Assembly (NCBI GenBank): GCA_029261135.1
Contig: JAJDBX010000062.1
Coordinates: 1-42,844 of the forward strand
DNA: 42,844 bases
Origin: Nitrospirota bacterium
Lineage (GTDB): Bacteria > Nitrospirota > Nitrospiria > SBBL01 > JAADHI01
Direction: 5' to 3'
The position numbers and the translations under genes are program-made. Within the stretch, counting starts at the first letter, position 1. Each line of letters starts with the position of its first letter. Positions 1 to 42,844 of this stretch are shown here, in pieces. The notes below the pieces were generated by a model. The model searched no databases. It saw nothing but the letters and a program-made list of their open reading frames with translations, and had not been told where the DNA came from.

Positions 1-141
1 GTTCATACCCCGTGAAATAAAAACACTTCGGAACATTGTCAGAGCCGCTCTTTATTCAGGCTCCTAGATTCACCCGGTGACACGGGTGGTCTCCTCCTTT
101 TTAGAGTAGAGACAACTCTTCTTGGCGACTTCGTGTCGCAC
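1..141 (-). mobile_element. Possible 5' end of a group II intron, running off the left edge
   Basis: Read on the minus strand, non-coding sequence begins at 141 with GTGCGAC, which fits the GUGYG 5' boundary of group II introns. It is followed by closely packed short hairpins: a 5-bp stem (AGAGT/ACTCT) and a 6-bp stem (CACCCG/CGGGTG, loop TGTCAC), as expected of intron domain I. No reverse transcriptase is visible because the element would continue outside the window. The boundary motif is short, so a chance match or another structured RNA is possible. Confidence 0.3.
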
Positions 142-564
142 TGGATTAAATCCTACAAAAGTAAACCGTTTATCCCCTCCCCCGGCTTTCCCCTTTTTCA
201 GGCCACCACATTTTAGATCTTAAAATCCGTTATTCTGAAAAAACAGGCCGTCCAGGCGCTTGGGAGGGAACTGAATCTGCTGTGAGGGGCTTATGTCCTT
301 AATATGGACAGCGTTTCCCATAACTGGCTGATCGGCCCTTTTGCTCCAGGGCGGCGTATGCTTCAATGCTCAATCTTGAACACGACTACTACATTGCGGG
401 ATCTCCGCCTCTCGCGAGTTACGGCTTTAACATAAGCTGCTTAGGTCGTGAATACCAAACTGTTTTTCAATGAGACGGCTCTCACCTATAGGTCCAGGCA
501 TTCATCTGCTCTGTCCTAAGCATTCCCATGAGCTGAAATCCTTGAAATTTGTTAAAATTCATAA
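142..564. other. Non-coding stretch, no gene recognised
   Basis: About 420 bases without a convincing reading frame; all six frames are broken by stops. It has several short inverted repeats, for example GTCC/GGAC around 295-310. No transposase remnant, tRNA or known regulatory RNA could be recognised. Together with the possible intron end to its left and the ATPase fragment to its right, it looks like degraded accessory sequence. Confidence 0.4.
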
Positions 565-1038
565 ATGAGTAAACTGATGCTTTTTACAGATGGAAGTGTG
601 AATACCCATACAAATATTGGATATGGAGCTTACCTAGCTGTGCCTGAAGGTGGCTTTTCGTTGGATTCGTTAAAGGTGGGTGTGAAAGTGAAGAGATTTG
701 AGCATACATCTTCATCTAAGCTGGAATTACAGACTTTATTATGGGCGTTAAGTGAGATACAAGCTTTGGAGAATAAGGTGATTGTCTATACGGATTCTCA
801 AAACATCATGGGTTTATACGGAAGACGTGATCGGTTTGAGCAAAATGATTTTCGTTCAAAGAAAAATAAACGCCTCAATAACTATGAGCTGTATCAGGAA
901 TTTTATCGCATGACTGATCAGTTGGATTGTGAATTTGTTAAAGTGCTTGGACATCAGGTAACGAATCAAAAACATGAGATTGATAAGCTCTTTACACTTG
1001 TGGACAGAGCTTCAAGAAAAGCGTTGAGAGGAGATTAG
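565..1038 (+). CDS. RNase H-like protein
   Basis: A 157-residue protein with the RNase HI layout. The acidic active-site residues can be placed as D9 (FTDGS), E54 (LELQ), D77 (YTDSQ) and D147 (LVDRAS), in the right order and roughly the right spacing for the D-E-D-D set of two-metal RNase H enzymes, which cut the RNA strand of RNA/DNA hybrids. The length is close to that of RNase HI (about 155 residues). The basic handle region of E. coli RNase HI is not obvious, and GHQ followed by an Asp-poor stretch departs from classical RnhA, so this is probably a divergent family member and not the housekeeping rnhA. No good Shine-Dalgarno sequence precedes the ATG. It stands alone in a degraded accessory region. 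Confidence 0.65.
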   Translation: MSKLMLFTDGSVNTHTNIGYGAYLAVPEGGFSLDSLKVGVKVKRFEHTSSSKLELQTLLWALSEIQALENKVIVYTDSQNIMGLYGRRDRFEQNDFRSKKNKRLNNYELYQEFYRMTDQLDCEFVKVLGHQVTNQKHEIDKLFTLVDRASRKALRGD

Positions 1039-1142
1039 AGATCTGTTGCTAAAATTCAAAAACAAGGGCTGGTTTACTTAAAAAACCCAAAGACCCTATT
1101 TGTCAGTGAATACAGAGCTAAACGTAGGCGGTTTACGTCCCT

Positions 1143-1394
1143 TTATGTTGAACCCAATATCAGTCTCAAAACCGCGGCGACAGTCTGGGCCAAACCTTTT
1201 AAAAATCCGATGGGATCTGAAGTCGCGGCGGCAAGGGTTGTTCTATCATCCAGCGTGGCATAGCGTGCATTCATCTGTTCCGCAAGCCGAGTGACCAGCG
1301 TACTTTTCCCGGTTTGACGCGCCCCCTTGAGCAAAAGGACGGGAGTATCGGCTAAAGCCTCGCGTAATTCAGATTCAATATTCCGCGTGTACAT
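1143..1394 (-). pseudogene. Truncated AAA ATPase (AAA_14/DUF4143 type), N-terminal fragment
   Basis: The 83-codon frame begins like the AAA_14 ATPases: a short N-terminal helix, then a Walker A motif (KGARQTGKST, about residues 23-32) and the ARYATLDD segment that precedes the sensor region. Homology appears to stop near residue 68 (DPIGFLKGL), after which the frame ends in unrelated residues. A full-length family member has roughly 380-430 residues with a C-terminal DUF4143 domain; neither Walker B nor DUF4143 is present here. No Shine-Dalgarno precedes the ATG. This is best read as the surviving 5' piece of a decayed gene. Confidence 0.6.
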
Positions 1395-1636
1395 GGAGAT
1401 ATTTCAGCCACTTGATGGTGAATATACAAGAAAAATGGGTGCTCAGGCGAACGCAGCCAAAGATATTTATCATTTGGGATTGTGAGAATTTGAGATTTTA
1501 TGCCTTAGAGTACTGTCTCAAAAACCAAAGGTAAAAGGCTGGAATCAGGACAAAATTGAGGGAAAAAGGTTCAAATCTGAGACAGAATGACTCATTCTGT
1601 CTCACTCCACTCCCTTAGAATCTCCGCAGGCCCTAA
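1395..1636. other. Intergenic, nothing recognised
   Basis: A stretch between the start of the ATPase fragment and the end of the YhaN-like gene. It holds no reading frame of note. Near 1575-1605 there is a short direct repeat, GACAGAATGA next to ACTCATTCTGTCTC, that also forms a small inverted repeat (GAGACAGAATGA / TCATTCTGTCTC) and could act as the transcription end of the minus-strand yhaN operon. Confidence 0.3.
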
Positions 1637-4600
1637 TCAAAGTTCATGCACATGGATAGAGCCTTTTCCTTCAATCTTTTTGGCGTCTTCTAGGATTTGG
1701 CGGTGATGGGTGAAGAGGATGACTTGGGTCTTTTCGGCTAGGTTCGCCAGGGCCTTGAGCGTTGCTCTTGATCGCTCATCGTCGAAGTTGATTAAGATAT
1801 CATCCAAAATCAGCGGCATGGGTTCGCTTGATTGTAAACGCCACTCTAATGTTCCCAAACGTAATGAGAAATATAATTGATCTCGGCTGCCCGTGCTCAT
1901 TCCCTCTACGGTCACTCGTATTTTATCCGGTCGTTCTCCAACAAGGATTGGATTTCCTTTATCATTTAAATCGGTGCGAATCTTTGAAAAAGAACCCAGC
2001 GTCAATTCTGAAAAATGCTTTGAAGCGATGGATAAAACCGGATCTTGGTGTTCGGAACGGTATCGATCAATTTCATGGTGGAGAATTTTAGAGGCCAACT
2101 TGGTTCGTACAAATTGATCCGTAAGACGCAGAATTTTGGCTGACAACCGTTCTGTCGCTTCAGCGGCCTCAGCCGCCTTTGCACTGCCATCCATTTGTTT
2201 TAAAGTCTTGTTTTCATCGCCAATCTCTTCTGAGAGACGATCGATTTCCTGATTCAGTTCTTCAATTTTCTGCCCGGTAAAGGTGATCTTTCCCGGCACT
2301 TCGTCAGGATCCACGCCTTCGGCTTGTCTGACGAGATCCTCTAGGGAGATGCCTTCGGATAGTTGAACCAAGGTTGTCTCCACTTCAGTCAACTTTTCCT
2401 TCAGCTTTTGAAGCTCTGCCGATTTTCGGATCGCTTCATTCAACTCGCTATCCGTTTTGCACCCTGCAATACTGAAGAAATTTTGACTCTGTTCTTCAAG
2501 GCTATCTAATTCAGTCTTGGCCTCACCAATTTCGTCTTCAGTTTTCTTGATCTCCGCATGGGTTTTTTCGAGTAAGGCCTTGTCCTGACTCGCTTTTTTT
2601 TGCAGGATATTCAGGTTGGCGACTGCCTGCTCCAAGGCTTGTTTCAGCAGATCCGGAGCCGCTTGATTGAGAATGGCGTTCACATCTTTTTCGTATGTTG
2701 TCGCGTCCCGCTGGATGCCGTCAATACGCTTACGAAAATCGTCCGCCTCTTTGAGCTTATTGAAACAGGCTTGTAGATCATCTAAAAGTTCTGATGCTTC
2801 AGAGGGCGGGATCTTATTACGAATGCCCAGCCCTTCCAAGGCTTCTCTCCAGTGATGATTCCAGGATTGCATTTCCGCCTCAGCCGAGGTCTGATCCACT
2901 TCAGCGGTATCCAGTCCCTTCCGAAGCTCATCTCTTTTTTCTTCCAATTTTTCCAACTTTGCCTGGTTTTGAATCATCTTTTCTGAAACCGATTCACTGA
3001 ATATCAATAAAGGCGTCAGCGTCTCATGAGAGAAACTTTTTTCCTCTTTCAGATTTTTTAGCGCATCGCTTAACTGTTGTCGGCGTTGGCGACGATCCTC
3101 TATTTTTTCTTCAATCTCTCGTTCTTTTTTTAAGATTTCATATCCCTTTGAACGAAGTGTCTTAAATTCATTGACCCAGGAAAGCATCTCCTTTGGAGAA
3201 TGCGGTGCAATATCACTCTTCTTCCAGATTTCGATCCACTCCATCTGGAGTGATTTTAGGTTTTTTTCGTGTTTGATATCTTTCTGATCATTTTCGCTTA
3301 GAGCATGTTCTAATACTTCAGATCGCGCTCGAAGCTCTGCGAAATTGGCGACACGGCCTGCTTCTCTCCGCAGTCTGTCAGAAAGATGGTCTGCCTGGGT
3401 CATCTGTTTTTCAAATGCTTCCGGCAGACCCAATGACGGATCGTAGGCCTTGCTTTCCGCATCAATTTCTTCGCCATCAAGCCACTTCCGCTTGATGAGA
3501 TGCCAACCCTGCTCACGCTTTGACCGGCTCTCTTGCAGTTCTGTTTCGGTTGGGACTTCACCCGCATATTCAATTTTTTTAATTTCAGATTTGGCCTGGT
3601 TCAATTCCTTTGTAAATGCGACATGGTCTTTCTGGAGTTGTGCCTTGTCGTCCTCTAATGCTTTAAAGCGATTTTCAAAGTGCTTTATCGTCTCCAATAG
3701 GGGGAGGGGTAAGGCGGTCAGATTCTGAAAATCCCCATTCCAGAGTTCGAGCCGCTTGATTTCAGCCAAGCCGGTCTTTTTATCCATATCAAGTTCTCTT
3801 GCTTTAGAGAGGATTTGCTCGTCGATATCACCCACATTTCGAGCCAGCTTGATGGCCTGCATGAGATCACCCGCATCTTGCCGCAGAGGAGAGAGAGAAA
3901 TTCTTTTTTCAATCTCTTTAAGATCCCGACTTATATTCTGGTATTCCTTCTTTGTCAGAGAAACCTGAAAAACCAGTGTTTCATACTGGGCGCTTAATTT
4001 TTGTATCGTTTTTCTTCTATTCAATACAGGCTGCAAGGTTTCTATTTTTTCTAAAGGGAGCTTTGGATCGACTTTTTTGAGTAAATCTCTGGATTCCTTG
4101 TTAGAGCTTATGCGCATTCCATCTAGTTTTACGCGATCTTTCATCCCTTTCCGATATTCACTCAGGCCCTGATGTATTTCCTCAATCGTTTCAGCACGCT
4201 CAAGGAGCAAGGGGTTGAAAGAAATCGCTTTTTTTTCCTCTTGAAGTACTGAAAGCCGATGTTTTGCCTTCTCGATGTGTAACTTTTTGTCGCGGAGTCC
4301 TTGGCTGACACTTTGTTGCCCCTGGGAAAAGTTTTCTGGCAGTATCGTTACTTCTCCTAAGGCTTGTAGCCGTTCTTGGAAATCATCGCGTGATGTCAAA
4401 AGAGGAATGGCACGCTTCAAGCGCTCAAGATGTCGTTTTTCAGCCTCTTTCTCAATACGCTGTTTTTGGAGAAGTCCTCGTTCTTTTTCAGCCTCAAGGA
4501 GGCTTTTCCGATGATCCTTCCAATTCCGGCTGGAGAGGCTTTCTTCTTTAACAGATTTCCGTAAGGCCTTATATTCTGTGATGGCTTTATTGATTTGTCT

Positions 4601-5137
4601 CGAAGTACTCCGCGCACTGAACAACTGATCTGCTTCCGTATCAAGGTGGTCAAGAATCTTCCGGAAGGAAGAGATCCCGGCCCCCGCTGCAAAAAGGGCC
4701 TGTCCGACTTCCCCTTTTTGGGCGAGGATGTCTTTCCCTCCCTGCACAAGAATGTCATGATCCAGCCCATAGAGGGATTCAAAAATTTCTGCATCGATCC
4801 CATGCAAAAAATCCGAGAATGTAGAAGAATCAATTGGATTGCCATCTGGGTCAAGCAGATCCATCTTCCTCTTTTTTCGACGCAGCAGTTCAATCTCTTT
4901 TCCATCCCTGCGCGTCAGACATCCCCCGACAAGCAACTGGTCATTGGTATGTTTGAAATTATCCGGGGTGCGTTCAGGAAAACCAAATAATAGGGCCTTA
5001 AGCGCCCTGAGCGAGCTGCTCTTCCCTATCTCATTTGGCCCAAAGATGATGTGCAGGCCGGGGTCTTCCGAGTTAAAGGCAAGATTCACCTTTGTAAAAG
5101 GGCCAAAAGCGATGAGATCGAGGCGTTTGATCCTCAT
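1637..5137 (-). CDS. yhaN: YhaN/SbcC-like SMC-type ATPase
   Basis: An 1166-residue ABC-type ATPase of the Rad50/SbcC/RecF superfamily, YhaN group. The N-terminus carries a Walker A motif (GPNEIGKS, residues 33-40) after a beta-rich AAA start. A very long central region (about residues 200-1030), rich in Lys, Glu, Leu and Gln, is predicted from composition to be coiled coil. The C-terminus has the signature-like GMSTGSRDQLYFSLRL segment, Walker B (LILDDIL) and the H-loop (LFTHHRQI). YhaN proteins pair with the YhaO nuclease much as Rad50 pairs with Mre11, using ATP to control access of DNA ends to the nuclease. The gene starts 4 bases before the end of the preceding yhaO gene (ATGA overlap), so the two are translationally coupled. 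I see no CxxC zinc hook of Rad50 at the coil apex. Confidence 0.88.
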   Translation of the reverse strand: MRIKRLDLIAFGPFTKVNLAFNSEDPGLHIIFGPNEIGKSSSLRALKALLFGFPERTPDNFKHTNDQLLVGGCLTRRDGKEIELLRRKKRKMDLLDPDGNPIDSSTFSDFLHGIDAEIFESLYGLDHDILVQGGKDILAQKGEVGQALFAAGAGISSFRKILDHLDTEADQLFSARSTSRQINKAITEYKALRKSVKEESLSSRNWKDHRKSLLEAEKERGLLQKQRIEKEAEKRHLERLKRAIPLLTSRDDFQERLQALGEVTILPENFSQGQQSVSQGLRDKKLHIEKAKHRLSVLQEEKKAISFNPLLLERAETIEEIHQGLSEYRKGMKDRVKLDGMRISSNKESRDLLKKVDPKLPLEKIETLQPVLNRRKTIQKLSAQYETLVFQVSLTKKEYQNISRDLKEIEKRISLSPLRQDAGDLMQAIKLARNVGDIDEQILSKARELDMDKKTGLAEIKRLELWNGDFQNLTALPLPLLETIKHFENRFKALEDDKAQLQKDHVAFTKELNQAKSEIKKIEYAGEVPTETELQESRSKREQGWHLIKRKWLDGEEIDAESKAYDPSLGLPEAFEKQMTQADHLSDRLRREAGRVANFAELRARSEVLEHALSENDQKDIKHEKNLKSLQMEWIEIWKKSDIAPHSPKEMLSWVNEFKTLRSKGYEILKKEREIEEKIEDRRQRRQQLSDALKNLKEEKSFSHETLTPLLIFSESVSEKMIQNQAKLEKLEEKRDELRKGLDTAEVDQTSAEAEMQSWNHHWREALEGLGIRNKIPPSEASELLDDLQACFNKLKEADDFRKRIDGIQRDATTYEKDVNAILNQAAPDLLKQALEQAVANLNILQKKASQDKALLEKTHAEIKKTEDEIGEAKTELDSLEEQSQNFFSIAGCKTDSELNEAIRKSAELQKLKEKLTEVETTLVQLSEGISLEDLVRQAEGVDPDEVPGKITFTGQKIEELNQEIDRLSEEIGDENKTLKQMDGSAKAAEAAEATERLSAKILRLTDQFVRTKLASKILHHEIDRYRSEHQDPVLSIASKHFSELTLGSFSKIRTDLNDKGNPILVGERPDKIRVTVEGMSTGSRDQLYFSLRLGTLEWRLQSSEPMPLILDDILINFDDERSRATLKALANLAEKTQVILFTHHRQILEDAKKIEGKGSIHVHEL

Positions 5138-6396
5138 TCGCTTTCCCCATGCTGGAGGAGCTTTTCAATTAATAAATCCTGCGCTTCTAAACGAATTATT
5201 TCTAACTTTTCAGGGTCATTCCCTAGAATATAGTCTTCATTGCTAAGCAGCTCCGGCGGCAATTTGTTTTTCAGCGCTGTGAATTCCGGCACCAGTTCTA
5301 AAAGGGTCTCCGCGTCGAGTTGCAGATTTTGGATGGACTGCAATAATCCAGATAAGGGGGTATCTGTACCCAGCATATCCTCCAGACGTGCTTTCCGCTG
5401 GGTCCGGAATTTAATTTTCTCTATCCAGGTATTTCCAAGGCTTGCCGCCCAGCCGCGGATTTCCTCAGCCCATTGGGTTCGATGCTCAACGATTTGAGCA
5501 TGGACTGAACAATGACCTTCTAAGGAAAGACGTAAGGCCAGAGTTTTCCCATCTGCTTCAAGCGCCGCATCTTCTATGGCGGATCGGATCTGTTCATGAA
5601 CGGCTTCTGTTGTCTCACACGATGACAGGTTAATTCGGCAGAGGATCCATCGCACAACATCGAGTTCCCGATGTGTCACTTTGCGAACAAGCCCGTCCTC
5701 TACGGTGACGATTGTCGCCCCCTTGCTTCCTGTTTCCCGGATATGGCGGCCTTGGATATTTCCAGGGAATACAATCCACGGATCTTGAGAGACCTTTTCC
5801 CGCGTATGAATATGTCCGAGCGCCCAGTAATCGTATCCCTTGGAACGAAGATCGTCGAGTGAACAGGGCGCATAAGGCTCATGGCCCTCTCGACCATTTA
5901 AGGCCGTATGAAGCAGTCCGATGTTGAAATAATTAGGATCATTTTGGGGATATTGAGAAGCGATATTTTCCATGACCACGCGCGTCGGATAGCTCTGCCC
6001 GTGGATCAGAACGCCAAGTGTTTCTATGCAGGTAGAGCTTGGTTTTTTCGCAGAAAAAAGAGTCACATTGTCGGGTAAGGCCATGGAAGTGGTGATCTGG
6101 CTTGCGGCGGCATCATGGTTCCCGGTGACGATATAAACGGGGATCCTGGCTTTATTCAGACGCCCCATCCGGTTCACGAAAAAGAGTCCGGTATTGAAAT
6201 CTTTCCAGTCGCCATCGAAAAGATCCCCCACAATAAGGACAAAATCAACCGACTCCTCAATCGCCAGGTCTATGAGGTTATCGAAAGCCCTTCGGGTTGC
6301 ATTTCGAATTTCCTCAACAGGCGCATCCTCATAACTTTCGAGTCCTCGTAAAGGACTGTCCAAATGGATATCAGCAGCATGTAAAAATCGAAACAT
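5134..6396 (-). CDS. yhaO: YhaO/SbcD-like DNA repair metallophosphoesterase
   Basis: A 420-residue calcineurin-like phosphoesterase. The metal-binding blocks are visible in order: HAADIHLDSP (D9, H11), GDLFDG, GNHD and a later GHIH segment in ALGHIHTRE. These are the Mre11/SbcD motifs that bind two metal ions and cut DNA ends. The C-terminal 150 residues lack motifs and probably form the capping and ATPase-contact region. It is the upstream partner of the YhaN-like ATPase, with a 4-base overlap, the normal arrangement for this pair. The ATG is preceded by AATATT-type AT-rich sequence without a strong Shine-Dalgarno. The exact substrate (DNA ends, hairpins, stalled forks) cannot be read from the sequence. 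Confidence 0.87.
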   Translation of the reverse strand: MFRFLHAADIHLDSPLRGLESYEDAPVEEIRNATRRAFDNLIDLAIEESVDFVLIVGDLFDGDWKDFNTGLFFVNRMGRLNKARIPVYIVTGNHDAAASQITTSMALPDNVTLFSAKKPSSTCIETLGVLIHGQSYPTRVVMENIASQYPQNDPNYFNIGLLHTALNGREGHEPYAPCSLDDLRSKGYDYWALGHIHTREKVSQDPWIVFPGNIQGRHIRETGSKGATIVTVEDGLVRKVTHRELDVVRWILCRINLSSCETTEAVHEQIRSAIEDAALEADGKTLALRLSLEGHCSVHAQIVEHRTQWAEEIRGWAASLGNTWIEKIKFRTQRKARLEDMLGTDTPLSGLLQSIQNLQLDAETLLELVPEFTALKNKLPPELLSNEDYILGNDPEKLEIIRLEAQDLLIEKLLQHGESE

Positions 6397-6696
6397 AAAT
6401 ATTCCCTAAATGACAATCCGCTGAGGAAGCAAAGGCAAAGCCTACAACAGAGTTCTCAATTTTGATCTTTGAATCCGACGATGTCCTAAACTGAGTTGAA
6501 ATTGCATCGGCACCTCCCATGAAAAAGACAAGCTCACTCAAAAGGGCACATACGGAGCGTAAAGAAAGAACATCTTTCTTTACTTAAGAGCCCTTCCTAT
6601 AACCGATCTCGTAGGCCACAGTGAGATCTTGTATTTTATCGAAGAGCGGCCTCCCTTTCTTTCTGTTATCGGTCAGGAAGCAGGGTTTGCGCCGTT
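6397..6696. other. Intergenic region upstream of yhaO, holding one inverted repeat
   Basis: Three hundred bases between the end of the glutamate-synthase-like gene and the start of yhaO. It should hold the yhaO promoter (minus strand), but no clear -35/-10 pair stands out. Its one striking structure is the perfect inverted repeat at 6560-6582. Confidence 0.4.
6560..6582. repeat. Perfect 10-bp inverted repeat, 3-base loop
   Basis: TAAAGAAAGA and TCTTTCTTTA flank a three-base centre (ACA). The stem is AT-rich and has no T-tract on either side, so it is a poor intrinsic terminator. It lies upstream of yhaO and could equally be a protein-binding palindrome. Confidence 0.5.
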
Positions 6697-8232
6697 TTAT
6701 CGCTCTGGATCAAAGCCGCCACATTGAATCCCGGTTAAATCAGCCATTTCTTTTTTCCAAGTTGTAATATCGTTTTGATTGAATTGATTGAGGTGGTCGT
6801 GTCCACAGGCACGGGCCATGACCTGCATGAGTTCAACTGAAGCTTTAAAATATCGGGTCAGTTTTTCGGCGGACTGTTCGACATGAAGCCTTTTCCGAAG
6901 CACCGGGTTTTGTGTCGCGATACCGGCAGGGCATTGATTGGTATTACACATCCGGGCGGCGATACAACCGATGGCCTGTATCGCCGCGTTTGAAAGGGCA
7001 ATGCCGTCTGCACCTAAACAGAGCGCTTTGATAAAATCTGAAGGGGTGCGCAGGCCTCCCGTAATGATCAGAGTGATATGCGAAGCATCGCGTTTGTCGA
7101 GGTGGTAGCGTGCGCGGGCAAGCGCAGGAATGGTGGGGACGGAGATATGATCTCGGAAGATCAAAGGTGCCGCCCCCGTGCCGCCGCCGCGACCGTCTAA
7201 AATGATGTAGTCCACCGCCGCTTCAATGGCAAAATCGATGTCTTCTTCAATATGATTTGCGGACATTTTCATCCCGATAGGGATACCGCCAGTGATTTCT
7301 CGAACGCGGTCTGAAAAATTTTTGAAATCTTTTGGCGTCACTAAATCAGAAAAAGTCGGCGGTGAAATCGCGGGCGTTTTTTCAGGCAAATTTCGTACTT
7401 GAGCAACTTTTCCAGTGACTTTGTTTGCCCCAAGATGACCTCCTGTTCCCGTTTTAGCCGCTTGTCCTCCCTTAAAATGAAAGGCTTGTACCTGGGATAA
7501 AAGGGCTTCGGAATAGCCGAATTTTGCTGAAGCAAGCTCATAAAAATAACGACTGTTTTCAGCCTGTTCTTCCGGAAGCATGCCGCCTTCTCCGGAACAG
7601 ATCCCCGTGCCCGCTAACTCCGCGCCTTTCGCCAGTGCCGTTTTGGCTTCCTCGGATAAGGCGCCAAAACTCATATCAGAGACAAAAAGCGGAATTTTAA
7701 GGTGTAATGGTTTTTTTGCATTGGAACCAATCATAAGATCACTTCCAACAGCAACATGATCCATCAGAGGTTTTGTCGCAAATTGCGCAGGTAGGATCTG
7801 AATATCATTCCATAAAGGAAGCAGCGGGACTGGCACACCCATCGCAGCCATTTCACCGTGGGGTCCTGTTACTGAAAGACCATCCCGTGCAAGGTCGTGG
7901 ATGAACTTTACGGTCGGTTCTTCTGCGGTGGCTTGCACATTGGGAGTGTCCCCTTCAGAAGACGGCGGTGCATTTACTTCGATTTCCTCTTTTGTGAGGG
8001 TCGCATGGGTGCCATCACAATACGGCGGATTCGCAGTCATTTTGCATGTGCAAAGGCGAGCCTTTTTTGCTTCTGAAACTTTAAATGGAAGGGGTGAGAA
8101 TGATGTCCCGCTATGTGAGCCATCACAAAATGGCTGATTTTGACTGCGTCCACAACTACACCAGTAGTACTCCTCTTCAGCATTAAGATTTGTCGCGATG
8201 GGTGCTGTCCCTGCTATTTTTGGGCGTTCCAT
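6697..8232 (-). CDS. Glutamate-synthase-like FMN protein with two CDGSH iron-sulfur motifs
   Basis: A 511-residue fusion. Residues 25-40 and 61-76 are two CDGSH-type [2Fe-2S] sites, each with the 3Cys-1His set (C25, C27, C36, H40; C61, C63, C72, H76; the second reads CDGTH). From about residue 115 it is a glutamate synthase FMN domain: SFGALSEEAK, the glycine-rich DGRGGGTGAAP segment near 347-356, GGLRTPSDF, and a C-x5-C-x4-C cluster site (C423, C429, C434) matching the [3Fe-4S] site of GltS. The glutamine amidotransferase domain of GltB is absent, so it cannot draw ammonia from glutamine by itself. It probably sits in the cytoplasm as a flavin/iron-sulfur oxidoreductase; the true substrate is unknown. 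A good Shine-Dalgarno (GGAGAG) lies 6 bases before the ATG. The nitrilase-like gene lies immediately upstream on the same strand, 41 bases away. Confidence 0.85.
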   Translation of the reverse strand: MERPKIAGTAPIATNLNAEEEYYWCSCGRSQNQPFCDGSHSGTSFSPLPFKVSEAKKARLCTCKMTANPPYCDGTHATLTKEEIEVNAPPSSEGDTPNVQATAEEPTVKFIHDLARDGLSVTGPHGEMAAMGVPVPLLPLWNDIQILPAQFATKPLMDHVAVGSDLMIGSNAKKPLHLKIPLFVSDMSFGALSEEAKTALAKGAELAGTGICSGEGGMLPEEQAENSRYFYELASAKFGYSEALLSQVQAFHFKGGQAAKTGTGGHLGANKVTGKVAQVRNLPEKTPAISPPTFSDLVTPKDFKNFSDRVREITGGIPIGMKMSANHIEEDIDFAIEAAVDYIILDGRGGGTGAAPLIFRDHISVPTIPALARARYHLDKRDASHITLIITGGLRTPSDFIKALCLGADGIALSNAAIQAIGCIAARMCNTNQCPAGIATQNPVLRKRLHVEQSAEKLTRYFKASVELMQVMARACGHDHLNQFNQNDITTWKKEMADLTGIQCGGFDPER

Positions 8233-8273
8233 GAGTTTCTCTCCTTTATAAGTGGGTCAAATTTTTCTGAATT

Positions 8274-9086
8274 TTATTTATAAAATTGTTCGACCCGATC
8301 ATTTAAAAGATGGTTGTATGGGTTAATCGCTTTAGTTCGCGCATCTTTCGGCTCAATGGTTACGACATGAACGGCTTCTTTGTGGCTCGAAGCACGGGAA
8401 AGCACTTGTCCCCTAGGAGAGACAATTTGGCTTTGGCCAATAAATTTTAATTTTTCTTTCTTTCGAGATTCGGTGCCGATGCGGTTTGCAGTCGCGGCAA
8501 AGACGCGATTTTCAAGGCAACGGGTAATCATCGCCTGAGGGCAATGAGGTAACACGAGGTTTGAGGGATGGCAAATCAGATCCGCGCCAAGCAAGGCTAG
8601 GGTTCGCGCCGATTCCGGAAAGATCCAGTCAAAACAAATCATCATGCCGATATTGCATTTGCGTCTTCCCCCTGCTTGGCTCTTGTAATGGATCGCGTTG
8701 ACTTGAAATGGGACATCTCCGGGTGTGAACCAACGTGTTTCTTCATAAAAAAGGTGAATCTTCCGGTAGGTGGCGATGTGACCTGAGGGGCCGACAAGAA
8801 TTGAGGCATTGTAGCACTTCTTCCCAAGGCGTTCTGCTAAGCCTGCAACAATATGGGTCTTCAGTGTTTTGGCGATTTCAATCAGGGATTGTGTTGTTGG
8901 GCCTGAGGGAACGGTTTCAGAAAGGTCATAGGCTTCTTTTTTAGAAATAAATTGATATCCTGTATTAAAAAGCTCTGGCAACACCCATAAATCCGCCGGT
9001 TTTGATGAGAGAAGTTTCAGAGCCAAGTCAAGATTTCGCGTGGTTTCACCAAATTTGGGGTTCATCTGGACAAGGCCAATCCGCAT
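8274..9086 (-). CDS. Carbon-nitrogen hydrolase (nitrilase superfamily)
   Basis: A 270-residue member of the nitrilase superfamily with the full Glu-Lys-Cys catalytic triad: E38 in LPELF, K109 in YRKIHLF, C151 in MICFDW. These soluble enzymes hydrolyse amides, carbamoyl compounds or, rarely, nitriles, releasing ammonia or an amine. The length matches the omega-amidase/Nit2 and aliphatic amidase-like branches, but the substrate cannot be assigned from these motifs. The ATG has a strong Shine-Dalgarno (AAGGAGAGGAT). It is the promoter-proximal gene of a pair with the CDGSH-glutamate-synthase-like protein, which suggests, without proof, that ammonia or an amide product links the two. Confidence 0.85.
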   Translation of the reverse strand: MRIGLVQMNPKFGETTRNLDLALKLLSSKPADLWVLPELFNTGYQFISKKEAYDLSETVPSGPTTQSLIEIAKTLKTHIVAGLAERLGKKCYNASILVGPSGHIATYRKIHLFYEETRWFTPGDVPFQVNAIHYKSQAGGRRKCNIGMMICFDWIFPESARTLALLGADLICHPSNLVLPHCPQAMITRCLENRVFAATANRIGTESRKKEKLKFIGQSQIVSPRGQVLSRASSHKEAVHVVTIEPKDARTKAINPYNHLLNDRVEQFYK

Positions 9087-9287
9087 ATCCTCTCCTTATT
9101 TTTTTAAATGAATGCGTGTTCAGCGAGATTGTAATGCAAATCTCCACGATTGACTACCCTAGATTTTTAGGACATTTCCGAGGATTACTTTCATTCAAAT
9201 TTGGCGTAAAATGAAGGCTGGAGGGAGGATTCATTTCTTTAGTTGGATTTCAACAAAAGCCATATTTTATCGGCAAAGGAGGCAGTG

Positions 9288-9719
9288 ATGGAAGTCAAAA
9301 AAATATTGATGCCGACCGATTTTTCCGAGTTATCCGGCAAGACCATTCAAGAAACGCTTCCAATGGTCAAACAGTTAGAGGCAGAAGTCATATTCCTGCA
9401 TGTACTGGAGCGTTTGGATCACCCCGATGATATGACCGCTCTTTTTGATGAAGGTTATGCTTACTTAATGGATCGATCGAAAGCCTTGCTCAATGATCTG
9501 GTGGTTAAGGCCAAAGAAGAGGGAATCGAAGCAGAGGGAGAGCTGAAAAATGGTGTTCCCTATATTGAAATCGTCGGGCTTGCTGAAAAAATGGAGGTTG
9601 ATTTAATCGTGATGGGGACCCATGGCAGAAAAGGATTCAATCATCTGATGATGGGGAGCCAAGCCGAAAGAGTGATTCGTAATGCCCCTTGTTCCGTGAT
9701 GGCAATGAAAGGGAAATAG
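9288..9719 (+). CDS. Universal stress protein, UspA family
   Basis: A 143-residue single-domain Usp. The start is taken at 9288 because AAAGGAGG at 9275-9282 lies just before that ATG and the protein then begins MEVKKILMPTDFSE, the usual Usp N-terminus; an upstream in-frame ATG at 9243 would add 15 unmatched residues. The ATP-binding motif G-x2-G-x9-G-S is present near the C-terminus (GTHGRK ... MGS), so it belongs to the nucleotide-binding subclass. Usp proteins help cells cope with stress and energy limitation. Only 30 bases separate it from the porin-cytochrome downstream, so it likely belongs to the same transcript, hinting that this redox cluster is expressed under stress or energy-limiting conditions. 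Confidence 0.88.
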   Translation: MEVKKILMPTDFSELSGKTIQETLPMVKQLEAEVIFLHVLERLDHPDDMTALFDEGYAYLMDRSKALLNDLVVKAKEEGIEAEGELKNGVPYIEIVGLAEKMEVDLIVMGTHGRKGFNHLMMGSQAERVIRNAPCSVMAMKGK

Positions 9720-9749
9720 ATCTCGTATCTTTGAAAGGAGGCAAATAAA

Positions 9750-10940
9750 ATGACAAAAAAGTGCGCTTTGTTTATTATCGCCGCGCTGCTGCTTATTCCA
9801 TTGCTCGGCATCATATTTCCGAATCGTGCGGAAGCCATTCCGGCTTGGGCGAGAAAATATGATGCCGATTGCAGTCTTTGCCATTCCCCTGCCGTGCCAC
9901 GTCTCAATAAAACCGGACAGAAATTCCGTTGGAGGGGATTTCGTATGGCCGATGAGGTGGGGCAGGCGCAAGACATTTCAAAGGTTGGACATTTTATTTC
10001 TTTAAGAGGACGTGCCCGTGCTGAGTATCAGAACAATGAAACCGCAGAAGACTCGAACCAATTTGTATGGCACGACACGACACTCTTTTACGCCGGTGCA
10101 CTTAGCGAGTCCCTTTCTTCCTTTAGTGAAATTGAGGTAGAGGACGGAGAAATCAATATTGTAGCTCAAATTCAAGGGATTTCCGGTAAATCCGATCATT
10201 TCACCACCCTTAGGATTGGACAATTTCATTCCATGCAGGGAGCGGGGATTGGTGGTTTTGATCGGCCGACGGGTGTTAGCCGTGCGGAACCCCTGAATTC
10301 GAGAAGCTTGACAACAAGTGGCATTCCTTTTCGGATTAGGGAAAATCAAAAAGGGATTGAAGTGGCACATGTACGAGGCAATTCCCGAATCTTGGCGCAA
10401 GTTGTAAACGGATTAGGGGTGAATGGCAATTCCGGTGTCGCAGGGGATCAAGACCGTGATAAAGACTTTGTTCTGGCTTACGAGCGGATTCATGATGACA
10501 ATGCCTCTGGTTTTACGCTCTACGGTTACCGGGGGGTTTGGCACAATGGTGCGATTGGAGCCTTGGGCGAGGATTTTCGATTTTATCGTTATGGTGCACT
10601 TGGGAACAAAATCTTTGACAGCGGCACGGAAATTATTGGGGCTTATTTCCGAAGCGAGGACACTGTCCCGGAGAATGTTGGTCCGGATGTACAAGGAGAC
10701 AGTTTCTACGTCGAGTTTGAGCACTACCTCAAAGATCCCGACACCACGCTTTTGGCACGTTACGATTGGATTGATCCGGATGACAGCACAAAGGGGGATA
10801 CGCGCCACATAGAGACCATTGGCGTTGTTCATACCTATGAACGTCACTTGAGGCTCGGGATGGAAGGAAACAGTGCAACCGATAAGGGAACAAACAAGAC
10901 CAACTATGGGCTCGTCATCGAGGCGATGATTAACTTTTAG
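9750..10940 (+). CDS. Cyc2-like outer-membrane porin with one N-terminal c-type haem
   Basis: A 396-residue exported protein. Residues 1-29 are a signal peptide ending near AEA. A single CxxCH haem site follows (C41, C44, H45), set in an ARKYDADC...PRLNKTG...RWRGFR context. The rest alternates polar and hydrophobic residues with many aromatic and acidic positions, like a beta-barrel, and the protein ends in a terminal Phe (EAMINF), the usual signal for outer-membrane barrel insertion. A mono-haem head fused to a barrel of this size is the architecture of Cyc2, the outer-membrane Fe(II) oxidase of iron-oxidising bacteria. The same head also occurs in less well understood cytochrome-porins, so iron oxidation is an inference. 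A strong GAAAGGAGG Shine-Dalgarno precedes the ATG. Two cytochromes follow, as expected of an electron conduit. Confidence 0.65.
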   Translation: MTKKCALFIIAALLLIPLLGIIFPNRAEAIPAWARKYDADCSLCHSPAVPRLNKTGQKFRWRGFRMADEVGQAQDISKVGHFISLRGRARAEYQNNETAEDSNQFVWHDTTLFYAGALSESLSSFSEIEVEDGEINIVAQIQGISGKSDHFTTLRIGQFHSMQGAGIGGFDRPTGVSRAEPLNSRSLTTSGIPFRIRENQKGIEVAHVRGNSRILAQVVNGLGVNGNSGVAGDQDRDKDFVLAYERIHDDNASGFTLYGYRGVWHNGAIGALGEDFRFYRYGALGNKIFDSGTEIIGAYFRSEDTVPENVGPDVQGDSFYVEFEHYLKDPDTTLLARYDWIDPDDSTKGDTRHIETIGVVHTYERHLRLGMEGNSATDKGTNKTNYGLVIEAMINF

Positions 10941-10953
10941 TTGGACGGATACA

Positions 10954-10978
10954 GCCAAAGGAGGTGATCTCCTTTGGC
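10954..10978 (+). terminator. 10-bp hairpin between porin and cytochrome genes
   Basis: GCCAAAGGAG and CTCCTTTGGC form a perfect 10-bp stem around a GTGAT loop, 14 bases after the porin stop codon and 35 before the next gene. No T-tract follows, so it may be a partial terminator or an mRNA-stabilising hairpin. The left arm plus loop contains AAAGGAGGTGATC, a nearly full complement of the 16S rRNA 3' end. Confidence 0.5.
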
Positions 10979-11012
10979 CTTGGTATTTGTTGCGTGAAGT
11001 TGGAGGGAGATA

Positions 11013-11327
11013 ATGAAGGGAATTGTAACAACTGCACTTGTGATCTTTGGGATTGTTTTGATGGGACAATCTCCGCTTAATGCTTCTAATATTGAAGCAG
11101 GAAAGGCATTTTTCGGGAAAAAACGATGTGGGTTTTGCCACATGATCGAAGGGAAAGGCGGCAAAATGGCGATCGACCTATCAAAGCTCGGCAGTCAACG
11201 GGACAGAGAATGGTTGATGAAGTTTTTTGAAAACCCGAAAAAGGTCGCAAATGCGAAGATGCCTCCGGTGATGGGCAGTGCTGAGGAACTCTCTGCCCTG
11301 GCCGATTATCTTATGTCCCAAAAATAG
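11013..11327 (+). CDS. Small periplasmic mono-haem cytochrome c
   Basis: A 104-residue class I-type cytochrome c. Residues 1-24 form a signal peptide (cleavage near LNA-S). The haem site is C39-G-F-C42-H43, and the likely sixth ligand is M83 in the AKMPP context. The mature domain is about 80 residues, the size of a soluble electron shuttle. It lies directly behind the Cyc2-like porin and before a membrane-bound cytochrome, which places it logically between outer and inner membrane. The Shine-Dalgarno GGAGGGAG precedes the ATG at good spacing. Confidence 0.88.
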   Translation: MKGIVTTALVIFGIVLMGQSPLNASNIEAGKAFFGKKRCGFCHMIEGKGGKMAIDLSKLGSQRDREWLMKFFENPKKVANAKMPPVMGSAEELSALADYLMSQK

Positions 11328-11338
11328 GACATCCTCAT

Positions 11339-12079
11339 ATGGCATCACAAAACGGGCGAGGCATGAGTCTGAAAGATTTCCCCATTCCCTTAAAGGTACT
11401 CTTTACCTGCCTTTTGTTGACCCTCGGCATTGCTTATCTTTTTGCGGTGGCTTTTCTCTATCTCGTTGAGATTGAGCCGCATGCCGGCGATGATCATGGG
11501 CTGGTGGGTGCCGTTATTGAAAAATACTATGGCCGACGTGGAGAAACACGGCTGGGGGCCGCCCTCAAAGGTTCGATGGGCGATGCAGTCAATATCGTTG
11601 AAAAAGAAAAAATTTTTAAATGGATTGAAGGCGGCGCCTTAGAGAAAGATTTCGCGAATGTCGCATCCATTTTTCAAAATAGTTGCGCGCTTTGCCACAG
11701 CCCGGAAGGGGGGATGCCCGTCTCTCCGCTGACGACTTACCAAGAGGTCGTCGTCTATACAGCGATCGATATGGGACAATCGGTGAAAGCGCTTGTGGGT
11801 GTTTCTCATGTTCACCTCTTTGGCATGAGTTTTATCTTTTTTCTCACGGGTATCATCTTCGCCATGAGCGAAATTGATACGCGATGGCGCACCATTTTAA
11901 TTGTAACGCCCTTCGTTTCAATTTGGGTCGATATCGGATCCTGGTGGTTTACCAAGCTCAAACCGGTCTTTGCTTATACAGTGATTATCGGAGGGATCTT
12001 GATGGGGCTTTCCCTCCTCTTTCAGATTCTGATTTCACTTCTGGAAATGTGGGTTTGGAATAGAAGCGATCAGAAATAG
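11339..12079 (+). CDS. Membrane-anchored cytochrome c with four predicted TM helices
   Basis: A 246-residue inner-membrane protein. Hydrophobic segments lie at about 18-42, 155-177, 185-200 and 211-238. Between the first and second lies a periplasmic domain of about 110 residues with one haem site (C116, C119, H120). Just after it, the SHVHLFGMS segment (His157 and His159) at the edge of the second helix could bind a further haem or a metal; that is inference. The gene begins 11 bases after the small cytochrome, so the two are co-transcribed. A quinone- or terminal-oxidase-linked role at the inner membrane would complete an electron path with the porin and the shuttle. I do not recognise a named family. 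Confidence 0.72.
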   Translation: MASQNGRGMSLKDFPIPLKVLFTCLLLTLGIAYLFAVAFLYLVEIEPHAGDDHGLVGAVIEKYYGRRGETRLGAALKGSMGDAVNIVEKEKIFKWIEGGALEKDFANVASIFQNSCALCHSPEGGMPVSPLTTYQEVVVYTAIDMGQSVKALVGVSHVHLFGMSFIFFLTGIIFAMSEIDTRWRTILIVTPFVSIWVDIGSWWFTKLKPVFAYTVIIGGILMGLSLLFQILISLLEMWVWNRSDQK

Positions 12080-12557
12080 ATGTGGGGTTTGAAAAGCTGC
12101 TAAAAACAAGAACAAATCATTTTGTATTCGATCCTATTTAATCTTTAGAGGTTATCGAATATGTCGACGAAGTCTCAACGATATAAAACTTCGAAATGGG
12201 GAATGCCATAATTGTGAACTGCTTGGTTCACAGATTGATATTACGGCTTACTTGAGCAGTCAATCCTTTGCATCTAGTCCATCAATGCCCGGGTCGTTCA
12301 TCTGTGCGGATGGTTCTACTCGCGGCGGTGGTGGAAATAGTCGAGGTGGTTGCCCTTCGCGCTAAACTGAGCGTAAATTCTGTTTTGACCTGCAAGAGTC
12401 CAGCAGATAATGGCTAGTGAAAAATCGGATGAGGGTTTATGGTCTATATGATGCTTATCGCTATTATTGATGGATTCGGCGAGTAAGAAAGCCTGATTCA
12501 AAAATCACGTTTACTGGAAAAACCAATCAGAAATAAATGGGAAACGGCTTTTTACTC
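12080..12557. other. Intergenic region between convergent genes, nothing assigned
   Basis: Nearly 480 bases between the membrane cytochrome and the end of recQ. There is a small inverted repeat (GTGAAC/GTTCAC) near 12211-12228 but no hairpin with a T-tract. A plus-strand frame of about 85 codons ending at 12364 is open but has no plausible start or ribosome site. Confidence 0.4.
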
Positions 12558-14300
12558 TCACCAATTGGGTGAGGCGGAGGGATCCGCGTTGCTTAAGAGC
12601 GGTAAAAAGTGATCCGCATAGGCTGCTAGTTTTTTGGGGCCGATGCCGTTGAGTTGAAGCATGGCTTCTTCTGTTTGAGGGCGTTCTGCAACCATTTGTA
12701 ATAATACTGCATCACTAAAGATGAGATACGCAGGGACGCCTTTTTCATCGGCGAGTTTTTTTCGCAAGGCTTTGAGCTGGCCGAGCAGTTCAAGAGAGGT
12801 TTCTCCTCCCATGAGATCGGCGGCACCGACAAAAGGAGCCATCGGTCGTGTTACACGTTGTTTCTTTTTTTTCAATGGACGAATTTCTTTGAGCAAATCG
12901 CGCTGCAAGCAGATATCACAGGCATTTTCACACGGTGGGATTGTTTCTCCAAAATGGGCGACTAAGGCCTGATGCCGACAAGTTTCTTTTTCTGCCAAGC
13001 GAAACATCTCTCGCGTTTGCATCACGGTGCGGTTTTTAATTTCCTCATCCCAGCTGTCATTTAAAAAACGGTCGTAGCTCATCACCTCTGACCAAGAGTA
13101 GAAAAGAATGCAATCACTCCCAACCCCATCTCGGCCGGCGCGCCCAATTTCTTGATAATAGCCATCAATACTTTTTGGCATGTCACGATGAATCACATAC
13201 CGGATATTAGGTTTGTCGATGCCCATGCCGAAAGCAACGGTCGCCACAATCACCTCGATATCGTCCCGTCGAAACGTTTCTTGTGCTTCGGTTCGCCGAT
13301 CATGTGCCATCCCCGCGTGATAGGCCATCACACGAAGGCCATGCGCCGATAAATATTTTGCCGTTTGCTCTACGCTTTTTCGGCTTAAACAATAAATGAT
13401 ACCCGATTGCCCTTGACGTGACTGCACCAAGTGAAGGATGTCCTCTTTGGTATGTCGCCCATTCCCTTTTTTGTAGGCGTGCAGGTGCAGGTTTTTTCGA
13501 AAGAAGGAGCCTCGATATCGAAAAGGCGCCCGCATTCCCATTTGCTGCACAATGTCATCCGTGACTTTATCCGTTGCGGTTGCCGTGAGGGCCAAGACAG
13601 GGACTTGGCCGAACTGAGATTTTAAGTCGGAAAGGTTACGGTAGGCCGGGCGAAAATCATGCCCCCACTGACTGATGCAATGGGCTTCATCAATGGCAAT
13701 GAGGTTGATTTTGCAGCGTGAAAGTAGATCGAATAAAGTGCCGTCCAGTCCTTCAGGGGCGATATACACCAGGTCGTATTGTCCCGAAAGGAGTCTCCCT
13801 ATTCGGCTTCGGCGTTCATCGGACTCAAGGCTGGAATTAATAAACGTAGCCTCCATCCCGAATTCGATCAATGCATCCACTTGGTCTTTCATCAGAGAAA
13901 TTAAGGGCGAGATCACGAGCGTTGTTCCCGGTAAAATTTCCGCCGGGATTTGATAGGTGAGCGATTTGCCTGCCCCTGTGGGCATGATCCCAATCGAGTC
14001 ATGCCCGGCAAGAACGGCGCAAATCAGTTCTTCTTGACCGGCCCGAAAAGTGTCATATCCAAAAATGGTTTCCAAAATGGTTTTGGGCGATTGTCGAAGC
14101 GGTTTAACTTCCGCCAGCCGACGAATCCATTTCACTAAAGGCGGATCAAAAAGTGTGGGTTCACCGCGATAAATCTCACGGAGTTGATCAATGCGTTGAG
14201 AAAAATTGGCTTGCAGTCCCTCTGTTTCTTGATGGGCCGCAATGGAAGCCAAATCTTCCACTTCCTCCATCAGCTTTTCTTTCGTCCATGCTTCGATCAT
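12558..14300 (-). CDS. recQ: RecQ-family DNA helicase lacking the winged-helix domain
   Basis: A 580-residue superfamily 2 helicase that unwinds DNA 3'-5' in recombination and fork repair. Visible parts: motif 0 (FRAGQEELI, about 85-93), Walker A (PTGAGKS, 107-113), DEAH box (204-207) with the RecQ-specific aromatic loop QWGHDFRP, motif VI (QEIGRAGRDG), a zinc site (C441, C457, C461, C464) and a C-terminal HRDC domain (about 503-570). Two differences from E. coli RecQ (609 residues): about 65 extra residues at the N-terminus, and only about 35 Lys/Arg-rich residues between the zinc site and HRDC, where the winged helix of about 110 residues normally sits. The catalytic core is intact, so it should be an active ATPase; duplex-end recognition may differ. 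No neighbours in an obvious operon. Confidence 0.92.
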   Translation of the reverse strand: MIEAWTKEKLMEEVEDLASIAAHQETEGLQANFSQRIDQLREIYRGEPTLFDPPLVKWIRRLAEVKPLRQSPKTILETIFGYDTFRAGQEELICAVLAGHDSIGIMPTGAGKSLTYQIPAEILPGTTLVISPLISLMKDQVDALIEFGMEATFINSSLESDERRSRIGRLLSGQYDLVYIAPEGLDGTLFDLLSRCKINLIAIDEAHCISQWGHDFRPAYRNLSDLKSQFGQVPVLALTATATDKVTDDIVQQMGMRAPFRYRGSFFRKNLHLHAYKKGNGRHTKEDILHLVQSRQGQSGIIYCLSRKSVEQTAKYLSAHGLRVMAYHAGMAHDRRTEAQETFRRDDIEVIVATVAFGMGIDKPNIRYVIHRDMPKSIDGYYQEIGRAGRDGVGSDCILFYSWSEVMSYDRFLNDSWDEEIKNRTVMQTREMFRLAEKETCRHQALVAHFGETIPPCENACDICLQRDLLKEIRPLKKKKQRVTRPMAPFVGAADLMGGETSLELLGQLKALRKKLADEKGVPAYLIFSDAVLLQMVAERPQTEEAMLQLNGIGPKKLAAYADHFLPLLSNADPSASPNW

Positions 14301-14449
14301 AAGTTTAGGAGTTTACAAAGAGACCAAGGGAAAGGCAATACGGTCGAAGGTCTTTTTTAAGGTGTGCAATCAATCAAAAAATGAGAAGTGTTTAAAAACA
14401 ATGTCTTGGAATCAAGCCGGTTGAAATTATTTTTTAAAGGATTTTTTGA

Positions 14450-14950
14450 TCAAGCCTTTTCATCCTGATTTTCACGGTATGGTGCGCCCCACTCATAGAT
14501 TTCAATGACCTCTAAGGCCCAGGGTTCATCTATTTTTGAGGACTGTCGATAGACCAGATCTTTTCTCATCGCAACAAAAAGACGGGCGATGCCGTCGGCA
14601 AAATCTTTGCGGGCTACTGGATTTTGCATAATGCCTTGCGTTGGATCACCTTCTTTGGCAGCCCGTCCATAAACCTTGATGATTTGATAGCAGAATCGGA
14701 GCACATCGTCGGATGCAAAGAGCCAGCTTTTTTCGATGTCGCTCATGACTGCAGAAGCTTCCTGTCCGGGTGCGACACGGAGCAATTTGAAGACATCTTG
14801 AATCAGGGTTTCATACAGTTTGCGTTTACGTTCGTATTCGACTGCTTGGCGGTTTTTAAAAGATTGATAACTGTAGGTGAAAATCCCCAGCAATGCGGTA
14901 ATGATGACGATAGATGCAGGATGTGCAAGGATTTCCGAAATAGAAGACAT
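14450..14950 (-). CDS. Membrane-anchored protein of unknown function
   Basis: A 166-residue protein, not recognised. Residues 10-28 form one hydrophobic segment, followed by a basic stretch and a KRKLYETLIQDVFKLL helix, then a soluble, mostly helical domain with many Asp, Glu and Lys residues. A short N-terminal anchor with a cytoplasmic helical domain beginning with a charged amphipathic helix is common among small regulatory or phage-defence-associated unknowns, but no catalytic motif is visible. No Shine-Dalgarno is evident before the ATG. It follows recQ's start on the same strand by about 150 bases, with no sign of coupling. Confidence 0.65.
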   Translation of the reverse strand: MSSISEILAHPASIVIITALLGIFTYSYQSFKNRQAVEYERKRKLYETLIQDVFKLLRVAPGQEASAVMSDIEKSWLFASDDVLRFCYQIIKVYGRAAKEGDPTQGIMQNPVARKDFADGIARLFVAMRKDLVYRQSSKIDEPWALEVIEIYEWGAPYRENQDEKA

Positions 14951-15083
14951 GGGGTGTTTTTCTAAAACAGGCCGAGTGTTGGTAGAACATAGACATGATT
15001 GATATTCGGAGGAATCTTAAGCCCGAAAAATGAGATTGTCAATGAGATTCAAAAAGAATGGCTTGATATAGCTCACTTGAGAT

Positions 15084-15131
15084 ATGACCGTACATCCCCA
15101 CCACACCCGGTCATGCGGTGGGGATGTTTTT
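15084..15131 (+). terminator. Intrinsic terminator with an alternative upstream pairing
   Basis: CATCCCCACC (15093-15102) pairs perfectly with GGTGGGGATG (15117-15126) and is followed by TTTTT, a strong rho-independent terminator for plus-strand transcription. In addition ATGACCG (15084-15090) is complementary to CGGTCAT (15108-15114) inside the terminator loop. The two stems interlock, so they compete with each other or form a pseudoknot. No plus-strand gene precedes it. On the minus strand it lies behind the nfu gene but has no T-tract there. Confidence 0.7.
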
Positions 15132-15156
15132 CTAAGGTTTGATCAAAAAAAAGGAC

Positions 15157-15771
15157 TTATCCCGCGGCGTAATACGGATTCGTGCCCCCGGCGTGATCGG
15201 TCACATCCAAGACGTTTACAATTTCAGGAACGGCTTTTTTAATTGCAGTAACCACTCCTTGCTGCAAGGTGACCTTTGCCTGGCCGCAGCCCTGGCAACC
15301 GCCGCCCAATTTGACATAGGCGACTTGATCTTTCACATCGATTAAAGAGATATGTCCCCCGTGGGAGGCAACGCCGGGATTGATTTCTTCATCAAGAACT
15401 TTTTGCACTGCGAGAGCTTCCGGGCTGTCCAATTTGGCTGGCGTCTCCGGGGCGTCCGCAGGGCTTGAAACTACTTTTGGATTTTCGACTTTGAAACCGC
15501 TTTGTTGCAGGTTTTGAATAAAGTCGATTTTAACGTCTTCCAAAAATTTGCCATTTTTGAGTTCCATAAACACTTTGACGCCATTGGCCTCAACAGAAAT
15601 ATCGCCGGGCTCTGTTTTGCCCTCTTCGACAAAGGCCAGGGCATATTCAACATTAGGAATGCTGCCGTTAATTGTCATCCGAAGCCCTTCAATGGTCTTC
15701 TGTTGCTCATCTTTTTGTTGCTGCATCAAAACATCAATCCGTTTTTTTGCTAATTCGGTTATCTCTATCAT
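15157..15771 (-). CDS. nfuA: NfuA-like iron-sulfur cluster carrier
   Basis: A 204-residue two-domain protein. Residues 1-100 resemble the A-type (IscA/HesB-like) fold but lack its cysteines, as in NfuA. A linker rich in Ser, Pro and Ala (about 100-115) leads to a C-terminal NifU-like domain (about 118-190) with the cluster-binding C159-x2-C162 in the GGGCQGCGQAK motif. Nfu proteins carry [4Fe-4S] clusters to target enzymes, with the degenerate A-type domain helping to choose clients. The window contains several likely clients or other iron-sulfur proteins (the CDGSH/GltS-like protein, the YhaN region aside), but no direct link is shown. No isc or suf genes are adjacent. Confidence 0.88.
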   Translation of the reverse strand: MIEITELAKKRIDVLMQQQKDEQQKTIEGLRMTINGSIPNVEYALAFVEEGKTEPGDISVEANGVKVFMELKNGKFLEDVKIDFIQNLQQSGFKVENPKVVSSPADAPETPAKLDSPEALAVQKVLDEEINPGVASHGGHISLIDVKDQVAYVKLGGGCQGCGQAKVTLQQGVVTAIKKAVPEIVNVLDVTDHAGGTNPYYAAG

Positions 15772-15915
15772 TTTTTAAATATCTCCCATAACTGAGAATA
15801 AGGGGCATATTGCCCCAAAAATCACACTGCAATAATTTTACCATGCCGATCTTGGGATGGTCAATTTTAGAAAAAGAGAAAAACTGGAGAAACCCCGTGT
15901 TGAAACACCCGCATT

Positions 15916-17007
15916 TCAGGACTGAGGGGAAGCAACACCGCTTCGCTTTGGTGATTTCAGCGAAGCCTGCTCAAGATCCAATAAGTGCTGTTTCCGCCAG
16001 AGGCCGCCGCCGTAACCCGTCAGGCTGCCGTCTTTTCCGATGACGCGGTGGCAGGGGATAACGATGGCAATACGATTGTCGCCGTTCGCGGTGGCCACCG
16101 CCCGGACAGCCTTCGGATTGCCAATCGCGATGGCCTGTTCTTGATAAGAACGCGTTTCGCCAAAAGGGATCTCTTGTAAGGCCTGCCAAACTTTGTGTTG
16201 AAAGGGCGTCCCCGGCAGCACCAGAGGAATGTCGAAGGCCGTTCGTTTTCCTGAAAAATATTCCTTGAGCTGTTTTCCAAGCGCGATAAGATGTCGGTTT
16301 TCACCAGGAATAAAGGCCGCCTTCAAACGGTTTTTTAAGATCTTAATTTGCGTTTCCAGCATGCGCCGGTCGGTAAATTCAAGCAAGCAGATGCCTTGCT
16401 CCGTCGCCCCGGCGAACAGCGGCCCCAAGGGGCTTAATATTCTCGTCACCGAGACCACTATGTTGTTTTTGCTTTCAGAGGGCGAAAAGCCCGTCGTATT
16501 TTTAAAGGCTTCGGAAAAGCCGCTTAAAGAATCGTCGCCACTCGCAAAGGCCGCGTCTGTCACCGTGTGATTGTGTTGGATTCGCCCAAAAGCTTTGTTG
16601 ATTCTTAAAGCACGAAGATAGGCCTGAAAAGTCATGCCGTGATGCTGCTTAAACCAGCGGCGGATGCGTGCGGGATCGATGTTACGCGTTCGGAGGTCCT
16701 GATCTTTCAGCCTCAAATCGGGCTGGTCGTTGATTTCCTTGAGCAAGATTTTTAGCCAAGATGGTGTTTGCCCCGGTAATTCCATCGGGCGACAGATTTT
16801 ACATGCACGATAGCCGTGACTCAGCGCTTCTTTGGTCGATGAAAAATATTCAACATTTTCCGCTTTCGGTTTTTTTGCCGTGCACGTCGGCCTGCAAAAA
16901 ATACCCGTGGTTTTAACGGCGAAAAAGAAAATACCTTCAAAGGCGGGGTTCTTTTCGAGCAAAGCGGAATACATGATTTGTTGACTGGGTAATTCTGCCG
17001 TGAACAT
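15916..17007 (-). CDS. ada: Ada, DNA alkylation repair protein and regulator
   Basis: A 363-residue full-length Ada. The N-terminal methylphosphotriester domain has its four zinc cysteines at C38, C42, C69 and C72, the same numbers as in E. coli Ada; C38 is the methyl acceptor there. An AraC-type DNA-binding region follows (about 85-180, with ARIRRWFKQHHGMTFQAY). The C-terminal O6-methylguanine-DNA methyltransferase has its acceptor cysteine C319 in the PCHRV motif. It directly removes methyl groups from DNA and, once methylated, activates its regulon. No ada box was recognised and no alkA or alkB is adjacent, so it probably controls itself and genes elsewhere. The 25 bases before the ATG carry GAGGAGGG, a strong Shine-Dalgarno. 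Confidence 0.94.
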   Translation of the reverse strand: MFTAELPSQQIMYSALLEKNPAFEGIFFFAVKTTGIFCRPTCTAKKPKAENVEYFSSTKEALSHGYRACKICRPMELPGQTPSWLKILLKEINDQPDLRLKDQDLRTRNIDPARIRRWFKQHHGMTFQAYLRALRINKAFGRIQHNHTVTDAAFASGDDSLSGFSEAFKNTTGFSPSESKNNIVVSVTRILSPLGPLFAGATEQGICLLEFTDRRMLETQIKILKNRLKAAFIPGENRHLIALGKQLKEYFSGKRTAFDIPLVLPGTPFQHKVWQALQEIPFGETRSYQEQAIAIGNPKAVRAVATANGDNRIAIVIPCHRVIGKDGSLTGYGGGLWRKQHLLDLEQASLKSPKRSGVASPQS

Positions 17008-17463
17008 GTCCCTCCTCCAATCGTTGAGGAGCTATTTTACGTGAAATTGAAATTGGTAACAGCCGGAAATTTAACAGGGATTTTTTTTGAAATTTCAGGA
17101 TTCAGTATGGTGTCCTCGGAATTAATTCAGAGGCAGAGAGAAAAAGGGGTGAGCCGATAATTGGAATGGCCAGTACAATAAACAATTGAGACAGACTTTC
17201 CTCCTAAAAACAAAGACATTTGTTATTGGCTCGCTTTTTCGATTTTATTGCCATAATCCAAACAAGATAGCGAAAAAACAGAGTTACTTATGCTGCCCTG
17301 CTGAGATTCCCGTCTCGCTGGGAACTCTAATTTAGGAAAACCCTTGCGGACATATGGAAACCTCCCTACACTGTGAAATGTGCTGTCCACGTCTAATACA
17401 GAAGATTTATGCATAAGAACATGCTAGATCTTAATATATTCGAAAAGAGGAGAATTTTAACAG
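17008..17463. other. AT-rich intergenic region, nothing assigned
   Basis: About 455 bases between ada and the frameshifted gene at 17464. It should hold the divergent promoters of ada (minus) and the downstream plus-strand gene, but none can be named. A minus-strand frame of 63 codons (17223-17414) has no ribosome site or recognisable content. Confidence 0.4.
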
Positions 17464-18080
17464 ATGGACAATACTAATACCATGAGTAATTTTATGATGA
17501 TCGTAGCTGTAATTGCTGGGCCAATACTAGCAGTTCAGGCACAAAAGTTTATTGAATTTTTCACACCCTCATGGCAACTAGAGCCACTGTTTTAGCTCAG
17601 ACACATATTGAAGCACTGAATATGATTGATCTCGCTTTTTATAAAGATAGGAAAATTAGGGACGCGTGGAAGATCTATCACGATCATTTATATTCTACAC
17701 CACCAGATCTAGCAAACCCAGATTACGATGTATTATTGAGTAGATGGACTGAAAAGTCTAATGATTTGCTTACGGACTTACTATACGAAATGGCAATAGA
17801 TCTTGGCTACGATTTTGATAAAGTCCATCTTAAGAAAGGGGCTTATTATCCTAAGGGTTATGGCGATCTTGAGCTAGAGCAGAATTTTATTCGCCGTTCG
17901 TTAGTAAGTTTGTTTTTAGGCAATAAATCGTTGCCAATTGAAATTAAATCATCATCTGGTGACGGGGAAATATCATCTGAAGAGCGGTTGAGGCAATTGC
18001 TCATTGAGCATTATGAAGGTAACAAACCAATTCGAGTAATATTAGATAATAGCAAAAACATAGAAACAAAAGACTCTTAA
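17464..18080 (+). pseudogene. DUF6680-like membrane protein, disrupted by a frameshift/deletion
   Basis: The first frame (17464-17595) has an AGAGGAG Shine-Dalgarno at 17446-17452 and encodes 43 residues: one hydrophobic segment (MIVAVIAGPILAVQAQ) followed by KFIE and then non-homologous residues to a stop. The second frame, shifted by -1, starts effectively with IFHTLMATRAT just upstream of 17571 and runs to 18080. As I recall the DUF6680 family, a GPI.AV..QKW/FIE anchor is joined to an F.TLMATRAT segment by about ten basic residues; here those residues are missing and the frames do not match. A small deletion breaking one gene is the simplest reading. The ATG at 17571 lacks a ribosome site, so a shorter intact protein (169 residues) is less likely. 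The gene is AT-richer than its neighbours, suggesting transfer. Function of the family is unknown. Confidence 0.55.
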
Positions 18081-18177
18081 ACCATTTTATTGCCGGTTAA
18101 TAGACTCCCAAAAAATAATTGGCATTAGTATTTTTCGAGGAGAACAAGATCCTCGCCTTAAATATCGAGCCGGACGA

Positions 18178-19569
18178 TTACAAACTCTCCGATTTAAACA
18201 CCAGCAGCTTTTCCAAAGTCATATCCTTCATCGTATATCCGATACCGCCAACCCCCAGCCCCGATTTCTTCGTCCCCCCGAAAGGCATCCAATCTACCCG
18301 AAAAGCCGTGTGATCGTTAATCATCACCGCCAAGGCGTTCAATGATTTCGCGGCTTTAAAAGCCGTATCAATGTCTTTTGTGAAAATGGAGGATTGGAAA
18401 CTGACATCCGGGCCGTTCGCCCGTTGAATCGCTTCATCCAAAGTGTCGTAGGTATAAATGCAAACCACCGGGCCGAAGATTTCATTTTGTGAAACCTGGG
18501 CCGTCTCATCCGGGTTCACCAAGACCGTCGGCTGATAACAAGTGTCCGATATTTTTTCGCCGCCAATCGTTTTGACCGCGCCCGATGCAAGTGCTTCACT
18601 GACCCAGTCATGCACCCGATCCACTTCACGCGGCAGAATGAGTGGCCCGACTTCAGTAAGATCTTCCAACTGACTGCCTGTACTAAGCGCTTGAACCTGT
18701 TCTGTAAATTTTTCGATAAATATGGGCGCAATGCTTTGATCCACATAAACACGCTGAACCGACACGCAGACTTGTCCGGCATGATAGTAGCCCCCTTTCA
18801 CGAGCAGGGGCAGACTGGTTTCAATATCGGCACTTTTATCAAATATTACCGGCGCGAGCCCGCCATGTTCAAGCGCACAGGTGGCACCCGGCGCAAGCTG
18901 CGAACGCAAGATCCAACCCACTTTTTCTGAGCCGATGAAGGTGAGAAAACTCACACGGGGATCGCTGACCAACTTGCCGCTCACCTCATTAGAGCAAAAG
19001 ACGAACTGGCACCACTCTTCCGGTAGACCCGCTTCGTGCAAGAGATTCACAAGGGTGCGGGCGGAAAGCGGCGTCGTGAGCGCCGGTTTCACCAATACGG
19101 GGCAGCCGACAGCGATGGCCGGTATGGCCTGGTGGATGATTAAATTAAAGGGATGATTGAATGCGCTGAGGGCCAAGACCACACCCCTCGGCTGGCGCAT
19201 GGTCATGGCCATGCGGTTCATTGAGGAGGGCGTGATGCCCATCGTAATCTCTTCGCCCTTCAGTTGGGTCAATTCTCGAATGGCGATTTTAATGCCGTCG
19301 ATGGCACGCGCGATTTCCACACGAGAATCCACAATCGGTTTGCCGCCTTCAGCCGCCGCCTCCTGCGCGAAGCGTTCGGCATCGTCCAAAATTTTATCTG
19401 CCAAACGTTCCAAAATTTGAATGCGCTCGTATTTCGGAAGCTGTTTGCTTTGATCCTGAAAAAGCCGGTGAGCCGCTTCGAGCTTGTCGAAGACAAGCTC
19501 TTCTTCTTCAAAGGGCAGTTCCTCAATCACCGACTGGTCAAAGGGGTTGCAAATCTTTATTTTTTCCAT
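18178..19569 (-). CDS. NAD(P)-dependent aldehyde dehydrogenase
   Basis: A 463-residue member of the aldehyde dehydrogenase superfamily. The start is placed at 19569 because AAGGAGAAG lies just before that ATG and the protein then begins MEKIKICNPFD; an in-frame extension upstream would overlap the preceding gene and has no homology. Catalytic residues: N138 (AFNHP), K161 in the cofactor pocket (LVKPA), E234 (LEHGG) and nucleophile C268 (GQVCVSVQR). It oxidises an aldehyde to the acid with NAD(P)+ in the cytoplasm. It is the second gene of a unit with the TPP enzyme 35 bases upstream, so the aldehyde may come from that enzyme's decarboxylation chemistry. The specific substrate is not evident; the branch resembles lactaldehyde/glycolaldehyde/succinate-semialdehyde-type enzymes. 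Confidence 0.9.
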   Translation of the reverse strand: MEKIKICNPFDQSVIEELPFEEEELVFDKLEAAHRLFQDQSKQLPKYERIQILERLADKILDDAERFAQEAAAEGGKPIVDSRVEIARAIDGIKIAIRELTQLKGEEITMGITPSSMNRMAMTMRQPRGVVLALSAFNHPFNLIIHQAIPAIAVGCPVLVKPALTTPLSARTLVNLLHEAGLPEEWCQFVFCSNEVSGKLVSDPRVSFLTFIGSEKVGWILRSQLAPGATCALEHGGLAPVIFDKSADIETSLPLLVKGGYYHAGQVCVSVQRVYVDQSIAPIFIEKFTEQVQALSTGSQLEDLTEVGPLILPREVDRVHDWVSEALASGAVKTIGGEKISDTCYQPTVLVNPDETAQVSQNEIFGPVVCIYTYDTLDEAIQRANGPDVSFQSSIFTKDIDTAFKAAKSLNALAVMINDHTAFRVDWMPFGGTKKSGLGVGGIGYTMKDMTLEKLLVFKSESL

Positions 19570-19604
19570 GGTCTTCTCCTTAAGCGAGAAAAAATTCTTC
19601 GATG

Positions 19605-21248
19605 TTATAACAGGCAGGTCTTTTCTTGTAATTCCTTTAATAAAACACGTTCGTTTTCTGAATAATCGATGGGCACTTCGATTAAATGTACAGCAGGGAC
19701 TTTCAAACACTCGGAAAGTTTGGTTTGTAAGGCGCCATTCTTTTCAATGCGATGGCCCTGGGCACCGTAGCTCTCTGCGTAAAGCACAAAATCGGGATTG
19801 CCGAAGTCGAGACCAAAATCTGGAAAACCGCTACCCCCCTGTTTCCATTTAATCATGCCATAACCATCGTCTCTGAGCACGATGACCACCAAATGCAGCT
19901 TGAGCCGAACGGCTGTTTCCATCTCCTGCGAATTCATCATAAAACCGCCGTCGCCGCAAATCGCAATCACCTGTTGTTCGGGATGCACCAATTTGGCGGC
20001 AATGGCAACCGGCAAACCCGCACCCATGGTTGCGAGTGCATTGTCTAAGAGCACTGTATTGGGATGATAGGCTTTGTAGTTTCGCGCAAACCAAATCTTG
20101 TACATGCCATTATCAAAAGTCAGGATGGCATTCCCTTCAACGGTTTCACGGATTTCGCTCACAATCCGTTGCGGGGTGTTGGGGAAGGTATCGGGGTGAG
20201 TCTGGGCATAGATATTGGTTTCGATTTCTTCTTTGATTCGAGCGAAATAATCAAAGTCCCAGTTGGTGGATTGTTTAATCTTTTGCGTTATTTTTTTAAG
20301 GTTGGTTCGCAGGCAACCAATGACCTCATGTTGGGGGAAATAAATGTCATCCATCTGTGCAGGATAAAAACTGACATGAATGACTTTTAATTGTCCTTTC
20401 TCGTCCATAAAAAATGGCGGCTTTTCGGTGACGTCATGGCCGATATTAATGATGAGATCGGCGCGGTTGATCGCGCAATGCAGATAGTCGCCCTCTGATA
20501 GGGCGGCCGTGCCCAAGAACTGAGCATGCCGTTCATCCACGACCCCTTTGCCCATTTGCGTATTGCAAAAATAGATGCCAGTTTTATCCAAAAAGCTGTG
20601 TACTTCTTGCCCGATCTTGTTTCGATTGGCACCCGAGGCGATCAGGACAAGCGGGCGCCGGGCATTTTCGATCATCTCGACCGCTTTTTCGATCGCCTGC
20701 CAGGCCGCACGAGGAGGATCCACTTCCGTGACTTGAAAAGGCAAACGATCGGTTTGTTCGGAAGCAATATCTTCAGGTAGTTCTAAATGAATGGCTCCAG
20801 GCTTTTCGGATTCTGCAATGCGGAAACTTTCTCGAATGAGGTGGGGAATATTGTTGGCATTCACGATCTGTTTTGAAAACTTGGTGATGGGCTGCATCAT
20901 TTGCACGATGTCAATGATTTGAAAGCGGCCCTGCTTGCTTTTTTTTATGGGTTTTTGCCCGGTAATAAACAAGGTGGGCATGCCGCCCAAAAGAGCGTAG
21001 GCGGAGCAGGTGACAAAGTTGGTGGCCCCCGGCCCTAATGTTGCGAGGCAAACACCTGTTTTTCCCGTGAGACGCCCATAGGTTGCGGCCATAAAGCCGG
21101 CGCCTTGTTCATGCCGGGTTAAAATGAGTCGAATAGACGATTCTCGAAGTGATTCCAGAAAATCGAGGTTTTCTTCTCCGGGAATGCCGAAGATATATTC
21201 GACGCCTTCGTTCTCCAGACATTTGACTAACAGGTCGCTGGCTTTCAT
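19605..21248 (-). CDS. Acetolactate-synthase-like TPP-dependent enzyme
   Basis: A 547-residue protein with the three-domain layout of the acetolactate synthase/pyruvate oxidase family. The catalytic Glu (E47, RHEQGAGFMA) lies in the N-terminal pyrimidine-binding domain, a central domain spans about 190-330, and the C-terminal domain holds the TPP-binding GDGG...DD motif (GDGGFMMNSQE followed by LRDDGYGM). These enzymes decarboxylate a 2-keto acid and transfer or release the resulting two-carbon unit. No small regulatory subunit (IlvN) lies nearby and the sequence is not the typical biosynthetic IlvB, so a catabolic or specialised role is likely. The gene has a GGAGGGATAG Shine-Dalgarno and is followed after 35 bases by an aldehyde dehydrogenase. 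Substrate undetermined. Confidence 0.87.
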   Translation of the reverse strand: MKASDLLVKCLENEGVEYIFGIPGEENLDFLESLRESSIRLILTRHEQGAGFMAATYGRLTGKTGVCLATLGPGATNFVTCSAYALLGGMPTLFITGQKPIKKSKQGRFQIIDIVQMMQPITKFSKQIVNANNIPHLIRESFRIAESEKPGAIHLELPEDIASEQTDRLPFQVTEVDPPRAAWQAIEKAVEMIENARRPLVLIASGANRNKIGQEVHSFLDKTGIYFCNTQMGKGVVDERHAQFLGTAALSEGDYLHCAINRADLIINIGHDVTEKPPFFMDEKGQLKVIHVSFYPAQMDDIYFPQHEVIGCLRTNLKKITQKIKQSTNWDFDYFARIKEEIETNIYAQTHPDTFPNTPQRIVSEIRETVEGNAILTFDNGMYKIWFARNYKAYHPNTVLLDNALATMGAGLPVAIAAKLVHPEQQVIAICGDGGFMMNSQEMETAVRLKLHLVVIVLRDDGYGMIKWKQGGSGFPDFGLDFGNPDFVLYAESYGAQGHRIEKNGALQTKLSECLKVPAVHLIEVPIDYSENERVLLKELQEKTCLL

Positions 21249-21381
21249 CTATCCCTCCGATATATTTAAGACGTTTTTTAGAAACTAGATTTTTACAGAT
21301 AATACAAGTGGAAATCAATCATGCCAGGAGCAGGAACGTTCTAAACTATTTTGAGGAGATAAGGATGGATCAAGTAAAATG

Positions 21382-21454
21382 TAGCGGCGGAGGGACTTGA
21401 ACCCCCGACCCGATGATTATGATTCATCTGCTCTACCAACTGAGCTACGCCGCC
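21382..21454 (-). tRNA. tRNA-Met (anticodon CAU)
   Basis: A 73-base cloverleaf read on the minus strand. The acceptor stem is GGCGGCG/CGCCGCT, the D-arm GCTC..GAGC, the anticodon stem GATGA/TCATC with loop ATCATAA (anticodon CAT), and the T-arm GGGGG/CCCTC with loop TTCAAGT. The first acceptor pair is G1-U72. The 3' CCA is not encoded. The acceptor lacks the unpaired C1-A72 of an initiator, so this is an elongator-type tRNA. A CAU anticodon modified to lysidine and reading Ile AUA cannot be excluded from sequence. Confidence 0.9.
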
Positions 21455-21579
21455 ATGAAAAATGCGGCTAGTTTATAACATCTTTCTTTTTATGCCGTCA
21501 ATTTTTCTTCGGAAACAGACAAACTTCTCGCACAAATCAATGACTCGGAAACAAAATTCAAGAGGATACAGGCATTAGC

Positions 21580-23373
21580 TCAGGGGGCAAGGCGAACCCA
21601 GTGACTCACGATTTTTTCGCCTAAATCGTTCCCAAGATCCAGACGGACTTCGATTTCACCCTGGTTTAAGTGGCCAATTTCGCCCACACGAAGACGTAAT
21701 CCACTGACGGTCAACAGGCGTCCCTCCGAGCGAACTTCAAAATGGGTATCCGAAAGATTGGATACTTGGAACACTTTTTCTTGGCTCGTTCGAAGGCGCG
21801 TCGTGCGATAAGGCCCTTCTTTTCGGAAAATAGGCGTGCGCGCAGCCAAAAACAAATCGATGCGGTATTCACGTCCTGCGCGAAGCTCTTCTGTCTTTTC
21901 GGGCTGTCCCACTTCCTGAAAGACCATGCCGGTACGGGCATAATGTTTGAGTCTGTTTTTCTCTGAAAAAGGGGTGTAGAGTGGATCCCCGATCATCACC
22001 ATCATCCAGCTGGTATAAGGCTTGGCCGCCCAGTAGGCTTCCCCGATGGACCAGCCTTCCAGCAAACGGGCATAAAAAATATCCGCGTGTGGAAAGGCAT
22101 CTAAAAAGGGTTCGTTTATCGGCCCTGCACAAAAGCTTACCCCTTGATACAATAAACCCGCGCACCAGGGGTTTTTTCCCCCGTCTTCATACTTCCGAAT
22201 ATTTTTGGCTTCACTGCTGGCGGTGTGTACTGCAATCGCGCCGGGCGGGAAGTGGCCACCAAAATGATCACGGTAATTTGACAAGGCGTACCATCCCCAA
22301 TAAAAGAGGGTGTTGGTACAATCGCCTGCTTTAAAGAGTCCTTTTTCTTCATTTATTTTGGCCAAAAAACCCGCATTCACCGTCTCGATATAGGCCCGAC
22401 GCACCCAATAATTGCCCAAGTCGTATCCTGTCTTCGCTTGACCCAGTGTCGGCTTCGTGGCATCAAAACAGCCCATGCCCGCCGGCCCGTTTTTTTCGGC
22501 GGCCATGGCGGTATCGACCAGTCCTTTTGAAATCTCGACACTCGGTCCTTCCAAACGGGCGGTCATATACAGTAGGCCCATCTGTTCAAACACCCCATTT
22601 TTATGGCCTTTTTCCCTAAATACGCGGAAAGTGTTTTTTTGCCCAAAATAGAGATTGCGCGAGCGTCCATAATAAGCCCGTTGAGGAAAGCGTCCATCGT
22701 CCATGACGTCACTGCGATAGAGCCAGGCCAGCTCAGAATCCACAGAGGCCTCCACACTCAAAACCTGCTTCGCTCTTTTCTTCTCTGCAGGGCTCAGGTT
22801 CGAAAGAAGTCGCTCCCACTCTGTATTGACCCGAGAAAGTTGTGCGCGTAAGGTCTTGATCTCTTCCCTTATTTTCGGAATTTTTCGGTGAATCTTCGGG
22901 GCTTGTAACAAGAGTTTTGATATCTTTTCTTCTTTCTTCTGGATTTGTTTTTTTAATGCACCCGGTTGTGCCATTCTGTCGGTCACTTTGTAGGGCACGT
23001 CGTAGACTGTTACCAATGCCAGCACCTTGTTTTTCAAATCCTGTTTTACGAGAAACTTTTGCAGAGGCCGCAGCATTTTCTCGTAAAATACTTTTTGTGA
23101 AATGGCGCGACGGTGACGGTGCTGTGGAAAATCTACGGTGAATAAGTGATTTTCAGGAATAGCCCGTCGTTTCATGTAATAGCGGGCGACCGACATGGAG
23201 TCTGCTGAAGCCCTGTTGGCAATCACGACAACTTCTTCCGGTCTGAGCTGTCGAATCTCGGGCAAGGCGACTTGGGCCAAGGTTCGGCAGGGGATCAAGA
23301 GGGAAAGGCAAACAAAGAGAACAAGCAGTGCTTTCACAAGATGCGATGCTCTCTTTTTAGATCGATTTCTCAT
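21580..23373 (-). CDS. TIGR03790-family exported protein
   Basis: A 597-residue secreted or periplasmic protein. The start is placed at 23373, after GAGGGG, since the resulting protein opens with a basic N-region and a hydrophobic signal peptide (LVKALLVLFVCLSLLIPC, cleavage near TLAQ); a 49-residue upstream extension reads as non-protein. The EEVVVIANRASADSMSVARYYMKRRAIP motif is the TIGR03790 hallmark, a family of unknown function found mostly in bacteria with PEP-CTERM export. A charged helical segment (about 150-200) breaks the domain. The gene begins 25 bases after the DUF6488 gene and so may be read from the metal-efflux transcript, which may or may not be meaningful. No PEP-CTERM tail or sortase is seen here. 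Confidence 0.8.
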   Translation of the reverse strand: MRNRSKKRASHLVKALLVLFVCLSLLIPCRTLAQVALPEIRQLRPEEVVVIANRASADSMSVARYYMKRRAIPENHLFTVDFPQHRHRRAISQKVFYEKMLRPLQKFLVKQDLKNKVLALVTVYDVPYKVTDRMAQPGALKKQIQKKEEKISKLLLQAPKIHRKIPKIREEIKTLRAQLSRVNTEWERLLSNLSPAEKKRAKQVLSVEASVDSELAWLYRSDVMDDGRFPQRAYYGRSRNLYFGQKNTFRVFREKGHKNGVFEQMGLLYMTARLEGPSVEISKGLVDTAMAAEKNGPAGMGCFDATKPTLGQAKTGYDLGNYWVRRAYIETVNAGFLAKINEEKGLFKAGDCTNTLFYWGWYALSNYRDHFGGHFPPGAIAVHTASSEAKNIRKYEDGGKNPWCAGLLYQGVSFCAGPINEPFLDAFPHADIFYARLLEGWSIGEAYWAAKPYTSWMMVMIGDPLYTPFSEKNRLKHYARTGMVFQEVGQPEKTEELRAGREYRIDLFLAARTPIFRKEGPYRTTRLRTSQEKVFQVSNLSDTHFEVRSEGRLLTVSGLRLRVGEIGHLNQGEIEVRLDLGNDLGEKIVSHWVRLAP

Positions 23374-23398
23374 AACCCCTCTTGAATCCTGACAGCAT

Positions 23399-23746
23399 CT
23401 AATTCCCTGAAAAATTAGCCCCGAGAAAATGTCCTGATAAACTGAGGAAGATATACAAGATCTGCTTGTCTTGATTATCTGCCTTCGGGTTATCAAAGGT
23501 GACCACCCATTCCGGTTCATTTTTGAAGGTTTTCTGTATGATTTTTTGGGCGTTCACTTTCCCCCAAGATTCATCCAGTTTTCCTTTTTTAACAATATTG
23601 GCTAAAACGCCGCTCGCCGCTTTGAGTGCTTCGCTCTCTGAAAGGGGTGCAGCGGGTTCATGGCTGTGGTCGCTGCCGGGCCCGGCAAAAACCAATGTGC
23701 TTGAAAACATCAATAAAACAAGTAAGTAAGCGGATATCTTTTTCAT
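23399..23746 (-). CDS. DUF6488-like small exported protein
   Basis: A 115-residue protein with a signal peptide (residues 1-21, cleavage near VFA-G). The mature part starts with a His-containing GPGSDHSHEPAAP stretch that could bind metal, followed by a domain with a WVVTFDNP motif. I recognise it as a DUF6488-type protein, a family found next to RND metal pumps; biochemical role unknown. It is the last clearly metal-related gene of the operon, 9 bases after the HupE-like gene. Confidence 0.7.
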   Translation of the reverse strand: MKKISAYLLVLLMFSSTLVFAGPGSDHSHEPAAPLSESEALKAASGVLANIVKKGKLDESWGKVNAQKIIQKTFKNEPEWVVTFDNPKADNQDKQILYIFLSLSGHFLGANFSGN

Positions 23747-23755
23747 TTCATTCTC

Positions 23756-24547
23756 CTAGAAAATTGAGTCGTGACGGTTTTTTTGTTGTTCGATGATTTT
23801 CTCTTCCATCTGTTTATGTTCGTGAAAATGGTTGTCGGTACTAAATCCAAAGCTATCAGGATCAGTGGTGTGGGTATACCCGTGCATTTGCATTAAAAAC
23901 AAGAAGGCCCCTGCGACGATCAGCCCCGCATTGGAGACGGTGCTGAACTGATTGAAGGACTTGGATCTTCGCCAACCGACAATAAGCGCCAGCATGATGG
24001 TCAGGGCTGTGATTTGCCCCAATTCGACGCCGACATTAAAGGAAAGAATCCGCAAGATCAGTCCGCTTTCTCCCAAAGGTAATTGCTGAAGCCGTGTCGA
24101 AAGCCCAAAACCATGAATCAGCCCAAAACCAAAGATGACCCACAAAAGCTTGGGTGAAGGCATCTTCAAATATTTTTTAAAGCCATCCAAGTTATCAAAT
24201 CCTTTATAACAAACACTCAGGGCGATTACAGCATCCACAAGAAAATAGTTCGCTGATATACTGAAAATCGTGGCGAAAATGAGCGTCAGACTGTGCCCCA
24301 CTGTAAAGACGGTAATAAATTTCACAATATCGCGAAACCCGGTCAAAAAGAAAATCACCCCGAAAATAAAGAGCAGGTGATCGTATCCGGTGAGCATGTG
24401 GCTGGCCCCGAGCCACATATACTGAATGTACCCGCCATCAATCATTGCTTGTTTATCTGATTCAGAAATACCATGTGCTATTGCAAGTACCGGGATAAGT
24501 GCCATCATGAGCATGGTTGCTGCCATCTTTAATTTCTTAAATTTCAT
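23756..24547 (-). CDS. HupE/UreJ-family membrane protein
   Basis: A 263-residue integral membrane protein with about seven hydrophobic segments and a short periplasmic N-terminal domain. The start at 24547 follows AAGGAGATC; an upstream ATG would lengthen it by 7 residues. It carries the HupE/UreJ histidine motifs HMLTGYDHLLF and GFGLIHGFGLS, and a His-rich tail (HFHEHKQMEE, MHGYTHTTD). HupE/UreJ proteins are implicated in nickel or cobalt transport, though many act as accessory metal proteins. Its place within an RND efflux operon suggests metal entry or sensing for that system. The C-terminal His-rich stretch could bind the same metal. Confidence 0.8.
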   Translation of the reverse strand: MKFKKLKMAATMLMMALIPVLAIAHGISESDKQAMIDGGYIQYMWLGASHMLTGYDHLLFIFGVIFFLTGFRDIVKFITVFTVGHSLTLIFATIFSISANYFLVDAVIALSVCYKGFDNLDGFKKYLKMPSPKLLWVIFGFGLIHGFGLSTRLQQLPLGESGLILRILSFNVGVELGQITALTIMLALIVGWRRSKSFNQFSTVSNAGLIVAGAFLFLMQMHGYTHTTDPDSFGFSTDNHFHEHKQMEEKIIEQQKNRHDSIF

Positions 24548-24557
24548 ACTGATCTCC

Positions 24558-24866
24558 TTATAATTCACCCGACGATAAAATGTCTGTCACAAACCAGATC
24601 CCAATTCGGGTGTGTTCCTGTCCATCTGTTTTGAGTGCTTCAATAACACAATTTACATTGACATCGTCCAGAATAAGATCCAAGCGAACCCGAGGCACAT
24701 AACCGACCACCCTGTCTCGAACGCTTAGAAAAGTATCGTGCTGTGTTTTTGAGGAATGTCCTTCACAGGGAAGGAGGGTAAAGCCTTCGACTTCCTCTAT
24801 ATTTCTGAGCTTATCCGCCAGGTCACGCTTCGCGGATGCGGCCACGATCAGCGTCAAACATTTCAT
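24558..24866 (-). CDS. DUF3240 family protein
   Basis: A 102-residue soluble protein with an alternating beta/alpha pattern typical of the ferredoxin-like PII fold. Recognised as DUF3240 from its MKCLTLIV start and GFTLLPCEGHSS segment; such genes are regularly found beside CusA/CzcA pumps. It may act as a metal-dependent small regulator. The gene starts 44 bases inside the end of the CzcA-like gene, in another frame, so the two are tightly coupled. Confidence 0.72.
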   Translation of the reverse strand: MKCLTLIVAASAKRDLADKLRNIEEVEGFTLLPCEGHSSKTQHDTFLSVRDRVVGYVPRVRLDLILDDVNVNCVIEALKTDGQEHTRIGIWFVTDILSSGEL

Positions 24867-27800
24867 CGTGAGTGTCCTCCTTTTCCATAAGCACTTTCGT
24901 ATCCATTTTTTTTATCGTTCTTTTCTCTTCAAGCCAGGCGTAGAGTGTTGGGAGCAATATCAGGGTTAACAGCGTGGAGGTCAAAAGCCCTCCAATCACC
25001 ACGATTGCCAGAGGTTTTTGTAATTCAGAACCCGGTCCTCTTGCTAGCAGCAAAGGGATTAAGCCCAGACCGGTTGTAATCGCAGTCATGAGCACGGGAC
25101 GCAATCTTCGCTCCGCACCCTGAAGCACAGCCTGATGGAGGGGAAAGCCTTCTTCTCGAAGCTGATTAAAATAGCTGACCATCACAATCCCATTCATGAT
25201 CGCCATGCCAAAAAGGGCGATAAAGCCCACAGAAGCAGGCACTGAAAGGTAGAGTCCCGAAATAAAAAGGGCGACAATCCCGCCGATCATGGCGAAGGGA
25301 ATATTTAAAATGATGAGTCCTGCTTGCCGAATGGAATTGAAGGTTGTGAATAAAAAGAGAAAAATGAGCGCCACGGCGATGGGCAGGACAATCGCCAAGC
25401 GTTTTGCCGCACGCTGTTGATTTTCAAACTGGCCTCCAAATTCAACAAAAAATCCTGGCGGAAGGGTGATTTTATCATCAATGGCCGCCTGGATTTCATC
25501 CACAAAACCGACAATGTCCCGACCCTCAAGATTTGTTTGAATCACCACCTGCCTCAATACCCCTTCATGAATGACCTGAACCGGGCCATCCACGTCCACA
25601 ATATCCGCCAATATGTTGATCGGAACTTTGTCTCCTGTCGGGGTATCAATCAGAATATTGCCAATGGTCTCTGCGGAGTGCCGCATGTTTTCCGGATACC
25701 TTAGCAGCACGGGTGTACGTCGGAGACCCTCCATGACTTCAGTCACCAAGCTGCCACCGACAGCGGTGCTGACCAATGTATTGATGTCTTCGGTGTTAAT
25801 GCCAAAACGGCTCATCACTTCAGAGCGCATGCGCACTTCCAGGTAACGCTGGCCGGTGATGGGGGTTCGGAAAAGATCCACATTGCCGGGAATCGCCTCT
25901 ACAATGTCCTCAATCTGCTTTGCGGTTTCTTCAAGCAAAACAAGATCTTCACCATATAATTTCACGGCCAAGGCGGCCCGAACGCCGGTCAACATCTCGG
26001 AAACACGCATATCAATCGGCTGTGTGAAGGCATAAACGATCCCCGGAAATTGGTCGAGAATCTCCCGGAGTTTCACTTCAAGCTCGGCCGGGCCGTCCAC
26101 CGTCCATTCGGAGCGCGGCTTGGTCAGCAGGAAATTATCCGTCTGATAAAGCCCCATCGGATCTAAACGCAGTTCGTCTGAACCCATCCGTGCCGCCACG
26201 CCTTCCACTTCTGGCAGGGTCATTAAGGCCTTCTGAATATCGCCGTCTATTTCGAGGGAGCGTTCCAGCGATATACTGGGCAGTTTTTCAACAATCACGA
26301 CGGTCATCCCTTCATCTAATACAGGCATGAACTCCTTGCCGATAAAGGGATAGAGGGAGACCGAGCCAAACAAAAGCAGGATCGAGATCCCCACGGCCAG
26401 CTTTCGATTTTTAAGGGAAAAGGCGACCATGGGCCGATGAATGCGCTTTAGGTTTTCGATCAAGCGATTTTCTTTTGAGGGACCACCCCGCATCAAAAAA
26501 CTCGCCAGCACGGGGATGACCGTCAGGGCGACAAGCATCGAAATCGCGAGGGCCAGAGTGATTGTGAGGGCAAGCGGCGTGAATAACTTTCCCTCTAGAC
26601 CGCTCAAGCTAAGCAAAGGGAGAAAAACCACAATGATAATCAGCGTGCCAGAAACGACAGGCTGCGCCACTTCAAGCACCGCGCGGTAGATGATATGCAG
26701 CGGATCGACCCCTTTCACCCGGCGCGCAAGATGGGTCTGTATGTTTTCCACCACAACCACGGCAGGATCGACAAGCACCCCGATAGCAATCGCCAGTCCC
26801 CCCAAAGACATCAGGTTGGCCGAGACCCCCCCGAGATACATCGTGATAAAGGTGAATAAAATACTCAAGGGCAGAATTGCCGCCACCGTAATTGCCCCGC
26901 GCATGTAGCCCAGGAAAATAATGAGAACGATGACAACCAACACCAGGGCCGCACTCAGTGCTTCTGTGACCGTCCCGATCGCGGAATTGACGAGGTCGGT
27001 GCGGTCATAAAAAGGGACAATTTGCACACCAGGGGGCAGGCTTTTTTCGATTTCCCTGATCGCGTCTTTAATGCCCGCAACCGTTTTACTGGCATTGGCG
27101 CCCATCCGGTTGAGGATCAATCCTTCGACAAATTCCCCCTCTCCATTTTTTGTGACGCCACCATAGCGCGTCAGTGCCCCAATCGTGACACTGGCAAGGT
27201 CTTTGATATGGATCGGCTGGCCGTCCCGCGTTGCGACAGTGATATTTTGGATGTCCTCATCCGACTCAATCTGTCCCACCGTGCGAACCAGCAGCACTTC
27301 GTTATTTCTGACAACGCGATCACCCCCTGCGTTGCGGTTGTTGTTTTCTAAAGCCTTTTTCAGGTCGCCAATATTCAGGCCCATTGCCAAAAGAGCATCA
27401 GGGTCGGGTATCACGTGATAACTTCTCACCTCGCCGCCCAGCGCATTCACTTCGGCTACGCCGTCCACGGAAAGGAGTCGGGGACGGATCACCCAATCAA
27501 GTAGTCCACGGAGTTCGATATTGGAATATCCCTCGCCCTCTACCATGAACATATACGCTTCTCCGAGTGGGGTGGTAATCGGCGCAAGTCCGCCCTCTAC
27601 CCCACTGGGGAGGCTGTTCCAGACTTGATTGAGTCGTTCCGAGACTTGCTGCCGTGCCCAATAGATATCCGTCCCTTCTTCAAAATCGATCTTAATTGAA
27701 GAAAGTGCATACTTGGTCAGGGAGCGGATCACCGTTTGGCGCGGGATGCCATTGACCTCGACCTCTATCAGACGCGTAATCCGGCGCTCCACTTCGAGTG

Positions 27801-27972
27801 GCGCCATGCCGGGTGCTTTCACAATGACAAGCACTTGAGGGGATGAAACATCGGGAAAGGCGTCAATGGGCAGATTCGTAAAGGCCCAAGCCCCCAGGGC
27901 GGAAAGACCGACAGCCGATACCAGCACCATGAGCCGCTGCGTCAAAACAAAACGAATAAGATTGGCGATCAT
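24823..27972 (-). CDS. CzcA/CusA-family heavy-metal RND efflux pump
   Basis: A 1049-residue inner-membrane RND transporter of the heavy-metal efflux type. Two halves of six TM helices each and two large periplasmic loops are evident; the fourth-helix proton relay motif reads AIGVLVDPAVVVVEN with D402 and E409. The central segment GSDELRLDPMG resembles the DPMG found in CzcA-type pumps. It uses the proton gradient to expel metal through the adaptor and outer-membrane channel encoded upstream. The exact ion (Co, Ni, Zn or Cu/Ag) is not settled by these motifs; the HupE and His-rich neighbours favour Co/Ni/Zn over Cu/Ag, an inference only. It overlaps the adaptor gene by 4 bases. Confidence 0.93.
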   Translation of the reverse strand: MIANLIRFVLTQRLMVLVSAVGLSALGAWAFTNLPIDAFPDVSSPQVLVIVKAPGMAPLEVERRITRLIEVEVNGIPRQTVIRSLTKYALSSIKIDFEEGTDIYWARQQVSERLNQVWNSLPSGVEGGLAPITTPLGEAYMFMVEGEGYSNIELRGLLDWVIRPRLLSVDGVAEVNALGGEVRSYHVIPDPDALLAMGLNIGDLKKALENNNRNAGGDRVVRNNEVLLVRTVGQIESDEDIQNITVATRDGQPIHIKDLASVTIGALTRYGGVTKNGEGEFVEGLILNRMGANASKTVAGIKDAIREIEKSLPPGVQIVPFYDRTDLVNSAIGTVTEALSAALVLVVIVLIIFLGYMRGAITVAAILPLSILFTFITMYLGGVSANLMSLGGLAIAIGVLVDPAVVVVENIQTHLARRVKGVDPLHIIYRAVLEVAQPVVSGTLIIIVVFLPLLSLSGLEGKLFTPLALTITLALAISMLVALTVIPVLASFLMRGGPSKENRLIENLKRIHRPMVAFSLKNRKLAVGISILLLFGSVSLYPFIGKEFMPVLDEGMTVVIVEKLPSISLERSLEIDGDIQKALMTLPEVEGVAARMGSDELRLDPMGLYQTDNFLLTKPRSEWTVDGPAELEVKLREILDQFPGIVYAFTQPIDMRVSEMLTGVRAALAVKLYGEDLVLLEETAKQIEDIVEAIPGNVDLFRTPITGQRYLEVRMRSEVMSRFGINTEDINTLVSTAVGGSLVTEVMEGLRRTPVLLRYPENMRHSAETIGNILIDTPTGDKVPINILADIVDVDGPVQVIHEGVLRQVVIQTNLEGRDIVGFVDEIQAAIDDKITLPPGFFVEFGGQFENQQRAAKRLAIVLPIAVALIFLFLFTTFNSIRQAGLIILNIPFAMIGGIVALFISGLYLSVPASVGFIALFGMAIMNGIVMVSYFNQLREEGFPLHQAVLQGAERRLRPVLMTAITTGLGLIPLLLARGPGSELQKPLAIVVIGGLLTSTLLTLILLPTLYAWLEEKRTIKKMDTKVLMEKEDTHDEMFDADRGRIREA

Positions 27973-29171
27973 TTTAATTCACCTCCCCTGTTCAACCATT
28001 CGGCCTTGATTGCAAAGCTATTTTGGGTCACGACCTGCTCTCCACCGGAAAGTCCTTCTAAAATCTCCACCATGCGCCCGTCCGAAATACCCAGTTTTAC
28101 AGGCCGTACTTCAAAATTTTTTCCGATTTGAACAAAAAGGGCATTGCGATCTCCGATCACTTGTATCGCCTCCATGGAGACGGCGACAGGGGGTGAGACA
28201 TTTTCTTGCAGCAGATTCACCGAGACAAAAAGTCCGGGTCGCCATTTACCCTCCGGATTTTGAAGAAGTACGCGAACCATGCCCATTTGTGTCTTTTCGT
28301 CGAAGCGTGATCCAATATAAATTACTTCTCCCAGTCCTATCAGACGGGCATTTTTTGATGTGACTTTTGTCTTTTGACCTACCTTGAGCAAGTTCAAGTC
28401 TTTAGCCAGAACCTTGGCATCGACCCAGACCGCGCTCATATCGGCAAGTACGAAAAGTTTAGTCTGTTCATCCACGGCCTGGCCAAGCATGACATTTTTT
28501 TCTATTACAAGCCCATCCACTGCGGCGCGCACCTCGTAACGTGTCAGGGACTGACCGGAAACGATGAACCATTTTTTTCCGCCTTTCGGTGCCACCACAA
28601 GTTTAGAAAGTGCAGCTGCGTCTAGCCCCAGAGCGCGTAGCTTTTGCCCTGTCAAATGTTTGCCCAATTCTGCTTCTTGCAGGGCGCGGCCACTGGCGAG
28701 GTAATCTTCTTTTGCAGAAATCTTCTGTTTTGAAAGTGCTTCTTCTCTGGCAAAAGAAATCCGGGCGAATTCAAGCCGATTCACGGCCTCGATATAGTCA
28801 CTTTTGGCATTGGCCAGCTCGCGACTTTCGATGACTGCAATGACTTCATCTTTTTTGACGGCATCCCCTAAATCTTTGCGGACCTCCGTTACCACACCGG
28901 AAAGCCTGGGGACGACCTGTGCGGCCCTACCCGTATTCAGCTTGACCTGACCTTGAAATGTCATCGCCGTTTTGATTTGAACCGAGCCCGCAGTTTCGAG
29001 CGTGATTTGAGCATTTTTAATGACTTCGTCTGTGAGTGTGATCGCAAGAAGAGACGAAGCATTCGCGCTCGGCTCAGCGCTTTTGACTAGATTGGCGATC
29101 CCAAGTGTGAGAAGGAGCAGCGTTAATGGACCAAACAGCATCTTTAAAATCATCTCTGGAAAATTTTTCAT
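27969..29171 (-). CDS. RND periplasmic adaptor protein (CzcB/CusB type)
   Basis: A 400-residue membrane-fusion protein. It starts with a hydrophobic segment (residues 8-30, signal or anchor), then barrel-sandwich halves (VVPRLSGVVTEVRKDLGDAVKKDEVIAVIES) around a helical hairpin (about 120-190), and the C-terminal barrel with PVAVSMEAIQVIGDRNALFV. It bridges the CzcA-like pump and the TolC-like channel in the periplasm. Both flanks overlap by 4 bases with neighbouring genes. I see no N-terminal His/Met metal-binding cluster. Confidence 0.9.
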   Translation of the reverse strand: MKNFPEMILKMLFGPLTLLLLTLGIANLVKSAEPSANASSLLAITLTDEVIKNAQITLETAGSVQIKTAMTFQGQVKLNTGRAAQVVPRLSGVVTEVRKDLGDAVKKDEVIAVIESRELANAKSDYIEAVNRLEFARISFAREEALSKQKISAKEDYLASGRALQEAELGKHLTGQKLRALGLDAAALSKLVVAPKGGKKWFIVSGQSLTRYEVRAAVDGLVIEKNVMLGQAVDEQTKLFVLADMSAVWVDAKVLAKDLNLLKVGQKTKVTSKNARLIGLGEVIYIGSRFDEKTQMGMVRVLLQNPEGKWRPGLFVSVNLLQENVSPPVAVSMEAIQVIGDRNALFVQIGKNFEVRPVKLGISDGRMVEILEGLSGGEQVVTQNSFAIKAEWLNRGGELK

Positions 29172-30571
29172 TGAGTACTCTCCTTCTTTTCATCCGTGAT
29201 CTTTTTGTCAGCATTTGTCGGCTCAGGCGAAATCGATTCCCCAATGATGCGTTCCAAATCGGCAAGGGACAGATGATAATTTGTTAGCGCCTCCAAGTAT
29301 TGTCCTTTTGCCTCAGAAATCGTGCGCTGCGCATCTAGAACATCAATCAAGCTGAATTTCCCTAATCGATAACCTGTGCTCACCGCTTCAAAAGTCTCTT
29401 GCGCGCCGGGCAGCACGTTTTGATTGAGCGCAGCAAGCTCGGCGGAAGCCGTCGTCAGCGCGTTGTAGGCATCTGTTAGCGCAGTATTAACTCTGACTTC
29501 TGCCGCACGTTGTGCTTCTTTCGCTTCTTCAAATTCATGACGTGCTTCCAGCACTGCCCCTTGATTTCGATTTATCAAAGGCAGCGGGAAAGAGAGACCC
29601 AGGACAAACGCATGATCATCCGGTCCGCTTAAACTCCGGAGTCCACCACTGATTGTGAGATCTGGAATGGCTTGACTCTTTTCGACTGCGATGACCGCTT
29701 GACGATTTGAAACCTCGACGGCCCAGCGGGCCAATTCCGGGTTTTGTGCTAAGCGTTGTAGCAATTTTTCTTGTGATGGAATTTTAGAGATGGACGCGAG
29801 ACTGCCCACAACCCGCTCAAAACGAGGATCGCGACTTCCCCATGTTGCGGCCAGATGGTTACGGGCAACAGTCAAGGCCCGTTTGGCGCGCTCAAATTTA
29901 ATTTCGATGGAGGCCAAGGCGACCTTGACTTTGGTTTCTTCAACCGGGGAGGCTTTGCCCGCTTTCACCCTGGCCGAAACGGTTTCGACAACTTGAGTTC
30001 CGATGCCTAAAACATCTTCAATTAAGTGCAGGGCTTCTTGCGCGCTTAAAACAGCAGTAAAGGCCTTGGAAACCTGTGTGAGCACTTCCATCCGCTTGAT
30101 TTCATAATCCCAGCCGCTCAGATCGTGTTGAGCTATCGCGGCTCGGGTTCTTGTCTTTCGTTTTGCGCCAAGCTCAAGCACCTGGCTCAAAGATATGGTT
30201 GTTTCCGCTTGGTCTGTACCACTAAAGGCACCTGCTCCTGCGACATTTTCGATGTCGATTCCGATTTCCGGATTAGGTCTTAAGCGGGCTTGCAGCGTGG
30301 CGGCCTCACGGGCACGTATCGCCCATGAAAAAGCTTTCAGTTCTGGATTATTAAGAAGTGCTAAAGCGACCGCCTTTTTTAAGGTCATCTCTCCTATGGC
30401 TTCTTCCGAGATTTCTTTTACTGAGGGAGGTGCTTCCGACATCGTTTCTGGTGGGGAAGGTGAACGGAAGGTCGGGATATTATGAAGCTCAATATTTTCA
30501 TTCTGACTGGCGCACCCGAAAAGTCCTGTTACCAGAACAATACTGATAACAATTAGGGGATTAAAACGCAT
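29168..30571 (-). CDS. TolC-family outer-membrane channel (CzcC type)
   Basis: A 467-residue outer-membrane efflux protein. The start at 30571 has GGAGG six bases upstream; it then opens with a lipoprotein-type signal (LVTGLFGCAS, lipobox Cys at about residue 20). Two repeated helical TolC halves follow, with the characteristic GxxGxNPEL and LKAFSWAIRAREA and, later, the LDAQRTISEAKGQYLEAL segment. It forms the outer channel of the tripartite pump. It is the first pump gene on the transcript and overlaps the adaptor by 4 bases. Confidence 0.9.
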   Translation of the reverse strand: MRFNPLIVISIVLVTGLFGCASQNENIELHNIPTFRSPSPPETMSEAPPSVKEISEEAIGEMTLKKAVALALLNNPELKAFSWAIRAREAATLQARLRPNPEIGIDIENVAGAGAFSGTDQAETTISLSQVLELGAKRKTRTRAAIAQHDLSGWDYEIKRMEVLTQVSKAFTAVLSAQEALHLIEDVLGIGTQVVETVSARVKAGKASPVEETKVKVALASIEIKFERAKRALTVARNHLAATWGSRDPRFERVVGSLASISKIPSQEKLLQRLAQNPELARWAVEVSNRQAVIAVEKSQAIPDLTISGGLRSLSGPDDHAFVLGLSFPLPLINRNQGAVLEARHEFEEAKEAQRAAEVRVNTALTDAYNALTTASAELAALNQNVLPGAQETFEAVSTGYRLGKFSLIDVLDAQRTISEAKGQYLEALTNYHLSLADLERIIGESISPEPTNADKKITDEKKESTQ

Positions 30572-30663
30572 ACAATTCCTCCGTAACATTACGAAAAAAA
30601 CACCCCTTTTAATAAAAAAAGGAGGAATTTCCTAACGATTAAATATACTTAGGCCTTGGAAAC

Positions 30664-31125
30664 TTATGCGAAATATGGAGGAGCGCGCAGTGAAGGCGGT
30701 GAAAATCTGGGTGTTTGTGGAGGAGGGGGATGTTGTCCCTCCGGGACCCCTCTTTGAAAATTGGGAAAGATGGAGAGATCAAAAGAAACCTGATCTAAAG
30801 CAAGTGGTTTTCTTTTAAAGACTGAAGAAAGCTGGAAAGATTGACCGATATGAAGTGAATGAAGGTCAATCTGGGAAAGCGTATGGGCTGAGGAATTGAC
30901 TGAAAAATCAACATCTCCGGCATGTGCCGAATGATCATCGTGGAGATCATCTCCATGCGCCGCATCAGGGAAGAAATCGGCATGAAGCGCCGATTGGTGC
31001 TGGTGACCCGAAGCTTCACCAAGCCTGTGTTCATATGCAGGGTGAAGGTGCAACATCGGCAGAAGAAGCATCGGAAAGAGCAGTGCAAAAATGCCAATAG
31101 GTTTTAAAGAAAGATAATGTTTCAA
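30664..31125 (-). CDS. His-rich small exported protein heading the metal operon
   Basis: A 153-residue protein with a signal-like hydrophobic start (about residues 8-30). The mature part is rich in His and Asp (SGHQHQSALHADFF, DDLHDDHSAHAGD), likely to bind metal in the periplasm. The tail is Pro-rich and ends PPSLRAPPYFA, a pattern shared by small unknowns in front of RND metal genes. The start is a TTG at 31123-31125, with no better ATG before the signal. It lies 92 bases upstream of the TolC-like gene on the same strand, as a first gene of the operon. Role as a metal chaperone or sponge is inferred. Confidence 0.6.
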   Translation of the reverse strand: MKHYLSLKPIGIFALLFPMLLLPMLHLHPAYEHRLGEASGHQHQSALHADFFPDAAHGDDLHDDHSAHAGDVDFSVNSSAHTLSQIDLHSLHIGQSFQLSSVFKRKPLALDQVSFDLSIFPNFQRGVPEGQHPPPPQTPRFSPPSLRAPPYFA

Positions 31126-31202
31126 AATCAGGTCTCTATGGACATACTATCTTTTTCAAAGAAATCCTATCACACAGCTTCAAAAAAAGAAACAAATGAG
31201 GA

Positions 31203-31217
31203 ATGAGAATTTCTCAT
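31203..31217. promoter_or_regulatory. 7-1-7 inverted repeat, candidate metalloregulator site
   Basis: ATGAGAA-T-TTCTCAT is a perfect 7-1-7 palindrome 78 bases before the start of the His-rich gene, in the only gap that can hold the metal operon's promoter. Fur-family regulators (Fur, Zur, Nur, PerR) bind palindromes of this size. It could alternatively be a weak terminator of ychF, since a T-rich stretch follows on the minus strand. Confidence 0.4.
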
Positions 31218-31246
31218 CATTAAAACACTTGAACAAGCACCCCTAT

Positions 31247-32341
31247 TTACACATTAAAGCGAAAATAGACACAATCGCCATCCTGTACAAGATAGTTCTT
31301 TCCTTCTAATCGCAGCAGGCCTTTATCTTTGATGGCTTTGTCGCTTCCCTGTTCGACAAGATCTTGATAGGAAAAGATTTCTGCACGGATGAACCCACGG
31401 GCAATGTCTGAATGGATTTCTCCAGCGGCTTCGACGGCGGAGGTATTTTCGTGAATGGTCCAGCCTTTGACTTCATCCTCGCCTACGGTGAAAAAGGTAA
31501 TGAGCCCCAGCAGTTTGTAGGAGGCCTGGATGAGGCGAGCCAGGCCTGTTTCTTTCATCCCCAATTCTTCCAAAAATTCCCTGCCTTCTTCAGGCGGCAA
31601 GGCAGCAATTTCAGATTCAATTTTTCCACTGATCATGAGGCACTCTGCCCCTTCATTTTTTGCAAGCCGCATCAGGGTATTGGAGTAGGCATTGCCTGTT
31701 TCGATGTCATCTTCCGGGACGTTTCCGACATAAAGGATGGGTTTTTGGGTGAGCAGTGAGAGTTCTTTCATGATGGATCGTTCGTCATCGGCGATTAAAA
31801 GTGTACGTGCGCAGGTGCCATTGGACAGGGTTTCTTGAAGGCGGTTCAGAAGGTCTTGTTCTCGTTTAGCCGCTTTGTCACCCGATCGGGCTTTTTTCCC
31901 TGATTTCAAAAGTCGTTTTTCGACGGTTTCAAGATCTTTTAAAATAAGTTCCGTGGTGATGAGTTCCACATCGTTTTGCGGATCGACTTTTCCATTGACG
32001 TGGATGATCTCCGGGTCATCAAAACAACGGACAATATGAACGAGGGCATCGACTTCTCGAATATGACCTAGGAATTGGTTGCCAAGACCCTCGCCTTTGC
32101 TTGCCCCTGCAACGAGTCCTGCGATATCGACAAAAGCCATATGACTCGGTGCTGTTTTTTTTGGGCAATATATTTCGCAAAGACGATCGAAACGCGCATC
32201 GGGGACATTGACAATGCCGGTATTCGGATCGACGGTACAGAAGGGATAGTTTGCCGTTTCGGCTTCGGCCCGAGTGAGGGCATTAAAGATGGTTGATTTT
32301 CCGACATTGGGTAGCCCGATGATGCCGCACTTTGTTGCCAT
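31247..32341 (-). CDS. ychF: YchF/OLA1 GTPase-family ATPase
   Basis: A 364-residue P-loop protein of the Obg superfamily. Walker A is GLPNVGKS (residues 9-16); G3 is DIAGLVAGA; the NxxD-type G4 is replaced by NVPE (VGNVPEDD), which in this family changes preference from GTP to ATP. A coiled-coil insert and a C-terminal TGS domain (about 280-364, ending VYFRFNV) complete it. YchF binds ribosomes and is linked to oxidative-stress responses. It starts 11 bases after pth, the common neighbour of ychF in many bacteria. Confidence 0.95.
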
Positions 32342-32352
32342 GCTAACCTCTT

Positions 32353-32925
32353 TTATGATTCGTTAAAGCGATTCATGGCTTCAACGATTTTGTCATCTAA
32401 TAGAAAGGGAAGTGCCTTGACTGCATCATCCACAGCGCTAAGGACTTTATCTTTATTCTCTTTACGAAAAGGAGAAAGGACGTAGTCGGCTGCATCCCTT
32501 CGTGGATTCTCTCCAATGCCGATCTTCAAACGAACAAACTGATTGGATCCGACCGAACTAATCACGGAAGAAACCCCGCGATGTCCGCCCGCTCCCCCTT
32601 GTTTTTTGATGCGTAGCCGGCCAATATCCAGGTCAAGATCGTCATAAATAAGGAGGAGATCTGAGAGAGAGATTTTATAATAATGGAGCAGGGTTTGAAC
32701 AGAGCGACCCGAGAGATTCATATAGGTCTGTGGTTTTGCCAATAAAAACTTGATATTCCCTGATGGGGCGTCTAAAACTCCCCGACTGGTTTGTGCTTCT
32801 CCTCTTTTCCCGGAAAATGAAAGTTGGTGCTTATTGGCGAAAGCATCAAGCACCCAAAACCCAAGATTGTGTTTTGTCGCCTCATATTCTGAGCCAGGGT
32901 TGCCGAGTCCCACCACAAGTTTCAA
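32353..32925 (-). CDS. pth: Peptidyl-tRNA hydrolase
   Basis: A 190-residue Pth. The N-terminus has VGLGNPGSEYEATKHNLGFW with the catalytic H19, and later the conserved PQTYMNLSG and YDDLDLDIGR motifs. The enzyme frees tRNA from peptidyl-tRNA dropped during translation. Length and motifs are standard. It sits between rplY and ychF, the typical order. Confidence 0.96.
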   Translation of the reverse strand: MKLVVGLGNPGSEYEATKHNLGFWVLDAFANKHQLSFSGKRGEAQTSRGVLDAPSGNIKFLLAKPQTYMNLSGRSVQTLLHYYKISLSDLLLIYDDLDLDIGRLRIKKQGGAGGHRGVSSVISSVGSNQFVRLKIGIGENPRRDAADYVLSPFRKENKDKVLSAVDDAVKALPFLLDDKIVEAMNRFNES

Positions 32926-32982
32926 GGCTTTTCTCCAGGAAAGGGGCTTTGTCTTGGTTCCTTGCGTGACTTTTTGGGCGAA

Positions 32983-33654
32983 TTAATCTCCCGTTTTCTC
33001 CTCCTTTGCGGCTTCTTCTGCGCCTTCTTCTGGTGTTTCTTCTGCCGCTTCAGGCCCTGAGCTTAAGAGGGATTCGAGCTTTTCTTCGGACATAGACGTC
33101 GTGACGGAAACAATTGCCTGGGTGGGTTGTCCGATTACTTCGATGCCTTTTTCAAGAGATAAATCTCCGATATGAATGGTATCCCCAACGGCAAGACCCG
33201 ATGCGTCGATTTGGATATGATCTGGAATTTTTGTCGGAAGACACCGGACTTCAATTTCACGCAAATGATGCCGAAGCACCCCGTTTTCACTCTTTACGCC
33301 GATCGGTTTATCCCCAATAAGCTCGACGAGCACTTTGACCTCAATCATCTCTTTCATTGAAATTTCAAAAAGATCTGCATGTAGAATTTCACCATTGATG
33401 GGGTCTTTTTGATAGTCGCGTAAGATGGCAACATGTTGTTCCTTCTTTTTTCCAGAGATGTTCAGGGTGATGAGTGTGTTTTCTCCGGCGGCTGAATGTA
33501 GAATGGCCGTAACCTCTCTGGGATCTAAGACCAGAGAAACAGCCTTCCCTTTGCTGTAAAGGACAGCTGGAATCTTCCCGTCCCGTCGAAGTTGTCGCGC
33601 GACGCCTTTCCCCCCTATTTCTCGGTATTCACCCTGAATTTCTATTTTTTGCAT
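32983..33654 (-). CDS. rplY: 50S ribosomal protein L25/general stress protein CTC
   Basis: A 223-residue CTC-type L25. Residues 1-95 form the 5S rRNA-binding L25 domain (RQLRRDGKIPAVLY, HADLFEI). The C-terminal TL5 domain (about 100-185) ends in an acidic, Ala/Glu-rich tail (EEGAEEAAKEEK). The gene lies between prs and pth. The E. coli L25 (94 residues) lacks the C-terminal part. Confidence 0.95.
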   Translation of the reverse strand: MQKIEIQGEYREIGGKGVARQLRRDGKIPAVLYSKGKAVSLVLDPREVTAILHSAAGENTLITLNISGKKKEQHVAILRDYQKDPINGEILHADLFEISMKEMIEVKVLVELIGDKPIGVKSENGVLRHHLREIEVRCLPTKIPDHIQIDASGLAVGDTIHIGDLSLEKGIEVIGQPTQAIVSVTTSMSEEKLESLLSSGPEAAEETPEEGAEEAAKEEKTGD

Positions 33655-33694
33655 GAGATGTCTCCTCGTAGAATGTAAATTTTTCTATTGGCTC

Positions 33695-34633
33695 TTAATC
33701 AAAGAGTGAACTAACAGATGATTCTTCGTTTATCCTTTTGATCGCTTCTCCCAATAGAGAGGCCACGGACAGAACCGTAATTTTTTTGCATGCCGCCTCT
33801 TTCCCGTTCAAAGGAACGGTGTTGGTGACGACAATTTCATCAATGGGTGCATCATTCAAACGGTCAATTGCAGGGCCTGAAAGGACCGGATGTGTGCAAC
33901 AGGCTAAAATGCGATTGGCCCCTTTCGCCTTAATTGCGGCAGCGGCCTGTGCAATAGTGCCGGCGGTATCGATCATGTCGTCTAGGATTAAAATGTCACG
34001 ATTTTCAACCTCACCAATAATGTTCATGATTTTTGTCCGGTTGGGCCCTTCCCGGCGTTTGTCGATGATGGCAAGTCCGACATTCATTTTTTTTGCAAAG
34101 GCCCTAGCGCGCTCGACACCTCCCGCATCGGGAGAGACAATGACCAAATCATCAAATTTCTTCTTCTTAAAGTAGGGAAGTAAAACCGGACTGGCGTATA
34201 GGTGATCGACCGGAATATTAAAAAACCCTTGAATTTGCCCGGTATGTAGATCAATGGTGAGCACACGATGGGCACCGACTGTGCCGATCAAATCCGCAAC
34301 GAGTTTTGCCGTAATGGGCACGCGGGGCTGATCTTTTCGATCTTGACGGGCATAACCAAAATAAGGAATGACTGCGGTGATTTCTCTTGCAGAGGCGCGT
34401 TTTAGGGCATCAATCAGAATCAAGAGCTCCATAATATGCGTGTTAACCGGTGTGGAAGCGGATTGGATGACGAAAACATCATTGCCCCGAACATTTTCTT
34501 CGATTTTAACGTAGATTTCCCCGTCACTGAAGGTTGAAACGGTAGATTCTCCGAGCGAGAGCCCGAGGGAGTCGCATATTTCTTTTGCGAGACTCGGATT
34601 TGAATTGCCTGAAAAAAGTTTGAGTTTTTTCAA
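33695..34633 (-). CDS. prs: Ribose-phosphate pyrophosphokinase
   Basis: A 312-residue PRPP synthase, which makes PRPP from ribose 5-phosphate and ATP for nucleotide, His and Trp synthesis. The N-terminal LKLFSGNSNPSLA, the YARQDRKDQPRVPITAKL segment and the PRPP-binding loop (ILDDMIDTAGT) are all present. I chose a TTG start at 34633, giving MKKLKLFSGN and the usual length; AAGGGA lies about 9 bases upstream. A longer form from a TTG at 34681 adds 16 residues with no homology. It sits in the order rplI-prs-rplY-pth-ychF on one strand. Confidence 0.92.
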   Translation of the reverse strand: MKKLKLFSGNSNPSLAKEICDSLGLSLGESTVSTFSDGEIYVKIEENVRGNDVFVIQSASTPVNTHIMELLILIDALKRASAREITAVIPYFGYARQDRKDQPRVPITAKLVADLIGTVGAHRVLTIDLHTGQIQGFFNIPVDHLYASPVLLPYFKKKKFDDLVIVSPDAGGVERARAFAKKMNVGLAIIDKRREGPNRTKIMNIIGEVENRDILILDDMIDTAGTIAQAAAAIKAKGANRILACCTHPVLSGPAIDRLNDAPIDEIVVTNTVPLNGKEAACKKITVLSVASLLGEAIKRINEESSVSSLFD

Positions 34634-34776
34634 GAACGGAATCCCTTGTCTTGAGGGTATTTCCGAAACGTGAAACAACAAGTAAAAGTGGATAGAAGAA
34701 ATTGCCTCATGATATTGCTCAGCTCTGGGTCTTGATGAAATCGTTGATCGTTGAAGTGGGTCGGGGAGATTACCCT

Positions 34777-35229
34777 CTATTCTTCTGTTTGTGGGACAAC
34801 TTCTACTGTGAGCGATGCGGTGACATCGTGATGAATCTTAACGGGAATTTGGAATGTCCCAGCCTCTTTGATCGGTTTATCCAGTTGGATTTTGCGTTTA
34901 TCCACTTCTGTCCCGGCTTTTTTCATTGCATCCGCAATATCTTTCGACGAAACGGATCCAAAAAGCTTGCCTTCTTCGCCTACTTTTGCCGAGATTGAGA
35001 TGGAAAGGGCTGAAATCGATTGAGCGATTGTTTCGGCAGTATGCTTTTCTTTTTTAATCTTCGCTGAAATTACACGTTTTTCGTGTTCGAGCAGTTTGAC
35101 ATTTCGTGTCGTCGCCAATGCAGCAAACGCTTTTGGAAGAAGGAAATTTCGGGCATAACCCGGTTTTACATCAACAAGGTCACCCATTAGACCTAACTGC
35201 GCTACATCTGTTTTCAGGATTACTTTCAT
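34777..35229 (-). CDS. rplI: 50S ribosomal protein L9
   Basis: A 150-residue L9. The N-terminal domain has MKVILKTDVAQLG and the GYARNFLLP signature; a long central helix and a C-terminal rRNA-binding domain (GKLFGSVSSKDIADA) follow. The start at 35229 gives the standard N-terminus; an in-frame ATG at 35253 adds 8 extra residues. L9 helps keep reading frame on the ribosome. Its usual partners rpsF and rpsR are absent here; an unrecognised JAMM-motif protein precedes it. Confidence 0.95.
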   Translation of the reverse strand: MKVILKTDVAQLGLMGDLVDVKPGYARNFLLPKAFAALATTRNVKLLEHEKRVISAKIKKEKHTAETIAQSISALSISISAKVGEEGKLFGSVSSKDIADAMKKAGTEVDKRKIQLDKPIKEAGTFQIPVKIHHDVTASLTVEVVPQTEE

Positions 35230-35281
35230 CCAGTCATTGCCCCCTTTTGCCATGGTTCACTGTAAAGTACAGCTAAGCATT

Positions 35282-36235
35282 TTATTGGAATACTAGCGGA
35301 TTGTCAATATTTATGTCGACTTTAGACAATTCTTGTTTATGGACATCATAGAATGTCCAGCCTGAATCAGAAAAGGTCAATACAATTTGCCTATTTCGCT
35401 GGCTTTGTTGGATATCCGTCGCGGAAGGCGGTTCGTTGATGCCATTGTGGAAATGGAAAATGCCAATAAATCGCTCCTCAAAAGGAATCTTTCCGAGTGC
35501 TTCTTTGAATTGATAGGGAGAAAGAATATAACGAGACTCAGAAAGGGCCTCATACATCTCAATAAAGTTTTTGATGGCGATTTCTCGTGTGCTATCCGTA
35601 ATGCGGGTGCTTTGAACGAGTCCACTCGTACTTTCAACCCAATTGGCTTGAATCCCGACGCCATTGAGCAGTTCTTCGCTGTCTTTCGATTGAATTTGAT
35701 TAATGAAGTCTGATGGTGAATCGCGATTATTACGAAGTTGTTGTAAATAGCGCTCATTCAGTGAGGAGACCTCGTAGAGATGCAGCAGGGGTTGGCCTTC
35801 TTGATATGAAAGGGAGAGTAGACCGCCAATTTCACTGTCATGGTGGGCTCTTGAGGCGACGAGTTTATCGTAAAGCTTTTGTTGTGTTTCAGGGTTGTTG
35901 AGTGCTGATTTGATATCTTCGTGCGCGACTTGAAAAAGCTCCGCTTTGTACAAACCTTGCACGCTGAGTTCGTAAAAATGACCTAAAAGTGTAAAAGGAA
36001 ACTCGTGAGTCAGGATCTGATACGCGATGGGAACCCCTTGAAAAAAGGCACGATTGCCTTTGGTGAGACGGTCTAAGGGAGAATCAGTTGGATAAATAAC
36101 TTGTGTCGCGAGCTGGAGATAACAAACGATAAGGGGCAAGAGCCAATAATTGTTCAAGAATCTCCGAATACGGTTAAAGCCGGTGATGCTGCGGCGATTG
36201 ACCTCCGGATAAAATGTAATGGCGTCCTCATTCAT
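35282..36235 (-). CDS. Membrane-anchored protein with JAMM metalloprotease motif
   Basis: A 317-residue protein I cannot place in a named family. Residues 30-47 are a single hydrophobic segment; the rest is soluble. Two blocks match the JAMM (MPN+) zinc site: SEIGGLL with E135, and H261-F-H263 followed by exactly seven residues and S271-A-T-D274. The classical motif is E...HxHx7SxxD, with the HxH and D binding zinc and the E activating water. Here E and HxH are about 126 residues apart, more than the ~45-50 of compact JAMM domains, so a helical insert (about 160-245) would lie between them. It could cut peptides or isopeptide bonds near the membrane. Ribosome site GAGGAAAT precedes the ATG. 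It leads the rplI-prs-rplY-pth-ychF run. Confidence 0.6.
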   Translation of the reverse strand: MNEDAITFYPEVNRRSITGFNRIRRFLNNYWLLPLIVCYLQLATQVIYPTDSPLDRLTKGNRAFFQGVPIAYQILTHEFPFTLLGHFYELSVQGLYKAELFQVAHEDIKSALNNPETQQKLYDKLVASRAHHDSEIGGLLSLSYQEGQPLLHLYEVSSLNERYLQQLRNNRDSPSDFINQIQSKDSEELLNGVGIQANWVESTSGLVQSTRITDSTREIAIKNFIEMYEALSESRYILSPYQFKEALGKIPFEERFIGIFHFHNGINEPPSATDIQQSQRNRQIVLTFSDSGWTFYDVHKQELSKVDINIDNPLVFQ

Positions 36236-36567
36236 AAATATTTCCTCTTAAATCGTAAAAAAGTAGTCATGGATTTTAAATTAAAAACCTACAGAGGTCA
36301 ATCCCCTCTAAATGGGGGGGTATTCAGAATTTCCTAAAAAATGAGAGCGAATAGGACAATTGAATTGTTCGACGCGAACATTTACCTTTGTCATTAGGAC
36401 GAATTGAAGAAGTCATTTATTTGATGGCTTGTTTTATGACACGACATTAAGATATCCAGTAAATGTATGCCCTTTTATCTACAAATCGGGCGCGTCGCCT
36501 TGACAGGATTTGAGCTTCATTGTACGGTTTATTTTGTGTTGTATTTATAAAAATAGGAGGCGTAGTA
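36236..36567. other. Divergent intergenic region
   Basis: Separates the JAMM-motif gene (minus) from the bactofilin gene (plus). It contains a G-tract (seven Gs near 36315) and the probable bactofilin promoter at 36500-36528. No RNA gene was recognised. Confidence 0.5.
36500..36528 (+). promoter_or_regulatory. Candidate sigma-70 promoter of the bactofilin gene
   Basis: A perfect -35 box TTGACA at 36500-36505, then a 17-base spacer and TACGGT at 36523-36528 as a weak -10 (three of six positions). The start codon lies 40 bases downstream. Confidence 0.4.
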
Positions 36568-37002
36568 ATGGCTTTTGGTCGAGAAAACAGTGTGAGTAGT
36601 GATACCGATGAACTCATGATATTTATGGGAAAAGGCGTTGAAATTAAAGGTGATATCGAATTTGAAGGATCTGGAAGACTCGATGGAAAAGTGGAAGGAA
36701 AAATCACGGTAAAAGGAACACTCATTTTGGGGGAAGGGGCTGACATTTTTTCTGAAATTCAAAGCACCTCTGTCATCATCGGTGGGAAAGTACAGGGGAA
36801 GATTGTGGCCCATGAAAAAGTGCAACTTTTAGACACTTCAGCGGTGAATTGCGATATCTTGACCCCATCATTAATTGTGGAAGAAGGGGCTCAATTTAAT
36901 GGTAGCTCAAAGATGGGGAACACCGAAGAAATTCAGAAAACCGGACCCGCCGTTATTGCAGAAAAGCAATTACAAAATCCGATCGTCAAAGCCGTAAGGT
37001 AA
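36568..37002 (+). CDS. Bactofilin (polymer-forming cytoskeletal protein)
   Basis: A 144-residue bactofilin. The start at 36568 follows TAGGAGG; an in-frame extension of 16 residues has no homology. After a disordered Ser/Asp-rich tail (about 1-15) comes the bactofilin beta-helix (about 18-120) with repeated G-x-(I/V)-x-G turns (GKGVEIKGDIEF, GRLDGKVEGKITVKG, GGKVQGKIVA). Bactofilins self-assemble without nucleotide into filaments that position cell-wall enzymes or chromosome partners. A second bactofilin lies at 38205-38564 on the opposite strand, close to parB. Confidence 0.9.
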   Translation: MAFGRENSVSSDTDELMIFMGKGVEIKGDIEFEGSGRLDGKVEGKITVKGTLILGEGADIFSEIQSTSVIIGGKVQGKIVAHEKVQLLDTSAVNCDILTPSLIVEEGAQFNGSSKMGNTEEIQKTGPAVIAEKQLQNPIVKAVR

Positions 37003-37031
37003 GGTCATTTGCTCAATTTAAAGGGTTGACG

Positions 37032-37084
37032 AAAGCCTCTGATCTGGTGAACATAAAAAGCCTGAATCAGAGGCTTTTTATGTT
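37032..37084. terminator. Overlapping alternative terminators between convergent genes
   Basis: AACATAAAAAGCCT (37050-37063) pairs with AGGCTTTTTATGTT (37071-37084), a perfect 14-bp stem with A/T flanks that can stop transcription from both sides; its right arm overlaps the mnmA stop codon. A competing 12-bp stem pairs AAAGCCTCTGAT (37032-37043) with ATCAGAGGCTTT (37066-37077), suited to plus-strand transcripts from the bactofilin gene. Confidence 0.8.
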
Positions 37085-38205
37085 TCTATCGCAATGGTTC
37101 CACCACCGATGACTTCGTCCCCCTGGTAAAAAACAACGGCTTGTCCTGGCGTGATTCTGGATTGTGGTTTATGGAAATAAAGCCGAACATTCCCTGAATT
37201 CGGTTCTTCTGTAAGAAGAACCAGATCTGCCGCGTTCAATTTAGCGCGGTGACGGATTCTGGCTTGAATAGAGATTGGCGCGGTCGGCTTTCCATATCCA
37301 CCCCAGACGAGATCCTTTGCTATTAATGTGTGTTGAAGTAAGTCGTCTTCAGAGCCGATGATGACCCGGTTTTGCAGCACATCCAATTGGGTGACATAGC
37401 GTCTTGATTCATTAGAGATCCCAAGTCCACGTCGTTGTCCCACGGTGTAAAAGGCGATACCATCATGTTGCCCAACGACCTCGCCCGATGTGGTGACCAC
37501 CTGACCCGCAACTGCGGCTTCAGGTCGGTTTTCTGTCAGAAAGGCACGGTAATCTTTTTGTGTGACAAAGCAGATTTCCTGACTTTCTAAAATTTCCTCA
37601 TAAGGAAGTCCCATTTCTGCCGCTTTTTGATAGACCAAGGCTTTGCTCATCTCCCCCAACGGAAAAAGGGTTGATGAAAGCTGATCCTGGCTCAAGCGAT
37701 AAAGGAAGTAACTCTGGTCTTTATTCAGATCGTTGCCTTTGAGCAGGGCATAACGATTTTGCTCTGCTCTGTACTGGATGCGACTGTAATGTCCTGTGGC
37801 AACGTAGTCCGCCTTAAATGCGCGTGCCGCTGAGAGGAGTTGGCCGAACTTTACCCGCTCGTTGCAGATCACACAGGGGTTTGGGGTTTGTCCCAGAAGA
37901 TAGGTGTCGCAAAAATTATCGATGACCTCTTTTTGAAAGACCTTTTTGATATTGAGGGTATGATGTGGAATTGAAAGGGTTTTCGCCACATGCCGCGCCA
38001 AGCCCACCTTACAGCAAGATCGATCCTGCCAGGCTTTTTCATCCTCATTTTCATCTTCCCAAAGTGTCAGTGTCAGGCCGATCACCTCATAACCGGCTTC
38101 TTTCAAGAGTGCCGCAGCCACAGCAGAATCAACCCCGCCGCTCATGCCCACCACGACGCGGAGTCGAGATGAATTCGCTTTCTTTTCTGTTATTTTATTT
38201 TGCAT
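37078..38205 (-). CDS. mnmA: tRNA-specific 2-thiouridylase MnmA
   Basis: A 375-residue MnmA, which makes 2-thiouridine at position 34 of tRNAs for Lys, Glu and Gln. The PP-loop is GMSGGVDSAVA (residues 20-30); the catalytic cysteines are C111 (TPNPCVIC) and C212 (SQEICFV). The C-terminal beta-barrel ends in the QAVVFYQGDEVIGGG segment. The ATG shares one base with the stop codon of the upstream bactofilin (TAATG), so the two are translationally coupled. Sulfur probably comes from a cysteine desulfurase outside the window. Confidence 0.96.
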   Translation of the reverse strand: MQNKITEKKANSSRLRVVVGMSGGVDSAVAAALLKEAGYEVIGLTLTLWEDENEDEKAWQDRSCCKVGLARHVAKTLSIPHHTLNIKKVFQKEVIDNFCDTYLLGQTPNPCVICNERVKFGQLLSAARAFKADYVATGHYSRIQYRAEQNRYALLKGNDLNKDQSYFLYRLSQDQLSSTLFPLGEMSKALVYQKAAEMGLPYEEILESQEICFVTQKDYRAFLTENRPEAAVAGQVVTTSGEVVGQHDGIAFYTVGQRRGLGISNESRRYVTQLDVLQNRVIIGSEDDLLQHTLIAKDLVWGGYGKPTAPISIQARIRHRAKLNAADLVLLTEEPNSGNVRLYFHKPQSRITPGQAVVFYQGDEVIGGGTIAIET

Positions 38206-38564
38206 TAAGCGGAGGATTTCGGCCCTGTCGGGGGTTTTTTCATCTCGCAGCGACCATTAAAGCGAACCCCTTCATCAATGATCAACTTTGGCGTATTGAG
38301 TGAACCGTTCATCGTTGCCTTATTAAGAAGGTGGATTTTTTTAGAGGCTTGAAGATCCCCTGAAACGTTTCCCGCACAAATAATATTACCGACAGAGATC
38401 GTCGCATTGATGATCGCGGATTCTCCAATGATTAAATTACCATTTGAAATAATCTCGCCCTCCATTTTGCCATCGATTCGAATGGTGCCTTCGTATGTGA
38501 TGACGCCTTTAAATGCAGATTCTTTTCCTAAAAAGGCGGCAATTTCTTCATTGGTTTTTGCCAT
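38205..38564 (-). CDS. Second bactofilin
   Basis: A 119-residue bactofilin with a short N-terminal tail (MAKTNEEIAAFLGKE) and beta-helix repeats (GVITYEGTIRIDGKMEGEIIS, GNVSGDLQAS). It ends with FNGRCEMKKP, closely like the FNGSSKM of the bactofilin at 36568-37002, so the pair are likely paralogues. It sits between parB (26 bases upstream) and mnmA, with which it overlaps by one base. Bactofilins next to parB recall the ParB/bactofilin partnerships of Myxococcus. Confidence 0.9.
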   Translation of the reverse strand: MAKTNEEIAAFLGKESAFKGVITYEGTIRIDGKMEGEIISNGNLIIGESAIINATISVGNIICAGNVSGDLQASKKIHLLNKATMNGSLNTPKLIIDEGVRFNGRCEMKKPPTGPKSSA

Positions 38565-38590
38565 AATTTTTTCCTAAAGTTGCTATTGAA

Positions 38591-39439
38591 TCAAGAAATT
38601 TTTTCAAGTATTCGATCCAGGTCATTGAGAGAATAATATGTAATTCGGATCTCTCCTGCCTTTCCTTTTTGTATGAATTTTACTTTCGTTCCCAGTGACA
38701 AGCGCATGCGGTCTTCCAATACGGTCATGTCGGGGCTGATTGAAGTCGGGGCGCTTGTCTTTTTGGAGGTTAGCTCCTGTTTGATTTTGTGGGTCATGGC
38801 CTCCGTTTGTCTCACTGACAAGCCGTGATGTATAATCTCTTGTGCCAAAGCGAGGCGGTCTTCTTTAGATCCCAGAGATAAAAGTGCTTTGGCATGTCCC
38901 ATGGAAAGTCGCCCTTCCGAAATATCGATCCAAAGTTCGCTTGGAAGATGGAGTAGACGCAAAAAATTTGAAACAGAAGAACGATCGATTCCCATTCGGA
39001 TGGCAATGCTCTCTTGGGTCAGTGAAAATTCAGAAATGAGTTTTTCGTAGGCTTGTGCTTTTTCAATCGGGTTCAGATCTTCACGTTGAAGGTTTTCAAG
39101 CACAGCCCATTCCATGAGTTCACGATCGTCAACCGTTTGTACGATGGCCGGAATGTTTGAAAGGCCTGCCAACTTTGCTGCTCGCCATCGCCGTTCCCCT
39201 GCGATGAGCTCATATTTGCCCTCTTTTGCTTTACGCACCGTAATGGGTTGGATCAGGCCGTGTTGTTTTAGAGAATCGGCCAGGGATTCAAGCGATGCTT
39301 GATCAAAAACCTGCCGGGGTTGAAAGCGGTTGCGCGTGATATGATCAAGACTCAGATCTATCAGTCCTTCTTTGATTTGTTCAACAGGGGGAACTAAGGC
39401 AGCCAGCCCCAGTCCTCTTCCCAATGCCTTACGTGTCAT
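38591..39439 (-). CDS. parB: Chromosome partitioning protein ParB
   Basis: A 282-residue ParB/Spo0J. After a basic tail (MTRKALGRGLGLAALVP, like the ParA-contact motif of ParB) comes the CTP-binding domain with GERRWRA (residues 81-87) and LENLQREDLNPIE (114-126), then the parS-reading helix-turn-helix (about 139-165) and a C-terminal dimer domain. It loads on parS sites and slides on DNA to organise the origin region. Usually parA precedes parB; here the space upstream holds a small lipoprotein instead and no parS site was found in the window. Confidence 0.95.
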   Translation of the reverse strand: MTRKALGRGLGLAALVPPVEQIKEGLIDLSLDHITRNRFQPRQVFDQASLESLADSLKQHGLIQPITVRKAKEGKYELIAGERRWRAAKLAGLSNIPAIVQTVDDRELMEWAVLENLQREDLNPIEKAQAYEKLISEFSLTQESIAIRMGIDRSSVSNFLRLLHLPSELWIDISEGRLSMGHAKALLSLGSKEDRLALAQEIIHHGLSVRQTEAMTHKIKQELTSKKTSAPTSISPDMTVLEDRMRLSLGTKVKFIQKGKAGEIRITYYSLNDLDRILEKIS

Positions 39440-39568
39440 TTAGAAGCCCTTACGATGATGGTGTGATCAAATTTACAAAACAGCCGACGATCACAATGAA
39501 GACTAGTTATTTATAGATAAGGCAGAGTATCGTGCTGTTTTACGATTGTCAACAGCTTATCTTGGTCT

Positions 39569-39811
39569 TTATTTTTCGTCTTTAATCGTTTCCAATCGGG
39601 CTTTTACTTTCGATGCAAACGATGTCTCAGGGTATTCTCGTATAATTTCATGATAAAGTTGTCTGGCATGTTTCAGGTTACGCTGTTGTTCTTCAAATTG
39701 GGCTGTTTCATAAAGCGTTTGGCTTTGACCTTCCGGGTTAGAACAGGCAATAACGGAAAACAAGAGGGTGCTGCTGACAAAAAACATGCTGATATTTTTC
39801 ATTGCCCTCAA
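39569..39811 (-). CDS. Small lipoprotein with a TPR-like helix pair
   Basis: An 80-residue lipoprotein. The start is a TTG at 39809-39811, eight bases after AGGAG; an ATG four codons later would also fit the signal peptide but sits too far from the ribosome site. The signal runs to the lipobox VIAC. The mature part (LYETAQFEEQQRNLKHARQL, YHEIIREYPETSFASKVKARL) resembles one tetratricopeptide-type helix pair as found in YfiO/BamD-like proteins, but is far too short for BamD. Function unknown. Confidence 0.65.
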   Translation of the reverse strand: MRAMKNISMFFVSSTLLFSVIACSNPEGQSQTLYETAQFEEQQRNLKHARQLYHEIIREYPETSFASKVKARLETIKDEK

Positions 39812-39865
39812 GGAATGTTCTCCTAAAATTTCTTCCGAATAGCTCGTATCAATAGAAGATTGAGT

Positions 39866-40510
39866 TTAAGCAATCCCGAGGTGGCTTTTTAAATGATTTC
39901 GAATGAGTTCAATTTCTTCCGGGATAATCTGATGCCCCATAGGATACTCTTTTAGTTCTGCAGAGTACCCTTCCTCTATGAGGCATTGCTGCGCCTTACG
40001 TGAACCCTCAACAGAGACAACCTCATCTTCTGTACCATGCGCGAGTAATATCGGCACACTTGATGATGCGGGTGATTTTTCTTGTTTGAGTTTTTCCGGT
40101 GTCGCTAAAAAACCACTGAGCGCGATGAGTGCCCCGATCCGTTTTGGATATCTGAGGCCGACATCCAAGCTCATGACCGCCCCTTGAGAAAAACCCAGTA
40201 GGGCGACATTTTCAGGGGGGATACGGTCTTTCCAAATCACCTGATCTAGCAGTTTAAAAAGCAGTTGCCGGCTGCTTTGAATGCCCGTTGAATTTCCTGT
40301 TCTAGAACCAAACCACATCAAACCACCCAATAGGTCTGGAAAAGGAAAGGGGGCGTCTGGAAAAATCCAGCGCAGGTGAGGCAGCGCAATTTCATCCACA
40401 AGGGGAATAAGGTCTTCACCGCTTGTGCCACGGCCATGCAATGTAATGACACAGCCTTTCTGAGCATCAGAAGCGGGGATTTCGTTCCAGTCAAGTTCAT
40501 TTTTCGGCAA
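39866..40510 (-). CDS. Alpha/beta hydrolase of the carboxylesterase/phospholipase type
   Basis: A 214-residue member of the EstB/YpfH-like carboxylesterase family. The triad is visible: nucleophile Ser in GFSQG, Asp in HGTEDEVV and His in PMGHQI. The LHGRGTSGEDL loop forms the oxyanion region. I place the start at a TTG (40508-40510) because GGGAGGTG lies a few bases before it; the longer frame adds 11 residues encoded by the ribosome site itself. It hydrolyses short-chain esters or lysophospholipids; the natural substrate is unknown. The gene is divergent from the iron-binding protein. Confidence 0.85.
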   Translation of the reverse strand: MPKNELDWNEIPASDAQKGCVITLHGRGTSGEDLIPLVDEIALPHLRWIFPDAPFPFPDLLGGLMWFGSRTGNSTGIQSSRQLLFKLLDQVIWKDRIPPENVALLGFSQGAVMSLDVGLRYPKRIGALIALSGFLATPEKLKQEKSPASSSVPILLAHGTEDEVVSVEGSRKAQQCLIEEGYSAELKEYPMGHQIIPEEIELIRNHLKSHLGIA

Positions 40511-40620
40511 AATGGCACCTCCCTGAAGGAGAATATACGACAATCAAAGCAAGCTTTCAAGAAAACGCAAAACGGTGATACTAAATTATTGACAAGAGAT
40601 CTTGCCTCTTGCGATAATAT

Positions 40621-40635
40621 TGATAATGATTCTCA
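40621..40635 (+). promoter_or_regulatory. Fur box upstream of the iron-binding protein gene
   Basis: TGATAAT-G-ATTCTCA matches the 7-1-7 Fur consensus TGATAATNATTATCA at 13 of the 14 informative positions. It lies 42-56 bases before the ATG of the substrate-binding protein, overlapping where its promoter must be, and points to iron-dependent repression. Confidence 0.75.
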
Positions 40636-40676
40636 AGGTCACCAATTAAAGTTTTTTTCCTGTTAGGAGTAAAGCC

Positions 40677-41705
40677 ATGTTTATTTTAGACCGACCGCGT
40701 GTTGTTCCCACTCTGTTTTTTCTTTTATTGGTGGGGGTTTTGTTCATCTTTCGTCCCTCCTTTGTTTCTGCTGAAACCCTGGTTGTTTATTCTGCGCGCA
40801 AAGAACATCTCATTAAACCCGTCCTTGATCAATATACAAAAGAGACGGGCGTTCAGGTGAAGTTACTCACGGATAAAGCCCCGGCCTTGTTTGTTCGCTT
40901 GAAAGCGGAAGGCGAAAATACCCCGGCAGATTTATTAATTACGGTGGATGCAGGGAACTTATGGCATGCGGCCAAAGAAGGCATGCTCTTGCCCGTGAAC
41001 TCAGAAAGACTCAAAGAAAATGTCCCCATCCATTTACGGGATCCAAAAGGCCAATGGGTGGGTTTATCGATTCGCGCACGCACCATTGTTTACAATTCAA
41101 AGCAGGTCAAACCTTCTGATTTGTCCACTTATGAAGCCTTGGGAGAGGCGAATTGGAAGAACCGCCTTTGTCTTAGAACTTCCAAAAAGGTTTACAATCA
41201 ATCCCTCATTGCCATGATGATCAGCCAACTGGGAAAAGAGAAAACCGAAGCCGTGATTCAATCGTGGATCGCGAATTTGGCCACCCCTGTTTTTTCGAGT
41301 GATACCAAGGTGCTGGAAGCGATCGCAGCCGGGCAATGTGATGTCGGGATTGTGAATACCTATTATTTTGGCCGCTTGCTTCGGAAAAAAACAGATCTTC
41401 CCTTGGCACTTTATTGGCCGAATCAAAACGGGCGGGGTGTGCATGTGAATATTTCAGGCGCTGGGGTGACAAAACACAGTAAGCATCAAAAAGCGGCCAT
41501 TGCTTTGCTCGAATGGTTTTCTTCAGAATCGGCTCAAAATCTTTTTGCCGACAGTAACCTCGAATATCCTGTGAATCCTAAGGTAAACCCGGCAAGCGAA
41601 GTTGCCGCTTGGGGCAGGTTTAAACAAGATCAGAGCAACCTTTCTAAAGCAGGTGAGTTACAAAAAGAGGCGATTCGATTGATGGATCGCATGGGCTACA
41701 AATAG
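40677..41705 (+). CDS. Fe(3+)-type ABC transporter substrate-binding protein
   Basis: A 342-residue periplasmic binding protein of the FbpA/FutA cluster. Residues 1-32 form a signal peptide (cleavage near VSA-E). The mature domain opens ETLVVYSARKEHLIKPVLDQY, typical of this family, and has the adjacent tyrosines Y229-Y230 (NTYYFGR) that bind ferric iron in FbpA-type proteins. It would deliver Fe(3+) to an inner-membrane ABC transporter. No permease or ATPase gene follows in the next kilobase, so the rest of the transporter lies elsewhere. AGGAG precedes the ATG and a Fur box controls it. Confidence 0.9.
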   Translation: MFILDRPRVVPTLFFLLLVGVLFIFRPSFVSAETLVVYSARKEHLIKPVLDQYTKETGVQVKLLTDKAPALFVRLKAEGENTPADLLITVDAGNLWHAAKEGMLLPVNSERLKENVPIHLRDPKGQWVGLSIRARTIVYNSKQVKPSDLSTYEALGEANWKNRLCLRTSKKVYNQSLIAMMISQLGKEKTEAVIQSWIANLATPVFSSDTKVLEAIAAGQCDVGIVNTYYFGRLLRKKTDLPLALYWPNQNGRGVHVNISGAGVTKHSKHQKAAIALLEWFSSESAQNLFADSNLEYPVNPKVNPASEVAAWGRFKQDQSNLSKAGELQKEAIRLMDRMGYK

Positions 41706-42199
41706 CTTGGCTGATGAACCTGCTTAACCTGGATGTTTAACCAAACTGCACGAGCGATTATATTGCTGTTGAAGAATAAGGATTTGTTCATTTCTTATTC
41801 TGTCTCCCTTATAAAAAGGGACAAATTCCGCTAAAATCCGTCGATGATTTTAGAAGCAATTTTTGTGAGATTCTTGGAAGAAAGCAAGGGGAATTGTTCC
41901 ATTTTAAACGCTTCACTTTTAGGGGAGTCACAAAATCAACGAATGGCGAAAGAAAGGGAGCATTACTCTAAACTGCGTTTATTATGAAAGCTACGGATGA
42001 GATGAACACATGGTCTCGGCTGATAAATACTCCCAATCGATGGTTTTAGACCAGCCAGAAACAACAAAGGAGTCACTTTAAAGGGGGAGATTTAAGAACG
42101 ATGATGATTTGAAGGCATCGGCTGGCTTGACTTGAAAAATATGGTCGGTCGCTGAAGCTTAAGATTTATGATTGAATCGCAAGACAAGATCTTCTGTGT
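41706..42199. other. Intergenic region between convergent genes, nothing assigned
   Basis: About 490 bases with no convincing reading frame. The short inverted repeat TCCCTT/AAGGGA at 41805-41821 has no T-tract. No permease or ATPase remnant for the iron system was recognised. Confidence 0.4.
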
Positions 42200-42835
42200 T
42201 TAATTCAGTACGGTGTCTCTAGAATTTTTAGAGTTCACTTTTTCAATTTTTCTAAGGCGCTCTTTTGCTGCTTCGAATCCCTGTTCGGCTGATTTACTGA
42301 ACCATTTTACGGCATCTGATTCGTTTTTTTGAGTCCCTTTTCCTTCCATGTAGGCTAAACCAAGCTCGTATTGGGCCTCATCATCTCCTTGGTCCGCAGC
42401 CATGCTTAACCATTTCACTGCTTCGAACTCATTTTTTTTAACACCTCTCCCTTCCATGTACCTCTGTCCCAAATGGGTCTGCGCCCAAGCAAATCCTTGC
42501 TCCGAAGAACGACGCCACCACCGTACAGCTTCGGCATCGTTCTTCTCTACTCCGCTTCCCAGATCATAAAATCCACCCACATAAAACTCAGCTTTCATAT
42601 CTCCCTGCTCTGCTGCCTTCATAAACCATTTAAAGGCCTCGGCATAATCTTGAACAACTCCATCTCCATTGGTATAAGCAGTTCCCAGGTAGAATTGTGC
42701 ACTAGGGTCCCCTTTTTCTGCCAGTTCTTTCATGGCACTCAGCTTTATTTCACAGCTGACTAAAATTGACAGAAGGAGAATAGTAAATATGATTGAAAAT
42801 ACGCCATTCCAGAAATTTATTTTCTTTTCTTCCAC
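42200..42835 (-). CDS. Sel1-repeat lipoprotein, possibly cut at the window edge
   Basis: At least 211 residues. An N-terminal hydrophobic segment ends in a lipobox (ILVSC), so the protein is probably a lipoprotein. Four Sel1-like repeats of 36 residues follow (about 44-187), each with the A-x-x-x-LG-x-x-Y-x-x-G-x-G-V pattern and an AVKWF/AEAFKWF helix. Sel1 repeats are protein-interaction solenoids in signalling or envelope proteins. The start is a GTG at 42833-42835; the frame stays open to the edge, so a longer N-terminus cannot be excluded. Confidence 0.8.
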   Translation of the reverse strand: MEEKKINFWNGVFSIIFTILLLSILVSCEIKLSAMKELAEKGDPSAQFYLGTAYTNGDGVVQDYAEAFKWFMKAAEQGDMKAEFYVGGFYDLGSGVEKNDAEAVRWWRRSSEQGFAWAQTHLGQRYMEGRGVKKNEFEAVKWLSMAADQGDDEAQYELGLAYMEGKGTQKNESDAVKWFSKSAEQGFEAAKERLRKIEKVNSKNSRDTVLN

Positions 42836-42844
42836 TTTTATTGT

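Follow-up and report, generated by a model that had tools for sequence, protein, structure and literature searches.

A Cyc2-like cytochrome-porin and an unnamed membrane cytochrome as candidate components of an electron path across the cell envelope of a Nitrospirota bacterium

Can a short operon in a Nitrospirota bacterium carry electrons from outside the cell to the inner membrane? The question is raised by positions 9288–12079 of the window (the whole stretch of 42,844 nucleotides that was analysed), where the original prediction had placed a cytochrome-porin resembling Cyc2, followed by two further cytochromes. The host genome is a Nitrospirota MAG of 3.2 Mb (95% complete), near the Oslofjord-tunnel MAGs and Ca. 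Manganitrophaceae. The host is a marine relative of manganese-oxidising Nitrospirota. Oslofjord-tunnel Nitrospirota MAGs of order SBBL01 have been described as Manganitrophus-like and as presumed Mn oxidisers (PMC11442690); to judge from the isolate names, the OFTM MAGs discussed below are presumably the same MAGs. Kin of the host have been proposed to be aerobic Mn(II)-oxidising autotrophs (PMC9040806, PMC11442690), and in Ca. Manganitrophus, the sister genus, PCC_1 and Cyc2 are candidate routes for Mn(II) (PMC9040806).

Four genes are found on the + strand in this region, with gaps of 30, 72 and 11 bp between the ORF calls. The first gene (USP, 9288–9719) encodes a universal stress protein (PF00582, E=1.6e-28), and its start is an ATG internal to the 9243 ORF. 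This is a correction to the original prediction, the range of which opens with this gene. The three cytochrome genes follow, and their residues and coordinates, as well as the arrangement of the last two on one strand with short gaps, proved correct on re-reading of the ORFs. They encode a Cyc2-like fused monohaem cytochrome-porin of 396 amino acids (CYCP, 9750–10940), a periplasmic class I monohaem cytochrome c of 104 amino acids (CYTC, 11013–11327), and a membrane monohaem cytochrome of 246 amino acids with about four predicted TM helices (MCYT, 11339–12079). All four ORFs are taken to be real genes; for CYCP and MCYT this follows from their orthologues, with identities of 66 and 64% for CYCP and up to 72% for MCYT.

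The signal peptide of CYCP is predicted at residues 1–29 (9750–9836, + strand), with a hydropathy peak at residues 5–23 and a putative cleavage site after AEA. It is followed by the cytochrome head, AIPAWARKY–CSLCH–PRL (9834–9905, + strand; CSLCH at 9870–9884), the spacing of which is that of the Cyc2 signature. This signature consists of AXPXFAR[Q/K][T/Y] ahead of CxxCH, and PXL four residues past it (PMC8406198). Every position of AIPAWARKY fits except for a Trp in place of the Phe, a conservative substitution; two members of the same clade (L044 and L047) carry the exact motif with Phe. The PXL element is present as CH-SPAV-PRL. In the alignment of the CYCP clade, all eight members share P31, R35–Y37, C41, C44, H45, P50 and L52. 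The CxxCH (C41-S-L-C44-H45) is the only one in the protein, and the C-terminal residue is Phe, both as stated in the original prediction. The length of CYCP is above the 365-aa minimum used by FeGenie and near that floor.

The host genome encodes two more Cyc2-like proteins (G000:C40 and C73), which have the exact motif. The CYCP profile was compared with Nitrospirota Cyc2-like paralogues. Its alignment with the exact-motif group spans 348 columns (E about 1e-27, probability 99.8), and that with a third Cyc2-like group 346 columns. In a tree of 42 Cyc2-like proteins, the CYCP group is set apart from the rest by a branch whose support is 100/100. Profile searches of CYCP against Pfam and NCBIfam gave no match, nor did plasmid records, and PDB sequence searches with the profiles of CYCP, MCYT and the two other Cyc2-like groups gave none or chance matches. 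CYCP orthologues were not found in two Ca. Manganitrophaceae genomes (best E about 1e-13, in the head region alone), which carry other Cyc2-like proteins. Judged by its sequence, CYCP is a divergent Cyc2-like protein and adds a new clade to a kind already known.

The AlphaFold model of CYCP, with three sequences in the alignment, is strand-rich with about 17 strands and has a mean pLDDT of 36.7. The 50 PDB structural matches listed for this low-confidence model are outer-membrane proteins, with Neisseria PorB first (E=1.5e-6). PorB has likewise been reported as a structural neighbor of Leptospirillum Cyc572 (PMC10654088). The original prediction had called for a 16-strand barrel plugged by a haem domain. 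As the model is weak, though strand-rich and matching outer-membrane proteins, CYCP is only likely to form an outer-membrane barrel, and its haem domain may plug this barrel. A test for alternating hydrophobicity gave z=1.8 for CYCP, but the same value for a soluble control, and is not counted as evidence.

CYCP thus shares with Cyc2 and Cyt572 the signal peptide, one CxxCH in an AXPX(F)AR[QK][TY] ... PXL context, a barrel body (predicted for CYCP) and an aromatic C-terminus. It differs from them in the Trp of the motif and in forming a clade apart from the exact-motif paralogues. The Cyc2-like label is sustained by the head signature with its one substitution, by the full-length homology to the exact-motif paralogues, and by the barrel-type matches of the low-confidence model. 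Loss of the haem among relatives, which had been named as grounds for abandoning this label, is not seen, since the haem is invariant in the clade.

A strong hairpin is located between CYCP and CYTC (10954–10978, + strand; fold z=-2.85), without a proper T-run. Hairpins with different sequences are found at the same place in two relatives (L005 and L086), and the two CYCP-less relatives tested have none of note. These hairpins may cause some transcripts to end there or may shield the CYCP mRNA, and as a result more CYCP would be made than CYTC.

CYTC is assigned to the class I cytochromes c by the Cytochrom_C profile (PF00034, E=4.8e-9; 37.9 bits against a cut-off of 21.3). Its haem site, CGFCH, is at 11127–11141 on the + strand. 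In the proposed path CYTC has the same place as the periplasmic monohaem cytochromes of the MtoD/Cyc1 type. In contrast to these, its links are to MCYT and a cytochrome b/c protein and not to CymA/MtoC.

The haem c site of MCYT, CALCH, is at residues 116–120 (11684–11698, + strand). The segment SHVHLFGMS (residues 156–164) contains an HVH motif at the start of TM2 (H157 and H159; 11807–11815, + strand), and D198 is located in TM3 (11930–11932, + strand). Cys116, Cys119, His120, His157, His159, Asp198, Trp202 and Gly219 are invariant in all 30 long MCYT rows of the alignment, which include one genome twice. Moreover, H157, H159 and D198 are retained by four short paralogues that have no haem c site. 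H48 is kept in most of the close relatives, not all.

The AlphaFold model of MCYT (seven sequences, mean pLDDT 69) has four long helices, at residues 16–48, 134–175, 181–204 and 208–238. A plain hydropathy scan shows only three of these clearly. The haem site sits between helices 1 and 2, which would place haem c in the periplasm. With this topology, H157, H159 and D198 would lie nearer to the periplasmic face of the membrane. The invariant HxH and Asp probably form a second site, for haem b, a metal or a quinone.

No whole-protein relative of MCYT was found in Pfam, NCBIfam or the PDB sequences, where the haem site alone gave matches, below the cut-off. In fold searches, all Foldseek matches had E values of 0.8 or more, and VIA Z scores were at most 6.6, in the range of common helical bundles. 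Rhodopsin, GPCR, pMMO subunit C and COX3 folds were considered and rejected as generic helical bundles, near background. A likeness of the HxH-Asp motif to the copper site of PmoC was considered, found no support and was dropped. We recognised no published description of MCYT in the open-access literature, where an earlier one may have escaped us. MCYT belongs to a family without a name in the databases searched, and is the new part of this locus; the statement of the original prediction that a membrane cytochrome with one haem and the SHVHLFGMS segment matches no named oxidoreductase therefore stands.

The known inner-membrane cytochromes of extracellular electron transfer (EET) are multihaem proteins (PMC6295460). 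MCYT is like them in that its gene, an inner-membrane cytochrome gene, adjoins those of outer-membrane conduits, and unlike them in having one haem c, about four TM helices and an HxH/Asp core. Proteins of the CymA/NapC-NrfH type have four haem c and one TM helix, whereas MCYT has one CxxCH and four long helices. CbcL/MtoC/MtrH and ImcH are long proteins with several haem c, in comparison with the single CxxCH and 246 residues of MCYT. The inner-membrane proteins of PCC3 and PCC4 have five TM helices and two HX13H pairs, read by their authors as haem b sites (PMC5566968). Like them, MCYT is an inner-membrane protein lacking annotation whose gene accompanies a porin-cytochrome cluster. However, it lacks the HX13H pair, and has one CxxCH and four helices.

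The close relatives of MCYT are in the Nitrospirota MAGs OFTM211, OFTM244 and OFTM308, the Ca. Manganitrophaceae MAG GW715, and Ca. Manganitrophus GAC4. The CYTC-MCYT pair is present at L004, L005, L006, L011 and L149. The upstream place of USP is kept at the first four of these, and at L004, L006 and L011 USP is followed by CYTC and MCYT, without CYCP in between. CYCP, CYTC and MCYT form one block in only one relative, OFTM244 (L005/L156), where a single strand carries genes for MtrC/OmcA-type, MtrA-type and MtrB proteins, USP, CYCP, CYTC, MCYT, a Rieske protein and a cytochrome b fused to a cytochrome c. The linkage of all three genes is thus kept only in part among relatives, and several close relatives retain only CYTC and MCYT. 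In GW715 and GAC4 (L007 and L010), genes for a decahaem cytochrome and an MtrB/PioB porin (PF11854, E=4.7e-119) stand, in this order, between CYTC and MCYT. The MCYT gene of GAC4 is frameshifted, possibly by a sequencing error.

Other genomes show further variations. CYCP-CYTC and CYTC-MCYT are on two contigs in G297, and in G296 CYTC lies in a matching response-regulator flank, with CYCP absent. In G289 the order is CYCP, a 289-aa protein and MCYT. MCYT adjoins different Cyc2-like proteins in G008 and, with another monohaem cytochrome in between, in G261, G277 and G117. Distant MCYT relatives adjoin an ACIII-type cluster (L118) or a NapC-type 11-haem protein (L081), and no ACIII-, NapC- or conduit-type neighbor is found beside those at L071, L073 and L119–L121. 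No outer-membrane conduit is near MCYT in G060, G119 and the distant members G331, G369 and G405. CYTC is the constant partner of both MCYT and CYCP in relatives. From these gene orders, CYTC and MCYT are a constant pair and CYCP is an exchangeable front end, inessential to the pair since several of the closest relatives are without it.

The linkage of MCYT to Cyc2-like genes appears to be beyond chance. A Cyc2-like gene lies within 3 kb of MCYT in 7 of the 18 Nitrospirota genomes with a full MCYT. A chance model with a generous four Cyc2-like genes per 3.3 Mb gives 0.75% per genome, and a p of about 4e-11 for 7/18 if the genomes were independent, which they are not. The Cyc2-like partners fall into three separate clades of the 42-protein tree, and on the MCYT tree the presence of a Cyc2-like neighbor must have changed three times or more. 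For three independent adjacency events, p is about 3e-4. MtrAB at the same slot beside MCYT is a further case, unrelated to the Cyc2-like ones. The suggestion of the original prediction that the membrane cytochrome could be a new inner-membrane partner gains from this recurrence beside outer-membrane conduits of unrelated types.

On balance, we consider it probable that the operon connects the outside of the cell with the inner membrane: electrons given up by an extracellular donor would reach the bc complex or the quinone pool by way of CYCP, then CYTC, then MCYT. CYCP, as a 16-strand-type outer-membrane barrel with its one-haem head on the periplasmic side, would take electrons from a soluble extracellular donor, most likely Fe(II) or Mn(II). 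CYTC would shuttle them over the periplasm to MCYT, an inner-membrane protein that would hold its haem c on the periplasmic side. From MCYT the electrons could pass to a cytochrome bc complex or the quinone pool, for reverse transport and CO2 fixation, or to a terminal oxidase. In known iron oxidisers, Cyc2 hands electrons to periplasmic carriers, which supply an oxidase and, in the uphill direction, the bc1 complex (PMC5566968, PMC10654088). We infer the electron flow itself and the second cofactor site; direction and donor are suggested by kinship and by the tested Cyc2 proteins. The Rieske and cytochrome b genes that adjoin MCYT in OFTM244 fit an onward step to the bc complex. Neither an MtrA-type gene nor a cytochrome b/c gene of the OFTM244 type was found in the host genome. 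A shorter cytochrome b (C42) is present there, and the onward partner of MCYT in the host is therefore uncertain.

The flow might instead be outward, with MCYT, CYTC and CYCP in turn delivering electrons to Fe(III), Mn(IV) or another acceptor outside the cell. The OFTM244 cluster does contain MtrCAB-type genes, known from metal reducers, and inner-membrane EET cytochromes work in both directions (PMC6295460), but the proposed Mn(II)-oxidising autotrophy of the relatives and the oxidation of Fe(II) by the tested Cyc2 proteins (PMC8406198) make this direction unlikely. We give about the same low weight to the view that CYTC and MCYT serve respiration in general, for instance as a side entrance to a bc complex or oxidase, and that an exchangeable CYCP with some other role is loosely attached to them. 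The pair does occur without CYCP at L004, L006, L011 and L149, and MCYT without any EET neighbor in some genomes; however, three Cyc2-like lineages and MtrAB came separately beside MCYT, with the slot the same and the conduits different. We consider it very improbable that CYCP is a porin for solutes in which the haem is structural and takes no part in redox chemistry: its barrel matches in the low-confidence model are to solute porins and the donor activity of its clade is a prediction, but the haem and head are invariant across the clade and a CYTC-type cytochrome adjoins CYCP in five genomes.

In Nitrospirota that oxidise Mn(II) and Fe(II), the candidates named so far (Cyc2, PCC) belong to the outer membrane, and the handover to the inner membrane is the missing step. 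With inward flow through CYCP, CYTC and MCYT as the preferred reading, we suggest tentatively, at somewhat short of even odds, that MCYT founds an unnamed inner-membrane electron-entry family in Nitrospirota. It would serve interchangeable conduits (three Cyc2-like lineages and MtrAB), provide the proposed Mn(II)/Fe(II) oxidisers with the link from the outer membrane to a bc complex or the quinone pool, and hold a new cofactor or quinone site in its HxH-Asp motif. Beside several unrelated conduits, MCYT is a concrete, testable candidate for the inner-membrane step, and its recurrence may serve as a genomic marker for such pathways.

A strong hairpin (window positions 10954-10978) lies in the intergenic gap between CYCP, the gene for the Cyc2-like cytochrome-porin, and CYTC, the gene for the class I cytochrome c. 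Hairpins are found at the equivalent position in two relatives (L005 and L086), and their sequences differ. This positional match suggests that the hairpin is a conserved processing or partial-termination element. In three other genomes, CYCP is followed by a gene for a probable lipoprotein of roughly 288 residues (L131, 9433-10299; L090, 6937-7800; L008, 949-1818), and the C-terminus of the L131 copy is SHOCT-like.

The His157/His159 pair and Asp198 of the membrane cytochrome, MCYT, are retained in short paralogues of its membrane part (L094, 7917-8435; L095, 7664-8182; L097, 7922-8434), which are about 170 residues long and lack the haem. Such short haem-less paralogues are common across other Nitrospirota. 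In the deposited genome of Ca. Manganitrophus GAC4, the MCYT gene (L010, 8001-8707) is interrupted by a frameshift at about residue 90, which may be a sequencing error. In a genome from outside the phylum search made for the window, a distant MCYT is accompanied by a dihaem cytochrome, and both are located immediately 5′ of an alternative-complex-III-like cluster (L118, 1423-8572).

Elsewhere in the window, translations read by eye indicate a putative efflux cluster of the CzcA/CusA, CzcB and CzcC type (24823-30589). A fragment matching the group II intron RNA family (1-89; 34.1 bits versus 34) is truncated at the window edge.

In OFTM244, a nine-gene cluster (L005, 1-10637; the same locus as L156) encodes MtrC/OmcA-type, MtrA-type and MtrB-type proteins, a universal stress protein, CYCP, CYTC, MCYT, a Rieske protein and a cytochrome b/c. 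This block unites two differing outer-membrane conduits.
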